Shown here one piece after another: positions 1-64,000 of a DNA stretch of 64,000 nucleotides; positions within the stretch are counted from its first letter, which is position 1, and each line of letters starts with the position of its first letter. Source of the stretch: Parvibaculaceae bacterium PLY_AMNH_Bact1 (GTDB taxonomy: Bacteria > Pseudomonadota > Alphaproteobacteria > Parvibaculales > Parvibaculaceae); the NCBI GenBank assembly GCA_032881465.1, contig CP126168.1:2356001-2420000 (forward strand). Reading direction: 5' to 3'. A program made the position numbers and the translations under genes. The notes under the pieces are model-generated. The model had not been told where the DNA came from and did not search any database. It saw nothing but the letters and a program-made list of their open reading frames with translations.

Positions 1-10
1 GAGCGTCAAA

Positions 11-247
11 ATGTCAGCGCAGATCAAGCGGTCAATCACCATCTCCGGTCATCGCACGTCGATCACTTTGGAGCGGCCGTTCTGGGATGAACTGAAAGAG
101 ATCGCCTGCCGGGAAAAAATCTCTGTCACCGAACTTGTTCGCCAGATCGATGCACGCAGGGGTGCCTCGGGATCACTAACGAGTGCTATCCGGGTCTTCA
201 TTCTTGAGCAACTAAGAAAGCAGCGGTCTGTTCACAGCCAGACCTAA
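11..247 (+). CDS. Ribbon-helix-helix domain protein (RHH_4 family)
   Basis: A 78-residue protein whose opening residues (KRSITISGHRTSITLE) look like the beta-strand of a ribbon-helix-helix DNA-binding fold. They are followed by FWDELKEIA and ISVTELVRQID, which would be the two helices. This is the pattern of the alphaproteobacterial RHH_4 family, small presumed DNA-binding proteins of mostly unknown target. The ATG at 11 is the only good start in view, although the region upstream is nearly outside the window. The gene converges on the AsmA-like gene and their stop codons overlap by a few bases. DNA binding is inferred from the fold; the regulated gene is unknown. Confidence 0.8.
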   Translation: MSAQIKRSITISGHRTSITLERPFWDELKEIACREKISVTELVRQIDARRGASGSLTSAIRVFILEQLRKQRSVHSQT

Positions 248-3200
248 TTTGATGGACGCTCAACCGGCGTTGGCGCCCCTGAATCTGCTGCCCCTGGAGC
301 CGGGTCTTCAATGACCCCTTCAAGAGGCACATCCAACTCAGACCCGGCGTCCGGTCCCACGATAAGCTCGCGAAGCTCGTCCGGCAGATCTTCGATTCCT
401 GCCTCTTCGATATCCCTCACCAACAGCGCCTGTGACACAGCCTGTTGAATCGCCAAGGTATCGGTTCGACGCTCAAGCTTCTGGAACGGACCTGCGAGAA
501 CCATCGTCATCGGTGGCAGAGGCTTGTCGCCCGTCAAGCTAACATCAGTCTCTATATCAGCTTCCAAGCGCACCAGGTCAGCCAGCGCCGTTACGTCCAG
601 ACCATTTGCACCAGCAACCTCCACCTCAGCAGGCACATATTTCACGATGCCGTCATCGACGGCAAATGCCCCTTCGATCCGGTTATAAGATGCGCGACCA
701 TTGCTCATGTGCACCGCCGCAACAGCATCAAAGTCATCCATTGTAGACAAACCATCTAAGGCGGTCCGAAACGCCTCAAGATCGAAGCCGCGAAGCTCGC
801 CTTCAGTGATCGCGAGAGAGCCCTTGCCGGACAGAGACGACACCAACCCCAAGAGACTGCGCCCCTGCCCTTCGAGCTGGAGACTAGCCGTTGCTTCACC
901 GCTGGCCAATTCTTCGCCAAACAGCATCTCTGAGACACGGTCGACGGATGTATTTTCTGCAGCCAGCGTCAGTCCCAAACCTGGAACACCATCGCCTCCT
1001 TCAAACCGAGCTCCCATGGTCAAACGACCAGATGCCACTTCTGCCGTTACCGGTGTGAAAGACAAAACACCATCCGCCAAAGTCCCGTTGGCAGTAATAT
1101 CTTCCAGAACAAGGTTTGCAACGCTGGCTTTTGATATAGCGACTGTCAGAGACCCTTGTGCATCGCCAAGAGACGACCAATCCAATGGATCAGCTGACCA
1201 TAGATCAGCCCCTTCCGTGAAGAACAAGGGATCAAAGGTGACTGAGCCGAGGCTGATATTTGCGTCAACCGAAGGAATTGTCCCCTCAAAATCAACCACA
1301 CCGCCGCCCGAGGCCCTGAAGGCACCAGCAATGCCTTCTACTTCACTTAGCGAAATGCGGTCCGATGCCCATCCCAAGCCGCCACCGGCAACAAACGCAC
1401 CATCGCGAGCGTTCGCCGAGATGAGCTCAACCAAACCTCCCTGCCATCCGGCAGCTTGGCTCGCCAGTCCGAATGTCGACGCAGACATTTCAAACCGACC
1501 ATTAAACCGCGGCGAACTGAGCAGCGCCTGCGTTTTACCGGAAAGCGACCCCGTAAAATCGCCCATGGTAAATCGCAGACTGGCATCAAGAGAACCTTCC
1601 GTTTGTCCTGAAAGCTGAACGCGAACGCGCCCTGCCCCTTCAATCGGAGCCGTAGGCTCTAAACCAAACTGATCCAGTAGCCTTTGCGCAGATGGGTTTT
1701 CCAGTGCGAGGACAAGGTCGAGCTTATCCGCCGAGGGCGACGAACGCACCCGCCGTTGATTGACCACCAGCGAAACCGCAGATCCGTCTGTCTCACCGGA
1801 CATATCGAGCGATGTTATGTGGCCCTCTTCCGTCTGTTCGCCCCGCAACACATAAGCAAGCACGCCCTCATCAGCTGAAGGAACCTCAGCATCCAAAAGC
1901 AAGCTACCCATCGATACTGCAAGCCCTGTATTGATGGTTCCCTCCAGGCCGCCTGTGGCGAACGGCCCGATGTTCGAGATTGTACCTACAGCTGAAATTA
2001 CGTCCGTACCGTTGAGCATGGCCTCAAGCTGTTCAATGGACAAAACCCCATCCGAGAGTGACGCGGAGACATCAACACCAGTTAGATAGTCATCCGACCA
2101 AGCCAACCTGTCGAAACCTAGGATCAGGTTCGCGTCGAATGCGGAAAGGTCAAATGAGGTATAGTAGTTTTCGACATCAAGAAACCAGCTGACCCAGGAC
2201 GCATCGACAGACGCACCCTGAAGCTCAACACTGATAGCAGGTCGCGCACGTAGCACCAACGAAAGTCCGCCGGTAATTTGCTCACCAGTGTCCCCTTCAT
2301 TTGCCGAGGACACCGAAAGCGAATAAGCCTGAAGCAAGGACGGCTGTAGGGCGAGTTCAGACTGGACGCGAATAGGCCCTGCTCCCTCACCATAAATCCC
2401 ATCAATTGTATCAATGTAAGGTTCAGACCGGACCAACTCCCCCGCCCACCGAGCAAAAGTCTCCAGACTTCCGATCGTTGCATCCAACGCCCCATCAAAC
2501 CTTGGCACACCCTGCGGAAGGCCAAATGTGCCGGTGACACTAGCTTTCGTCTCTCCCGGAAATTCAGCCGACAGCGAGTCAAAGATAAGCTTCCCGCTTT
2601 CCAACCGAACACCTGCCTGAACATTGGATGTATGCGCAGCGCCAAAGCTCACATCCGAAACGCTTAGATTCAGCGACCCCGTTAACGTCGCTGGAATTTG
2701 CAGACTCTCCAGTGGGGTTTCCGACGCGCGCAGCCGCTCCAACACTTGGTCAACAGCAAGACGGGCTCCTGAAAAATCTGCTGCGATATTGGGTTCGTTC
2801 TGAAGATCGACTTCTATCTCCCCTCTAAATGTCGCATCTGCCACTGAGAGATCCACGTCGCGGAGAGAAAGAGTTTCGCTGCTCCCCACAAAACCAGCCG
2901 TCATTTGAAGGAATGGAGACATCTCACCTTCAACTTCAAATTGTCCAAAGGTGAAATCAAACGTGCCATCAAGACGGGCGGCCGTCGTTGCGTCCGTAGA
3001 CAGTCCAGAAAAAGAGCTGCTCCAATTATGATCAGGTGAGGCCAGATCAATGTTTACCGGGAAAGCACGGTCGCCGCCAAAAGCACCCATACCAAAGGAC
3101 AACTCGTAAGGAGCATCTTCATATTCAAAGCTGCCATCAAATCGCAACGGCCCAACAAGTGATGTCGCGGTCAATTCTCCAGCGACATTCAGAAGGCGCG

Positions 3201-3687
3201 TGGATTCATTTGAGGTTGCGTTTGTGAACCGAACCTCACCGTTTTCAAACACCATGGAGTCAAGACTGATGGCTTCTGGGTCGATGGCAACGTCAAGCGT
3301 CCTTGTGCCATTGCTGGCCCAGTTGACGATGCCGTTTTCGTCGTGACTGACATTCGCATTAAAATCCAGCACCCGGACCCGCACAACATCAATCTCTGCA
3401 CGCAAGAGAGGGGCAAGAGCAACCTCACCTTCTAGGGTCCCGACATTTGCCAGAGGGTCAGCAGCACCATCGCCACCAATCGACAAGTCTCGCAGGCTAA
3501 AACGCGGTGCAGGTAGGATAACGAAATTGATGTCTCCGCCAATTGTGACATCTCTCCCGACGGTCTCCGAAATCTGAGACTCAATCTCTGCCCGAAACGC
3601 ATTCCAGTCGACAATGCTCGGCCCCACAAGCGCAGCGAACAAAACCAGGATGACAAAGCCCGCTATATAAGAAAGAACCGAATTCAC
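244..3687 (-). CDS. AsmA family protein, large membrane-anchored
   Basis: A protein of about 1147 residues with a single N-terminal membrane segment (SYIAGFVILVLFAALVGP). It is followed by the typical AsmA opening: WNAFRAEIESQISETVGRDV, then a LPAPRFSLRDLSIGG-like strand. Long repetitive beta-rich sequence fills the rest, and an AsmA C-terminal region lies around the last 250 residues. AsmA-like proteins span the periplasm and are linked to lipid transport to the outer membrane and envelope homeostasis. The open frame extends to 3774, but I prefer the GTG at 3687: it has GGAG nine bases upstream, gives the usual short cytoplasmic N-terminus, and avoids overlap with the divergent DUF4169 gene. 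The exact lipid role is inferred from the family. Confidence 0.88.
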   Translation of the reverse strand: MNSVLSYIAGFVILVLFAALVGPSIVDWNAFRAEIESQISETVGRDVTIGGDINFVILPAPRFSLRDLSIGGDGAADPLANVGTLEGEVALAPLLRAEIDVVRVRVLDFNANVSHDENGIVNWASNGTRTLDVAIDPEAISLDSMVFENGEVRFTNATSNESTRLLNVAGELTATSLVGPLRFDGSFEYEDAPYELSFGMGAFGGDRAFPVNIDLASPDHNWSSSFSGLSTDATTAARLDGTFDFTFGQFEVEGEMSPFLQMTAGFVGSSETLSLRDVDLSVADATFRGEIEVDLQNEPNIAADFSGARLAVDQVLERLRASETPLESLQIPATLTGSLNLSVSDVSFGAAHTSNVQAGVRLESGKLIFDSLSAEFPGETKASVTGTFGLPQGVPRFDGALDATIGSLETFARWAGELVRSEPYIDTIDGIYGEGAGPIRVQSELALQPSLLQAYSLSVSSANEGDTGEQITGGLSLVLRARPAISVELQGASVDASWVSWFLDVENYYTSFDLSAFDANLILGFDRLAWSDDYLTGVDVSASLSDGVLSIEQLEAMLNGTDVISAVGTISNIGPFATGGLEGTINTGLAVSMGSLLLDAEVPSADEGVLAYVLRGEQTEEGHITSLDMSGETDGSAVSLVVNQRRVRSSPSADKLDLVLALENPSAQRLLDQFGLEPTAPIEGAGRVRVQLSGQTEGSLDASLRFTMGDFTGSLSGKTQALLSSPRFNGRFEMSASTFGLASQAAGWQGGLVELISANARDGAFVAGGGLGWASDRISLSEVEGIAGAFRASGGGVVDFEGTIPSVDANISLGSVTFDPLFFTEGADLWSADPLDWSSLGDAQGSLTVAISKASVANLVLEDITANGTLADGVLSFTPVTAEVASGRLTMGARFEGGDGVPGLGLTLAAENTSVDRVSEMLFGEELASGEATASLQLEGQGRSLLGLVSSLSGKGSLAITEGELRGFDLEAFRTALDGLSTMDDFDAVAAVHMSNGRASYNRIEGAFAVDDGIVKYVPAEVEVAGANGLDVTALADLVRLEADIETDVSLTGDKPLPPMTMVLAGPFQKLERRTDTLAIQQAVSQALLVRDIEEAGIEDLPDELRELIVGPDAGSELDVPLEGVIEDPAPGAADSGAPTPVERPSN

Positions 3688-3808
3688 TAACGACCGCTCC
3701 GCGCCCCGGCAGACACCATCATTTATCGGTGTCCTACTTGCATTATTTTTGCTCTCATCGACACTGTTGAACACTCAGTGCCATGCAGAGCCGATTGGTA
3801 GACAAACT

Positions 3809-4051
3809 ATGGATTCTAAAGGCAAAAATATAGTCGATTTCGGGTCAGCACGAAAAAACCTGAAAAACAAAAAGAAGGCAGACCAGCGTGCTGCCAAAGA
3901 AAAACAGGCCGAAGAGAACAGAGTAAAGTTTGGTCGGACGAAAGCAGAAAAAATCCGAGACAAACAGACAAAAGACCTCCAGCAGCAGCGGCACGATGGA
4001 AACAAGATAGAACCTCTATTTCCCGCCCCATCACAGGACCCCAAAGAATGA
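3809..4051 (+). CDS. DUF4169 family protein
   Basis: An 80-residue, very basic protein. It has the NIVDFGSARK opening, an Ala/Lys/Glu-rich helical middle and the conserved RVKFGRTKAEK motif that defines DUF4169 in alphaproteobacteria. The frame is open from 3749, but family members begin just before the N-I-V-x-F motif, so the ATG at 3809 is chosen. The gene overlaps the following CoA-transferase gene by four bases (ATGA), so the two are probably translationally coupled. The function of the family is unknown; the charge and helix content suggest nucleic-acid or protein binding, but nothing here proves it. Confidence 0.8.
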   Translation: MDSKGKNIVDFGSARKNLKNKKKADQRAAKEKQAEENRVKFGRTKAEKIRDKQTKDLQQQRHDGNKIEPLFPAPSQDPKE

Positions 4052-5223
4052 GCTCAAAGACCCCCACAACACCTGGTCCCTTTGCCGGCCTCAAAGTTAT
4101 TGATCTGACGCGGGTACTCGCCGGTCCCTATTGCACCATGCTTTTGGCCGACTTTGGCGCTGACGTCATCAAAGTAGAAGTGCCGGACCGGGGAGACGAT
4201 TCACGCCATATCGGTCCGTTCATCGAAGAGAAATCGACCTATTTTATGTCGCTAAACCGGGGAAAACGCTCTATCGCCTTGAACCTAAAAGACGACGAAG
4301 ACCGCATAACCTTCGAGACGCTTTTGGAGACCGCCGATGTAGTCGTGGAAAACTACCGCCCTGGCGCGTTTGATAAGCTGGGCTATGACTGGGAGACACT
4401 TCACAAAAGATACCCTTCTCTCATCCTGGCGTCTGCGAGCGGCTTCGGCCAGACCGGGCCCTATAGCAAAAGGCCCGCCTATGACATGGTGGTGCAGGCC
4501 ATGGGAGGCATCATGAGCCTGACGGGTCACGAAGGAGATCCACCGACCCGGGTGGGATCCTCCATTGGGGACATTGGTGCCGGTCTGTTCACCGCGATTG
4601 GTGTTGCTTCAGCACTTTACCATCGCGAAAAAACCGGAGAGGCGACCCGCATTGACGTCGCAATGCTGGATTGCCAGGTCGCAATCCTCGAAAACGGGAT
4701 TGCGCGCTATCTGGCCACCGGCCAAATCCCAGGCCGCTTGGGCTCACGACATCCGTCCATTGCTCCTTTCCAGGCCTTTGCAACCGCCGACCGCCACATC
4801 GTCATCGCTGCAGGGAATGACATCCTGTTTGCCCGCATGGCTAAAGCAATCGGTGCGTTGGACCTTATTGATGATGACCGCTTCGCTGACAATGATTTGC
4901 GACGCCACAATGTCGATGCTTTGTCAGAAGCCATGGAAGAAACACTGAAGACGCAGCCATCAGAGCATTGGCTCACAGTCCTAGACGATGCTGGCATCCC
5001 CAGCGGTCCAATAAACAATGTCGAACAGGTCCTGCAAGACCCGCAGGTAATCGCCAGAAACATGGTTATTCAGGCAAACGATCCAGACATTGGCCCGATC
5101 AAAATGCCAGGCAATCCAATCAAGTTCTCAGCATTTCCTGATCCCTCAGAACGCGCAGCTGCCCCCGCCCTGGATGGCGACCGGGAGGCGATACTTTCCG
5201 AAACGCAGGTGCCAAAAGCTTGA
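4048..5223 (+). CDS. Family III CoA-transferase (CaiB/BaiF)
   Basis: A 391-residue protein with the hallmark opening LKVIDLTRVLAGPYCTMLLADFGADVIKVE and the GQTGPY and PAYDMVVQAMGG blocks. It also has GDIGAG, in which the Asp at about residue 175 is the expected catalytic carboxylate that forms the aspartyl-CoA thioester. Family III enzymes move CoA between organic acids, for example formyl-CoA to oxalate, carnitine or racemised acyl groups. Length and domain layout are normal. The donor and acceptor acids cannot be told from the sequence. The start overlaps the DUF4169 stop by four bases, and a TetR regulator follows about 75 bases downstream. Confidence 0.92.
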   Translation: MSSKTPTTPGPFAGLKVIDLTRVLAGPYCTMLLADFGADVIKVEVPDRGDDSRHIGPFIEEKSTYFMSLNRGKRSIALNLKDDEDRITFETLLETADVVVENYRPGAFDKLGYDWETLHKRYPSLILASASGFGQTGPYSKRPAYDMVVQAMGGIMSLTGHEGDPPTRVGSSIGDIGAGLFTAIGVASALYHREKTGEATRIDVAMLDCQVAILENGIARYLATGQIPGRLGSRHPSIAPFQAFATADRHIVIAAGNDILFARMAKAIGALDLIDDDRFADNDLRRHNVDALSEAMEETLKTQPSEHWLTVLDDAGIPSGPINNVEQVLQDPQVIARNMVIQANDPDIGPIKMPGNPIKFSAFPDPSERAAAPALDGDREAILSETQVPKA

Positions 5224-5245
5224 TAAAGCCGTTTGCTCAGCCTAT

Positions 5246-5274
5246 TTGACAGGATATGACTGACCAGTCAGTAT
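5246..5274 (+). promoter_or_regulatory. Candidate promoter of the tetR gene
   Basis: TTGACA at 5246-5251 matches the sigma-70 -35 consensus, and CAGTAT at 5269-5274 lies 17 bases further on as a weaker -10. A palindrome fills the spacer and -10. The promoter call is inferred from consensus only. Confidence 0.5.
5259..5272 (+). promoter_or_regulatory. Palindromic operator, probably for TetR autorepression
   Basis: ACTGAC-CA-GTCAGT is an exact inverted repeat of six-base arms, of a kind often bound by TetR regulators. It lies between the candidate -35 and -10 of the adjacent tetR gene, where a bound dimer would block RNA polymerase. Confidence 0.6.
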
Positions 5275-5297
5275 TTTCCGGCAAGATGGAGCGTGCC

Positions 5298-5933
5298 ATG
5301 GATCTCAAACTTGTCGAGACCTCATCCGACCCGAAAGCCATCAAGCGGAATAATGAGCGGCCGAAACAGATATTAAGTGCCGCCATCGCGCTCTTTCGGG
5401 ACCGGGGTTTCGAGGCAACCCGCCTTGAAGACGTAGCGGACAAGGCGGGCGTCTCCAAGGCGACGATCTATCTCTATTTTGAGAGCAAAGAAGACCTGTT
5501 TTTTGCCCTCATCCGCGAAAAAGTTGTCCCCATGCTTGAGCAGACAATTGCCCAGGCCGAAGCGTTCGAAGGCCCCGCATCTGAGTTCCTGCGTCTCAAG
5601 GCCCAAAGCGTCGGGCGCTTGTTTGCACATTCTGAGCAGGGCGCCATTCTGAAGCTGGTAATCTCAGAAGCCCGCCGTTTCCCTGACCTGACGGACTATT
5701 ACCGAACGGAAGTCCCTGAGCGGGGTCTGGAAAACATTGCAAAAATGATCCGCCGAGGCATCGACGAGGGCGAATTTCGTGAATGCGATGCAAGAGCCGC
5801 TGCAACGGCCTTCATGTTCCCATTGTTAATGAACGGGATATGGATGAATTCCGTGGGCCCCGATGAAATCGTCGACCCAGATGCAGTCATTGACTTCCAT
5901 TGCGAGAACTTCATCCGCGGATTAAGTCCCTAA
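5298..5933 (+). CDS. TetR/AcrR family transcriptional regulator
   Basis: About 211 residues. The N-terminal TetR helix-turn-helix is clear: QILSAAIALFRDRGFEATRLEDVADKAG, then VSKATIYLYFESKEDLF. An all-helical ligand-binding/dimerisation half follows, resembling the TetR_C AefR-like group (AILKLVISEARRFP). The frame is open from an ATG at 5256, but that codon abuts the palindromic operator. The ATG at 5298 has GGAG six bases upstream and leaves the promoter outside the gene, so it is preferred. The gene sits between a CoA-transferase and a haloalkane dehalogenase and may control one or both. The inducer is unknown. Confidence 0.9.
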   Translation: MDLKLVETSSDPKAIKRNNERPKQILSAAIALFRDRGFEATRLEDVADKAGVSKATIYLYFESKEDLFFALIREKVVPMLEQTIAQAEAFEGPASEFLRLKAQSVGRLFAHSEQGAILKLVISEARRFPDLTDYYRTEVPERGLENIAKMIRRGIDEGEFRECDARAAATAFMFPLLMNGIWMNSVGPDEIVDPDAVIDFHCENFIRGLSP

Positions 5934-5967
5934 GGCTTCACATTCCCGTGCGCATCAACAAGTCAAC

Positions 5968-5996
5968 TTGACCCCTTTCCTCCTCCCTGTTCTGAT
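5968..5996 (+). promoter_or_regulatory. Candidate promoter of the haloalkane dehalogenase gene
   Basis: TTGACC at 5968-5973 and TCTGAT at 5991-5996 are separated by 17 bases and point toward the dehalogenase gene. An 11-base palindrome GTCAA-C-TTGAC (5962-5972) overlaps the -35. Consensus match only. Confidence 0.45.
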
Positions 5997-6006
5997 CAAG
6001 CTAGAA

Positions 6007-6023
6007 GGTTGCAATTTGCAACC
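6007..6023 (+). promoter_or_regulatory. Perfect 17-bp palindrome, probable operator of the dehalogenase gene
   Basis: GGTTGCAA-T-TTGCAACC is an exact inverted repeat. It lies about 11-27 bases after the candidate -10 and about 30 bases before the dehalogenase ATG, so it would cover the transcription start. It differs from the ACTGAC/GTCAGT operator in front of tetR, so a different regulator may bind it. Confidence 0.6.
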
Positions 6024-6053
6024 CGAATTGGACCAGAATTGGGGGGATAACGC

Positions 6054-7043
6054 ATGGCACTGGACTTCAAACTCACGCGCCGAGGTATCTTAACGGCAGG
6101 GGCCGCAGCAAGCGCCGCCACAGCACTCCCTGCCCACGCGACTGAAAAAACCATCAGCGCAGAGCCCCTACCATCAAAACGTGCCAAGGCCCTCGATCTA
6201 GAAATGTCTTACGTGGCGATAGGCCAAGGCGATCCCATTCTCTTCCTCCACGGCAATCCAACCTCGTCCTACCTCTGGCGAAACATCATGCCCTACGCAG
6301 CACCTTATGGCCGCTGCATCGCGCCGGATCTCATTGGCATGGGTGGGTCGGACAAGCGTCCATTCGTCGAGGGCGAAGACCCGGATGCCCGCTACGGGTT
6401 CTTTGAGCATCAGAAATATTTGGATGCTCTACTGGAGAATCTCGGCGTGACAGAAAACGTCACTCTGGTCATCCACGATTGGGGATCAGCGCTCGGCTTC
6501 GACTGGGCGCGTCGCAATGAGGAAAAGGTCAAAGGCATTTGCTTCATGGAAGGGTTCACCCGGCCCTTCGCCTATTCTGAGATGGATTGGTTTCCGTGGA
6601 TCATGTTCAAGTCTTTCAAATCAGGTCTTGGTGATTGGCTGGTACTCGAACAGAACATGTTTGTAGAACAGGTGCTGCCAGCATCTGTTCTACGACAGAT
6701 GACTGAGGAAGAGATGGGTCACTACCGCGAGCCCTATCTGAACGCAGGCGAAGACAGACGCCCTACCCTCACCTGGCCCCGCGAAGTCCCCTTCGATGGT
6801 GAGCCGGAAGATACGCACGCCATGGTCGTACAATTGTCAGAATGGCTGCAGACCAACGACCTGCCGAAACTCTTCGTAAATGCCGAACCAGGCGCTTTGA
6901 TCCAAGGCGAGGTCCGTGACTTCGTCCGATCCTGGAAAAACCAGGAAGAGATCACTGTACGCGGCATTCACTTTATTCAGGAAGACAGCCCCCACGAAAT
7001 CGGCGCAGCACTCGAAAAATGGATACCGAAGGTGCAGGTCTGA
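6054..7043 (+). CDS. Haloalkane dehalogenase-like alpha/beta hydrolase with Tat signal peptide
   Basis: A 329-residue protein. The mature part follows the haloalkane dehalogenase II pattern (DhaA/LinB group). HGNPTSS (66-72) supplies the halide-binding Asn68. HDWGSALGF carries nucleophile Asp142 and halide-binding Trp143. FMEGFTRP supplies the acid Glu166, and HFIQEDSP the base His306. Such enzymes hydrolyse carbon-halogen bonds to an alcohol and a halide ion. The N-terminus has a twin-arginine signal (LTRRGILTAG, then an Ala-rich stretch to ALPAHA), so the folded enzyme is probably exported to the periplasm, which is uncommon for the family. GGGGGA lies shortly upstream of the ATG. It follows a tetR gene and has its own palindrome-containing promoter region. 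The substrate is unknown. Confidence 0.9.
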   Translation: MALDFKLTRRGILTAGAAASAATALPAHATEKTISAEPLPSKRAKALDLEMSYVAIGQGDPILFLHGNPTSSYLWRNIMPYAAPYGRCIAPDLIGMGGSDKRPFVEGEDPDARYGFFEHQKYLDALLENLGVTENVTLVIHDWGSALGFDWARRNEEKVKGICFMEGFTRPFAYSEMDWFPWIMFKSFKSGLGDWLVLEQNMFVEQVLPASVLRQMTEEEMGHYREPYLNAGEDRRPTLTWPREVPFDGEPEDTHAMVVQLSEWLQTNDLPKLFVNAEPGALIQGEVRDFVRSWKNQEEITVRGIHFIQEDSPHEIGAALEKWIPKVQV

Positions 7044-7044
7044 G

Positions 7045-8448
7045 TCAGAGCGAAACGATTTTTCCAGGGTTGAGGATGTTGTGCGGATCCAGCGCCCGCT
7101 TGATAGTCCGCATCATATCGACGCCCTGACCAATCTCTTCTTCAAGAAAGGCCATCTTCCCCAGTCCGATCCCGTGCTCACCGGTACAGGTCCCTTCAAG
7201 CGCCAAAGCGCGACGCACCATGCGATCATGCAGCCGCCGCGCTTCCGCCATATCCCGGCGGTTCTCCGGGTCAATCAGCATAATCGTGTGAAAATTTCCG
7301 TCGCCCACATGCCCGACAATGGGAGCTGTGAGGAAGGAAGCGTCAAGGTCTGCCTTGGTCTCTCGAAGGCACCGAGCCAGATTAGAAATCGGCACACAAA
7401 CATCTGTTGTCATGCCCTTTTTTCCCGGCTCCAGGGCCAGCGACGCGTAATAGGCGTTGTGTCGCACCTCCCAGAGCCGCGTTCGGTCTTCCGCCTGCGT
7501 CGTCCAGGTAAAGTCTCCACCTCGATATTCCGAAGCAATCGCCGCAAACCGCTCAGACTGTTCTTTGACACTCGCATCAGTGCCGTGAAACTCCAGAAAC
7601 AGCATCGGGCTCTCTGGCAGGTCCAAATTTGAATAAGCGTTGCAGGCCGCAACCTGAACCTCATCCAACACCTCAATCCGTGCCACGGGCAAACCTGTCT
7701 GAATGGTTTCAATCACGGCATTGATGGCCCCATCAAGGCTCTCAAATGGGCAGATGCCCCCCGCAATCGCCTCCGGTATTCCTTGAAGCCGCAGCGTGAG
7801 CTCTGTGATGATGCCCAACGTTCCTTCAGACCCGACCAGCAAACGGGTGAGGTCGTACCCCGCGGCAGACTTGCGCGCCCGGCCTCCTGTCGTGACGGTC
7901 TCGCCGGTCGCTAGCACCGCAGTGACACTTAACACACTGTCCCGCATGGTGCCGTACCGCACAGCATTGGTCCCCGACGCGCGCGTCGCTGCCATACCAC
8001 CGAGACTTGCATCAGCCCCTGGATCGATAGGAAAGAACAGGCCCGTGTCTCTCAAATGGGCGTTGAGCTGTTTGCGGGTGACACCAGCCTGAACACGGCA
8101 GTCCAGGTCTGCCGCATGAACCTCAAGCACGTCATTCATCTGGGACAGGTCGATGGTAACCCCTCCCTGAACCGCACTCACCTGTCCTTCCAGAGATGTA
8201 CCTGTCCCAAACGCGATGACAGGCACCTGGGCCGCAGCACAAATCCGCACGATCTGCGCAACTTCCTCACTCGAAGCGGCAAACGCCACTGCGTCCGGCG
8301 CATGGGTTTCATGCCAGCTCTCGTCATGACCATGAGCATCGCGTATGGCGGCACTCAGCTGAAGACGGTCGCCCAGCAGGGCCACTAAATCTGAAACCAC
8401 ACCCGCCAAGCGGTCTTGGTCAGAGTTTATTCTCGCTACCTCATCCAT
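7045..8448 (-). CDS. FAD-linked oxidase, D-lactate dehydrogenase (cytochrome)/GlcD type
   Basis: A 467-residue flavoprotein with a PCMH-type FAD-binding domain: VPVIAFGTGTSLEGQ near 76-89, IDPGADASLGGMAATRASGTNAVRYG near 141-166, and GSEGTLGIITELTLRL near 206-221. An FAD-oxidase C-terminal domain follows, carrying GHVGDGNFH (near 380) and CTGEHGIGLGK (near 425), whose His residues bind metal or substrate in D-2-hydroxyacid dehydrogenases. The likely reaction is oxidation of D-lactate or a related 2-hydroxyacid with electrons passed to the respiratory chain. The size fits single-subunit D-lactate dehydrogenases better than the multi-subunit glycolate oxidase. It converges with the dehalogenase gene one base away. 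The exact substrate is not settled. Confidence 0.9.
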   Translation of the reverse strand: MDEVARINSDQDRLAGVVSDLVALLGDRLQLSAAIRDAHGHDESWHETHAPDAVAFAASSEEVAQIVRICAAAQVPVIAFGTGTSLEGQVSAVQGGVTIDLSQMNDVLEVHAADLDCRVQAGVTRKQLNAHLRDTGLFFPIDPGADASLGGMAATRASGTNAVRYGTMRDSVLSVTAVLATGETVTTGGRARKSAAGYDLTRLLVGSEGTLGIITELTLRLQGIPEAIAGGICPFESLDGAINAVIETIQTGLPVARIEVLDEVQVAACNAYSNLDLPESPMLFLEFHGTDASVKEQSERFAAIASEYRGGDFTWTTQAEDRTRLWEVRHNAYYASLALEPGKKGMTTDVCVPISNLARCLRETKADLDASFLTAPIVGHVGDGNFHTIMLIDPENRRDMAEARRLHDRMVRRALALEGTCTGEHGIGLGKMAFLEEEIGQGVDMMRTIKRALDPHNILNPGKIVSL

Positions 8449-8571
8449 AAGGACACATTAACACGGAATATGATGACAATCAGATCCGCTCCGGCCTTTG
8501 GCATGGGTGGGCACTCAGGCTATGATCGGTAAAAGCCCTCCATGTGTGGGAGTGACTGTAAGGAGTTGTCG

Positions 8572-9075
8572 ATGCCCGGACCCTATTCAGAGCCTTTTGA
8601 AGCCCCTCTGCGGAAAGTGGAAAGCGACTGGATAGACCTGAATGGCCATATGAATATGGCCTATTACAATCTCTTGTTTGACGAGGGGCTGGATGCCTTG
8701 TTCAACGAACTGGGCATCGGTTGGGAATATACCAAACAAGGCGAAGGCTCCTGCTTTACTGCGGAAATCCATGTCACCTATCTCGATGAACTCAGCGAAG
8801 GGGAACCTGTACGGGTCACCTACCAACTGTTGGATTGGGATGAAAAACGACTACATCTCTTTGGCCGGATGTACCACGCCACCGAGGGGTATCTCGCCGC
8901 CACATCCGAACAGATGGCCATTCACGTAGACATGAAATCTCGACGAGCAGCACCAATGCCAGGAAGTGTTCAAGAAGTCGCCGCGGCGATCATGAAGGAT
9001 CACAAGTCCCTTGATCAGCCAGAGCAGGCAGGACGCGTGATTGGTATCCGACGCAAGAAGGAGCAAACAGCCTGA
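8572..9075 (+). CDS. Hotdog-fold acyl-CoA thioesterase family protein
   Basis: About 167 residues with the 4HBT-type motif DWIDLNGHMNMAYYNLLFDEGLD near the N-terminus and the central strand-rich part of a hotdog fold. This is close to the thioesterases found alone or fused to L-carnitine dehydrogenase (betainyl-CoA thioesterase group). It should hydrolyse an acyl-CoA thioester; the acyl group is unknown. The frame is open from 8542, but the ATG at 8572 has AAGGAG six bases upstream and is chosen. The stop TGA shares a base with the next gene's ATG, suggesting coupling to the pentapeptide-repeat gene. Confidence 0.88.
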   Translation: MPGPYSEPFEAPLRKVESDWIDLNGHMNMAYYNLLFDEGLDALFNELGIGWEYTKQGEGSCFTAEIHVTYLDELSEGEPVRVTYQLLDWDEKRLHLFGRMYHATEGYLAATSEQMAIHVDMKSRRAAPMPGSVQEVAAAIMKDHKSLDQPEQAGRVIGIRRKKEQTA

Positions 9076-9575
9076 TGCGACAGCTGCTTGCCATACTCGC
9101 TTTCTGTCTCTTGGGATCTCCGACGACCGCCCTTGCCTTCGCAGATTGTTCTGCCGTTCCAGCACCGGGCGTGGATTGGTCTCGGTGTTTCCTGGAAGAA
9201 TCCAATTTTACAGATAGTGATCTGACCGACGCTAAGCTGGTCGATACAAGGCTTCAGCGAGCGGACCTGTCCCGCACAATCTTCAATGGCGCGGATGCAA
9301 GAGACGCCAAATTTGTTGATGCAGAGCTGAGTGGCGCAAGTTTTGTAGGGGCGAACCTGCGCAAGGCGGACATGACCAAGGCGAATCTTGAGGGCGCGGA
9401 TCTTTCGGAAAGCAATCTCCGCAGAACACGTCTTTTCAGAGCAAATCTGAGAGGCGCTAACTTTACAGGCGCGCTGCTGGACCAAACCGACTTGTTGAAT
9501 GCTGATCTGACTGGAGCGACATGGACAGACGGCACGCGGATTTGCGCCGAAGGATCGATCGGCCGCTGCAAATGA
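9075..9575 (+). CDS. Secreted pentapeptide-repeat protein
   Basis: A 166-residue protein with an N-terminal signal peptide (MRQLLAILAFCLLGSPTTALA) and then pentapeptide repeats of A(D/N)LxX type from about residue 35 to the C-terminus, for example LSGASFVGANLRKADMTKAN. These form a right-handed quadrilateral beta-helix. With a signal peptide it should act in the periplasm. It overlaps the thioesterase gene upstream by one base and the ClC channel gene downstream by four bases (ATGA), so all three are likely co-transcribed. No catalytic residues are visible; a structural or binding role, perhaps next to the channel, is only a guess. Confidence 0.88.
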   Translation: MRQLLAILAFCLLGSPTTALAFADCSAVPAPGVDWSRCFLEESNFTDSDLTDAKLVDTRLQRADLSRTIFNGADARDAKFVDAELSGASFVGANLRKADMTKANLEGADLSESNLRRTRLFRANLRGANFTGALLDQTDLLNADLTGATWTDGTRICAEGSIGRCK

Positions 9576-11245
9576 AATCCCTTCTATCCAAACTCGTTAA
9601 ACTCCTCGCCAGAATATTCGAGGCAGTCATAGACCGCCCGATTGAAGAAAACTGGCGCGAGTTCTGGGAGTCACGGAGCTTGACCGGATGGGTGCTTGCG
9701 GCAGCGCTTGGCATCGCAGCCGCCTATGCCACCATCCTATTCCGCATGGCCATCGCCGGTGCGCAGTGGATCTGGATCGGCACCTTTGATGAGGGCACGG
9801 CAAGTGCAGCCGCTGGTGTTCCCTGGTGGCTTTTAATGGCAGGGCCCATAGGGGCAGGCCTCATTGTGGGCCTCGGCATCAAATATCTCATGCCGCTCAA
9901 CAGGACCGAAAGCGTTTCCGATGTCATTGAGGCCGCCGCCCTGAAAGCCGGTCGCATGCCCCTCAAAACAGGCATCTACTCCTCAATCCTCACAGCCATC
10001 TCATTGGGTGGTGGCGCCAGCGCCGGCCGGGAAGGTCCCGCCGTTCATTTAGGCGCCACTATTTCCGCCTATGTGGCTGAGCGTTTCAAATTCAACCCGG
10101 AATGGGGCCGCATCTTGCTGGCGTGTGGTGTTGCTGGCGCGGTAACCGCGTCATTCAATGCGCCGATTGCAGGAGTTCTGTTCGCTCACGAAATCATTCT
10201 TGGGCATTACGCGCTACGCGCCTTTGTACCCGTGTCAATCGCATCGGTCGCCGCAACATCTATCGCCCGGTTTCACTTAGGCAACTTCCCGGCATTTACC
10301 CTGCCGAACTATTCCATCGCCTCCTACTTTGAGTTCCCGGCCTTTGCTCTCCTCGGCATTATTGCCGCACTTGTGGCAATCAGCTTCATGGCTTCTGTTA
10401 TTTATGCAGACAAGGTCGCACGTGCCGTTGAGATGCCGGTCTGGCTCCGACCTGTCTTAGGGGGTGTCATTGTAGGCCTGATAGCCCTCATGGTGCCTGA
10501 GGTGTTGGGCGTCGGTTACGAAGCCACCGACAATGCGCTGAAGCAAAGTTACACGCTCCCCTTCCTGATCGCACTGCTGATCGCAAAGACCATAGCAACC
10601 GCCGTGACCCTGGCGAGCCGTTTTGGGGGTGGGGTCTTTTCGCCATCGCTATATCTCGGTGCGATGGCGGGCGGCGCCTTCGGCATAATGGCTGCCTATA
10701 TATTCCCGGGCATGGCGTCAGCCCACGGCCTTTATGCCATTGTCGGCATGGGCGCTGTCGCTGCTGCTGTCTTGGGTGCACCGCTCTCAACAACGCTCAT
10801 CGTTTTCGAGCTAACCGGCGACTATGAGGTCACCATTGCCCTCCTGCTTGCCAATGCCATCGCCACTGCGCTGACACAGGCAACCATCGGCAAGAGCTTC
10901 TTCCACTGGCAGCTGGAGCAGCGGGAGGTTCACATCCACGATGGCCCCCACCGGCGGGTGATGATGAACATTCATGTCCGCGATGTGATGACCCGGTTTG
11001 ACCAGGCTCACCCCTATTCTGAGGATGCGCCGAGATTGCTCACAGCCGCCGCAGAATCCATTCGGATATACCCTTATGACCGCCTCAACCAGGCGCTCGA
11101 TCTGATGGATGCGCACGATCTGGAACATCTGCCCGTCTGTGAGCCAGGGAAGAAAGACTCAGCTGTTGGTCGCATCACCCGCGTTGCAGCCCTCAAAGCA
11201 CTCGCAGACGGCCTGATCGCTGCATCCCGTGAAGAACATCACTAA
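9572..11245 (+). CDS. ClC family chloride channel/transporter with C-terminal CBS region
   Basis: About 557 residues with the ClC core: GASAGREGPAVHLGA contains the GREGP motif with the gating Glu, GAVTASFNAPIAGVLFAHE is the next conserved block, and FGGGVFSPSLYLGA is the GxFxP selectivity motif. The usual first motif GSGIP is not recognisable (TESVSDVIEAAAL stands in its place). The position matching the internal proton glutamate of E. coli ClcA seems to be Ile (HEII rather than IEEM), so a channel or altered coupling is possible. The last 90 residues include a CBS-like region (VRDVMTRF near 470, HDLEHLPVCE). The ATG at 9572 overlaps the pentapeptide gene stop; an in-frame ATG at 9521 lies inside that gene and is rejected. 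Confidence 0.92.
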   Translation: MKSLLSKLVKLLARIFEAVIDRPIEENWREFWESRSLTGWVLAAALGIAAAYATILFRMAIAGAQWIWIGTFDEGTASAAAGVPWWLLMAGPIGAGLIVGLGIKYLMPLNRTESVSDVIEAAALKAGRMPLKTGIYSSILTAISLGGGASAGREGPAVHLGATISAYVAERFKFNPEWGRILLACGVAGAVTASFNAPIAGVLFAHEIILGHYALRAFVPVSIASVAATSIARFHLGNFPAFTLPNYSIASYFEFPAFALLGIIAALVAISFMASVIYADKVARAVEMPVWLRPVLGGVIVGLIALMVPEVLGVGYEATDNALKQSYTLPFLIALLIAKTIATAVTLASRFGGGVFSPSLYLGAMAGGAFGIMAAYIFPGMASAHGLYAIVGMGAVAAAVLGAPLSTTLIVFELTGDYEVTIALLLANAIATALTQATIGKSFFHWQLEQREVHIHDGPHRRVMMNIHVRDVMTRFDQAHPYSEDAPRLLTAAAESIRIYPYDRLNQALDLMDAHDLEHLPVCEPGKKDSAVGRITRVAALKALADGLIAASREEHH

Positions 11246-11321
11246 AATAGTAATTTCATAATGAGATCAGCACCCCGGACACCTAGTGCCCGTGCCTCTA
11301 AATGCTTATCTTGAGCCCATC

Positions 11322-13658
11322 ATGTCAGATTCGGACCCATTTGATCTGGGAGACATCCCGGAAGAGGAGACGGCCCGCTCATTGAGCGCCCAGGCCATGG
11401 GTGGCATGCGTCCGCCCTATCTGCGTGGTCTGAACGAGGCTCAGCAGGAAGCGATTGAGGCCCTCGACGGCCCGGTGCTGGTGCTCGCTGGTGCCGGAAC
11501 GGGCAAAACCCGCGTGCTGACGACACGCCTCGCCCACGCTCTCTCAACCCGCAAAGCCTGGCCCGGACAGATCCTAGCGGTGACCTTCACCAACAAAGCG
11601 GCGAAGGAAATGCAGCATCGCATCGGTTCTCTTATCGGTGGTGTTGTTGAAGGCATGCCCTGGCTCGGAACCTTTCACTCAATCGGCGCGAAAATTCTGC
11701 GACGTCATGCCGAACTTGTGGGCCTCCGCTCAGACTTCACCATCCTCGACATGGACGACCAGCACCGTCTTCTAAAACAGCTCATCAAAGCGGAAGGCAT
11801 TGACGAGAAGCGCTGGCCGGCACGTCAGCTGGCTGCCCATATTGACGGTTGGAAGAACAGAGGCCTGACACCGGACAAAGTCCCAGCAGGTGACGCTGAA
11901 CATTTTGGCAATGGCAAAGGCGCGAGCCTCTACGCTGCCTATCAGGAACGCCTGAAAATCCTGAATGCAGCTGACTTCGGAGATCTCCTTCTGGAATGCC
12001 TTCGGCTCTTCCAGGAAAATCCTGAAGTCCTGAGCGATTATCAGGATCGCTTTAAGTACATGCTGGTGGATGAGTATCAGGACACAAACGTCGCACAATA
12101 TCTCTGGCTCCGGCTCCTTGCGCAGAAACACAAAAACATTTGCTGCGTTGGTGATGATGATCAGTCCATCTATGGCTGGCGCGGCGCAGAGGTGGATAAC
12201 ATCCTGCGCTTTGAGCAGGACTTCCCAGGCGCCAAAGTGATCCGCCTGGAACAGAACTACCGCTCCACACCTCATATTCTGGGTGCCGCATCTGGGCTGA
12301 TCACGGCAAACGAAAGCAGGCTTGGCAAAACCCTTTGGACAGAAATGAACGAAGGCGAAAAGGTCACCTTGCGCGGCCTTTGGGATGGCGAAGAAGAGGC
12401 CCGAGTTATCGGCGAAGATATCGAACAATTGCAACGCGATGGGCACTTGCTCCGAGAGACGGCCATCCTTGTCCGCGCCTCTTTCCAGATGCGGGAATTT
12501 GAAGACCGTTTCATCAATCTGGGCCTCCCCTATCGGGTGGTCGGCGGACCGCGCTTCTATGAACGCATGGAAGTGCGCGACGCGAACGCCTATCTGCGCC
12601 TGGTTGCCCAGCCCGATGACGATCTCGCCTTCGAGCGCATCATGAACAAGCCGAAGCGGGGGCTCGGCGACAAGGCCCTCCAGACCCTCCATCAGCTCGC
12701 CCGACAGCAAGGCATTTCGCTGAGCCGTGCAGCGCGCCTCCTCATAGAAACAGAAGAGCTGCGCCAACCAGCCCGCCGCAATCTCAGAGACTTTATTGAG
12801 ATGGTGGATCGCTGGCGCGCTCTGATGCCCGGCATGGGCCATATTGAGCTGGCAGAAACGATCCTTGATGAAAGCGGCTACACAGAGATGTGGCAGAATG
12901 ACCGCTCCGCCGATGCGCCCGGCCGTCTGGACAATCTGAAGGAACTCGTGCGTTCCATGGAGCATTTCGAGAATCTGGCAGGCTATCTGGAACACATTTC
13001 GCTCGTTATGGAGATCGAACAAGCCGATACAGTAGACAAGGTCAATCTCATGACCCTCCACTCTGCTAAAGGACTGGAATTCGACACAGTATTCTTACCT
13101 GGTTGGGAAGAAGGCCTTTTCCCCCACCAGCGGTCGCTCGACGAAAGCGGCCTCGCAGGCCTCGAAGAAGAACGCCGCCTCGCTTATGTCGGCATTACGC
13201 GGGCCAAGAAAAGCGCCCGCATCTCCTTTGCCTCAAACCGGCGAATACACAATCTCTGGCAATCATCCCTCCCCTCCCGTTTTGTGGACGAACTTCCCAA
13301 GGATCATGTAGACGTCGTGGAAGGGGATACGAATTTTGGCGGCTATGGCTCTTTCTCCCAAAGTCGTTTTGACCATGAGTTTTCCCAGAGCAATTATGGC
13401 GGCCCTGGCTGGCAACGCGCGCAAGCCAATGCCCGCAGCGGCGCAATGAAGACCCGTGCTCCGGACTTGGAGGGCCACGCGGAGCTCGTTGCCACGTCCG
13501 ACCCAGCCGCTTCCAGCTACGATGTAGGCGAACGTGTCTTCCACCAAAAATTTGGCTACGGACACGTAGCCGAAATTGATGGCAATAAACTCACCGTAGA
13601 TTTCGAACATTCAGGCCGCAAAAAAGTCATCGACACATTTGTAGAGCGCCATGCCTGA
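11322..13658 (+). CDS. uvrD: ATP-dependent DNA helicase UvrD/PcrA
   Basis: About 778 residues of superfamily 1A helicase. Walker A is GAGTGKT (57-63); Walker B and motif II is VDEYQDTN; GDDDQSIYGWRGA is motif III; EQNYRS is motif IV; VNLMTLHSAKGLEFD is motif V; and RLAYVGITRAK is motif VI. The C-terminus ends with the Tudor-like segment seen in UvrD/PcrA (FHQKFGYGHVAEIDGNKLTV), which contacts RNA polymerase in relatives. It acts in nucleotide-excision and mismatch repair and in clearing stalled forks. The frame opens at a GTG at 11286, but the ATG at 11322 gives the usual N-terminus. No neighbour shares its role, so it is probably its own transcription unit or paired with prmA. Confidence 0.95.
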   Translation: MSDSDPFDLGDIPEEETARSLSAQAMGGMRPPYLRGLNEAQQEAIEALDGPVLVLAGAGTGKTRVLTTRLAHALSTRKAWPGQILAVTFTNKAAKEMQHRIGSLIGGVVEGMPWLGTFHSIGAKILRRHAELVGLRSDFTILDMDDQHRLLKQLIKAEGIDEKRWPARQLAAHIDGWKNRGLTPDKVPAGDAEHFGNGKGASLYAAYQERLKILNAADFGDLLLECLRLFQENPEVLSDYQDRFKYMLVDEYQDTNVAQYLWLRLLAQKHKNICCVGDDDQSIYGWRGAEVDNILRFEQDFPGAKVIRLEQNYRSTPHILGAASGLITANESRLGKTLWTEMNEGEKVTLRGLWDGEEEARVIGEDIEQLQRDGHLLRETAILVRASFQMREFEDRFINLGLPYRVVGGPRFYERMEVRDANAYLRLVAQPDDDLAFERIMNKPKRGLGDKALQTLHQLARQQGISLSRAARLLIETEELRQPARRNLRDFIEMVDRWRALMPGMGHIELAETILDESGYTEMWQNDRSADAPGRLDNLKELVRSMEHFENLAGYLEHISLVMEIEQADTVDKVNLMTLHSAKGLEFDTVFLPGWEEGLFPHQRSLDESGLAGLEEERRLAYVGITRAKKSARISFASNRRIHNLWQSSLPSRFVDELPKDHVDVVEGDTNFGGYGSFSQSRFDHEFSQSNYGGPGWQRAQANARSGAMKTRAPDLEGHAELVATSDPAASSYDVGERVFHQKFGYGHVAEIDGNKLTVDFEHSGRKKVIDTFVERHA

Positions 13659-13682
13659 CACCCACGCTGTCAGGAGCGCAAC

Positions 13683-14582
13683 ATGAGCCCCGGTCATACG
13701 ACAAACCAAGTTTGGAAAGTTTCGTTTACAACACCGGTCGCTGACGCCGATGCCTTTGCCACCCTTTTGTCGGACGCCTTCTACCCGGACGCTCAGGCCG
13801 TTGCCACGGCGGAGGTTGAAGAACATGTCTCATGGTCGGTTGAGGCCTACTACGAAGAAGAGCCCGACGCAGCACAGATTGAAAAGATCATCCGGCCTCT
13901 GGCAGACGAGCTAGAGCTGACCATGCCCACGGTCACGGTAGAGGCCCTGCCAGACATTAACTGGGTCGCCAAATCACTGGAGGGCCTGGCACCGATCGAA
14001 ACTGACCGCTTCTTCGTGCACGGCGCACATGACGCAGATAAATGCCCCACTGCACGCCTCCCCCTTCTGGTCGATGCAGGCGAAGCCTTTGGCACCGGAC
14101 ATCACGGCACGACGCTCGGCTGTCTCAAATTCATTGAAAAGGAGTGTCAGCGGCAGACACCTGCACGGGTGCTGGATCTCGGGTGCGGCACCGGCCTACT
14201 CGCTATCGCCGCCGCCAAACTGACCGGTCGACAGATCATCGCCAGCGACATTGATCCCGTTGCGACACGAGTGACCCGAGAAAATGCGCGCGTGAACAAG
14301 GTTCATCCCCTTATCAAGACGGTCACCGCCAAAGGAACCAATCATCCGGATCTGAGAGCACAAGGCCCGTACGATCTCCTCATCGCGAACATATTGGCCG
14401 GCCCCCTCGCGCATATGGCACCGGATGTTGAACAACAACTCGCACGCGGTGGAACCCTGATCCTGTCAGGCATCCTCCACGAACAGGAACAAATGGTCCT
14501 ATCAGCCTACCGTGGCCAGGGCCTTTTCCTTCTCGACCGACTGCGCATCGACGAATGGGTCACCCTACGCATGAGAGGATGA
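13683..14582 (+). CDS. prmA: Ribosomal protein L11 methyltransferase PrmA
   Basis: A 299-residue class I SAM-dependent methyltransferase. The SAM-binding loop DLGCGTG is at 165-171. It is preceded by the PrmA signature FGTGHHGTT (136-144) and followed by the NILAGPL block, the counterpart of the NPPY-type motif. An N-terminal substrate-recognition domain of about 100 residues is present. PrmA trimethylates lysines and the N-terminus of ribosomal protein L11. The gene starts 24 bases after uvrD with CAGGAG upstream of its ATG, so it probably shares the uvrD transcript. Confidence 0.94.
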   Translation: MSPGHTTNQVWKVSFTTPVADADAFATLLSDAFYPDAQAVATAEVEEHVSWSVEAYYEEEPDAAQIEKIIRPLADELELTMPTVTVEALPDINWVAKSLEGLAPIETDRFFVHGAHDADKCPTARLPLLVDAGEAFGTGHHGTTLGCLKFIEKECQRQTPARVLDLGCGTGLLAIAAAKLTGRQIIASDIDPVATRVTRENARVNKVHPLIKTVTAKGTNHPDLRAQGPYDLLIANILAGPLAHMAPDVEQQLARGGTLILSGILHEQEQMVLSAYRGQGLFLLDRLRIDEWVTLRMRG

Positions 14583-14638
14583 CAGGGATCAGGTAATCAG
14601 CCACGATACCAGAAATGGTCCACTACTCAGAGCTTGCC

Positions 14639-15106
14639 ATGACAATTCGCCCGGCCACAGTCAATGATGTGCCACAGATGACATCCCTGATAGAAGCGGA
14701 GCGACAACGACTGGCAGCCTGGCAACCCACCATGTGGCGACGGGCTGAAGATACCGCAGGCCAGACCAACGAATGGTTTTCTATTCTGGTCGCTGGTGAA
14801 GGTGTAGTGGCACTTGTCAGCATAGAGGGCACCCAGATCAACGGCTTTCTAATCGCCTTTCCCCAACCCTCACCACCGGTCTACGACCCAGGTCTGACCT
14901 ATTTGATCGACGACTTCTGTGTTGCAGAAGATACGCTTTGGCCCAATGTCGGGGCCGAACTGCTGATAGAAGCTCTCGCTCTCATCAAGAAGAAAGGCGC
15001 GAAACAATGCTTGTCCATCTCTCCTGTTGCGCATCAGGACAAAGCTGGTGTCCTCAGCGCAGCAGGCCTCGCCCCTGCCAGCACCTGGTGGACAACAAAT
15101 CTTTGA
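14639..15106 (+). CDS. GNAT family N-acetyltransferase
   Basis: About 155 residues beginning MTIRPATVNDVPQMTSLIEAER, the usual first strand and helix of a GNAT fold. YLIDDFCVAEDTLWPNVGAELLIEALALIKKKGAKQC corresponds to the acetyl-CoA-binding strand-helix region (a shortened A motif), and a SISPVAHQDKAGVLSAAGL end corresponds to motif B. The classical Q/RxxGxG/A loop is degenerate (WPNVGAE), so activity is less certain. An in-frame ATG at 14615 is possible, but the family N-terminus starts at 14639. The substrate is unknown, and the neighbours PrmA and aminopeptidase give no clear clue. Confidence 0.75.
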   Translation: MTIRPATVNDVPQMTSLIEAERQRLAAWQPTMWRRAEDTAGQTNEWFSILVAGEGVVALVSIEGTQINGFLIAFPQPSPPVYDPGLTYLIDDFCVAEDTLWPNVGAELLIEALALIKKKGAKQCLSISPVAHQDKAGVLSAAGLAPASTWWTTNL

Positions 15107-15153
15107 TCGCCACAGCTCTACCCACAAATCCACGAGACCGCTAAGATACGCCC

Positions 15154-16968
15154 ATGTTTCAGACCTATGACGATGTGGCCGACCCGACATTGGGTGCCGG
15201 CCGTGCAGAAAAACTCCGCGCCGAGCTGAAAGCCCGCGGTCTCGATGGCTTTATCATTCCCCGCGCCGATGAGCATCAGGGGGAGTATGTCCCCCCACAT
15301 GCAGAACGCCTGCGCTGGCTCACTGGCTTCTCCGGGTCCGCAGGACTTGCCATCGTGCTTCAGGACAAAGCGGCGATCTTCATCGACGGTCGCTACACAC
15401 TTCAGGTACGCTATCAAGTCGACATCGATATATTTGAGCCTCAATCCCTGATGGGCATGCCGCCTGCGCAATGGGTGGAGGAAAACCTCCTGGCAGGCGC
15501 AAAGCTCGCCTACGACCCCTGGCTGCACACCGTAGAGAGCGTCAAACGGCTTAAGCAAGCGACGGACAAGGCGGGCGGCGAACTCGTCGCCGTTGAGGAC
15601 AATATCGTCGACGCGATCTGGGACGATCAGCCAGAAATGCCTAAAGCGCCAGTCCAGCCCCACGACCTGGCCTATGCAGGAACCCCTGCTGCTGAGAAAC
15701 TTGCTGCGATCACCAGTGAGCTTCAATCATCGGATGCGGACGCGTCCATTGTGACCATGCCCGACAGCATTGCCTGGCTGTTCAATATTCGCGGCGGCGA
15801 CGTCGCGCACTCCCCCTTGCCGCTTTCTTTTGCGATTGTGTATGAGGAAGGCCACGCAGAGCTTTTCGTCCATGAGGACAAAATCTCCGCAGAGACCCGT
15901 GCCCATCTGGGCAATGTCGTCACCTTGCTTCCACCAGAAGAGTTCGGACCAATCCTCGACAAGTTGGGGACCTGGGGACGCGAAGTTAGGATAGATCCAG
16001 CCACTTGCAGCGATTGGATAGCGACGCGCCTTACAAAGGCTGGCGCCACGCTCAAGCAGGGGGCCGATCTCTGCGAACTCCCCAAAGCCCGAAAAAACGA
16101 AACTGAGGTCGCCGGAACGCGCGCCGCTCATGTTCGCGATGGCCAGGCCCTCAGTCGTTTCCTCGCCTGGTTAGAGCGGGAGACACCGGGTGGCAAGGTC
16201 ACTGAGATATCTGCCGCTAAACAACTCGAAGAGTTTCGCCAGGAAACAGGCGCCCTCAAAGAAGTAAGTTTCGACACAATTTCAGGTGCCGGCCCCAACG
16301 GCGCCATTGTGCACTATCGCGTCACAACCGACACAGACCGTGCACTTGGGCAAGGCGAGCTCTATCTCGTCGACTCCGGTGCTCAGTATCTCGACGGCAC
16401 GACGGACGTGACACGCACCATTGCCATTGGAACGCCAACGCAAGAGATGAAGGACCGTTTCACGCGGGTCCTTAAAGGCCATATTGGCCTTGCCGCTGCC
16501 CGCTTCCCTAAGGGAACATCCGGGGCCCAGCTGGACGCGCTTGCCCGCATGGCGCTCTGGCAGGCAGGTCTCGATTTCGACCACGGCACAGGACATGGCG
16601 TAGGCTCCTACCTTTCCGTGCATGAAGGCCCACAGCGCATTTCCAAGGCGGGCCATGTGCCGCTTGATCCCGGCATGATCGTTTCAAATGAGCCGGGTTA
16701 CTATAAAACCGACGCCTTCGGCATTCGCATTGAGAACCTGCTCGTTGTTACACCACCCGCTCCCATTCAGGGCGGCGAACGTGACATGATGGGATTTGAA
16801 ACCGTGACCCTGGCGCCCATCGATCTGTCGCTCGTTGAGCCAAACCTTCTGACTGAAGATGAAAAAAAGTGGCTCAATGCCTATCATTTAGACGTGCGCG
16901 CAAAAGTAGCCCCAGCGCTCAGTGCAGAAGAAAACATCTGGCTCGAAGAAGCGACGCAAGCTATCTGA
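15154..16968 (+). CDS. Xaa-Pro aminopeptidase, M24B family
   Basis: A 604-residue peptidase with two creatinase-type N-terminal domains (about 1-310), a pita-bread M24 catalytic domain (about 320-555) and the C-terminal M24_C tail. All five expected metal ligands are visible: Asp407 (LVDSGA), Asp418 (TTDVTRT), His481 (GTGHGVGSY), Glu513 (SNEPGYY) and Glu549 (GFETVTL). It should release N-terminal residues before proline using two Mn/Zn ions. The length matches the three-domain eukaryote-like XPNPEP1 group common in alphaproteobacteria. No signal peptide is seen, so it is cytoplasmic. It converges on ligA with a nine-base gap. Confidence 0.94.
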   Translation: MFQTYDDVADPTLGAGRAEKLRAELKARGLDGFIIPRADEHQGEYVPPHAERLRWLTGFSGSAGLAIVLQDKAAIFIDGRYTLQVRYQVDIDIFEPQSLMGMPPAQWVEENLLAGAKLAYDPWLHTVESVKRLKQATDKAGGELVAVEDNIVDAIWDDQPEMPKAPVQPHDLAYAGTPAAEKLAAITSELQSSDADASIVTMPDSIAWLFNIRGGDVAHSPLPLSFAIVYEEGHAELFVHEDKISAETRAHLGNVVTLLPPEEFGPILDKLGTWGREVRIDPATCSDWIATRLTKAGATLKQGADLCELPKARKNETEVAGTRAAHVRDGQALSRFLAWLERETPGGKVTEISAAKQLEEFRQETGALKEVSFDTISGAGPNGAIVHYRVTTDTDRALGQGELYLVDSGAQYLDGTTDVTRTIAIGTPTQEMKDRFTRVLKGHIGLAAARFPKGTSGAQLDALARMALWQAGLDFDHGTGHGVGSYLSVHEGPQRISKAGHVPLDPGMIVSNEPGYYKTDAFGIRIENLLVVTPPAPIQGGERDMMGFETVTLAPIDLSLVEPNLLTEDEKKWLNAYHLDVRAKVAPALSAEENIWLEEATQAI

Positions 16969-16977
16969 GGAGGGCCT

Positions 16978-20774
<3,797 letters not shown>

Positions 20775-20782
20775 AAGCGCTC

Positions 20783-21643
20783 CTAGAAGACAGAATTCCA
20801 GGCTTTGCTCATCCAGGAGTCCTGATTTTCTCTGGGCTCAAGATCATTCCCAGACAAGAGAGCATAACTGTCTTCGTACCAATCGCTTCCCGGAAAGTTA
20901 TGTCCAAGAATGGCCGCAGCCGTCTGAGCTTCTGTCACCACACCTAAAGAAAGGTAGGATTCGGTCAACCTGTGAAGCGCCTCTGGCACATGCGTGGTTG
21001 TCTGATACGTCACGATTACGGACCGAAACCGGTTTATTGCTGCTACGTAGGACTGCTGGTTGAGATAGTAACGCCCGATCTCCATCTCCTTACCTGCAAG
21101 GTGGTCAAAGGTAAGGTCAATCTTGAGCCGCGCATCTCTTGCATATTCAGTTTCTGGAAAGCGTCTAACGACTTCCGAGAGTGTGGCGAGGGCACTTTGC
21201 GTCATCCCCTGATCGCGCCCTACATCTGAGATCTGTTCATAGAAACTGATTCCCATTAAATAGTGGGCATAAGCCGCATCTTTGTTCCCAGGGTGCAGGG
21301 CAATAAACCGCTGAGCACTCAAGATCGCCGAGTCATAATCATTCGTCTGATAATAACAGTAGGACGCCATAAGCATCGCTCGACGCGCCCACTGGGAATA
21401 GGGATGCTGACGTTCTACTTCATCAAACTCCGCTGCTGCCAGGCGGAATTTGTTAACCTCAAGCAAGTTCAGTGCTTTGTTGTAGATCTGCTCGACCGGA
21501 CGCTCATTATAAACAATCTCAGCGTCGTCATCCCCAGAACAAGCGCCCAGGACGAGCGTAGCACCCAGCACAATCAACAACGGACCTCGCCAAAGCTGTT
21601 TCACCCAATTGGGTCCAATTCCCGCCACACTGCCTCTACTCAT
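20783..21643 (-). CDS. bamD: Outer-membrane assembly lipoprotein BamD (ComL/YfiO)
   Basis: About 286 residues. A lipoprotein signal ends in the lipobox LVLGAC with the lipidated Cys near residue 35. Five tetratricopeptide-like repeats follow, with the BamD pattern EIVYNERPVEQIYNKALNLL, EFDEVERQHPYSQWARRAMLM and DAAYAHYLMGISFYEQI, plus DQGMTQSALATLSEVVRRFPETEYA. BamD is the essential lipoprotein partner of BamA in folding outer-membrane beta-barrels. The frame is open to 21664, but the ATG at 21643 has AGGAG ten bases upstream. A strong terminator separates it from lpxC, so it likely has its own promoter in the 21644-21750 gap and drives recN and ligA. Confidence 0.94.
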   Translation of the reverse strand: MSRGSVAGIGPNWVKQLWRGPLLIVLGATLVLGACSGDDDAEIVYNERPVEQIYNKALNLLEVNKFRLAAAEFDEVERQHPYSQWARRAMLMASYCYYQTNDYDSAILSAQRFIALHPGNKDAAYAHYLMGISFYEQISDVGRDQGMTQSALATLSEVVRRFPETEYARDARLKIDLTFDHLAGKEMEIGRYYLNQQSYVAAINRFRSVIVTYQTTTHVPEALHRLTESYLSLGVVTEAQTAAAILGHNFPGSDWYEDSYALLSGNDLEPRENQDSWMSKAWNSVF

Positions 21644-21749
21644 CAAGCCATCGCTCCTGCACATTCAGCCTCGCCGGAATTCCTCCGGAAAGACGGCACT
21701 ATATCAACCCTTGAGCACATACCATAGAGCGCCTAATCCCTATCAGGCG

Positions 21750-21783
21750 ATAAAAAGCCGGCTTGAGAGGGTCCCAAGCCGGT
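21750..21783 (-). terminator. Rho-independent terminator after lpxC
   Basis: CCGGCTTG (21758-21765) and CAAGCCGG (21775-21782) form a perfect eight-base stem with a nine-base loop. On the minus strand the stem is followed by C and then five T (21756-21752). It lies about 40 bases beyond the lpxC stop. Confidence 0.8.
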
Positions 21784-21821
21784 CAAATTTCTGAAATCGG
21801 CGCCAAAAACGCCCACTGTGC

Positions 21822-22883
21822 TCAATCTGCGGAGACCATCATCCTTGGGACGTCCGCCATCACATCAACCGTCCCGTCACATGTGACATATTCCCAGGAA
21901 TCAGGGTTGGCAAAAAGCGCGTGCAGCACCTGATTATTGAAGGCATGCCCTGCCCGACTCGCATTGTAGCACCCTAGAATAGGTGCCCCGGCCAACGCCA
22001 GATCACCGACTGCATCAAGGGCTTTGTGACGAACAAATTCATCAGGAGACCGAAGCCCACCATCATTCAACACTTCTTCACCGTCTAGGACCACGGCGTT
22101 CTCGAGGGTCGCACCCTTCGCAAGCCCCAAAGACCGAAGCAATTCGACATCTTTCAAAAAGCCAAAGGTGCGCGACCGGGACAATTCCCGCCGGAAGCTG
22201 TCAGGAGAAATGGTCAGAGCCAGGTCCTGCTTCCCAATAACCTGATTGTCAAAATCAATACTAAGCTCAATTCGCAAGCCATCATTGCAAGGATGTAAGG
22301 TTCCGCGACGCAGACCGTCCTCTAAAGCGATCGGCTCCAAAACACGGATAAACTGGCGTGGTGCACCAAGAGTCTTCTGCCCCGCCTGGTCAAGCAATGC
22401 GATAAAAGCGTCTGAACTACCATCCATAACAGGCACTTCTTCGGCATCTACCTCAATCAACAGATTGTCGATCTGAAGAGCCGAAACAGCGGCCATCAGA
22501 TGCTCAATTGTTGCGACTTTCGTTCCAGCGGCATTGCCGATTGTTGTGCACATCGTGGCGTCTGTAACGAAGTCATAACGCGCCGGTATGTCTGTGATCG
22601 CCCGGTCAGTTGTTTCAAGGTCTGTCCGGCGAAATACGATGCCCGTGTCTGCATCCGCGGGCGTCAACACAAGACGCACAAGCGTACCCTTATGGAGCCC
22701 GATGCCGTCCATCGTAATCGATTTAGCAATGGTCGTTTGCCGCAACGCATCGGTTCCAACAGCAGGACTGTCGCTGGAATGCGCCAATCGCAACTTGTTG
22801 AAGGTAGATCCACCTCCGGTATTCACCGGTTCCGCAAACGTGTCGTGGTCAGTATTCCGCACTGTCCGTTCCCCATAAACCAC
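21822..22883 (-). CDS. lpxC: UDP-3-O-acyl-N-acetylglucosamine deacetylase LpxC
   Basis: A 353-residue zinc enzyme of lipid A synthesis, catalysing the committed deacetylation step. Zinc ligands are His128 (IEHLMAA), His286 and Asp290 (FVRHKALDAVGD). The general base/acid partners are the Glu next to His128 and His313 (RAGHAFNNQ). The numbering runs about 48 residues ahead of E. coli LpxC, because the frame opens at a GTG at 22883 and adds a polar N-terminal extension before RQTTIAKSITMDGIGLHKG. The extension may be real or the true start may be an internal GTG or TTG. It lies after ftsZ and its terminator, so a promoter in the 271-base gap upstream is likely. Confidence 0.95.
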   Translation of the reverse strand: MVYGERTVRNTDHDTFAEPVNTGGGSTFNKLRLAHSSDSPAVGTDALRQTTIAKSITMDGIGLHKGTLVRLVLTPADADTGIVFRRTDLETTDRAITDIPARYDFVTDATMCTTIGNAAGTKVATIEHLMAAVSALQIDNLLIEVDAEEVPVMDGSSDAFIALLDQAGQKTLGAPRQFIRVLEPIALEDGLRRGTLHPCNDGLRIELSIDFDNQVIGKQDLALTISPDSFRRELSRSRTFGFLKDVELLRSLGLAKGATLENAVVLDGEEVLNDGGLRSPDEFVRHKALDAVGDLALAGAPILGCYNASRAGHAFNNQVLHALFANPDSWEYVTCDGTVDVMADVPRMMVSAD

Positions 22884-23084
22884 CCAAACAAACTGACGTT
22901 TCGGTGGAGCGCCCCAATTCTGCCGGGCTTCTATCTGGTGTCTGCACGCCTCTCCCCCAGAGACATGTCAAAGACCCGTCCATTAGGACTGATCTGACTA
23001 TTCTTCTAACAAAAGTCGCGAACCCTTCTCAAATAACTCTTTCTTACAGTTTGTTACGCATGGGAAAGACTTGTAAGCCATTGA

Positions 23085-23125
23085 AAATAAAAACAAAAAT
23101 AGGGCCGACAGATAGCGTCAGCCCT
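23085..23125 (-). terminator. Rho-independent terminator after ftsZ
   Basis: The arms at 23101-23109 and 23117-23125 pair over nine bases on the minus strand (one G-U pair) around a seven-base loop. On that strand they are followed by ATTTTTGTTTTTATTTTC. It starts 30 bases beyond the ftsZ stop and closes the dcw transcript. Confidence 0.82.
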
Positions 23126-23154
23126 CTTTTGTTTCAAGCTCGCAGGCGAAGTTT

Positions 23155-24828
23155 TTAGTTTGCCTGACGCCGCAAGAAGGTTGGGATCTCCAATTGATCC
23201 TCTTCGAACGACGATGCCACCATTCCGTCATCCGCTTTTGCCTGCGGGGCTGGTTGCTGCTGCTGAGCTTCAGGCGTCGGTTGAGGCTGAGGTTCAGGAG
23301 CGACCGCACGCTGAGGCGCTGGCTGATCTGGAGCAGATTGGACTGGCATTTGTTGAGCTGGTTGAACTGCCTCGCGCGGCACAACCGGTGCTTGGCGTGT
23401 CTCAGGTACAGTCTTAGACCGCCCCGTCAATCGCTCAAACAAAGAGGGACCTCGTGCCGGCGCAGCTTGCCTCGCAACTGGCTCCGGACGAGCACCGAGG
23501 AAAGAAGGAAGTTCGCTGGATCGCGCTTCCACCCGATTGAGACCTGCCGGAATAAAGGGTCGGTTCGGCTCAGCTTCTGCTGACAGACTTGCCTGAACAG
23601 GTTCTGGTTCTGCAACCGGCTCCTGTTTGGGGATGATAACTTCAGCCTCATATGCGGCTGGGTCAAAATCCGCCGGTAGAGGAGCTTCCAGCGCGAGTTC
23701 AGCTTCTGCCTGCGCAGGTGCTGGCGCTTGCACTTCAACCGGCTCTGCCTCAGCAACCACTTCTGCAACTTCAGCTTCAGCAGGTGTTTCTTCAGCTGAC
23801 ATGCGTCGTCCAGGACGCAGCATCGTGATTTTTTCCGTTTCCGGCACTGGTTGTTCAGCCTGCTCTACATCAATACCCGTTGCGACAACAGAAACCCGCA
23901 TACTGCCGTCGAGAGATGAGTCAAACGTGGACCCAACAATGATGTTCGCGTCTGGATCAACTTCAGAACGGATGCGGTTTGCCGCTTCATCAACTTCATA
24001 CAGAGTAAGATCCATACCGCCGGTGATGTTGATGAGAACGCCACGAGCACCCTTCATCGATACTTCATCAAGCAGTGGGTTGGAGATGGCAGCTTCTGCA
24101 GCCTCAACCGCGCGCTTCTCACCTTCCGCTTCGCCCGTCCCCATCATGGCTTTACCCATTTCGTTCATCACAGTGCGAACGTCGGCAAAGTCGAGATTGA
24201 TCAGGCCTGGCTTGACCATAAGATCGGTAATGCCAGCGACGCCGGAATGCAGAACCTCATCAGCCATAGAGAAGGCTTCTGCAAACGTCGTTCTTTCATT
24301 TGCGATCCGGAAGAGGTTCTGGTTAGGGATAATGATGAGCGTATCAACGAACTTGGAAAGCTCAGCGATGCCCTCATCTGCGAGACGTGCCCGCCGCGCA
24401 CCTTCAAACTGGAAGGGCTTGGTCACAACGCCGACTGTCAGAATGCCTTTTTCCCGTGCAGTACGCGCAATCACTGGCGCAGCACCTGTTCCGGTGCCGC
24501 CACCCATGCCGGCTGTGATGAAGACCATATGGCTGTCTTCAAGACTCTCGGAAAGCTCGCCAAGGGCTTCTTCCGCCGCCGCACAGCCAACCTCGGGGCG
24601 TGATCCCGCGCCGAGACCTTGGGTGATCGCCGCGCCAAGTTGAATGCGCCGCTCGGCCGAAGACATGGTGAGAGATTGCGCGTCCGTATTCGCCACAACA
24701 AACTCAACACCTTCGAGTCCGGAATCGATCATATTGTTGACCGCATTGCCGCCAGCGCCGCCGACGCCAAATACAGTAATACGCGGTTTCAGTTCAGTTG
24801 CCTGTGGAACCGTCAGATTGATGCTCAT
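23155..24828 (-). CDS. ftsZ: Cell division protein FtsZ
   Basis: A 557-residue tubulin-like GTPase that forms the division ring. The globular core (about 12-330) has the GTP-binding signature GGGTGTG (109-115) and the catalytic T7 region [15 protein letters not shown]. After the core comes a very long linker of about 210 residues rich in Glu, Ala, Pro and Gln. It ends in the conserved C-terminal peptide [14 protein letters not shown], which binds FtsA and other partners. The start has AGGAGG six bases upstream, a strong ribosome site that fits the high FtsZ level needed. A 201-base gap separates it from ftsA. The long linker matches alphaproteobacterial FtsZ. Confidence 0.98.
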
Positions 24829-25029
24829 GTAAGCCTCCTAGGAGCAAATCGTGGGTCGTAATCGAGGTCGAAGAAACAGGCTTACTCCTGGCCCATTTCT
24901 GTTGGAGCGGAATGCTCCGATTGGCGCGCTGGTCAATTGCCGCATCTTCCAGCACACCGATGATCGACCTCGCCGTCAAAGTCGGCTTAGACAACACAGA
25001 ACCTTTATGCGTGCTGCCAAGCCCGATCA

Positions 25030-26334
25030 TCAAAAATTCTCCTTCAACCACCGCCCAATGCGCCGCCATTGGCCAGTGTTTTCAGGAACGTCCAAAGCTG
25101 GGTCCGAATTAATCGTGAGTGGAGCCAACTGAGAATAGGATGCAAGGCCCGCGGCGGCTGAGAAAGCCGGCCCGCCCGTTGCCTCTGCCAAGCCCATATA
25201 TCGGACAGGTTGTCCAACCCGGACTTTCTTATTGAGAATGCGCGCCGTGTGCTCGCGGGCACCGCTGAGCTGCGCGCCACCGCCAGTGAGGACCACCCGC
25301 TGCCCTGCCACACGATCAAAGCCGCTTTTAGCAAGTCGATCCCGTACAAGCTCCAGCGTCTCCTCGAGACGGGGCTGAATAATACCCGTCAAAATAGATC
25401 GCGGAATATGATTGGGTGATGAGTGATCTGTTTCACCTACCTGTGGCACGTCGATCAGTTCGCGCTCATCCGATGGGCTCGCAAGCGCAGATCCATAAAG
25501 AGTTTTCATCCGTTCAGCATGCGCAATAGGTGTCGAAAGGCCCCGCGCAATATCATTCGTAATATGCTGGCCGCCAACCGGCACCGCATCGCAATAGACC
25601 ATCTGACCTTCAAAGAAGACTGCCAACGAAGTTGTTCCGCCACCCATGTCGATCACAGTGACGCCGAGGTCCATCTCATCTTCAACAAGTGCTGCAAGGC
25701 CGCTCGCATAAGGCGCTGCAACCATGCCGGCGACGTTCAAGTGGCATCGCTGAATACAGAGCTCGAGATTGCGCACGGGTCCGTGTTGAACACTAACCAT
25801 ATGCAGCTCAACACCGGCCTTTTCACCAAACATGCCGCGGGGATCGCGAATACCCCGATTGTCATCAACCGAATAGTTGATCGGAATGGCATGCAAAACA
25901 TCCCGGCCTTCAGGCATGTACTTGCTTTGACCATATGCCACCAGACGCGTTAAGTCGTCATCCTGCACTTCACGAGAAGGGATCGGCGCTTGGACCGCAA
26001 TCGTCTGGCTCTTAGGTTCACCACAGGCAACGGTCACGAGAACGTCCCGCACCGTGGCGCCTGCCATACGCTCCGCCGCATCAACGGCAACGCGGATAGC
26101 CTCTTCGGCCGCATCCATATCAACAATTGCACCGCCACGCACCCCACGGGAGACCTGATGGCCGATCCCGATAATCCGCATCGGTGACAGGCCATTCGCG
26201 AGCTTGCCCGGTTCAATCTTCGCGATGAAGCAGGCAATCTTGTTTGACCCGACATCAAGCGCAGCAACGATCCCAGGCCGTCCGGCACTGATAGGCTTGC
26301 CCTGTAACCCTTTTGCTCCGAGCCCCATGTTCAT
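25030..26334 (-). CDS. ftsA: Cell division protein FtsA
   Basis: A 434-residue actin-like ATPase. The phosphate 1 loop is AALDVGSNKIACFIAKI, the phosphate 2 loop is VIDMGGGTTSLAVF, and the adenosine motif is VLTGGGAQLSG. The C-terminal amphipathic helix GQWRRIGRWLKENF anchors it to the membrane. FtsA tethers FtsZ filaments and recruits later divisome proteins. Its ATG overlaps the ftsQ stop by four bases, and about 200 non-coding bases follow before ftsZ, where an extra ftsZ promoter could sit; I did not find a convincing one by eye. Confidence 0.97.
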   Translation of the reverse strand: MNMGLGAKGLQGKPISAGRPGIVAALDVGSNKIACFIAKIEPGKLANGLSPMRIIGIGHQVSRGVRGGAIVDMDAAEEAIRVAVDAAERMAGATVRDVLVTVACGEPKSQTIAVQAPIPSREVQDDDLTRLVAYGQSKYMPEGRDVLHAIPINYSVDDNRGIRDPRGMFGEKAGVELHMVSVQHGPVRNLELCIQRCHLNVAGMVAAPYASGLAALVEDEMDLGVTVIDMGGGTTSLAVFFEGQMVYCDAVPVGGQHITNDIARGLSTPIAHAERMKTLYGSALASPSDERELIDVPQVGETDHSSPNHIPRSILTGIIQPRLEETLELVRDRLAKSGFDRVAGQRVVLTGGGAQLSGAREHTARILNKKVRVGQPVRYMGLAEATGGPAFSAAAGLASYSQLAPLTINSDPALDVPENTGQWRRIGRWLKENF

Positions 26335-27356
26335 GTGTCATCCCCTTGTGAGGGACGACCCCAGCCTTGGGTAACCGCGTCGCGTCTCGCCGCAGCATCG
26401 GGGCTTAAACGAACGGTAAACCGATCCGGCAGGCGCACATCAATCGCTTCAATGTCGCGCGCCAAAACCCGTTGGGCCTCATCTACCGCAACCAGTTCAG
26501 CGAGCGCATCGCTCACACCAACTTCGGGTAACAAAACATCAACACCATTTTCCAGGCGCAAATTCCAACGGCGATCGCCAACGCGCACATAGGCGCGCAC
26601 CCGGGCCTGAAGCTCTGGCCAGGCCGCAACAAGCTGTGTGAAGCCCTCCGCCTCACGCGCAGCGCCATGCCCAACAACTAAGGGCAGATGACCATATCCT
26701 TCAACACCATCTTCAGTGATGGGGCGTCCTTGCGCATCAATGACCGCTAGACGCCCGCCTCGCTGCCAGACAGCGAACGGACGGCGTTCCACAAGCTCGA
26801 CATGCACGCGGTCAGGCAAAATTCGCGTCACAGTGGCGTCCGCAATCCAGTCAAGGCGCAGCAGATTTTCGCGCGCACGCTCAAGATCAACTGCGAAAAT
26901 GATCTGCCCTTGTTCAACTTGAAGAGCGGTCAACACATCCGCTCTGGTCGTCCGCTCACGACCAGCAACCGTTACCTCATCAACGCCAAACCCAACCCAG
27001 GCAACTGATGCAGTAGCCTGATCCACGACATAAGTGCCCGCAGCGGCGATATGCCCACCAACGGCCAGGCCATAGAGCGCAGCAGCACCAACAAATCCCG
27101 CGCTGGCAACGCCCACAAGAGATTTAGGCAAACGTCCTTCGCGGATAGCTTCGATCGCCCGCGATAGCCGGCTCGGCGGCCGTTGTCCCCGTCGACCAAA
27201 GCTCTTCCCGGATTTGGCACGGCGACGTCCCGGCGCAACTGTACTGGTACGCCGCGTGGTCTTCGCACCGCGCCCCGAAGCAGATCCGGAACCGGACGCA
27301 GAACGGCGCGGCGCAGCTTTGCGCGCAGGCCTTTTCTGTTCCTTTACCGATCGCAT
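26331..27356 (-). CDS. ftsQ: Cell division protein FtsQ
   Basis: About 341 residues. A long, strongly basic cytoplasmic N-terminus of some 75 residues ([15 protein letters not shown] and similar) is followed by one membrane segment ([20 protein letters not shown]). A POTRA domain comes next ([21 protein letters not shown]), then the beta domain ending [17 protein letters not shown]. FtsQ bridges early and late divisome proteins with FtsL and FtsB. The frame opens at a TTG at 27377, but the ATG at 27356 has GGAGG six bases upstream. The gene overlaps the 3' end of ddl by about 13 bases. Confidence 0.95.
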
Positions 27357-28261
27357 GACGCGTCCTCCACCATCCAACGGACAAGCGCGCCATATGACAT
27401 TCCTTCATACGCCGCGAGTTCGGGAACCAACGACGTCGGCGTCATGCCGGGCTGCGTATTGACCTCTAACAGAACGAGCTCCCCTTTCTTTTCATCGAAA
27501 CGGAAATCCGACCTGGTTACCCCCCGGCAACCAAGCGAATCATGTGCCGCATGTGTCACGTCCTGAACACGTTTATTTATATCCGAACTGATTCGGGCAG
27601 GCACTACGTGAACCGAGCCACCACTCGAATATTTTGCGTCATAGTCGTAGAAAGCTGTGTTTGCTGTGATCTCTGTGACATTTAAGACTCGGTTTCCAAT
27701 CACCGCACAGGTGAGTTCCATGCCTGGAATGTAGCGCTCCGCCATCACCACATCACCGAGGTCCCATTTCGGCGAGGAGAGTTCTGCCGGCGGTCGGTTT
27801 TCCCCTTCCCGAACGATGAAAACCCCCACACTTGAACCCTGGTTATGGGGCTTGATCACATAAGGCGTGTCCATGACATGACCACGAGCCGCTTCTTCCC
27901 GTGTCACAAGCTTGCTCTCAGCGACAGGAAGCCCTGCTGCCCGAAACACATGCTTCGATTGCTCTTTATCCATGGCAACAGCCGACGCACGAACGCCGGA
28001 ATGGGTATAGGGAATGCCAAGCACTTCCAGAAGGCCCTGAACGCAGCCGTCCTCACCCCACCGGCCATGCAGTGCGTTGAAAACAGCATCAGGCTTTACT
28101 GTGAGCAATTGCTCAGCCAGATCCCGCCCAGCGTCAATCTCTGTGACCTCAAACCCTTCACCGCGCAGGGCTTCAGCACAATCACGACCGGACACCAGGC
28201 TCACTTCACGCTCAGGCGACCAGCCGCCCTTGATAACGGCAATATGTTTGTAGTCGCTCAT
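27344..28261 (-). CDS. ddl: D-alanine--D-alanine ligase
   Basis: About 305 residues of ATP-grasp ligase that joins two D-Ala for the peptidoglycan stem. Visible blocks are [20 protein letters not shown] at the start, [12 protein letters not shown], the ATP lid [14 protein letters not shown], and the metal/substrate end [14 protein letters not shown]. The ATG at 28261 overlaps the murB stop as ATGA; the frame runs on to 28306 inside murB and that start is rejected. Its 3' end overlaps ftsQ. The location inside dcw and the length fit DdlB-type enzymes. Confidence 0.96.
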
Positions 28262-29187
28262 GAAGAGGCCTCGTCTCGTGTCATGCCAATACGCCGGATT
28301 TCCCAATCAAGTGTGACACCACTTGTTTCCTTGACCCGCGCACGAACCTCCTCGCCAAGCTCTTCAATATCCCTGGCGGTTGCATCGCCGGTATTGATGA
28401 GAAAGTTGCAATGCTTCTCGCTCACCTGGGCGCCACCGCGCGTAAGGCCGCGACATCCAGCTGCATCGATCAGCTGCCAGCTCTTGTGTCCCGCAGGGTT
28501 TTTAAAAGTCGAGCCACCCGTACGCGTTCGGATCGGCTGACTTGTCTCGCGACGCTCCGTGATTTCGTTCATCCGGCGCTCAATCTCAGACTTGTCGCCA
28601 GCAGCGCCTTGGAAGAGCGCGCTGGTGAAATAGACATCTGCGGGGGCACTTGAGTGGCGATAGCTGTAGCCCATATCAGCAACCGAATAGGTAACCCGCT
28701 CGCCTGCGCGCGTCACACCCTTTGCTTCAATGAGCACATCCATTGTTTCTTTTTCATAAGCACCCCCATTCATCCTGAGCGCTCCGCCGATGGAGCCTGG
28801 AATACCGCGAAAGAATTCCAAACCGGCAATCCCAGCCTCCATAGCCGTCCGCGCGACCGCCATATCAAGCGCCGCAGTTCCTGCACGCACCTGATGGTTC
28901 TCCAGAATTTCGATACCCATGAACGGCTTACCCATCCGGATCACGACGCCTGCAATACCACCGTCACGGACAAGAAGGTTGGACCCCACACCGACAACCG
29001 TGATGGGAACCTCATGAGGACAGGCTTTAAGAAAAACGGCGAGGTCATCCGCATCAGCTGGCCGAAACAAAACCTCCGCAGGGCCGCCCACGCGGAACCA
29101 GGTAAGCGGCGCCATGGGCGCATCCGGGATCAGCTCACCGCGCACCTCCGGCAATCCATCAATGAGATGATCGGCGACCATGCTCAT
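28258..29187 (-). CDS. murB: UDP-N-acetylenolpyruvoylglucosamine reductase MurB
   Basis: A 309-residue FAD enzyme that reduces enolpyruvyl-UDP-GlcNAc to UDP-MurNAc with NADPH. The FAD-binding region shows [30 protein letters not shown] and [18 protein letters not shown]. The C-terminal part carries [22 protein letters not shown] with the catalytic serine loop. The absence of the extra loop of the E. coli enzyme fits type II MurB. Its ATG overlaps the murC stop and its stop overlaps the ddl start, each by four bases. Confidence 0.96.
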
Positions 29188-30599
29188 GCGCCCCCACTCA
29201 GTTTCTCAAGATCCAGCGGCAACGCATTCGCCCATTGGGTGATGTTTCCAGCGCCCAGACACACAACCATATCGCCAGGTTGAGCCAGCTCCGCAATCAC
29301 ACCGGGAAGCGCCTCGGCATTCTCCAACGCGAGGGCATGCTTGTGGCCACGCTCCTGTAGCCCCTGCACCATCGTGTCACGATTAATACCGTCGATAGGC
29401 TTTTCGCCGGCCTCAAAGACCGGCGATACGATAACCGTGTCAGCATCATTAAAGCAGGAGCAGAACTCATCAAACAGATCCCGCAGACGCGTATAGCGGT
29501 GTGGCTGCACCACTGCAATGATCCGGCCATCGCTTGCTGAGCGCGCGGCCTGCAACACAGCTGAAATCTCAACAGGATGATGGCCATAATCGTCATAGAT
29601 TTCCACACCGTTCCAGGAACCCGCGTGCGAGAAACGACGCTTCACACCACCAAAGCCTGCAAGACCTTTTACGATCGCATCAGCAGGCAGGCCCATCCTG
29701 TGCGCGACCGCGACCGCCGCCAGTGCATTGAGCATATTGTGATGCCCAGGCATGGCGAGACGCAATCCATCAATACTCGTTGTTTCTCCCGATTTCCGAT
29801 CCGTGAGCGTCACATCAAAAACTGTAACCGCGCCATCCATCCGAATATTGGCCGCACGAACATCCGCCTGCGGGCTCGTACCATAGGTCACGAGCGTTCG
29901 GTCACTGACCCGACCCATCAGGGCCTGTACTTCGGGGTGATCAATACAGAGAACCGCAAGCCCATAGAACGGGACATTCTCGATGAACCGGACGAATGCA
30001 TCACGAACGCCATCGAAGCTGCCATAGTGATCCAGATGTTCCGGATCAATATTGGTGACGACAGCAATGGTTGACGGCAGTTTGGTGAAAGTCCCATCAC
30101 TCTCATCTGCTTCGACGACCATCCATTCGCCATCACCAAGACGCGCGTTCGTGCCATAGGCATTGATGATCCCGCCATTGATTACTGTCGGATCAATATC
30201 GCCGGCATCCAGAAGAGCTGCAACCAGCGAGGTCGTCGTTGTCTTCCCGTGGGTCCCGCCAATGGCCACGCAGGACTTAAGACGCATCAGTTCTGCCAGC
30301 ATCTCGGCACGGCGCACAACCGGCAACATACGCGCACGCGCCTCTACAAGTTCTGGGTTGTCGGCCTTAATTGCAGATGACACGACCAACACCTGAGCAT
30401 CGCCCAGATTGTCAGCAACCTGCCCCACCATAACCTTAATACCAAGAGCACGAAGCCGCTTCACATTTGCACTCTCAGCCGCATCTGACCCTTGCACGGA
30501 ATAGCCGAGATTGTGCATCACTTCCGCAATGCCGCTCATGCCGATGCCACCAATACCGACAAAGTGGATCACGCCCATATCTAGCGGTGCGGGTCTCAT
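29184..30599 (-). CDS. murC: UDP-N-acetylmuramate--L-alanine ligase MurC
   Basis: A 471-residue Mur ligase that adds L-Ala to UDP-MurNAc. The N-terminal Rossmann region opens [18 protein letters not shown], a MurC signature. The ATP loop GTHGKTTTT lies at 115-123, the central domain has [15 protein letters not shown], and the C-terminal domain has [11 protein letters not shown], typical of MurC. It overlaps murG upstream and murB downstream by four bases each, so its translation is coupled to both. Confidence 0.97.
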
Positions 30600-31804
30600 T
30601 GACTTTTCTCCTGGGGTTCGTTTGTTCCCCCAGACCCCTGCTCAGGGGCCGAAAGACTGTGTGGGTTTTCAGGGGACGGCAGGCTGCCTGTTCGCTTACG
30701 AGCAACCTGCTCAACAAGGTCTGCAAGCGACTGAACGGCGCGGGGCTTGCCCTCTGCTTTTGCAGCAGCAGCCATATCCGACAATCTCCTTGTGTCGGAA
30801 AGTAAAAGAGACAGCGTCTCCGCGAGCAGGTCTGGGGTGAAACCATCCTGCTCGATCATGATCGAAGCGCCTGCGTTTGACAGGATCTCCGCATTGGCCT
30901 TCTGATCTTGATCAAGGGAGTGCGGAAGGGGCACGAGAATAGAGGGACGACCAATCACCGCAAGCTCACTGACTGTCGAGGCACCGGCACGCCCGATAAC
31001 CAGGTGGGACCCCGCAATCACTTTTGGCATATCATCGAAAAATGCGGAAAGCTTCGCTGAGATCTCCGCGTTCGCATAAGCCTCCCCTACGCGACCCAGA
31101 TCTTCCTCACGACATTGCTGCGTCACGCCAAGGCGCGCGCGCACCTCACCGGGCAGCTTTGCTAGAGCACCAGGCACAATATCACTCATGACCCGAGCAC
31201 CCTGGCTACCGCCAAAAACCAACAACCGAATAGGACCGCTGCCAATTCCTTCAAACGGGACATCTGCCTGATCCAGCACTGCATCACGAACCGGGTTGCC
31301 CGTCACATGCAGTTTCGGCAAGGCACGAGGTTTCAAATATTTGGGCGCCGGGAAAGTTGACGCGATCGCATGAACAAACGGCGCAACAGCTTTGTTGACA
31401 CGGCCCAAAACCGCATTCTGCTCATGAACAATCGTGGGGATGCGGCGAAGGATTGCCGCCAGCATAGGTGGCATGGTGGGATAGCCCCCAAAGCCCACAA
31501 CCACCGACGGTTTGGCTCGCCCCATCACCGCCAATGATTGGCTGGTGCCGTTCACAATTTTGGCTGCTGCCGAAAACAAACCTGCGAGCCCTGGCCCAGA
31601 AAATGTCGCAGAGGGAACAGAGAAGATATCCGCCCCAGGAAACAGTCTATCGAAATGTTGCACACGGTCATCCGTAATCAGCACGATTGAGTGGCCGCGC
31701 CGTTTGAGTTCCTGCGCCAACGCCTGTCCAGGGAACAAATGCCCACCTGTCCCGCCTGCAGCGATCATGACCGGGCCAGCCAGAACTGTAGAGACACCGC
31801 TCAT
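30596..31804 (-). CDS. murG: UDP-GlcNAc--undecaprenyl-PP-MurNAc-pentapeptide transferase MurG
   Basis: About 402 residues of GT-B glycosyltransferase that turns lipid I into lipid II at the inner face of the membrane. It shows [13 protein letters not shown] (the first G-loop), [31 protein letters not shown] and [14 protein letters not shown], all diagnostic. The C-terminus carries an extra Ser/Pro/Glu-rich tail of about 35 residues ([18 protein letters not shown]) beyond the fold, which looks disordered. The ATG at 31804 overlaps the ftsW stop as ATGA and is preferred over the upstream TTG/GTG possibilities. Confidence 0.96.
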
Positions 31805-32946
31805 GCGTAAGCCCTCCATTCAGCTGGTTGGGCCCCGGCATGCACCCGTCGGCGCGTCAGCGAGAGCAACATCCCCGTCGCAACTGCGAGAGCCAGAAGT
31901 GACGAACCGCCGTAGGAGATAAAGGGAAGTGTCATGCCCTTGGCAGGCATAAGGTTCAAATTCACAGCCAAATTGATCAGCGCCTGAGCCCCGATCAGCA
32001 AGGTAAGGCCTGAAACGGCCAGCTGAACAAAGAGGTCGGTCTCATCAAGCGCGCGAAGGAGCGTGCGCAGGACAATGAAGCTGAAGAGTCCGATAATCAG
32101 GACACCGGCGAGCACACCAAACTCCTCCGCAGCAACCGCGAAGATAAAGTCCGTATGGGCATCCGGCAGGATGAGCTTTACAGCCCCCTCACCCGGACCC
32201 CGTCCAAAAAAACCACCTGCCTGAACCGCGTCCATTGCGCGGTCGATCTGGTAGGTGTCACCTGATGCCGGATCCATAAAACGATCCACACGACTGGCAA
32301 CATGAGGCACCAGTCGATAGGCCGCGACAGCGCCACCCACTCCAACGGCACCCAGACCTATTATCCAAAACCAGGAAATCCCGACCATAAAGAGGAGGCC
32401 ACCAAACACCAATGTGACTAGCGTTGCTTGCCCGAAATCCGGTTGCAGAATGAGAAGTCCAATAAAGAGAGCATAAAGTACAAAGGCCAAACTCATACCG
32501 GGCATAGCTTTGGTTCGCGCACCCTCCGCAAACATCCAGGCAACAAGAACAACAAAAGCTGGCTTCACAAATTCAGAGGGCTGGAGCGAAAACCGGCCGA
32601 GCGGCAACCAGCGGGTCGCGCCTTTGATTTCCGGCCCGATTAGAAGGGTCGCCACCATCAGCAACAGCCCACCAAAGAACATGACAACCGCTAGACGTCT
32701 CACTTGCCGGGTCGTGAAAAACGAGATGCCAAAAATCAGGATGAGAGCAGGAACCAGAAAGACCGCTTGACGGTAAACAAAGTGAAAGGAATTGAGCGAC
32801 AACCGGTTTGCTACGGCAGGACTTGCCGCCAGCGTCAGGATAACGCCAAGGGCAACAAGGGCGAGAATAGCGACGACAGTCCACCGATCAATGGTCCACC
32901 ACCACTCAGAGAGAGCTGATCGGTTAGCGCGGGAAAGACGGATCAT
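31801..32946 (-). CDS. ftsW: Peptidoglycan glycosyltransferase FtsW (SEDS family)
   Basis: A 381-residue polytopic protein with about ten membrane segments. It carries the SEDS family blocks GATRWLPLGRFSLQPSEFVKPAF, LQPDFGQATLVTLVFGG, GGFFGRGPGEGAVK with FIFAVAAEEFG, and MPAKGMTLPFISYGGSS. FtsW polymerises lipid II at the septum together with the FtsI transpeptidase encoded in the same cluster. Its ATG overlaps the murD stop, and its stop overlaps the murG start by four bases. Confidence 0.96.
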   Translation of the reverse strand: MIRLSRANRSALSEWWWTIDRWTVVAILALVALGVILTLAASPAVANRLSLNSFHFVYRQAVFLVPALILIFGISFFTTRQVRRLAVVMFFGGLLLMVATLLIGPEIKGATRWLPLGRFSLQPSEFVKPAFVVLVAWMFAEGARTKAMPGMSLAFVLYALFIGLLILQPDFGQATLVTLVFGGLLFMVGISWFWIIGLGAVGVGGAVAAYRLVPHVASRVDRFMDPASGDTYQIDRAMDAVQAGGFFGRGPGEGAVKLILPDAHTDFIFAVAAEEFGVLAGVLIIGLFSFIVLRTLLRALDETDLFVQLAVSGLTLLIGAQALINLAVNLNLMPAKGMTLPFISYGGSSLLALAVATGMLLSLTRRRVHAGAQPAEWRAYA

Positions 32947-34364
32947 GCAGCCTCCCCTCCATTGCCAATAGCCTTAAGGGCGGCATGAACCATCTCGCGA
33001 AACGCATCGCCGCGCACTTCAAAATTTTTGAACTGGTCAAACGATGCACAGGCAGGAGACAGAAGAACCACACAGCGGCGGTCCTCACGCGATGCACGCA
33101 CAGCATCGCGTGCCGCGGCAGCAACAGCAGCATCAAGAGTGCCAGCTGCGACATGCTCCACCTCACCTTCCAACGACACACCAAAGGCATTTGCCGCCTC
33201 GCCGATCAGATAAGCTTTTTCGACATGTGGAAAGAATGGAGCCAGAGAAGCAATCCCACCTTCTTTGGGAACGCCTCCGGCGATCCAGAAAATAGTGTCA
33301 TAAGCACCGAGTGCTTTGCCGGCAGCCTCAGCATTGGTTGCCTTGCTGTCATTGACGAACAAAACCCCGTCAGACTCCGCGACAATCTCCATCCGATGAG
33401 CCAGGCCCGGAAAGGATCGGAAGGAATGTAATATACGGTCAGGCGGGAAACCCAACGACCGACCGGCAGCATATGCCACTGCCGCATTTTGCCAATTGTG
33501 CAGACCCGCGAGCGTCTTCAATTCTTTCAGATCGCCGATCCGATCCGTTTTTCCTGATCCGCTATCATAGAGCACACCATCTAGGACACAGACACCCCGG
33601 CTGAGAGACTTGACCGTTGAAACAGGCACCAAGGTCGCTGTGCCTTTACCGCAGACGGCAGAACAGATCTCGGATGTTCGGTCATCGTCAATCCCGATAA
33701 TGGCGACATCATTTGTCCCCTGAAACTGAAACAGACGAGCCTTAACCGACGCGTAGTGTTCAAGTGTTCCGTGACGATCAATATGGTCAGGGGTAATGTT
33801 GAGAAGCACGCCAACGTCCGGGCGCAACGTTGGCGCCAGATCAATCTGATAGGATGAGACTTCAATCACATAGACAGTGTCAGACCGTGGAGGTTCTAGA
33901 TCAAACACAGCCTTGCCGATATTTCCGCCAACTTCCGCACGTCGCCCATTGGCCGTGATCATGTGTCCAATCAAAGCGGTTGTCGTGGATTTTCCGTTCG
34001 TGCCGGTAATGGCAACGATTTTCGCATCAGGGTTAAGCGCCCGAACCTCATGTTGGAAAAGTTCAACATCCCCCAATACAGGCACACCCGCCTGCTGGGC
34101 GAGATGAACAACTTGATGAGGTTCAGGATGGGTAAGCGGAATACCGGGTGCCAGAATGAGAGCTGCATACCCCTCAAGACCCTCAACGCAAGGGTCAGAA
34201 ATCGCAAGGCCTGCTGTTTCCGCTTTGGCCCGCTGCACCTCACCATCGTCCCAAACCGTAACCTGCGCGTCACCTTCGAGCAGCGCACGCGCAACCGCTA
34301 GCCCGGAAGCTCCGAGACCGTAAACGGCAACCTTGCGGTCCTTATATGCGCGCGCAGCGATCAC
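32943..34364 (-). CDS. murD: UDP-N-acetylmuramoylalanine--D-glutamate ligase MurD
   Basis: A 473-residue Mur ligase adding D-Glu to UDP-MurNAc-L-Ala. An N-terminal dinucleotide-like fold (VAVYGLGASGLAVARALL) is followed by the ATP loop GTNGKST at 121-127, the central NITPDHIDRHGTLEHYASVK and the C-terminal FVNDSKATNAEAAGKAL characteristic of MurD. It begins seven bases after the mraY stop and overlaps ftsW by four bases. Confidence 0.97.
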   Translation of the reverse strand: MIAARAYKDRKVAVYGLGASGLAVARALLEGDAQVTVWDDGEVQRAKAETAGLAISDPCVEGLEGYAALILAPGIPLTHPEPHQVVHLAQQAGVPVLGDVELFQHEVRALNPDAKIVAITGTNGKSTTTALIGHMITANGRRAEVGGNIGKAVFDLEPPRSDTVYVIEVSSYQIDLAPTLRPDVGVLLNITPDHIDRHGTLEHYASVKARLFQFQGTNDVAIIGIDDDRTSEICSAVCGKGTATLVPVSTVKSLSRGVCVLDGVLYDSGSGKTDRIGDLKELKTLAGLHNWQNAAVAYAAGRSLGFPPDRILHSFRSFPGLAHRMEIVAESDGVLFVNDSKATNAEAAGKALGAYDTIFWIAGGVPKEGGIASLAPFFPHVEKAYLIGEAANAFGVSLEGEVEHVAAGTLDAAVAAAARDAVRASREDRRCVVLLSPACASFDQFKNFEVRGDAFREMVHAALKAIGNGGEAA

Positions 34365-34371
34365 TCTTAAG

Positions 34372-35460
34372 CTACCTTAGTTTCAGGGTGGCAAGGCCGA
34401 TCATCGCCAGAACACCTGAGATGATCCAAAAACGAATGACAATGGTTGGCTCCGCCCAGCCCTTCTTCTCAAAGTGATGATGGAGCGGCGCCATGCGGAA
34501 GACCCGCTTGCCCGTAAGCTTGAAGCTCGCGACCTGCACAATGACAGACACTGCTTCGAGCACGAACAATCCACCGATGATGACCAGGACCAGTTCGTGC
34601 TTCGCCACCACAGCGATTGATCCCAGAGCGCCACCGAGAGCTAGAGATCCCGTGTCGCCCATGAAGACAGATGCTGGTGGCGCATTGTACCAGAGGAAAC
34701 CAAGGCCAGCACCGAGCAACGCGCCGCAAAAGACCGCAAGCTCGCCAGTGCCCGGCACAAAATGAATCTGTAGATAGTCTGAGAAAACAGCATTGCCTAC
34801 GAGATAAGAAATAAAGCCAAAGCTGGCCGCTGCAATCATCACTGGTACAATCGCCAGGCCATCAAGCCCATCTGTAAGGTTGACCGCATTCGAAGCGCCC
34901 ACGATCACCAGAACCCCAAAGATGAAGAAAAATCCGCCAAGGGGGATCAGCACGTCTTTAAGGAAGGGAACCGCAACAGATGTCGCCAGTTCCGCCGGCG
35001 CCACATTGAGCAAGGCGTAAACGGCGATCCCGGCAATAATCGTTTCCAGCACCAGCTTCAATCGACCTGGCACACCATCGCTTGAGGCTTTTGATACCTT
35101 CAGATAATCATCAGCGAAACCCACTGCACCAAACCCAAGTGTGACAAGTAAGACGATCCAAACATAAGGGTTGCTGAGATCAGCCCAGAGTAGAACCGAC
35201 GGCACGAGCCCCAGCAAAATTAGAAAGCCCCCCATGGTGGGCGTACCCTTTTTGGTGAGCAGATGCCCTTCAGGCCCGTCTTCACGAATGGGCTGTCCCT
35301 GAGATTGCCGCGCGCGAAGAGCACGAATGACCGCAGGCCCAAAAAGGAATGAAACCAGGAGCGCTGTTACCGTCGCCCCACCTGTTCGGAAAGTAATATA
35401 GCGAAACACATTCAGGCCTGGGACCTGGTCTGCATATTGCACCAAAAAGTCAAACAACAT
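34372..35460 (-). CDS. mraY: Phospho-N-acetylmuramoyl-pentapeptide transferase MraY
   Basis: A 362-residue integral membrane enzyme with about ten helices that makes lipid I from UDP-MurNAc-pentapeptide and undecaprenyl phosphate. Catalytic and Mg-binding motifs are [23 protein letters not shown] and [12 protein letters not shown], and the cytoplasmic loop HHHFEKKGW is the MraY signature near the C-terminus. It starts three bases after the murF stop and ends seven bases before murD. Confidence 0.97.
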
Positions 35461-35463
35461 GTC

Positions 35464-36888
35464 TCATTCCCCCACGCCTGACGACGTATCTTGTTCATTG
35501 TGGAGAGCCAGGAGCCCATCCACAATCAGTCCCATTCGCGATCCAAGTGACCCCTTGATCATCACCACATCACCGTCCCCCAACTGCGAGGCAAGCTGAT
35601 CAAGTAACGCTTCGGACCCTTCCGCATACCCTGCCTTGCATGCTGCCGGCAGATCTTCATACAAATTCTTCATCAAAGGACCACAGGCATACACCTGATC
35701 GATCCCGGCATCCGCAAGCGGCGCGGCAAGTCCTCGATGCATGAGCGCCTCATCCTCGCCGAGCTCCAGCATGTCGCCCAGAACTGCAATGCGCCGACCG
35801 GACCCTTTAATATCAGCGCCCGCCAGTGTTGCTATCGCGGCCCTCATAGATGCCGGGTTGGCGTTGTAGCTTTCATCGACAACCACAAACTGCAGCTCAC
35901 CGGCGTGAACAATGTGGCGTTCGCCCCGGCCCTTCGGTGCGTTAAGCGTCGCCAGTGTCATCGCCGCAAGCGCCAGATCTGCCCCCAGAGCATGCACGGC
36001 GGCAAGAATAGAGAGCGAATTCATGACGTGATGTTCGCCGGGGATGCCAAGCTTGTAGGTAATCGCCTGACCGCAAATGGACGCGGAGATGCAGGAACAA
36101 GATGGATGAAAGGCCGCCTTCTCCAACCGCGCATCGGCCGTTTCTGATTTCCCAAATGAGATAATCCGGCCTGCGCCCGCAGCCATAGCTCTGGACCGAA
36201 GCCTGTCAAAATGTGGATTATCTGCATTGAGGATCGCTGTACCGCCGGGCTTCAACCCATCAAAGATTTCCGCTTTTGCGTCCGCAATTCCTTCTACATT
36301 CTTGAAGTTCGCAAGGTGAACCGGTTCCACCGTCGTCACAATCGCCACATCAGGCTGAACCATTTGGCTCAGAGGCGTAATCTCGTTTGCGTGGTTCATC
36401 CCGATTTCAAAGACACCCCATTCGGTGTCAGCGGGCATCCGCGCAAGCGTGAGCGGCACACCCCAATGATTATTATATGAAGCAACCGATGCATGGGTCC
36501 GCCCTTGCGCCTCGAGGATCGTGCGCAATGCGTCTTTTGTGCTGGTCTTACCGACACTTCCAGTCACAGCAACGATTTTAGCTTCTGTCCGCGCGCGCGC
36601 AGCTCGGCCCAGCGCCTGCAATCCACTCAGCGTATCTTCAACGACAAGAAGACCTTCCTCCGACACCCCATCGCAAGGGCCGGACACCATGGCCGCCGCA
36701 GCACCCTTGGCCAAAGCATCTTTAACATGCATATGGCCATCGGAATTGTCGCCAATCAGAGCAACAAACAGATCACCCAGATCAAGGGTCCGCGTGTCAA
36801 TGGACACGCCGACCGCGGACCAATCGCTCTTGGTCTCGCCGCCAGTGGCATGCGCTGCATCTGTCGATGTCCAAAGAGCTTTACTCAT
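35464..36888 (-). CDS. murF: UDP-MurNAc-tripeptide--D-Ala-D-Ala ligase MurF
   Basis: A 474-residue Mur ligase that adds the D-Ala-D-Ala dipeptide made by Ddl. It shows VSIDTRTLDLGDLFVAL, the ATP loop TGSVGKTS at 109-116, the ASYNNHWGVPLTLA block, EIGMNHANEI and DESYNANPASMRAAI, all MurF-specific. The ATG at 36888 overlaps the murE stop by four bases. Confidence 0.97.
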   Translation of the reverse strand: MSKALWTSTDAAHATGGETKSDWSAVGVSIDTRTLDLGDLFVALIGDNSDGHMHVKDALAKGAAAAMVSGPCDGVSEEGLLVVEDTLSGLQALGRAARARTEAKIVAVTGSVGKTSTKDALRTILEAQGRTHASVASYNNHWGVPLTLARMPADTEWGVFEIGMNHANEITPLSQMVQPDVAIVTTVEPVHLANFKNVEGIADAKAEIFDGLKPGGTAILNADNPHFDRLRSRAMAAGAGRIISFGKSETADARLEKAAFHPSCSCISASICGQAITYKLGIPGEHHVMNSLSILAAVHALGADLALAAMTLATLNAPKGRGERHIVHAGELQFVVVDESYNANPASMRAAIATLAGADIKGSGRRIAVLGDMLELGEDEALMHRGLAAPLADAGIDQVYACGPLMKNLYEDLPAACKAGYAEGSEALLDQLASQLGDGDVVMIKGSLGSRMGLIVDGLLALHNEQDTSSGVGE

Positions 36889-38357
36889 GCACTCACATCC
36901 CCGGAACCCGCTTCAATAGCACTCACCGCCGCTGCAACCGCCTCATGATCAGAAAAAGGCAGTACCTTGTCCCCGACAATTTGACCTGTCTCATGTCCCT
37001 TGCCGGCCACAACCAGACAATCACCTTCATCCAATAGAGCAATCGCCTCCGAGATCGCGAGAGCCCGATCACCGACTTCCCGCAACCCGGAAGCACCTGC
37101 CAGAACTTGCTGACGGATGGCCGCCGCATCCTCTGAACGTGGATTGTCATCTGTCACGATGGTGATATCAGCCGATTGCGACGCAATTTTGCCCATTTGA
37201 GGGCGTTTACCGGTGTCGCGGTCACCACCACATCCAAACACGGCAACAAGCTTTCCATTAACATGCGGTCGCACAGCCTCAAGCGCCGTCTCCAGAGCAT
37301 CCGGCGTATGGGCATAATCGATAAAAACCGCCGCCCCATTGGCAAGATGCGCAACTTCCTCAAGGCGTCCTTTTGCTCCTTTGAGGTTTTCCAGAGCACG
37401 GAATGTCTGTTCTGCGTCTCCGCCACAACCAATCACCAAGCCCGCTGCCACAAGCGCATTGGATGCCTGAAACTGCCCTACAAGCGGGAGCATAACTTCA
37501 TAGTGGGCACCATCATGCACAATCTGTAGAACCTGACCTCGCGGTCCTGGCTGCAATCCGGCAAGACAGATGTCCCGGCCTTTGCGTCCCACAGCAAAAA
37601 TTCGATGCCCCCGCGCCCAGGAAATAGCTTCAAACTCCTGGGCAAAATCCGCGTCAACATTAATCACAGCAATCCCACCAGGGCCCATGACTTCGCCGAA
37701 CAAGCGTAGTTTAGCGTAGAGATAGTCATCAAACGTCGCGTGATAGTCGAGATGGTCTCGTGTGAGGTTGGTGAACGCACTGGCGCTTACCCTGACACCG
37801 TCCAGACGATATTGTGCCAACCCATGACTGGACGCTTCCAGCGCGAGATGCGTGACCCGCTCCTGCGCAAGCTGCGCAAGTTCAGCGTGCAAGTGCACCG
37901 GATCCGGTGTCGTATGCACCAAGGGCCGAACACCTTCAGGACCGACCACACCAACCGTCCCCAGACTCGCCGACCTTAAACCCAGAGATGCCCAGATTTC
38001 CCGCACGAAAGTGGCCACGGATGTTTTGCCATTGGTCCCTGTGACCGCCGCGACTGTGTCGGGCTGGGCCCCATAGAACTGCGCTGCCAGAGTTGCCAGT
38101 CTGCGCCGTGGATTGCGATCGGCAATCACCGGCACTGTCGCATCGGACACAACGTCCCGCCCGCCAAGGATAGCTACCGCACCGGCTTCTATGGCCGCAG
38201 GAATAAATTTCGCACCATCAGCTTGAACGCCGGGCAACGCTGCAAACAGATAGCCCGGCTTTACCTCACGACTGTCCGCAGTAAGCCCGACCACATTGAT
38301 CGCTCCGACATTTGCGGGAAGCACTTCCTTTGGACCAACAAGCGCTTGAAGCTCCAT
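36885..38357 (-). CDS. murE: UDP-MurNAc-L-Ala-D-Glu--2,6-diaminopimelate ligase MurE
   Basis: About 490 residues. The ATP loop is TGTNGKTS (106-113). The central block TNLTRDHLDYHATFDDY and the specificity motif DNPR (404-407) near the C-terminus indicate addition of meso-diaminopimelate rather than lysine, giving a typical Gram-negative stem peptide. The frame extends upstream to 38456 inside ftsI, but the ATG at 38357 lies four bases after the ftsI stop and gives the normal N-terminus MELQALVGPKE. Confidence 0.96.
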   Translation of the reverse strand: MELQALVGPKEVLPANVGAINVVGLTADSREVKPGYLFAALPGVQADGAKFIPAAIEAGAVAILGGRDVVSDATVPVIADRNPRRRLATLAAQFYGAQPDTVAAVTGTNGKTSVATFVREIWASLGLRSASLGTVGVVGPEGVRPLVHTTPDPVHLHAELAQLAQERVTHLALEASSHGLAQYRLDGVRVSASAFTNLTRDHLDYHATFDDYLYAKLRLFGEVMGPGGIAVINVDADFAQEFEAISWARGHRIFAVGRKGRDICLAGLQPGPRGQVLQIVHDGAHYEVMLPLVGQFQASNALVAAGLVIGCGGDAEQTFRALENLKGAKGRLEEVAHLANGAAVFIDYAHTPDALETALEAVRPHVNGKLVAVFGCGGDRDTGKRPQMGKIASQSADITIVTDDNPRSEDAAAIRQQVLAGASGLREVGDRALAISEAIALLDEGDCLVVAGKGHETGQIVGDKVLPFSDHEAVAAAVSAIEAGSGDVSA

Positions 38358-38361
38358 GAGC

Positions 38362-40089
38362 CTACTCCGCCGTCGCAAAGGAAGCGGATTGAACCGGGGA
38401 ACTCCAGGACTGAACCGGACGCAAGCCCAAGATCGGCGCAATACGTTGAACAACACGCGAGGTTACCGGTGCAGCATTCCATCCAGCCGTCGCGTATCCA
38501 TAGGTGTTTTCCGTGGCCTGCGGCTCATCGAACATGATCAACATGGCATATTTTGGATCATTGGCCGGAAACGCACTGAGGAAAGAGGTGAGCAGTGCAT
38601 TGCGCGCATATCCCCCCGCCCGCGCTTTTTCCGCCGTGCCGGTTTTTCCCATAACTGGATAGCCAGCAACATCTGCACTACGCCCGGTGCCACGCTCGAC
38701 AACCAGCCGGTACAAAGCGCGCATGGCGTCACTGGTCTCAGTCGTAAGCACGCGTGTCCGAGGCGCCACAGAGCCCCGACGAAGGAATGTCGGCTGCACA
38801 CCAAATCCGCCGTTCACCAACGTCGCGTTGGCCGCCACCACCTGGAGCGGCGTCACTGACAACCCGTGACCATAGGAAATGGTCATCGCGGACACGTCTG
38901 TCCAAGTACTGGGGAGAAGCGGACGACCAGACTCTGGAAGCTCGATATCCGTTCGCGTCAACAATCCCAACTGGCCGAGGAAGCTGCGATGTTCTTCACG
39001 TCCAAGTTCCAACACCATCTTGGCGGTGCCGATATTTGAAGAGTGCATAAAGAGTTCCGGCACACTCAGGAAACGCTTCTGAGCGTGGTAGTCATTGATC
39101 GTGAAACGGGAAACACGAATAGGTTCGCGGGCATCATACTGGGTCGACAGTTGAACACGACCCGAGTTCAGAGCCGCAGCAACACTGAAGGCCTTGAAGG
39201 TCGACCCCATTTCATAGACGCCAAGCGTCGCTGCATTAAATCGCGCACGGTCAGATGCCGATCCAGGGTCATTCGCGTCAAAATCGGGCAACGATGCCAT
39301 GGCGATGACTTCACCCGTATCGATATCCAGAACCACACCTGTTGCACCTATTGCGCTGAACTCATCGAGCGCGATTTGCAACTCCATTTGCAGAGCATGT
39401 TGAACCCGAAGGTCCAATGACAAAACGAGCGGCTCCCCGGTCGCTGCCTCAGATCGGTCAATATAGTGCTCAATCCCGGCAATACCGCGATTGTCAATAT
39501 CAACACCGCCCAACACGTGCGCAGCAACACGACCATTAGGGTAGACCCGCTTCTGCTCCCGCTGAAACGCCAGGCCTGGCTGACCGAGATTATGAACCGC
39601 CACTTGCTCGCGTGGCGTCAAATCGCGCTTCAGCCAAACAAACGCTCTGTTGCTTGAGAGTTTTTCTTCGAGCGAGGTTTGGTCCAGGTCCGGCAGGGCC
39701 TGCGCCAGAAGACGTGCCGCCTCACGCGCATCCATCACCTTGCGGGCATCTGCATACAAGGACGCCGTGATGATGTCCGTTGCCATCACCTCGCCATTGC
39801 GATCAACAATGTCACGCCGTTGCACAGGGCCAACATTTTCTGCGGCAGCTACCAACCGCTCACCGCCACTGCCCGGCGCCATGCCGAGCATCATCAATCG
39901 CCCAGTCACCACCGCAAAGGCCATCGCAAACATGGCGACAGTCAACATGATCCGACGACGACCGCTCTCAAGACGCTTTAACTCGGGTGTTTGCTTGGCT
40001 CGAGGCGCAGCAAATCGCGGGCGCGCGATCAAGTCATGCCCAAGGCGAGGAGCAGCTTCTGTTTGAGCCTGTTTCGAACGGCCTACCAT
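38362..40089 (-). CDS. ftsI: Peptidoglycan D,D-transpeptidase FtsI (PBP3)
   Basis: A 575-residue class B penicillin-binding protein. A basic cytoplasmic tail is followed by one membrane anchor (IMLTVAMFAMAFAVVTG), the pedestal domain, and the transpeptidase domain. The acylating Ser296 lies in STFK (296-299), HSSN is the SxN motif, and GKTGTAEK is the KTG motif. It cross-links septal peptidoglycan with FtsW. It starts one base into the end of ftsL and ends four bases before murE. Confidence 0.97.
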   Translation of the reverse strand: MVGRSKQAQTEAAPRLGHDLIARPRFAAPRAKQTPELKRLESGRRRIMLTVAMFAMAFAVVTGRLMMLGMAPGSGGERLVAAAENVGPVQRRDIVDRNGEVMATDIITASLYADARKVMDAREAARLLAQALPDLDQTSLEEKLSSNRAFVWLKRDLTPREQVAVHNLGQPGLAFQREQKRVYPNGRVAAHVLGGVDIDNRGIAGIEHYIDRSEAATGEPLVLSLDLRVQHALQMELQIALDEFSAIGATGVVLDIDTGEVIAMASLPDFDANDPGSASDRARFNAATLGVYEMGSTFKAFSVAAALNSGRVQLSTQYDAREPIRVSRFTINDYHAQKRFLSVPELFMHSSNIGTAKMVLELGREEHRSFLGQLGLLTRTDIELPESGRPLLPSTWTDVSAMTISYGHGLSVTPLQVVAANATLVNGGFGVQPTFLRRGSVAPRTRVLTTETSDAMRALYRLVVERGTGRSADVAGYPVMGKTGTAEKARAGGYARNALLTSFLSAFPANDPKYAMLIMFDEPQATENTYGYATAGWNAAPVTSRVVQRIAPILGLRPVQSWSSPVQSASFATAE

Positions 40090-40454
40090 CAGCGTACCTC
40101 GGAACCAGATTGCGGAACGGCCCCAGCATACCCACCAAGCGCACGACGCCCATTGGGGCCAAACAAGTCTTCCTCACGCGGTGGCATTGGGAGGTCTTCA
40201 AAGGTGGCGATCTGCGCCGCCGTGAGCGGGGCCAGATCCAAGTGACGCTCAGCCAGAGACTGCAGACGCTCCGGCTGGGTCAGATAGCTCCATTCCGCGC
40301 GCAAGATGCGTACAGCGTCCTGCTCGTTCAGAATTTCCTGAGCAAGGGCTGCTTTGATCTTTTCCTGCTCTTCCACTTTGTATTTCAGATTGTAGAGACC
40401 AATCGAGACAGCCACCACAAGCACAACAGAAAGGACATTGAGTAGACGGATCAT
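40089..40454 (-). CDS. ftsL: Cell division protein FtsL
   Basis: A 121-residue bitopic protein. One membrane segment lies near residues 5-22 (LNVLSVVLVVAVSIGLYNL), followed by a short coiled coil (KVEEQEKIKAALAQEIL) and the conserved patch VRILRAEWSYLTQPERLQSLAERHLDL. FtsL forms the FtsQLB complex that activates FtsWI. A Pro/Gly-rich tail of about 35 residues follows the conserved part. It overlaps rsmH by four bases and ftsI by one, and its place between the two genes strongly supports the call. Confidence 0.92.
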   Translation of the reverse strand: MIRLLNVLSVVLVVAVSIGLYNLKYKVEEQEKIKAALAQEILNEQDAVRILRAEWSYLTQPERLQSLAERHLDLAPLTAAQIATFEDLPMPPREEDLFGPNGRRALGGYAGAVPQSGSEVR

Positions 40455-41482
40455 AGGAGATCTCCCTGCAACGCAGCAAAACGCTTCATGCCGAGCGCGT
40501 CCGGATCAAAGGGAAAAGGAGATGCAGTCGTACGCTCCGCACCGCGCAGGCGTGCAGACCGTGAACGGGGGTTAATCTCAACCTCTGACTTGCTCGCCTT
40601 TAACGCACCCCGAGTAATTTGCTCAAACGACGGCGCCGGACCGTCTAACGCTTCGGGAAGATGGCGCGAAGGCCGCCCACCCTTTCCAGTTCGTGCCGTC
40701 AGAAAACGCTTCACCAGCCTGTCTTCGAGCGAATGAAAGGCCACAACAGCCAGGCGCCCACCAACATCCAGCAGGCCTTCAGCAGCGACAAGCCCACGAG
40801 CCAGCTCACCCAGCTCATCATTGATAAAAATACGAAGCCCCTGAAACGTCCGTGTTGCCGGATGCACTTTTTCAGCACGCGCGCGCGGCCCCATCACATC
40901 AGCGATCAGCTCCGCAAGCTCCGCTGTCGTCTCAAATTTTTTCTCAAGCCGCCGAGCGACAATCGCCTTTGCAACCGCCCGAGAGCGCTTCTCTTCACCG
41001 TAAATCCATATGATTGAGGCGATATCAGCTTCATCAAACTCATTGACAACATCAGCTGCTGAGACCCCCTCCCGCGCCATGCGCATATCAAGAGGACCCT
41101 CGCTTTGAAAAGAAAATCCGCGCTCTGCCTGATCAAGCTGCATGGAGGAGACACCGACATCCAGCGTCACCCCATCCACACCCGTGCGGGCGCGCTCATC
41201 AAGCACCGGCGCCACGAGCGCCGCCATATCGCCAAAACAGCCCTGGATCAGCGTAAGACGGCCATCGAATTCCCGCTCCATCTCCCGGCCACGATCGATG
41301 GCCGTCGGGTCGCGATCAACCGCAAGAACAGAACAATCCGCTGCCGTCAGAAGCGCACGGGTATAGCCGCCAGCGCCAAACGTTCCGTCTACATATAGAG
41401 CACCATCTTTGGGCGCGAGCACATCCAGCACTTCAGCCAGCATCACCGGAAAATGGGGGGAGACTGCCGGTGCCTGTGTCAC
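40451..41482 (-). CDS. rsmH: 16S rRNA (cytosine-1402-N4)-methyltransferase RsmH (MraW)
   Basis: A 343-residue SAM-dependent methyltransferase. The SAM loop is DGTFGAGGYT (32-41). The family blocks LDVGVSSMQLDQAERGFSFQ, GPLDMRM and FIWIYGEEKRSRAVAKAI-like sequence appear, together with TFQGLRIFINDEL and VVAFHSLEDRLVKRF. It methylates C1402 of 16S rRNA in the P site, and its presence in dcw is ancestral. Its start overlaps the mraZ stop and its stop overlaps the ftsL start, both by four bases. Confidence 0.96.
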   Translation of the reverse strand: MTQAPAVSPHFPVMLAEVLDVLAPKDGALYVDGTFGAGGYTRALLTAADCSVLAVDRDPTAIDRGREMEREFDGRLTLIQGCFGDMAALVAPVLDERARTGVDGVTLDVGVSSMQLDQAERGFSFQSEGPLDMRMAREGVSAADVVNEFDEADIASIIWIYGEEKRSRAVAKAIVARRLEKKFETTAELAELIADVMGPRARAEKVHPATRTFQGLRIFINDELGELARGLVAAEGLLDVGGRLAVVAFHSLEDRLVKRFLTARTGKGGRPSRHLPEALDGPAPSFEQITRGALKASKSEVEINPRSRSARLRGAERTTASPFPFDPDALGMKRFAALQGDLL

Positions 41483-41967
41483 GAACCGCCCCCTGTCGAA
41501 GAAGGAGATCCGGGGGGAGCATGAGGGCTCTTGAGCAACCCGCCATGACCACTTGCTTCAGCCATAGCCTCTGCAAGATACGCCTCATAAGCCTTAGGCT
41601 CCCAAAGTTGGAACTTGTTGCCGAGCCCAACAAAAGTCACATGGTCCGTGATCCCCGCCTTGGATGTCAGCATCTCAGGCAGGCTCACACGACCATCCGC
41701 ATCAAACATCAGTTCGGCAGATTGGGCTTTGAGCATATTCGCCAGCACATTGCGCTCGCGAGAAAAGGGATCAAGGCGGCTCAGCATCGTGTCGATCTCA
41801 GCTTCGAGATCAGGGCCACCGCCTTCAATGCAGGGATCGATCAGGGACGGGAAACAGATGATGCCAGCAAATTCCTGGGCAGCCGTCACCGACCGGAACT
41901 TAGCCGGTACAGAAATGCGCCCTTTCGCATCGATCTTGTTTGTGAATGTTCCCCGGAACGACAACAT
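41479..41967 (-). CDS. mraZ: Transcriptional regulator MraZ
   Basis: About 162 residues with two AbrB-like SpoVT repeats: FTNKIDAKGRISVPAKFR at the N-terminus and MFDADGRVSLPEML in the second half, each with the DxxGRxxxP pattern. MraZ forms rings and represses the dcw promoter in E. coli by binding repeated GGG boxes. Matching repeats lie about 120-165 bases upstream here. The frame opens at a GTG at 41994, but the ATG at 41967 gives the canonical N-terminus (MLSFRGTFTNK) after a G-rich ribosome site. A Ser/Gly/Pro-rich tail of about 20 residues follows the fold. Confidence 0.95.
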   Translation of the reverse strand: MLSFRGTFTNKIDAKGRISVPAKFRSVTAAQEFAGIICFPSLIDPCIEGGGPDLEAEIDTMLSRLDPFSRERNVLANMLKAQSAELMFDADGRVSLPEMLTSKAGITDHVTFVGLGNKFQLWEPKAYEAYLAEAMAEASGHGGLLKSPHAPPGSPSSTGGGS

Positions 41968-42086
41968 GTCCCGCAAGCCCCCCGTACCCGACACAATTGA
42001 ATACGACCACCTGATCGCATTCAGTCCCGTGAAAGAGGTCCGACCCTCCCAACATGGGCCGCATCTGGGTCGGCCTGCCTCATTCC

Positions 42087-42131
42087 CGGGACATCATGGG
42101 ATACCATGGGACATTATGGGGGTCAACGGGA
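42087..42131. promoter_or_regulatory. MraZ-box-like array (five GGG units, 10-bp period)
   Basis: Reading the plus strand, CGGGA, TGGGA, TGGGA, TGGGG and CGGGA begin at 42087, 42097, 42107, 42117 and 42127, each separated by five unrelated bases. E. coli MraZ binds TGGG boxes with the same spacing in front of mraZ. Here the G-rich strand is the one opposite to mraZ coding. Confidence 0.7.
42098..42126 (-). promoter_or_regulatory. Candidate dcw (mraZ) promoter
   Basis: On the minus strand TTGACC (42126-42121) and TATCCC (42103-42098) are separated by 17 bases and point toward mraZ. Both hexamers fall inside the GGG-repeat array, so MraZ bound there would compete with RNA polymerase. Consensus-based only. 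Confidence 0.45.
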
Positions 42132-42300
42132 TTGACCAGTTAAACCGTGGGTTTGAGCGGGCTTATGACTGTTGATTGACGATCATTACTCGCCTGTCTA
42201 TTTGAGAACAAAAAAGGAACATTTGACTAAACTAGAAATGACAACACGACATCTTGGGTGCCCGCCTGGGCAGCCACCACCACTAGTACTGAAGGGATAA

Positions 42301-42686
<386 letters not shown>

Positions 42687-42692
42687 AGATTA

Positions 42693-42721
42693 GCAATACG
42701 CCTGCAGGCAGGATTTGTCGA
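42693..42721 (-). promoter_or_regulatory. Candidate rnpB promoter
   Basis: On the minus strand TCGACA (42721-42716) and TATTGC (42698-42693) are 17 bases apart. They would start transcription close to the mature 5' end of RNase P RNA. Confidence 0.5.
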
Positions 42722-42732
42722 GCGCCACACCG

Positions 42733-43638
42733 CTACTCCTCGCTGCCAAACCCGGTCTTCAATAAAGCGAGAAGCTCCCGGGTCGCCGAGCTAAGGAACC
42801 CCTTCTTGCGGACAACTGCAAAAATCGGATTGCCCGCATCAAGGTCGGTGACAGAGATCGATGACAACAACCCAGCCTGGAGCTCTTCCTCAACACTACC
42901 GACGGTCAAAAACCCAAGGCCATACCCAGCCTCAGCCAACCTCTTTTGAGCTGTGAGGCTGTCCACCGGGCTCCAATCAACTGACGGCACGCCGCGGACC
43001 AGGAACTGAGCAAACAGGTTTTCAGTGGACGCGTCCCGCCGCTCAAAATGATTTGGGAACGAAAGCCAATGCTCATGTTCAAGGTCGCGCAGGGATTTCA
43101 CCTTCTTGCCTGCCAGAGGGTGCATGGGCGCACAAACCACTACCAATTTCTCAGACCCGACCAGCACTGTCTCAAGATCCGGCGAACGATCGTCGAAATA
43201 GCGCAGGCCTATTGCCACCACACCCTGACGGACCTGCTCGCTCACTTCGTCGCTTGTCGCTGTCCGAAGCGACAAGTCAGCCAAGGGACACGACGCAGAG
43301 AAAGCCTTTAGAACAGTGCCGAGCGATGCACCAGCAAGCGTCCCGACCACAGCCAACGACACAGGCCCCGCTTTGTCCGACAAAAATTCATCCACAGCCT
43401 CCGCTGCATCGGACAGCAACGCATTGACCTTCTCCGCATAGGGAACCAGCACATCGCCCGCCTGGCTGAGCACCGTCCCCTCTCGGGTTCTCTCAAACAA
43501 TGGGACACCCAGTTCTGCTTCCAACAGCGCCAAACGACGGCTAATGGCAGGCTGTGTCCGCCCAAGCTCATCGGCTGCACGAGTAATACCGCCAGCCCGG
43601 TGAACTGTCAGAAAGGTCAAAAGCGCCTCGGAATCCAT
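42733..43638 (-). CDS. LysR family transcriptional regulator
   Basis: A 301-residue LTTR. The N-terminal winged helix-turn-helix reads MDSEALLTFLTVHRAGGITRAADELGRTQPAISRRLALLEAELGVPLFER. A linker helix and a type 2 periplasmic-binding-like effector domain follow (about 88-295). The frame stays open upstream to 43959, running through the divergent gene, but the ATG at 43638 gives the normal LTTR start. It is transcribed away from a PEP-mutase-like gene with a 108-base gap containing an LTTR-type box, so it probably regulates that gene and itself. The effector is unknown. Confidence 0.92.
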   Translation of the reverse strand: MDSEALLTFLTVHRAGGITRAADELGRTQPAISRRLALLEAELGVPLFERTREGTVLSQAGDVLVPYAEKVNALLSDAAEAVDEFLSDKAGPVSLAVVGTLAGASLGTVLKAFSASCPLADLSLRTATSDEVSEQVRQGVVAIGLRYFDDRSPDLETVLVGSEKLVVVCAPMHPLAGKKVKSLRDLEHEHWLSFPNHFERRDASTENLFAQFLVRGVPSVDWSPVDSLTAQKRLAEAGYGLGFLTVGSVEEELQAGLLSSISVTDLDAGNPIFAVVRKKGFLSSATRELLALLKTGFGSEE

Positions 43639-43660
43639 GCACCATCCATACAAAAACCTT

Positions 43661-43675
43661 ATGTTTGACAAAAAT
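43661..43675. promoter_or_regulatory. LysR-type T-N11-A box
   Basis: ATGTTTGACAAAAAT is a 15-base inverted repeat with one mismatched pair that matches the T-N11-A pattern. It lies between the divergent lysR and PEP-mutase-like genes, about 23 bases from the former and 72 from the latter. Confidence 0.55.
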
Positions 43676-43746
43676 AGTATCAATTTTACGCATCCAAAAA
43701 CAACTCCTATCGTCCGCGCCAGACTTACAAATGAGAGGACGAACAG

Positions 43747-44592
43747 ATGTGTCAGAAGAAATGTGGAGAGATGACAACCCGATTCATGGACCTTCACACC
43801 GGGGCCAAAGGTTTCATCATGCCCAATGCCTGGGACCCGGGAACCGCGCGCCTTCTGGAAGCCGAAGGGTTTCCTGCCATAGGCAGCACCAGCGCCGGAA
43901 TAGCCTTTTCGTTGGGCAAGCAGGACTACAACGTTAGTGATCCAACCAGAAGTGTACAAAAGGACGAGATGTTTGCCTGCCTCAGAAAAATAGCAGAGGC
44001 CGTATCAATCCCCGTAAATGGTGACCTGGAAGCCGGCTATGGCGATGCACCAGATGCTGTCGCCAACACAATTGGCCTTGCCATTGCGACCGGCCTCGCC
44101 GGTGGCAATATCGAAGACAAAAAGCCCTATGCAGATGAGCTGTATGAAGAGGAGCTCGCTGTCGAACGCATCGCCGCTGCTGCAGCGACCATCCGCGCTA
44201 GTGGAACATCCTTCGTCCTGACCGCGCGCACCGACGCCTACCGCCCCTACCTAGCAGACACGCTGGAGACTGTCATACGCCGGGCGAACCGGTTTCTTGA
44301 AGCCGGAGCAACTTGCATCTTCGCGCCGGGTATTGACGACCTGCCAACCATCAAAACTTTGGTAAAAGAAGTGGCAGGCCCAATCAACATCGTCGCAGGC
44401 CTGTATACGCCAGACGGCAACGCGCATGACATGATCAAGGCAGGCGCGCAAAGGATTAGCCTCGGCGGCAGCATCGCCCGCTCCACACTCGGCTACATCA
44501 AGCAATGCGCAGAGAGACTTCGAGATGATGGCGATTTCAACTTTCCGGCCCCGCAAATCAGCCAGGATGATCTCAACGATCTGTTTGCTTGA
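43747..44592 (+). CDS. Isocitrate lyase/PEP mutase family protein
   Basis: A 281-residue TIM-barrel enzyme of the ICL/PEPM superfamily. It shows IMPNAWDPGTARLLEAEGFPAIGSTSAG, the Mg-binding GDLEAGYG with Asp93, NIEDK (121-125) and LTARTDAY (158-165). It lacks the KKCGH catalytic motif of isocitrate lyase and resembles the smaller lyase/mutase group that cleaves or rearranges C-C or P-C bonds of 2-oxo acids (such as 2-methylisocitrate lyase or oxaloacetate decarboxylase). The start at 43747 has GAGG eight bases upstream. The divergent LysR gene likely controls it. The substrate is not predictable. Confidence 0.88.
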   Translation: MCQKKCGEMTTRFMDLHTGAKGFIMPNAWDPGTARLLEAEGFPAIGSTSAGIAFSLGKQDYNVSDPTRSVQKDEMFACLRKIAEAVSIPVNGDLEAGYGDAPDAVANTIGLAIATGLAGGNIEDKKPYADELYEEELAVERIAAAAATIRASGTSFVLTARTDAYRPYLADTLETVIRRANRFLEAGATCIFAPGIDDLPTIKTLVKEVAGPINIVAGLYTPDGNAHDMIKAGAQRISLGGSIARSTLGYIKQCAERLRDDGDFNFPAPQISQDDLNDLFA

Positions 44593-44609
44593 TCAGTGAG
44601 CACAGCGCG

Positions 44610-45344
44610 TCATCGCGCGTCGCGCAACAGACGCAGCGTGCCGACGGTCGAAAGATCTGCGGCACCATCGACCTGAGCCGGACGAAAGTGCCGCTGAAAG
44701 GCCGTGACAACCTGCGCCGTAACATCCCCAAACCACCCATCGACGGCGATATCATAGCCATAGTCAGCCAGTTGAAACTGGAGCTCGGCCACCTGATCGC
44801 CTCTGTCACCTAGATTGAGAACCGGCCCCTCCATGGGCTCGACCGGCAACACCCAATGCCCCACACCGGCGCCGGCCAGCAGATCCCACGGAAACTTCTC
44901 TCCGGGGTCCGCTTTGCGGCCCGGCGCTACATCGGAATGCGCCAACACCCGTGCTGCCGAGATTTCGTGCCGCCGAACAATGTCACCGGCAAGTGCTGTC
45001 ACCGCCTTGATCTGCGTATCGGGAAAATCTGGATAGCCAAGCTCGTGTCCGGGGTTAACAATCTCAATCCCGACTGACAGGCTGTTAATGTCAGTCTCGC
45101 CCGCCCAGCTCGCAACTCCCGCGTGCCAAGCGCGCCTCTCCTCTTCGACCATTGAGACAACGCGCCCGTCTTCAAAAACCAGATAGTGTGCACTTACCTG
45201 AGCCGCCGGATCACATAGGCGCTCCAACGCGCCCTCACCAGTCTCCATGCCGGTGTAATGCAGGAGCAACATATCGGCAGGTCCGCCCATCCGCTCATTG
45301 TGGTTGGGTGACGGATGAAACTGAATTTTATCGAGGATCGACAT
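44610..45344 (-). CDS. AmpD-like N-acetylmuramoyl-L-alanine amidase with peptidoglycan-binding domain
   Basis: About 244 residues. An Amidase_2 domain has zinc ligands His29 (LLHYTG), His136 and Asp146 (HSDVAPGRKADPG) and the catalytic Glu94 (GIEIVNPG). It is followed by a C-terminal PG_binding_1 domain (near 175-240: LGDRGDQVAELQFQLADYGYDIAVDGWFGD). It cleaves the bond between MurNAc and L-Ala. There is no visible signal peptide, so like AmpD it may act on recycled anhydro-muropeptides in the cytoplasm, although the wall-binding domain is typical of the exported AmiD form. It overlaps the 3' end of the DMT transporter gene by 17 bases and is probably co-transcribed with it. Confidence 0.92.
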   Translation of the reverse strand: MSILDKIQFHPSPNHNERMGGPADMLLLHYTGMETGEGALERLCDPAAQVSAHYLVFEDGRVVSMVEEERRAWHAGVASWAGETDINSLSVGIEIVNPGHELGYPDFPDTQIKAVTALAGDIVRRHEISAARVLAHSDVAPGRKADPGEKFPWDLLAGAGVGHWVLPVEPMEGPVLNLGDRGDQVAELQFQLADYGYDIAVDGWFGDVTAQVVTAFQRHFRPAQVDGAADLSTVGTLRLLRDAR

Positions 45345-46209
45345 CAACGAACGGTTCTTCTTTACGTGCCTGGCGAATATTGACGATCAACACGCCCACA
45401 AGGGATACGAGTCCACCAATAATCATTCTGACCGTCAACTCATCCCCAAGCAATGTTACGCCAAAGAAAACGGTAAAGAGCGGCGCAAGCAACGTGAGCG
45501 GTGCGGTCTGCGAAACCTCATAGCGTTGAAGCAAATAGTAGATGCCCGCGTGCCCCACAAGACTGGAAGCAAATGCAACATAGAATATACCTGACCATGC
45601 AAGCAGACTGGCGCTCTCGATAATCTCAAGATGATTGCTCTCAAAGGCAAACGATGCGCCCAGCAGAAACGGGGCGGCAATCACAGCAACCCAAGCCTGC
45701 AATTCAAACACACCAACATCTTTGATCTGACGCTGAAAGATCGTCCCAATGGACCCCACAAAAGCAGAGGCCGCAACAAGCAAAATGCCTGTCAAAAAGC
45801 TGAACACGGCGGGATCAAAACTCATGATCATGACACCGGCAAAGGCGAGCGAGATGCCGAGCCAGCGGCGCCAATAGATCTGCTCTTTAAGAAACAGGAC
45901 CGACATAACTGCCGATATGGGAACGCCCAATTGGGTCACAATGGCAACAACGGAAGCATCTGCTGCTGCAAGACCCAGAAAGAAAAACCCAAACCCAAGG
46001 GGTCCTGCACAGAGCGAGATAATGATGACGTCCCGCATGCGGCCTTTGAGGATGCGCAGGAACGGAAACAACACCAGCACGATCAGCGCAAAACGAATTC
46101 CGGCAAACAGGAATGGAGGGAAATGCTCAAGGCTCACCTTCCCTGCAACCAGAGCAAAGCCCCAGATAAGGTTGATCAGAACCATGAAGGCGGCATGTTC
46201 ACGGGTCAC
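45328..46209 (-). CDS. EamA/DMT family transporter
   Basis: A 293-residue membrane protein with about ten hydrophobic helices in two EamA repeats. Its first segment reads MVLINLIWGFALVAGKVSLEHFPPFLFAGIRF, a classic opening for drug/metabolite transporters. The second repeat ends in LLAPLFTVFFGVTLLGDELTVRMIIGGLVSLVGVLIV. It probably exports or imports a small metabolite; the substrate is unknown. The start codon is a GTG. The downstream amidase overlaps it by 17 bases. Confidence 0.9.
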   Translation of the reverse strand: MTREHAAFMVLINLIWGFALVAGKVSLEHFPPFLFAGIRFALIVLVLFPFLRILKGRMRDVIIISLCAGPLGFGFFFLGLAAADASVVAIVTQLGVPISAVMSVLFLKEQIYWRRWLGISLAFAGVMIMSFDPAVFSFLTGILLVAASAFVGSIGTIFQRQIKDVGVFELQAWVAVIAAPFLLGASFAFESNHLEIIESASLLAWSGIFYVAFASSLVGHAGIYYLLQRYEVSQTAPLTLLAPLFTVFFGVTLLGDELTVRMIIGGLVSLVGVLIVNIRQARKEEPFVDVDPR

Positions 46210-46334
46210 AGCAAGATCACCCGTGTTGATCCGGAAAAGCGCCCATAGGACCGTTCTTGCGCTGTTTTGCGGGAAGATCGGCTGGCTCTGGTTTTTTTGA
46301 TTTTCTTGTCCACCCGATTTTCCATTCTTACGAG

Positions 46335-47039
46335 CTACAGGTTTCGGTCTTTTGCGATCCGCTCATAGGCGGTATTGATCGATTTTATTTTCTCTTCGGC
46401 AAGGTGGTGGAACTCTTCAGGGACACCACGCGCAATCATCATGTCGGGGTGATTTTCGCGAACAAGGCGCCTATAGGCCAATTTAAGTTCCTCATCGGAA
46501 ACATCCGCGGAAATGCCCAAGATCAAGAATGGATCTTCTCCATCCGGACCCAGATGGCTGGCTTTGATACGCGCATATTCCAACTCTGAAAATCCGAAAA
46601 TGTCAGCAACCTGTTGAAGAAAAGCGAGCTCACCATCGTGAATGACATTGTCGGCCTTCGCGATATGGAAAAGACCATCCAGGACATCTTCCAAAACACC
46701 AGGCTTGTCTTTGTAAATGCCGGCGACTTGGGTGGCGTAGGCTTCAAACCCGGCAACGTCTTTCTGCGCAATGGCATAGATGCGTGACACGTTCTTTTTT
46801 TCCGCGTCTGGCACCTGAAGAATGTCTTCAAATGCCTTCACCTCAGCCGGATCAACCACACCGTCCGCTTTCGCCATCTTCGCTGAAAGTCCGATAAGCG
46901 CGACAGTGAACACCACCTCGTCATCCCGCAAATTGCGATCAACAGCAAAGTGTCCGGCAACAGCCCCGGCAAGTGCTCCAATCGGCCCGCCCACAGCAAG
47001 TCCGGCAGCAGCCCCGGCTAATTTTCCCCAAATCGACAT
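46335..47039 (-). CDS. TerB-like and DnaJ domain protein (DjlA-like)
   Basis: About 234 residues. A glycine-zipper-like N-terminus (AGAAAGLAVGGPIGALAGAVAG, about 8-29) may insert in the membrane. A TerB-like all-helical domain lies near 40-155 (AKADGVVDPAEV and AKADNVIHDGEL). A J domain near 168-230 carries the HPD motif at 197-199 (RENHPDMM), which stimulates Hsp70 ATPase. E. coli DjlA has the same order with a transmembrane helix. The frame is open upstream to 47294, but the ATG at 47039 gives the proper start. It is divergent from the oxoprolinase gene with a gap of about 110 bases. Confidence 0.88.
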   Translation of the reverse strand: MSIWGKLAGAAAGLAVGGPIGALAGAVAGHFAVDRNLRDDEVVFTVALIGLSAKMAKADGVVDPAEVKAFEDILQVPDAEKKNVSRIYAIAQKDVAGFEAYATQVAGIYKDKPGVLEDVLDGLFHIAKADNVIHDGELAFLQQVADIFGFSELEYARIKASHLGPDGEDPFLILGISADVSDEELKLAYRRLVRENHPDMMIARGVPEEFHHLAEEKIKSINTAYERIAKDRNL

Positions 47040-47150
47040 GGCGCGCACCTTAATGGGAAATCCTACAGGATGCGAACACCTTTTCTTTCGTCCCCACATT
47101 TCCCAAGCGGCATGTTTTCTAAAGGGCCAACATATGGCAGGGTCCGCGCC

Positions 47151-50100
47151 ATGAAAGAAAGTAAACACTGGGACTTCTGGATCGACCGTGGGGGCACCTT
47201 CACGGACATTGTCGCCCGCGACCCAAAGGGTCAGCTGATTGCGCACAAGCTCCTGTCTGAAAATCCTGAACAATATCAAGACGCCGCAATTCAAGGCATC
47301 AGAGATCTTCTGAAGGTCCCCCCGGCAACGCCGCTCTCATCAGACCTTGTCGGCACCGTCAAAATGGGGACGACCGTCGCCACCAATGCCTTGTTAGAAC
47401 GTAAAGGCGATCGCGTTCTCTTTCTCACCACCAAAGGCTTCGCGGATGCACTCAGGATCGGCTACCAGAACCGCCCCCACCTGTTCAAACTAAAGATCGA
47501 AAAGCCAACAATGCTTTTCGAAGCGGTCGAGGAAGTGACCGAGCGAATTTCAGCAGAAGGTGAAGTCTGGCAACCGCTCGATATCCGAGAGACACGACAG
47601 GCCCTTCAGCGCGCCTATGATGCGGGCATCCGTTCCGTGGCCATCTGTTTCATGCATGGCTATCGGTTTCATGACCACGAACAACAGGCAGCGAACATCG
47701 CCAGAGACATCGGTTACACGCAAGTCTCAGCCAGTCATGATGTCAGCCCCTTGATGAAATTTGTCGGCCGCGGCGACACCACCGTCGTCGACGCTTACCT
47801 CTCTCCCATCCTCCGACGCTATGTGAACCAAGTTACCGGTGAGCTGAATGCTGGGCACGACGGCATAAAAACAAAACTGCTGTTCATGCAAAGCTCTGGC
47901 GGGTTGACCGACGCTTCTCTCTTTCAGGGCAAAGACGCCATCTTGTCCGGTCCTGCTGGCGGTGTGATTGGCGCCGTAGAAACAGCTGCCCTTGCAGGGT
48001 TCGACAAAATCATCGGCTTTGACATGGGGGGCACGTCCACCGATGTCTGCCACTATGACGGCACGTTGGAACGCACCTTTGAAACAGAAGTTGCGGGCGT
48101 GCGCCTGCGAGCCCCAATGATGCAGATCCACACTGTGGCAGCGGGCGGCGGCTCTATCCTCACCTTCGACGGCGCGCGGCTCAGAGCCGGTCCCCATAGC
48201 GCGGGCGCGGACCCAGGCCCCGCAAGCTATCGTCGCGGAGGACCCCTTACTGTAACAGATGCCAATGTCGCCCTTGGCAAGCTCATCCCAGACCTCTTTC
48301 CAAAAGTCTTTGGCCCGCAGGCAGATATGCCACTGGACAGAGGTGCAGCTCTCAAAGGATTTGCAGAGCAGGCCAAGGACATCGCTGGCCAAACGCCCGA
48401 AGAGACTGCCGATGGATATCTTGCCATCGCGGTCGAAAATATGGCCCAGGCAATTAAGAAAATTTCCGTTCAGCGCGGCTATGACGTCACAAGCTATGCC
48501 CTTGCCTGTTTTGGCGGAGCAGGAGGCCAACATGCCTGCCTGGTCGCCGATGCACTGGGCATGGAAAAAATTCACTTTCATCCCTTCTCCGGCATTCTGT
48601 CAGCCTATGGAATGGGTCTGGCGAGCATCCGCGCAACCCGCGAAGAAGCTGTAGAAGAAAAACTCGAGCCGGCGTTCTGGGAAACATTCAAATCTGTTGA
48701 AGAGGGGCTTACGTCTGCGACCCGTCACGAACTCCTGGAACAGGGGATAAATACAGAACAAATAGAAGCGGTGACCCGCCTGCATCTGAGATATGAAGGA
48801 ACAGACACCGCTCTCATCCTTGATCACGATACAAGCGATATGCGCCAGGCGTTCGAGAGCGCCCACCAACTGCAATTCGGTTTCTTTGACAAAGGTCGCA
48901 GCATCATTGTCGAAGCCATCTCGGTCGAAGCCATTGGCAAAGACACAAAGGTCGATGAAACACCGCCACAGCTCGCAGTCAGAGACGGTGCAGCAACACC
49001 ACATCAGACGACGCGTTTCTTTTCCCAAGGGGAATGGCACGAGGCGCCGGTCTACCTGCGGGAACAATTGCGTCCAGGCGATCAGCTAATCGGCCCCTGC
49101 CTCATCATTGAGCCGACAGCTACCATTGTTGTCGAAGACGGATGGAGCGCGGAGATAACCGACCTCCACCACATGGTGCTCACACGCACAACCGCTCGCG
49201 CCACCCGGCACGCAGTGGGCACACAGGCAGACCCTGTGATGCTGGAAATTTTCAACAACCTGTTCATGTCGATCGCCGAGCAAATGGGATTCACCCTGCA
49301 GAAGACCGCCCACTCAGTGAACATCAAAGAACGTCTGGACTTTTCCTGTGCCGTGTTCGACCAGACGGGCGGCCTCGTATCCAACGCACCTCATATGCCG
49401 GTTCATCTTGGCTCCATGGGCGCGAGCGTAAAAACGGTCATTGAGCAAAACCCGGACATGAACCCAGGCGACGTCTTTGTCCTGAACGCACCCTACAATG
49501 GCGGCACCCACCTGCCGGACATTACTGTCGTTGCACCCGTTTTTGATGACCACAACACGAAACAGCTCTTCTATGTCGCGGCCCGAGGGCACCACGCAGA
49601 TATTGGCGGCATCGCACCTGGCTCCATGCCCGCATCGTCGCGCACCGTCGAAGAAGAGGGCGTTCTGATTGACAATTTTAAGCTAGTCGATCAGGGCACC
49701 TTCCGCGAAAACGAGCTGCGACACTTGCTGACAGAAGCACCCTATCCTGCCCGCAAGCCCGATCAGAATATTGCCGATCTCCGTGCCAAAGCGGCGGCCT
49801 GCAAAAAGGGATCACAGGAACTCCGCAAGATGGTCGAACAATATGGGCTCGATGTGGTGAACGCCTACATGGGTCATGTTCAGGATAACGCAGAGGAGAG
49901 CGTTCGCCGCATCATCGCAAAATTGTCTGACAGTTCCTTCGAGCAAAGAATGGATGACGGATCGGTCATCAAGGTAATGATCGCCGTCGACAAAGACAAA
50001 CGGTCTGCCACAATCGATTTCACCGGCACCAGCACAGTCAGGCCAAACAATCTGAACGCACCCTCCTCTGTCTGCCGCGCGGCCGTCCTTTATGTTTTCC

Positions 50101-50774
50101 GCTGCATGGTGGACGATGACATCCCCCTAAACGATGGCTGCCTGAAACCCCTCACTCTCATCATTCCTGAAGGGTCGATGTTGAACCCCGCTTACCCTGC
50201 AGCAGTCGTCGGCGGCAATGTGGAAACCAGCCAGGCGGTGACTGACGCCCTTTTCGGTGCGCTCGGCGCCATGGCCGCAGCCCAAGGCACCATGAATAAT
50301 CTCACCTTCGGAAATCGCACCCATCAATATTACGAAACCATCTGCGGCGGTGCCGGGGCCGGGCCGGACTTTGACGGTGCCGACGCGGTACACACCCACA
50401 TGACCAACTCCCGGCTCACCGACCCGGAAATTCTGGAGTGGCGTTTCCCGGTCGTCCTCGATGATTTTTCTATTCGGCTTGGTTCCGGCGGAGCAGGTAA
50501 ACACAAAGGGGGCGACGGTGTACACCGAGCCATCCGGTTCCGCGAACCCATGCATGTCTCTATTCTCTCGACCCATCGCCATATCGCACCGACCGGACTT
50601 GGCGGCGGCACGGATGCTGCGCTCGGTCGCAACACGGTGTTGCGACGCGACAGCACCCGGGAAACATTGGATAGCCTCGCTGAATGTGACCTTCAAGCAG
50701 GCGACACCGTCATCATCGAGACACCTGGCGGCGGCGGATACGGAAAACCCGAAAACACCAAACTAGTTCTCTGA
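47151..50774 (+). CDS. 5-oxoprolinase-type hydantoinase A/B fusion protein
   Basis: About 1207 residues combining a HyuA-like half and a HyuB-like half. The first (about 1-700) has [16 protein letters not shown], the phosphate-binding motif [16 protein letters not shown], and [10 protein letters not shown] with [22 protein letters not shown]. The second (about 710-1205) has [41 protein letters not shown] and [12 protein letters not shown]. The single-chain layout matches ATP-dependent 5-oxoprolinase, which opens pyroglutamate to glutamate, but hydantoinases share the fold. The frame opens at 47070; the ATG at 47151 gives the normal start. Its 3' end overlaps the convergent pentapeptide gene by 12 bases. 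Confidence 0.92.
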
Positions 50775-52808
50775 GGCAGAAGTAGGCATCAACGGCTGAT
50801 CATTTCTCTGCGCGCGCTCTGCTGTTTCTCTCAATTCCAGCACCGTCAAACCATCTAAATGGCTGGTACCAGCACAGTCTTCACTTTTTCTATCAACAGC
50901 GCCGACCAGACGTTCCGCCACCAAACCACCATACCCATCACGCTGAGCGTCATACATGTTAACCCGATCGGCAATTCTTTGCGCAACATAGCCCCAATGT
51001 TTGTCTTCACAAGCGAGGTTGTAAAGAAACTTGGCTAACACCGGCACCCCCCGATCAAGGGGATATTCTACCGGAATCTCCTCCCAAATGCCTCCCGCAA
51101 TATATCGGGCAGAACCATCAGCTCTCTCACCCGGGTTAGCAACAAGAAGCCCAACCTTGCGCATCCAATCTTCGTTTACCGGCGACGCCAGAAAGACTGT
51201 TTCACCCTGCCCGATTTCGACTGCGCTCAAATCCGCCCCCTGAAGCTGAGGACATCTCTCGGAACTGCCACTGTCGACTTCCTTGCACCTCAAGTCAGCC
51301 CCTCGCATCTGTGCCTCGCGCAAATTGGCACCCTGCAATCGGGCACGACGCAGATCAGAGTTTTCAAGATGTGCTCTCCGTAAATCGGCACCTTGGAGCA
51401 TTGTGTTTGAAAGATTAGCACCTTGCAATTGAGCTCCACTCAGATTTGCACCTTGGAGCATCGCATTTGAAAGGTTAGCACCTTGCAGGTGTGCACCACT
51501 CAAGTCAGCACCCTGCAACTCTGCAAATTGCAAAGAAGCTCCTTTTAGGTTCACCGGCCCCAAATTAGCGCCCTGCATCAAAACGTTTGAAAGAACAACC
51601 CCTCCCAATTGTGCGCCAAGCATTTGCGCACCTCGCAATTTGGCATTCCAGAGAAAGGCTCCTTCCAAATTCGCATTTTGTAGATTGGCTCCCCGCAATC
51701 GCGCACTACGTAAATCTGCATCACGCAGGTCAGCCCCACTAAAGTCCACAAAGCGTAAATCCGTATTCACCAAGACAGCCTGACGCAAATTTCTCTCACT
51801 CAAGAAATGAGTTCTTTGCGCTTCCCACGCCCGGCCGCCGCCTGCTTTGATCCAATCAGCCTCGTCCCTCATAACAGCGTCATCGATAACATCTACATCC
51901 GCGACAAAGAGGGTATTCGACCAAAATCTGGGCTCGTAAAATCTGTTGTGTGGCGCAACATCCTGACCCAATGCCCAACGGTCAGTAACATCTTCCTGAA
52001 AAACAGTTTTAAGACCGGGTGTATCCAACAGCGTATAATCATCGACCCTTTCGCCCGGAAAGGTCGCGATAAACACGGAGAAAAGCATGACGACAAAAGG
52101 AGGAAAAACTACCGGACGGGGCCAAATCCGCCGCCCATAAAGACGCGGAAATCGCCAGTTGAAGGCCTTCGCAGTATCCCACAATGGCAGACTCTCCGCC
52201 CCAGTACGGATCGCTGGCAAAAAAATCCAGAGCAACACCATATCAATGAAAACAGCCAAGCGGTGCCACCAGGTAAGGGCTTCATCATGATAGGGAAGAA
52301 ATTGGAGCTGCAAGAAAAGAAGAAAGATGATGGGAAAAAACACAAGTGTGAGAGAAACCATTCCCTTCATTAAAAATCCTGTACCCCCTTCCCGCTCTTC
52401 CTCCGTACCGGCCAATGTTAAAACAAAAACAAAGCTATCAAGTTGTCGCCGAACCATTTTCTCATCATCGAGAGGCAAGCTTGCAGTGCGTTTTTCCTTG
52501 TCTACTTCATCATTGTATTCCGAAACACGCCGACTTAGGGAAAGCTGTGTCAGGAGCAAATAGAAGTGGCTCACCAAAAAGAAAACGGGTGCAATCACGG
52601 AGAAGCCCAATAGCGAAAGCCCCACACCAAGGATGGGCAGTTCTATTGGATTTGCTAAAAACAAATCTTCATGTGTTACCGATCCGACGGCAATCAACAG
52701 ATACGTCGTGAGCGTGATAAACCCAATCCAGAGCCCCCGCGCCACTGCCGCAACACTATTGACCGACGTTGCATAAGGCTCAAATCGCTCCACAACTGCA
52801 TTTGCCAT
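50763..52808 (-). CDS. Membrane-anchored pentapeptide-repeat protein
   Basis: A 681-residue protein. The N-terminal half has about five hydrophobic segments (near 26-44, 59-90, 148-170, 184-200 and 232-250). A polar stretch follows, and then a pentapeptide-repeat solenoid from about 341 to 508 in which every tenth residue is the leading Leu or Met of a pair of repeats (LQGANLSNAM, LQGANLSGAQ and so on). A C-terminal domain of about 150 residues with several Cys and Trp follows (LLVANPGERADG, YNLACEDKHWGYVAQRIADRVN). The family forms beta-helices. Its cellular job is unknown; membrane-tethered scaffold or sensor is a guess. Its codons look less GC-rich than the neighbours. It overlaps the oxoprolinase gene end. 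Confidence 0.87.
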   Translation of the reverse strand: MANAVVERFEPYATSVNSVAAVARGLWIGFITLTTYLLIAVGSVTHEDLFLANPIELPILGVGLSLLGFSVIAPVFFLVSHFYLLLTQLSLSRRVSEYNDEVDKEKRTASLPLDDEKMVRRQLDSFVFVLTLAGTEEEREGGTGFLMKGMVSLTLVFFPIIFLLFLQLQFLPYHDEALTWWHRLAVFIDMVLLWIFLPAIRTGAESLPLWDTAKAFNWRFPRLYGRRIWPRPVVFPPFVVMLFSVFIATFPGERVDDYTLLDTPGLKTVFQEDVTDRWALGQDVAPHNRFYEPRFWSNTLFVADVDVIDDAVMRDEADWIKAGGGRAWEAQRTHFLSERNLRQAVLVNTDLRFVDFSGADLRDADLRSARLRGANLQNANLEGAFLWNAKLRGAQMLGAQLGGVVLSNVLMQGANLGPVNLKGASLQFAELQGADLSGAHLQGANLSNAMLQGANLSGAQLQGANLSNTMLQGADLRRAHLENSDLRRARLQGANLREAQMRGADLRCKEVDSGSSERCPQLQGADLSAVEIGQGETVFLASPVNEDWMRKVGLLVANPGERADGSARYIAGGIWEEIPVEYPLDRGVPVLAKFLYNLACEDKHWGYVAQRIADRVNMYDAQRDGYGGLVAERLVGAVDRKSEDCAGTSHLDGLTVLELRETAERAQRNDQPLMPTSASEN
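51391..51510. repeat. Two tandem 60-bp repeats inside the pentapeptide-repeat gene
   Basis: The units 51391-51450 and 51451-51510 agree at about 48 of 60 positions, and each begins CCTTGGAGCAT. Each encodes twenty residues (two 10-residue turns). They suggest recent duplication within the solenoid. Confidence 0.75.
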
Positions 52809-52876
52809 CCCAGCCCCCCGACATTAATTTTGGCAATGCGGGGAACTTTAGGGACTATCTCGCAGCATGGCGAGTT

Positions 52877-53431
52877 TTATGTTTTATGTAATGGCACGCC
52901 ATAAGGCTCCAGCGGCAGGTCGAGGCCGTTACAAAGGTAAGCCACCGTGTGATAGAAGCCCGCCAGCATGATGAGCTCCATGAGTTGCATCTCCTCAAAC
53001 TCCGAGCGAAGCGCCGCCCAGAGATCATCGTCGACACGAGCAGTTTGATGCAGTGCGTCCATCAGTTTCAGGATCAGCGCCTCACGAGGTTTCCAGGGGC
53101 CTTCCTCCGATGTCTTGGTCGCAAGCGCCTCAACCTCCGCGTCGGTGAGCGACACCTTTTCCTTGAACAAGGTGATGTGGACGCCCCACTCATAGGCACA
53201 GCCAGTCTGGGCACAGGTCCGGTCAATGGCGAGCTCTCTTTCGCGCAAAGACAAATGCCCCTTGTCCAACAAACCTGCCCCCATAAACCGGGAAAACAGA
53301 CGCGCGTCATTTGCCAGCGTGCGAAACAGCACCAGCGGATCAACACCCGGTGGCATCAACCGATCAAACTGTGCCTGTACAGCATCATCATAGGGAGCCT
53401 CAGCCGGGGCAATACGGGGGGATGGGATCAT
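52877..53431 (-). CDS. Carboxymuconolactone decarboxylase family protein
   Basis: A 184-residue AhpD/CMD-like all-helical protein. The core is ARLFSRFMGAGLLDKGHLSLRERELAIDRTCAQTGCAYEWGVHITLF. A Cys-x4-Cys pair and a following Glu and His occupy the place of the AhpD redox active site, which normally has Cys-x2-Cys, so thiol peroxidase activity is uncertain. Family members act as alkylhydroperoxidases or decarboxylases. It is divergent from an HxlR regulator across an 87-base gap with twin palindromes, so it is probably the regulated target. The substrate is unknown. Confidence 0.9.
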   Translation of the reverse strand: MIPSPRIAPAEAPYDDAVQAQFDRLMPPGVDPLVLFRTLANDARLFSRFMGAGLLDKGHLSLRERELAIDRTCAQTGCAYEWGVHITLFKEKVSLTDAEVEALATKTSEEGPWKPREALILKLMDALHQTARVDDDLWAALRSEFEEMQLMELIMLAGFYHTVAYLCNGLDLPLEPYGVPLHKT

Positions 53432-53451
53432 TGGGTTTCTCCGGATTATGT

Positions 53452-53468
53452 GCTACTAATTTAATAGC
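53452..53468. promoter_or_regulatory. Palindromic operator 1 (imperfect)
   Basis: GCTACTAATTTAATAGC, a 17-base inverted repeat with one mismatched pair, lies 20 bases upstream of the CMD-like gene. It resembles the perfect palindrome 28 bases away. Confidence 0.6.
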
Positions 53469-53479
53469 AACAACATAAT

Positions 53480-53496
53480 GCTACTTTTTTAGTAGC
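53480..53496. promoter_or_regulatory. Palindromic operator 2 (perfect arms)
   Basis: GCTACT-TTTTT-AGTAGC, 17 bases with perfect six-base arms, lies 22 bases upstream of the HxlR start. With operator 1 it forms a pair centred 28 bases apart, suiting a dimeric winged-helix repressor. Confidence 0.65.
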
Positions 53497-53518
53497 GCAA
53501 GAGACGTGAGACATTTTC

Positions 53519-53872
53519 TTGGCGAGAAAACCAAAGACCCCCACCCCCGGACGCCCCGTAAGGGGATCAACGACCGGCAAACCCATCATGGCGCTACTCG
53601 ATCTGCTCGGACAAAGATGGGCGCTACGCATCCTGTGGGAGCTGCGCGACACAGCACTCACTTTTCGAGCTCTGCAAACCGCCTGCGATGGCGTGAGCCC
53701 CAGCGTTCTGAACAGCCGGCTGAAGGCCCTCAGAGAAGCGCGCTTTGTTGATGCCACTCCCGATGGCTATACACTGACGCCCCTGGGCAAAGAGCTGCAG
53801 GAAGAGTTTGGCGGTCTCTACACATGGTCTGAAAAATGGGCAGATTCGCTCGAACAAAACGCTACAGACTAA
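53519..53872 (+). CDS. HxlR family winged-helix transcriptional regulator
   Basis: A 117-residue protein matching the HxlR fold: MALLDLLGQRWALRILWELRDTALTFRALQTAC, then VSPSVLNSRLKALREARFVDATPDGYTLTPLGKELQE. A basic Pro/Thr-rich N-terminal arm of about 20 residues precedes it. The usual N-terminal cysteine of redox-sensing HxlR proteins is absent from the first helix. The best start is a TTG at 53519, as no ATG or GTG precedes the domain in frame; the ATG at the first core Met would be shorter. It is divergent from the CMD-like gene and likely binds the palindromes between them. The inducer is unknown. Confidence 0.87.
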   Translation: MARKPKTPTPGRPVRGSTTGKPIMALLDLLGQRWALRILWELRDTALTFRALQTACDGVSPSVLNSRLKALREARFVDATPDGYTLTPLGKELQEEFGGLYTWSEKWADSLEQNATD

Positions 53873-53937
53873 AACCACCGCCTTGCATTTCCTCCGCCGA
53901 GGGAGGATAGTCCGCGCCCCAAATTTGGAGGCTGCGC

Positions 53938-54855
53938 ATGACTGACTTCACCCCGACATACGAAATGCCGCCAGGGAGCCCAGCTGCCGAGGTTGAAATC
54001 AACGAAGCGCTCGTGCGACGGCTCCTGCAAAGCCAACACCCGGACCTCGCTGACCTGCGGTTAGAACGATTTGAAGTAGGTTTCGACAATGAAATCTATC
54101 GCCTTGGCGACGACTACACGGTGCGTCTGCCGCGCCGCGCAGCTGCAGTGCTATGCATTGAAAACGAACAGCGCTGGCTGCCAGGTCTCGCAGAGCGCCT
54201 GCCTTTGCCTATTTCCGCGCCCATCCGCGTAGGGGGTGCGGATGACGGCTATCCCTGGCCCTGGAGCATTGTTCCATGGATAGAAGGCAAAGCGGCTGAC
54301 CTCGGCTACCCGCAGGACGATCAGGCATCTGTGCTTGCAGACTTCCTGAAAGCACTCCATCAACCCGCCCCAGTCAACGCCCCGGTCAACCGGGTCCGAG
54401 GCATTCCCTTGTCGGTCAGAGCGGAAAACAACGAAGAACGCATGGGACGTCTTTTCGAGGAGACAGACGAGATCAATCCGCAGATCTATCAGGCATGGGC
54501 AAGCGGGCTGGCGGCACCTGAAGACACCCAACCCACCTGGCTTCATGGTGACCTTCACGCACGCAACGTGCTCGTAAACGGGGGCCGCATTGCAGCCATT
54601 ATCGATTGGGGAGACATAACCAGCGGCGACCGAGCGACCGACCTCGCCGCCATCTGGATGCTGCTCGAAAACCAATGCGCGCGGGAGACCGCCATCGAGA
54701 CCTACATCGATGATGACCCGGCCCTTTGGGCCCGCGCGAAAGCCTGGGCTGTGATCTTCGGTGTCATCTTGCTTGATACGGGTCGGGTCGACAATCGCCG
54801 TCATGCGGAGATGGGACGCTGTATCCTCGAACGCGTGACGGAAGATATGACTTGA
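53938..54855 (+). CDS. Aminoglycoside phosphotransferase (APH) family protein
   Basis: A 305-residue kinase-like protein with the APH catalytic loop WLHGDLHARNVLVN (201-214; base Asp205, metal ligand Asn210) and the metal-binding IIDWGD (Asp223). An N-terminal lobe has FDNEIYRLGDDYTVRLPRR carrying the ATP-contacting Arg/Lys strand, with WPWSIVPWIEG in the hinge. The family phosphorylates aminoglycosides or, more often in environmental bacteria, unknown small molecules, so resistance should not be assumed. The start has GGAGG about eight bases upstream. It follows the HxlR gene on the same strand by 65 bases. Confidence 0.9.
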   Translation: MTDFTPTYEMPPGSPAAEVEINEALVRRLLQSQHPDLADLRLERFEVGFDNEIYRLGDDYTVRLPRRAAAVLCIENEQRWLPGLAERLPLPISAPIRVGGADDGYPWPWSIVPWIEGKAADLGYPQDDQASVLADFLKALHQPAPVNAPVNRVRGIPLSVRAENNEERMGRLFEETDEINPQIYQAWASGLAAPEDTQPTWLHGDLHARNVLVNGGRIAAIIDWGDITSGDRATDLAAIWMLLENQCARETAIETYIDDDPALWARAKAWAVIFGVILLDTGRVDNRRHAEMGRCILERVTEDMT

Positions 54856-54959
54856 GCAGAACCATCATTCGCGCAAAGGGGAACCAATTAGCGCGCCCAT
54901 AGAAGTCTGAAGCCACAACCACTATGTTGTGCCCTCAACAAAACGGGAGAGTAAAACCG

Positions 54960-55502
54960 ATGGCACAGCAGTTTCAGGAACTGGCGGCAGCGCATACCAA
55001 GTTCATCGAAAAGCAGAAAATCTTCTTTGTCGCGACCGCCGCCCAAGAAGGCCGGGTCAATCTCTCTCCCAAGGGTCATGATAGCCTCAAGATCACCGGC
55101 CCAAACGAACTCATCTGGATGAACCTCACCGGGTCGGGAAATGAAACTGCGGCACATCTTGCCGATACCAACCGCATGACCATCATGTGGTGCGCCTTTG
55201 AAGGACCGCCGCGCATCCTGCGCGTCTACGGCGAAGCGGAAACCATCCACCCTCGCGATCCGGCATGGGAAGCGTGTGAGAAACTCATCCCGGTAGAAAC
55301 AGGGTCACGCCAATACTACCGCATGAAGATCGACTTGGTGCAAACGAGTTGCGGCTATGCTGTCCCCCTCTATGAGTATGAAGGTGAGCGCGATGTGCTG
55401 CGCGACTGGGCCGACAAGAAAGGCCGCGACGGAGTGCATGACTATTGGGATGAGAAAAACCAGACAAGCATCGACGGCCTGCCGACCGGCGTGTTGGGCT
55501 AA
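54960..55502 (+). CDS. Pyridoxamine 5'-phosphate oxidase family protein
   Basis: A 180-residue split-barrel flavin-binding protein: HTKFIEKQKIFFVATAAQEGRVNLSPKGHDSLKI, then LIWMNLTGSGNETAAHLADTNRMTIMWCAF and PRILRVYGEAETI. This resembles the group of PNPOx-like proteins that bind FMN or F420 and act as oxidoreductases of unknown substrate, not the vitamin B6 oxidase itself. The frame opens at 54924, but the ATG at 54960 has GGAG about ten bases upstream. It is probably a single-gene unit. Confidence 0.88.
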   Translation: MAQQFQELAAAHTKFIEKQKIFFVATAAQEGRVNLSPKGHDSLKITGPNELIWMNLTGSGNETAAHLADTNRMTIMWCAFEGPPRILRVYGEAETIHPRDPAWEACEKLIPVETGSRQYYRMKIDLVQTSCGYAVPLYEYEGERDVLRDWADKKGRDGVHDYWDEKNQTSIDGLPTGVLG

Positions 55503-55565
55503 CTGCCAGGTGGCATGAATCATCCATGGTGATACAATCCATTTAAAGTACGAAAATGGGTTTCG

Positions 55566-56666
55566 ATGGCACATTCAACAAAGTCGATAGGTCCACCTCA
55601 ACATGCGTGGCCACTATACACACTCGGGTTTTGTATCGGCCTACTTAGTATCCCACCAACATTCCTAGCATTGCCCTATGGGGATGACGCCCTTGGTACA
55701 TTCGCAGCATTGGGCAACGCGAAATCAGTAGCAAGTTGGGAGATTGTGCCCGCAACTCTCCTATTCCTTTTTTTCGGCGATCATCGTCGTGCCGGCAAAC
55801 CTCTTTTTGCCTTCGCGATCCTCTTCCTGCTTTGCCTGTGCGCGGTGGTTCTTGTTGGACATGCCGTCATTGTGGACACGGCTTACTCATTGCCGGTGAT
55901 CGCAGTTCTAACTCTGTTCCTGTCAAAACCGATTCTGGCCCAACTCTTCAATCCGCTTATCAGCACCAATTCGAGGTTCCCGCCCCATCGCCTCTACCTC
56001 TTTCTTATGACATCGGTTAGCATAACGCTGGGCGCTCTTGTTTCGCCAATGATACTTGGTCTCTTGATCTCAACCAGCGGTGGCCTTTCCCTACCCTTTG
56101 TTATTGTTGCAATGCTGCTTGCAGCAGGTATCGCGGCAAGCTGGGGAAAGACGGCGCATGGCGCCACACACCACAGCCTGGAAAGCAAACCAACAGAGTT
56201 CTTCTTACAAATTGGAAGACGAAGCGAAATCTGGGTCCCTCTTGCGACACTTTTCCTGATCAACTTGTGTGTCAGCATTGACCAAAAATCTCTGGTGCGA
56301 GACGGCCCAAAAGTAGCTATGACCTTTTTTCTCGTCGTCATAATTGCAGAAGTCGCCATACTCGTCTTCCTTGCCCACCGCGTGAAAAAAGGGCTCGTGA
56401 CAGTGGGACAACTAGCTCGATTTTTGGCCACACTCATATTAGCCATTTCATTTCTAAATCTTTTCGCAGCAGCTGCTGACTTCGCAGTAGTTCAATTCCT
56501 GTTGCAGTTTACGCTCGGCTTGTGTTCCGGTTTCGTAATCCTGAGCGCACTGGTTCAAACAGGTGATTATGCCGCTTCAGGCAGAGCAATCGAGTGGCCA
56601 AAGCAATGTTGCCAAATACTTTCTTTTGGCCTTTATCGCCGCGGTAGCAGGGACCAAGATCGATGA
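55566..56666 (+). CDS. MFS-type transporter, N-terminal ten helices, probably frameshifted
   Basis: A 366-residue membrane protein with about ten hydrophobic helices, from YTLGFCIGLLSIPPTFLAL to FLLQFTLGLCSGFVILSALV. After that it runs into a polar, Arg/Cys-rich end (CCQILSFGLYRRGSRDQDR) unlike a transporter. The plus-one frame of the same DNA encodes two further helices (next entry), which together make the twelve of a major facilitator protein. The simplest reading is a single-base insertion or a two-base loss near 56563-56610, either a real pseudogene or an error in the sequence. No substrate motif is clear. Confidence 0.65.
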   Translation: MAHSTKSIGPPQHAWPLYTLGFCIGLLSIPPTFLALPYGDDALGTFAALGNAKSVASWEIVPATLLFLFFGDHRRAGKPLFAFAILFLLCLCAVVLVGHAVIVDTAYSLPVIAVLTLFLSKPILAQLFNPLISTNSRFPPHRLYLFLMTSVSITLGALVSPMILGLLISTSGGLSLPFVIVAMLLAAGIAASWGKTAHGATHHSLESKPTEFFLQIGRRSEIWVPLATLFLINLCVSIDQKSLVRDGPKVAMTFFLVVIIAEVAILVFLAHRVKKGLVTVGQLARFLATLILAISFLNLFAAAADFAVVQFLLQFTLGLCSGFVILSALVQTGDYAASGRAIEWPKQCCQILSFGLYRRGSRDQDR

Positions 56667-56817
56667 CCTGTTTCAAGCATTATTTACAGCATCGGGAATG
56701 CCCATTGGCATGATGAACGCCACTCTGACCATGTTGTCTGCAGCCCTCATCTATATTCTAGCGTCGAAGAAGAACCACCCACATGAAGATCCGAGCCTGA
56801 CAACCGATACAGAATAA
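56563..56817 (+). CDS. C-terminal two-helix fragment of the MFS-type transporter
   Basis: An 84-residue frame, from a GTG, overlapping the end of the previous gene in the plus-one frame. It encodes two membrane segments (VAKYFLLAFIAAVAGTKIDDLF and MMNATLTMLSAALIYILA) and a short polar tail. It matches helices 11 and 12 that are missing from the upstream gene. I see no ribosome site of its own, so it is more likely the displaced C-terminus than an independent gene. Confidence 0.55.
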   Translation: MIMPLQAEQSSGQSNVAKYFLLAFIAAVAGTKIDDLFQALFTASGMPIGMMNATLTMLSAALIYILASKKNHPHEDPSLTTDTE

Positions 56818-56922
56818 TGAGCCCAACGCCTTGCGCCTATGTTCAAGTCACCGACGGACCGTCACGGGTGGTTTTAAGGTAAGCTGTACGATGAAAGATT
56901 CAATGAAGATGGATAACGTCGC

Positions 56923-58524
56923 ATGCTACTGACCTTCTGCGGAGCCGCCGGGACAGTGACCGGTTCATGTTACTGGCTGCAGACGGAAACATGCCAGTTC
57001 CTGATAGACTGCGGCATGTTCCAGGGGGCAAAAACCCTAAAGGAGCTCAATTACGAAGCGTTTCCGTTTGATCCAGCGCAGATTGATTTCGTCCTTTTAA
57101 CGCATGCACACATTGACCATTCGGGACTCATTCCAAAGCTCGTCAAACAGGGGTTCCGCGGACCGGTGTTCGCAACGCAGGGAACCCTGGATCTACTCAC
57201 CTACATGCTGCCGGACAGCGGCTACATCCAGGAAACTGAGGTCGCCAAACTCAATCGGCGAAATCAGCAGCGGGGCCGCGCCCCAGTGTCGCCCATCTAC
57301 ACGCGGTCGGATGCCAATACTGCGCTCAAGTCTTTCTCGGTGGTCGAGTATGAGCAATGGTGCGACGTCGCAGACGGTGTTCGAGCACGATACTGGAACG
57401 CGGGCCATATCCTTGGTGCAGCGTCTATTGAAGTCGAGGTAAAAACCGGGCGCAATGGATCACAAATTGTTCGCCTCCTGTTTTCTGGTGACATTGGCCC
57501 CGAACACAAATTGTTTCACCCAGATCCCGATGCACCAACGAACTGGGATTATGTGTGTTGTGAGGCGACCTATGGCGGCCGGCCAAGGACAGACGTAGGT
57601 CCAGAAAGTCGTCGAAACATCCTCGAGAAAGAGATCAACAAGGCGCTATCAAAGGGCGGCAATCTTTTGATACCCGTCTTCGCGATTGAGAGAACCCAAG
57701 AGCTCTTGCTTGATCTGTCTCACCTATCGGACGAAGGCCGCATTCCAAATGTGCCGATCTTCCTGGATTCTCCGCTGGCCATCAGAGCGACAGAGGTCTT
57801 CGCGAAAAATGCAACCAATCTGGAAGACACGCAAAACAAAAAGAACATTTTCAAGCGTCCCAATATTCGTTTCACGGAGACTGTTGACGAGAGCAAAGCG
57901 ATTGCCAGGGTCAACGGCGGTTCGATTATTATGGCTGGCAGCGGCATGTGCGAAGCCGGCCGTATTCGCCATCACCTGAAACAAAATCTCTGGCGACAGG
58001 AGGCAACCGTCTTGTTGGTCGGCTATCAAGCCCCAGGCACTTTGGGCAATCTTCTGTCTCAAGGCCTTTCGTCGGTAAAGATCCAGGGCGAAGACGTGAA
58101 AGTCAAAGCAGCCATTCGCCAGGTGGATGTGTATTCAGGGCATGCCGACGGAAACCAGCTTGTGTCGTGGCTGATGGATCGCCTGCCCATAAACTCGGGC
58201 ATCTTTCTGACCCATGGGGAAGACACTGGGTTGGAGGCGTTCCGCAGCGATCTGCAGTCAGCAGGCGTGCCCCCTGAGCTTATTATCATCCCAAGCCTTG
58301 ACGATACGGTCGACCTTCTCGGTGGCAAGAGCAAGATCAAGTTCAAACCCAAGCCGCGCCGTCTGTCACCCGAGTTCATTGGCGGTCGCGACTGGCACAA
58401 TGAGCTCGCAGAGTTTTCACTGCGCTTGAGAGACTTGCTCGACGCAGCCGCCGACGACAAATCCCGCAATGTAATCTTGCGCCGGATCTCCCGCGCCCTT
58501 GAAGAGTCAGAGAACCACCAATAA
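56923..58524 (+). CDS. MBL-fold beta-CASP metallohydrolase, RNA-processing type
   Basis: A 533-residue protein with the metallo-beta-lactamase motif HAHIDHSG (61-68), a second metal His in NAGHILGAAS and Asp in FSGDIG. A beta-CASP insertion follows (LLIPVFAIERTQELLLDL, IFLDSPLAIRATEVF, IIMAGSGMCEAGRIRHHL), then an RMMBL end with YSGHADGNQLVSWL. This is the architecture of the YsmA/CPSF73-like family, which acts as endo/exonuclease on RNA in relatives. No KH domain is seen. No partner gene is adjacent. The start at 56923 gives the family N-terminus MLLTFCGAAGTVTGSCYWLQ. Confidence 0.92.
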   Translation: MLLTFCGAAGTVTGSCYWLQTETCQFLIDCGMFQGAKTLKELNYEAFPFDPAQIDFVLLTHAHIDHSGLIPKLVKQGFRGPVFATQGTLDLLTYMLPDSGYIQETEVAKLNRRNQQRGRAPVSPIYTRSDANTALKSFSVVEYEQWCDVADGVRARYWNAGHILGAASIEVEVKTGRNGSQIVRLLFSGDIGPEHKLFHPDPDAPTNWDYVCCEATYGGRPRTDVGPESRRNILEKEINKALSKGGNLLIPVFAIERTQELLLDLSHLSDEGRIPNVPIFLDSPLAIRATEVFAKNATNLEDTQNKKNIFKRPNIRFTETVDESKAIARVNGGSIIMAGSGMCEAGRIRHHLKQNLWRQEATVLLVGYQAPGTLGNLLSQGLSSVKIQGEDVKVKAAIRQVDVYSGHADGNQLVSWLMDRLPINSGIFLTHGEDTGLEAFRSDLQSAGVPPELIIIPSLDDTVDLLGGKSKIKFKPKPRRLSPEFIGGRDWHNELAEFSLRLRDLLDAAADDKSRNVILRRISRALEESENHQ

Positions 58525-58604
58525 CCCGCACTTGGTGTCCTTTATAGAACGCACATTGCATCAAAACGCGTCACATGAGCGCCTACAAATTCAAAAGAGT
58601 GCCC

Positions 58605-58645
58605 AAAAACACCGACGGAGCGCTGGCTTTCGCCAGCACTCCGTC
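58605..58645 (-). terminator. Rho-independent terminator after the globin-coupled MCP gene
   Basis: Arms 58614-58627 and 58632-58645 pair over fourteen positions with one C-A mismatch around a four-base loop. On the minus strand the stem is followed by GGTGTTTTT. It lies about 55 bases after the MCP stop and may also serve the convergent MBL gene in the other direction, although that side has no T run. Confidence 0.75.
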
Positions 58646-58699
58646 TTGTCGCGTTTGTGGTGGGAACGCGACGGGACCGCAGGGGAAACGCGGGCCGGG

Positions 58700-59980
58700 T
58701 TAGCCCGCTGCGCGGACCTCTGCAAGGAACGTATCGACACGCTCCTCAAGAATGTTTGATTGCTTAGCAAGCTCAGCCGTGGCCGTCATGGTTTCATTTG
58801 TCGCCTGACTGGTCTCAGCGGAGGCTTCGCTGATGCCGGTGACATTGGAGGCAACTTCCTGCATCGCAGTCTCTTGCTCACCCATCGCTCCTGAAATCTC
58901 AGACGACATTTCATCAATTTTCTTGATCGTCATAGCAACATCGCTAATCGCGCCGCCGGTCGTCTGCACTTCCTTCTGAATGGCATCAATCCGCGAAGCG
59001 ATTTCTTCCGTTGCACGAGCGGTTTGCTGAGCAAGCGCCTTCACTTCACTCGCAACCACCGCAAAGCCTTTGCCTGCCTCACCCGCGCGGGCTGCTTCAA
59101 TCGTTGCGTTGAGTGCCAACAGGTTAGTCTGTCCGGCAATATCGCTAATGGTTTTAGAGAACTCGCCAATGGCATCCGCCGACGTGTTCAGCCCGCCAAT
59201 CGTCGTCTCAGCAGACCCCGCCTGCTCTACTGCAGAGCGTGTAAATTCTAGTGCATTTGTGAATTGTTCTTTGATGCTGGCGATTGATGCCTGACATTCC
59301 TCAGTAGCAGCCGACACTGTTCCAGATTGGGAGGCAGATTCTTCCGCCGCCGCAGCCACCGTTCCCGCAGTCGCTTCAAGCTCAGTTGCAGCGTTTGATA
59401 CAGACGTGACAACTTCTTTGACATTCTTCTCAAAATTTTCGGCCTGCTGCTTCAACAGCTTCGTCGCCATTTCTTTCGCTTCATTGATGTAGATGAAAAT
59501 GGCCAAGTCCATGTCCAGGAAGACGGCCTTGTTCACTGCTTCGATAATCCCTATCGCCGTTTCTGGATCATCGGCGAAACTCTCATGAACAATTCGGTGC
59601 AACCGCCCAATTACAAAACAATAGGCACCGATATACCATCGAGGGTCCAACCCGATCTTGGCATGTGCGTTCCCTATGCGCGTCACGCTATTGAAATACT
59701 CCACGCCGAACTCACCGGTAAACACATTCTGCATCCAATGCTTTTTCTGTGCTTCCCGCGCATGGCGAATATGAGCTTCGTCTTTGAAAAGCGCAGCCAA
59801 ATTCGGGACAGACGTCACATGCGCATAAAATTCATCCAGCAGCTCTTCCATACGTTCTTCAAGGACCGGCTTAAATGTACGCAGCGCATCAGAATCTGTT
59901 TCGGAAATCCGCGTAAATAGAACCCGCCGCTCCAAATCAGCAGCCACGTCTTGGTCTTCGAAAACAGCTTGTTCACCCAT
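58700..59980 (-). CDS. Globin-coupled methyl-accepting chemotaxis protein (HemAT-like)
   Basis: A 426-residue protein without membrane segments. Residues 15-175 form a protoglobin-type sensor domain with the motif [20 protein letters not shown], whose His106 is the expected proximal haem ligand, preceded by [12 protein letters not shown] coiled coil then leads to a chemoreceptor signalling domain with the hairpin tip [31 protein letters not shown]. It should sense oxygen or another gas through haem in the cytoplasm and signal to CheA/CheW. No che genes are nearby. AGGGGA lies upstream of the ATG, and a palindrome lies in the leader. It is flanked downstream by a strong terminator. Confidence 0.95.
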
Positions 59981-59993
59981 TTCAATCCCCTAT

Positions 59994-60021
59994 ATCTATC
60001 TCAGACCCGCTCTGAGTAGAT
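59994..60021. promoter_or_regulatory. Inverted repeat in the MCP gene leader
   Basis: ATCTATCTCAGA and TCTGAGTAGAT form eleven paired positions with one bulge around CCCGC, 14-41 bases upstream of the MCP ATG. It could be an operator or an RNA hairpin just before the ribosome site. Confidence 0.45.
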
Positions 60022-60140
60022 ACATGGTTTAGGAACAGAGTTAAGGAAGAACTAAAAGATCTATTTTTTGTAAAAAGTGATATACCAACTTTAGATAGGG
60101 GTCATAGAGCGCCTGATCTAGCTGCCAAATGCCTCAGAAT

Positions 60141-62798
60141 TCAGCGCCCCGGTGCGTAATTGAGCACCGGTGCCAACCAGCGTTCAGTCTCATCAACACT
60201 CATGCCTTTGCGTGCCGCATAGTCCTCAACCTGGTCTTTCTCCACTCGGCCTACCCCAAAGTAGTAGCTGTCCGGGTGTGAAAAATAAAGTCCGGATACA
60301 GATGATCCTGGCCACATCGCACAGCTTTCGGTAAGCGTAATCCCGGTCCGCTGCTCAGCTTCCAGAAGACGGAAAAGCGTGCGCTTTTCTGTGTGGTCTG
60401 GCTGCGCCGGATAGCCCGGCGCCGGTCGAATACCAGCATATTTCTCTGCGATCAGGTCTTCCGCTGATAGAGCGTTTTCATCCGCATAGCCCCAAAATTC
60501 TTGGCGCACCCGTGCGTGCAGATATTCTGCAAAGGCTTCGGCGAACCTGTCGGCCAGCGCCTGCATCAGGATTTTGGAGTAGTCGTCATTCGCCGCATCA
60601 AATCGTGCAACATGGTCGTCCTCACCATGGCCGGCTGTGACGGCAAACCCGCCGACATAGTCATGGATACCTTGCTCGGCGACAAAGTCAGCAAGCGCCA
60701 CATGAGCACGATCATTCTTCCGTGCCATCTGCTGACGAAGCGTATTGAACATGGCAAGGCGGTGCTCACGCGTGTCATCGCTGTAGAGCTCAATATCGTC
60801 TTCCGCGATCCGGTTTGCCGGCCAGAAACCAACAACCCCTTTAGGCGAGAGCCATTTTTCGCTTACCATTTGATCCAGCAGCTTTTGCGCATCATTGAAG
60901 AGCTGGGTTGCCGCCTCCCCCATCTTGTCGTCGGTCAGAATGCGCGGATAGCTGCCCTTCATCTCCCAGGTGGCGAAGAACGGCGTCCAGTCAATGTAGG
61001 GCACCAAGTCTTCCAATGAGACATCATCAACCGTCTTCAACCCAAGGAAGGTCGGCTTTGGCGGCACATATTCGGCGAAATCAATGGCAAAGTGATTGGC
61101 CCGGGCATCTGCCAGCGAAAGCCGTTCGCCTTTGGCCTGCCCGCGCGCATGCGCTTCCGCCATCTGGCTATATTCTTCGGCAATACCGGTTTTGTATTGA
61201 TCGCCCTGCGTGTCAGAGAGCAGCGAATTTGCAACCCCAACCGCCCGGCTGGCATCGGGCACATAGACCGCCTGACCTTTGTCATAGTTCGGATGAATTT
61301 TCACTGCCGTGTGCACCCGACTTGTCGTCGCACCACCGATCAAGAGCGGTACGCTAAAGTCCTGCCGTTCCATCTCGGCCGCCACGTGGCACATTTCATC
61401 AAGGCTTGGTGTGATGAGGCCAGAAAGCCCGATAATATCGACTTTCTCTTCTTTCGCAGTTTCAAGGATCTTTGCCGCAGGCACCATAACGCCCAGGTCA
61501 ATCACCTTGTAATTGTTACATTGCAGCACGACCCCCACGATGTTCTTACCAATATCGTGCACGTCGCCCTTCACAGTCGCCATCAGGATGGTGCCATTGG
61601 AGGAATCTTCGGTGATCCCAAGCTCCTCTTTTTCCTTCTCCATGTAAGGCATGAGATAGGCCACCGCCTGCTTCATCACACGGGCGGATTTCACCACCTG
61701 CGGCAGGAACATTTTACCGGCTCCAAAAAGGTCGCCGACAACATTCATGCCATCCATCAACGGACCTTCAATCACATGAAGCGGACGGTCCGCTTCCAGT
61801 CGGGCTTCTTCTGTGTCTTCCTCGATAAAGGCCGTAATCCCGTTAACAAGCGCATGGCGCAGCCGGTCTTTCACCGGCACTTCACGCCACGACAGATCCT
61901 CAACCTTTTTCTTACCGCCTTCGCCTTTAAATTGCTCCGCAACATCAAGCAGCCTCTCAGTCGCATCCTCACGGCGGTTGAGGATAACATCTTCAACGGC
62001 GTCTCTGAGTTCGGCTGGAATATCTTCGTAAATCGCCAGCTGGCCTGCGTTCACAATCCCCATATCCATGCCTGCTTGGATCGCATGGTAGAGAAACACA
62101 GAATGCATCGCCTCGCGCACCGCATTGTTGCCACGAAAGGAGAAGGAGACATTTGAGACACCACCCGACACATGGCAGTGCGGCAGGTTCTCCTTAATCC
62201 GCCGTGTCCCTTCAATGAAAGCGACGCCATAGTCATTATGCTCTTCGATACCGGTCGCAACGGCAAAAATGTTCGGGTCGAAGATAATGTCTTCAGGTGG
62301 CAAGCCGACCGTTTCGGTCAGGAGCTTGTAGGAACGCTCGCAAATCTCAAACTTCCGGTCAGCCGTGTCCGCCTGCCCTTCTGTATCAAACGCCATTACA
62401 ACCACAGCCGCACCATAGGATTTAACCTTACGCGCTTGTTCCAGGAACGCCTCTTCGCCTTCCTTCAGCGAAATCGAATTGACGATCGCCTTACCCTGCA
62501 CGCATTTAAGGCCCGCCTCGATCACGTTCCACTTGGACGAGTCGATCATCACAGGAACGCGGGCAATATCGGGTTCCGACGCAATGAGATTCATAAAGCG
62601 CACCATCGCGGCTTCAGAATCCAACATGCCTTCATCCATGTTGACGTCGATAACCTGCGCGCCGTTCTCCACCTGCTGCAGAGCAACAGCCAACGCCTCC
62701 TCGTAATTGTCTTCGAGGATGAGTTTCTTAAACTTAGCCGAACCGGTCACATTGGTTCGTTCGCCCACATTGATGAACGTGGCGGTCTGATCGGACAT
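60141..62798 (-). CDS. metH: Methionine synthase MetH, folate/cobalamin/activation part
   Basis: An 885-residue protein holding three of the four MetH modules. The pterin-binding domain (about 1-290) has [26 protein letters not shown] and MIDSSKW. A cobalamin-binding domain (about 300-560) has GDVHDIGKN, with His414 as lower ligand of B12. The activation domain (about 580-885) has GFWPANRI and the end [34 protein letters not shown]. It transfers a methyl group from 5-methyl-THF through cobalamin. The homocysteine domain is encoded separately just upstream (gap 11 bases), a split known in several alphaproteobacteria. Confidence 0.96.
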
Positions 62799-62809
62799 GT
62801 ACTGTATTC

Positions 62810-63883
62810 CTATCCGTGTACGAAGGGCTCAAGTCCCGATAAACGCATGCGGGTTTCTATCTGCGGGATGTCGCGGGGCGCTGCCGTCGAAACGGCCTCG
62901 ACAACCGCTGCAATATGGTCCGGTGTCGAGCCGCAACAGCCTCCAACGATGTTGACCAAACCGCTTTCGGCATACTCACCAACAAGGTCAGCCATCTCTT
63001 CAGCCGACTGATCATATTCACCGAATTCATTGGGCAGACCAGCATTAGGGTGCGCAGATACATTGACATCGGTGATCCGAGACAGCGTGTCCACATATTG
63101 ACGCAATTGCTCCGCCCCGAGCGCACAATTAAGGCCGATTGAGAATGGCTTCACATGGCGCACGGAATACCAGAAGGCTTCGACCGTCTGCCCGGAAAGC
63201 AAACGCCCTGACGCGTCGGTAATCGTGCCTGAAATCATCACCGGCAACTCAATGCCTGTTTCAGCAAAAACATTCTGGATCGCAACCAGCGCCGCCTTAG
63301 CATTCAACGTATCAAAAATGGTCTCGACCATAATCGTATCCGAGCCACCTTCAATCAGGCCACGAGTGGCCTCCGCATAAGCATCCTCCAGCGCATCGAA
63401 CGTGATATTCCGAAACCCAGGGTCATTCACGTCAGGGGACAGGGACGCCGTACGTGGTGTCGGCCCGAGCGTGCCCACCACATAGCGGACGCGGCCATCC
63501 TCTTCTTCGGCGATGTCCGCCGCTTCACGCGCAATCTTTGCACTTGCGACATTCATCTCATAAGCGAGACGTTCCAGCTCATAATCACCCTGCGCAACAC
63601 TGTTGGACCCAAACGTGTTCGTCTCCGCAAAGTCTGCACCCGCACGATAATAGTTCAGGTGAATTTCACGGATCACATCAGGGCGTGTGAGTGACAAGAG
63701 CTCATTATCGCCTTTCACATCCACATGATGGTCTTTCAGAATGTCACCCCGATAGTCGGCTTCTTCTAGCCCATAGCCCTGGATGAGCGATCCCATTGCG
63801 CCATCAAGCACCAAAACCCGCTCTTTCACAGCGCGCTTGAGCTCCGCAATACGCTCTTCTCGTTCTTTATTGTCTACAGTCAT
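62810..63883 (-). CDS. Methionine synthase, homocysteine S-methyltransferase part
   Basis: A 357-residue protein corresponding to the N-terminal module of Met[42 protein letters not shown], and the three zinc-binding cysteines Cys253 ([11 protein letters not shown]) and Cys316-Cys317 ([11 protein letters not shown]). It activates homocysteine to accept the methyl group from the B12 of the following protein. The start follows AGGAGGG, which begins right after the metF stop 14 bases upstream, and its stop lies 11 bases before the second metH gene. The two proteins must work as a complex or shuttle the cofactor. Confidence 0.95.
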
Positions 63884-63897
63884 AGTGCAGCCCTCCT

Positions 63898-64000
<103 letters not shown>

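Follow-up and report, generated by a model that had tools for sequence, protein, structure and literature searches.

An open reading frame at positions 6054–7043 (forward strand) of the window, the 64,000-nucleotide stretch of DNA analyzed here, encodes the 329-amino-acid precursor of a LinB-type haloalkane dehalogenase (subfamily HLD-II). The best explanation for our findings, to which we assign a probability of roughly 70%, is that this enzyme is exported to the periplasm via the Tat pathway whereas a leaderless dehalogenase works inside the cell, and that the exported enzyme has its own promoter and a palindromic repressor operator. According to this model, the dehalogenase would fold in the cytoplasm and be exported in folded form via the Tat translocase, signal peptidase would remove ∼29 residues, and the mature enzyme would act in the periplasm. 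By the route known for the family, Asp142 would attack the carbon, Asn68 and Trp143 would hold the halide, and His306 and Glu166 would activate water. Hydrolysis of halogenated alkyl compounds would release halide, a proton, and an alcohol outside the cytoplasm, and the leaderless second dehalogenase would carry out the same reaction within the cell. A possible reason for export is that halocarbons could thereby be treated before they enter the cell. Expression would proceed from the gene's extended −10 promoter, and a 17-bp palindrome just past the transcription start would serve as the operator of a putative dimeric repressor.

Chemically, the dehalogenase is ordinary; what is unusual is where it is predicted to act and that the work would be divided between two compartments. 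The enzyme of this marine bacterium carries a signal whereas most of its relatives have none, and halogenated compounds are thus probably handled both inside and outside the cytoplasm.

The dehalogenase and its Tat-type signal peptide

The family assignment made in a preliminary description of this DNA is well supported. The open frame starts at ATG 6054, which is preceded by a run of G residues (6041–6046), and its product matches the NCBIfam equivalog NF002938 with 381.1 bits (cut-off 241); Pfam identifies an alpha/beta-hydrolase. HLD-II enzymes are defined by an Asn and Trp halide-binding pair together with an Asp-His-Glu triad. Both the triad (D142/H306/E166) and the halide-binding pair (N68/W143) are present at the positions first proposed for them, and all five residues are invariant throughout alignment A1 (25 rows). 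The fold is predicted with confidence: The AlphaFold2 model has a mean pLDDT of 88.2, with values below 50 for residues 1–28; the remainder is folded, and the first strand spans residues 41–46. Its best Foldseek matches are 7pw1 and LinB chains (TM-score 0.94–0.96 on target). Compared by sequence, the nearest chains of solved structure are 7pw1, 4c6h/4brz, Mycobacterium dehalogenase 3 (2o2h/2qvb), and LinB.

Tat signals carry the motif S/T-R-R-x-hydrophobic-hydrophobic, followed by a hydrophobic stretch and AxA. The N-terminus of the dehalogenase has each of these elements within a predicted signal peptide of residues 1–29 (6054–6140, forward strand): LTRRGIL at residues 7–13, with the twin arginines at 9–10, then an Ala-rich hydrophobic stretch, and then LPAHA-TEK, in which A-H-A occupies residues 27–29. 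The gene is present in six of the seven genomes of the genus, this one included, and the other five copies are 84–94% identical. All six orthologues have LTRRG-[IVA]-L, and A-x-A (AHA, AQA, or ANA) is found at 27–29. The twin arginines are retained in all six even though their codons vary synonymously (CGC, CGA, CGG, CGT, and AGA), and pN/pS is 0.20 for signal codons 1–30 and 0.07 for codons 46–327. The signal is therefore translated and under selection. The genome also encodes TatC (PF00902, 238.4 bits). Thus the twin-arginine signal and AxA region recognized earlier are borne out by motif, conservation, and the low pLDDT of residues 1–28 in the model, which together point to Tat as the likely route. 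Cleavage is predicted after Ala29.

We reject a downstream start codon that would remove the signal. The next in-frame start is Met51, which lies within the second strand of the model, so a protein initiated there would lack a portion of the fold; in addition, the signal is under selection.

We consider it very improbable that the N-terminus is no export signal and that the dehalogenase stays in the cytoplasm. Translocation is predicted from sequence and model, and leader and location can be uncoupled, since LinB is reportedly, by the title of a 1999 report by Nagata, periplasmic without processing. However, the motif, the hydrophobic stretch, AxA, and disorder through residue 28 all agree, the arginines are maintained under synonymous change, and the leaderless paralogue begins roughly where the mature dehalogenase would.

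Promoter, palindrome, and the tetR neighbor

That the dehalogenase gene has its own promoter, as also proposed previously, is inferred from the conservation of discrete blocks among the six genomes. The −35 hexamer TTGACC (5968–5973, forward strand) is part of CTTGACC, which is invariant in 7/7 columns. The extended −10 element TGtTCTGAT (5988–5996, forward strand) is invariant in 8/9 columns, and its hexamer lies 17 nt past the −35 hexamer. Upstream of the −35 is a further block, CTTCACAttcccGTGC (5936–5951), a possible activator site in which 11 of the 15 columns from 5937 to 5951 (CTTCACA..GTGC) are invariant in the six-genome alignment. The palindrome is invariant in 10/17 columns, and the stretches between or after the conserved blocks in 1/14 (spacer, 5974–5987), 1/10, and 0/20. 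A sigma-70 scan returned no promoter at its thresholds; the −10 hexamer TCTGAT has C at position 2, where the scan requires A. The CTTCACAttcccGTGC block lies ∼50–65 bp ahead of the presumed transcription start, and it was not seen behind tetR in G004, the relative that lacks the dehalogenase.

The preliminary description noted a second palindrome, GTCAACTTGAC (5963–5973), over the −35. We dismiss it as a chance feature. Its symmetry is lost in the orthologues, which keep only the −35 half CTTGACC, and arms of 5 with a spacer of at most 1 occurred in 1,077 of 5,000 simulations.

The 17-bp palindrome GGTTGCAATTTGCAACC (6007–6023), which reads GGTTGCAA-T-TTGCAACC, is perfect, as described. Its placement at the predicted transcription start does not hold, because it begins 10 nt past the −10 hexamer and spans approximately +5 to +21. 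When 20,000 stretches of 120 nt with a similar dinucleotide composition were simulated, 127 of them contained a palindrome with arms of at least 8 and a spacer no longer than 2, and five others of this kind occur within the 64-kb window; the palindrome per se is thus only mildly unusual, and its conservation is what counts. Across the orthologous promoters of the six genomes, 44 of 48 symmetric pairs around the center at 6015 are kept, versus 5–16 of 41–48 at 20 other centers. The four broken pairs are distributed among G003 (one), G008 (one), and G005 (two). Some outer pairs have changed on both sides together: The first pair switches from G-C to A-T in G007 and G005, and the second from G-C to C-G in G008. 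The core letters (TTGCA on the left and GCAA on the right) are unchanged in all six genomes. From this pattern, we judge the palindrome to be a selected element with two-fold symmetry, as expected of a repressor site, and regard it as a putative operator.

Symmetry alone does not separate an operator from a hairpin at the 5′ end of the mRNA, and the palindrome could instead protect the transcript as a terminal stem-loop of 7 bp with a 3-nt loop. In the predicted leader, this stem does form, beginning ∼4 nt past the presumed start, and the two-sided changes of the outer pairs (in G008, and in G007 and G005) would preserve it. However, a stem would need pairing alone, whereas the core keeps its letters as well as its pairing in all six genomes, and the whole leader folds no better than shuffled sequences (z −0.30). 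This alternative is therefore unlikely, and a repressor operator is the preferred reading of the palindrome.

No further copy with one or two mismatches of 17 was found in a scan of the genome, in which 6007–6023 is the only perfect site. Sites with three mismatches number 10, versus 7 for a reversed control. For the 13-bp core, 8 additional sites with one mismatch were found, versus 3 for the control. All 8 overlap open reading frames of 100 codons or more, although one of these frames, L183, is a doubtful gene. These results speak against an operator of a larger regulon: There is no other site with two or fewer mismatches, and all eight one-mismatch core sites overlap reading frames. The box of a global or metal regulator is likewise rejected, as the genome offers no further sites in its support and a literature search on Fur/Mur boxes found nothing.

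The nearest candidate regulator is encoded immediately upstream, by a TetR-family gene (TetR_N and TetR_C_7 by Pfam) at 5298–5933 on the forward strand. Its start is more likely 5298 than 5256, because ATG 5298 is aligned in all seven genomes and ATG 5256 overlaps the site TGACTGACCAGTCAGT (5257–5272). This putative autoregulatory operator lies between a TTGACA and the tetR start codon, is identical in all seven genomes of the genus, and occurs in this genome as one perfect site and one with 2 mismatches. It is probably the TetR box and distinct from the dehalogenase palindrome, to judge from the sequences of the two sites.

TetR nonetheless might regulate the dehalogenase, either by binding both its own leader and the 17-bp palindrome or through a tetR-dehalogenase co-transcript, and this is the most serious of the competing explanations, although we still think it improbable. 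In each of the six genomes that have the dehalogenase, tetR immediately precedes it on the same strand, no more than ∼130 bp away, and the TetR protein is the sole regulator among five neighboring proteins scanned. The genome's second dehalogenase also lies directly behind a different tetR, and Cif/CifR (PMC8244358) offers a precedent of an exported alpha/beta-hydrolase under a TetR repressor. Against this proposal, TGACTGACCAGTCAGT is retained even in G004, which has no dehalogenase at that place, and no operator common to the tetR leader and the dehalogenase promoter was found: TGACTGACCAGTCAGT and GGTTGCAATTTGCAACC are dissimilar, and the helix-turn-helix stretch is nearly identical in all genomes. 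Moreover, the dehalogenase has its own conserved promoter. For our main reading, we accordingly rejected the palindrome as a TetR box; read-through from tetR into the dehalogenase may nonetheless occur. An association of tetR with dehalogenase genes as a rule was not seen by eye in ten loci inspected.

Genomic setting, the leaderless paralogue, and the cap

The gene order CoA-transferase, tetR, dehalogenase, FAD oxidase (opposite strand), thioesterase, and ClC channel is the same in the five other genomes that have the dehalogenase. The seventh genome, G004, has this order minus the dehalogenase, with ∼20 bp separating tetR from the FAD oxidase gene, and thus the dehalogenase and its promoter were gained at, or lost from, one place. 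The convergent neighbor (7045–8448, reverse strand) encodes a GlcD-like FAD-linked oxidase by Pfam and NCBIfam, with the GlcD models below their cut-offs. It is present in G004 without the dehalogenase and is not part of the dehalogenase system. Three genes beyond the dehalogenase, positions 9521–11245 of the window hold by eye a ClC-type chloride channel gene. A link between this channel and the dehalogenase is unsupported, because the relative without the dehalogenase also has the channel gene.

The second dehalogenase gene of this genome (C1:3163305) lies 0.8 Mb away, and its product is 60% identical and has no signal. The other six genomes of the genus all have a leaderless copy as well. 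One of the genomes of the genus is that of a Parvibaculaceae bacterium (contig BAOK01000001) from a culture of the dinoflagellate Breviolum minutum, an origin given in PMC10915500. In several genomes, a small gene whose product is probably exported (positions 178–720 in L002) precedes the leaderless dehalogenase, also in L010, L012, L015, L019, L024, L026, and L030, and is similar between genomes. By eye, we take its product to resemble the lipid A deacylase PagL.

The cap stretch lines the substrate tunnel of this fold, and it is here that the exported and leaderless enzymes differ most. Identity between the Tat orthologues and 13 leaderless rows is 66% in the first core part, 49% in the cap, and 55% in the last core part, whereas the corresponding values among the leaderless rows are 69%, 65%, and 66%. 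At 32 positions, the six Tat orthologues share a residue that none of the 13 leaderless rows has. Many of these positions fall around residues 164–195, including the cap positions Y174, M177, W179, P181, W182, M184, and W195. In addition, a loop at about 103–111 has four more residues in the dehalogenase than in most leaderless rows. The cap differences suggest that the exported enzyme probably serves other substrates. Because the cap differs so strongly from that of the leaderless relatives, the substrate may be no simple haloalkane.

A stronger version of this idea is that the protein is exported yet is in practice no longer a haloalkane dehalogenase, its cap having been remodeled for another substrate. 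The 32 Tat-specific positions, many of them in the cap, speak for this explanation, and a member of subfamily HLD-III, OleB, provides a precedent for altered chemistry (PMC10503415). However, all six orthologues retain the complete HLD-II pentad, with both of its halide-binding residues, and the score of 381 bits is to a dehalogenase equivalog. We regard such a loss of the original activity as quite unlikely and retain haloalkane dehalogenation as the predicted function.

Predicted export across the enzyme family and comparison with known systems

The extent of export among these enzymes was surveyed in a class-wide sample of 385 genomes (this one and two others of the genus included), with an E-value limit of 1e-60 for relatives. 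We classed export by eye from the N-termini, with the aid of a hydropathy window. A relative is encoded in 76 genomes, at 97 places; the N-terminus of one (L127) is unreadable, with a stop just before the domain, and several others have in-frame stops further up. By this visual classification, 13 of the 97 places have an export-type N-terminus. Four are Tat forms (three of this genus and a Tat lipoprotein, L099), three are other lipoproteins (L136, L145, and L148, with the doubtful lipoprotein L157 left out of the count), three are Sec forms (L150, L151, and L138, the last being the same place as L049), and three have a membrane anchor (L140, L141, and L143).

In a phylum sample, 12 of 398 genomes have a relative (13 places, this genome included), and two further Tat forms, L192 and L198, were found. 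The family of L198 contributed matches in 21 of 295 genomes (24 places). These include six intact Tat forms, four Sec forms (L207, L208, L221, and L222), one form (L203) interrupted by a stop codon within its twin-arginine motif, and one (L212, in G1051) left unclassed with its N-terminal part in another frame. In L203 (G831), a TGA stands where the motif's second arginine is expected, preceded by Met-Asn-Arg and followed by an open frame; either the sequence is in error here or export has been lost naturally. The family of L099 (f91) has matches in three of five genomes and includes a second Tat lipoprotein, L225. Both L099 and L225 have a Tat motif followed by a lipobox, and L136, from the same family, resembles a lipoprotein of the Sec type; a switch of export route seems to have occurred within this family. 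Tat forms outside the genus, other than these lipoproteins, are L192, L198, L201, L202, L204, L205, and L206.

The full pentad is present in all 29 rows aligned (this genus and 23 exported relatives from outside it), and the five exported relatives scanned (L099, L141, L150, L192, and L198) all score above the dehalogenase cut-off. A mixture-model tree was built from 85 chosen rows, without the Sec forms L093 and L222. It places the second Tat group within a clade (support 99) made up mostly of exported enzymes, whereas the Tat group of the window (support 100) and the L099 lipoprotein group (support 99) branch among LinB-type enzymes, each on its own long stem. This tree requires a minimum of four changes between the exported and not-exported states. 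A first tree joined the window's Tat group to the L099 group (support 86, with a long-branch warning). The mixture-model tree did not recover that join, and we therefore claim no common exported ancestor.

Judged by their N-termini, exported haloalkane dehalogenases are uncommon but not unique. We tentatively propose, at somewhat less than even odds, that export is a repeated but little-noticed evolutionary step in this family and yields a periplasmic shield against halocarbons, or a means of scavenging them, whose substrates are unlike those of the inner enzyme. If this is true, then Tat, Tat-lipoprotein, Sec, lipoprotein, and membrane-anchored forms coexist in a family usually treated as cytoplasmic, and some genomes, this one among them, run one enzyme per compartment with different caps. 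The role of haloalkane dehalogenases in bacteria without past exposure to industrial halocarbons is a matter of continuing debate (PMC6299022). A lineage with one inner and one Tat-signaled, cap-remodeled enzyme would make this natural role directly testable. In addition, a dehalogenase that is naturally exported in folded form would be a ready start for periplasmic labeling or whole-cell catalysis; the fold of the Rhodococcus dehalogenase (HaloTag) can be used in the Escherichia coli periplasm when a DsbA signal directs it there (PMC4800872).

A natural Tat-signaled haloalkane dehalogenase is not described in the literature covered on haloalkane dehalogenases with twin-arginine signals, which was available in part and consists mostly of papers free of subscription. 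The nearest published case that we met is LinB, which by title is periplasmic without processing. Cif belongs to the same broad fold class as the haloalkane dehalogenases. It is exported, as is predicted for the enzyme described here, and likewise has an adjoining TetR gene (PMC8244358). However, Cif is an epoxide hydrolase, and in the present system the palindrome before the enzyme gene is unlike the probable TetR box. The RdhA reductive dehalogenases are exported by Tat, the route predicted here, but they are corrinoid/iron-sulfur enzymes (PMC6299022), whereas the dehalogenase here is a hydrolase of another family.

The other exported haloalkane dehalogenases (L099/L225, L192, L198, and others) resemble this enzyme in their full pentad and in an N-terminus that by eye is of the export type. 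They differ in occupying other parts of the tree, with the Tat group of the other family in a separate, mostly exported clade. The closest likeness is to LinB and the HLD-II enzymes, with which the dehalogenase shares its predicted fold and pentad, 52–53% identity to the LinB structures, and 52–55% identity to the five plasmid linB genes listed. What sets it apart from them are its Tat signal peptide, the 32 distinctive positions (many of them in the cap), and the longer 103–111 loop.
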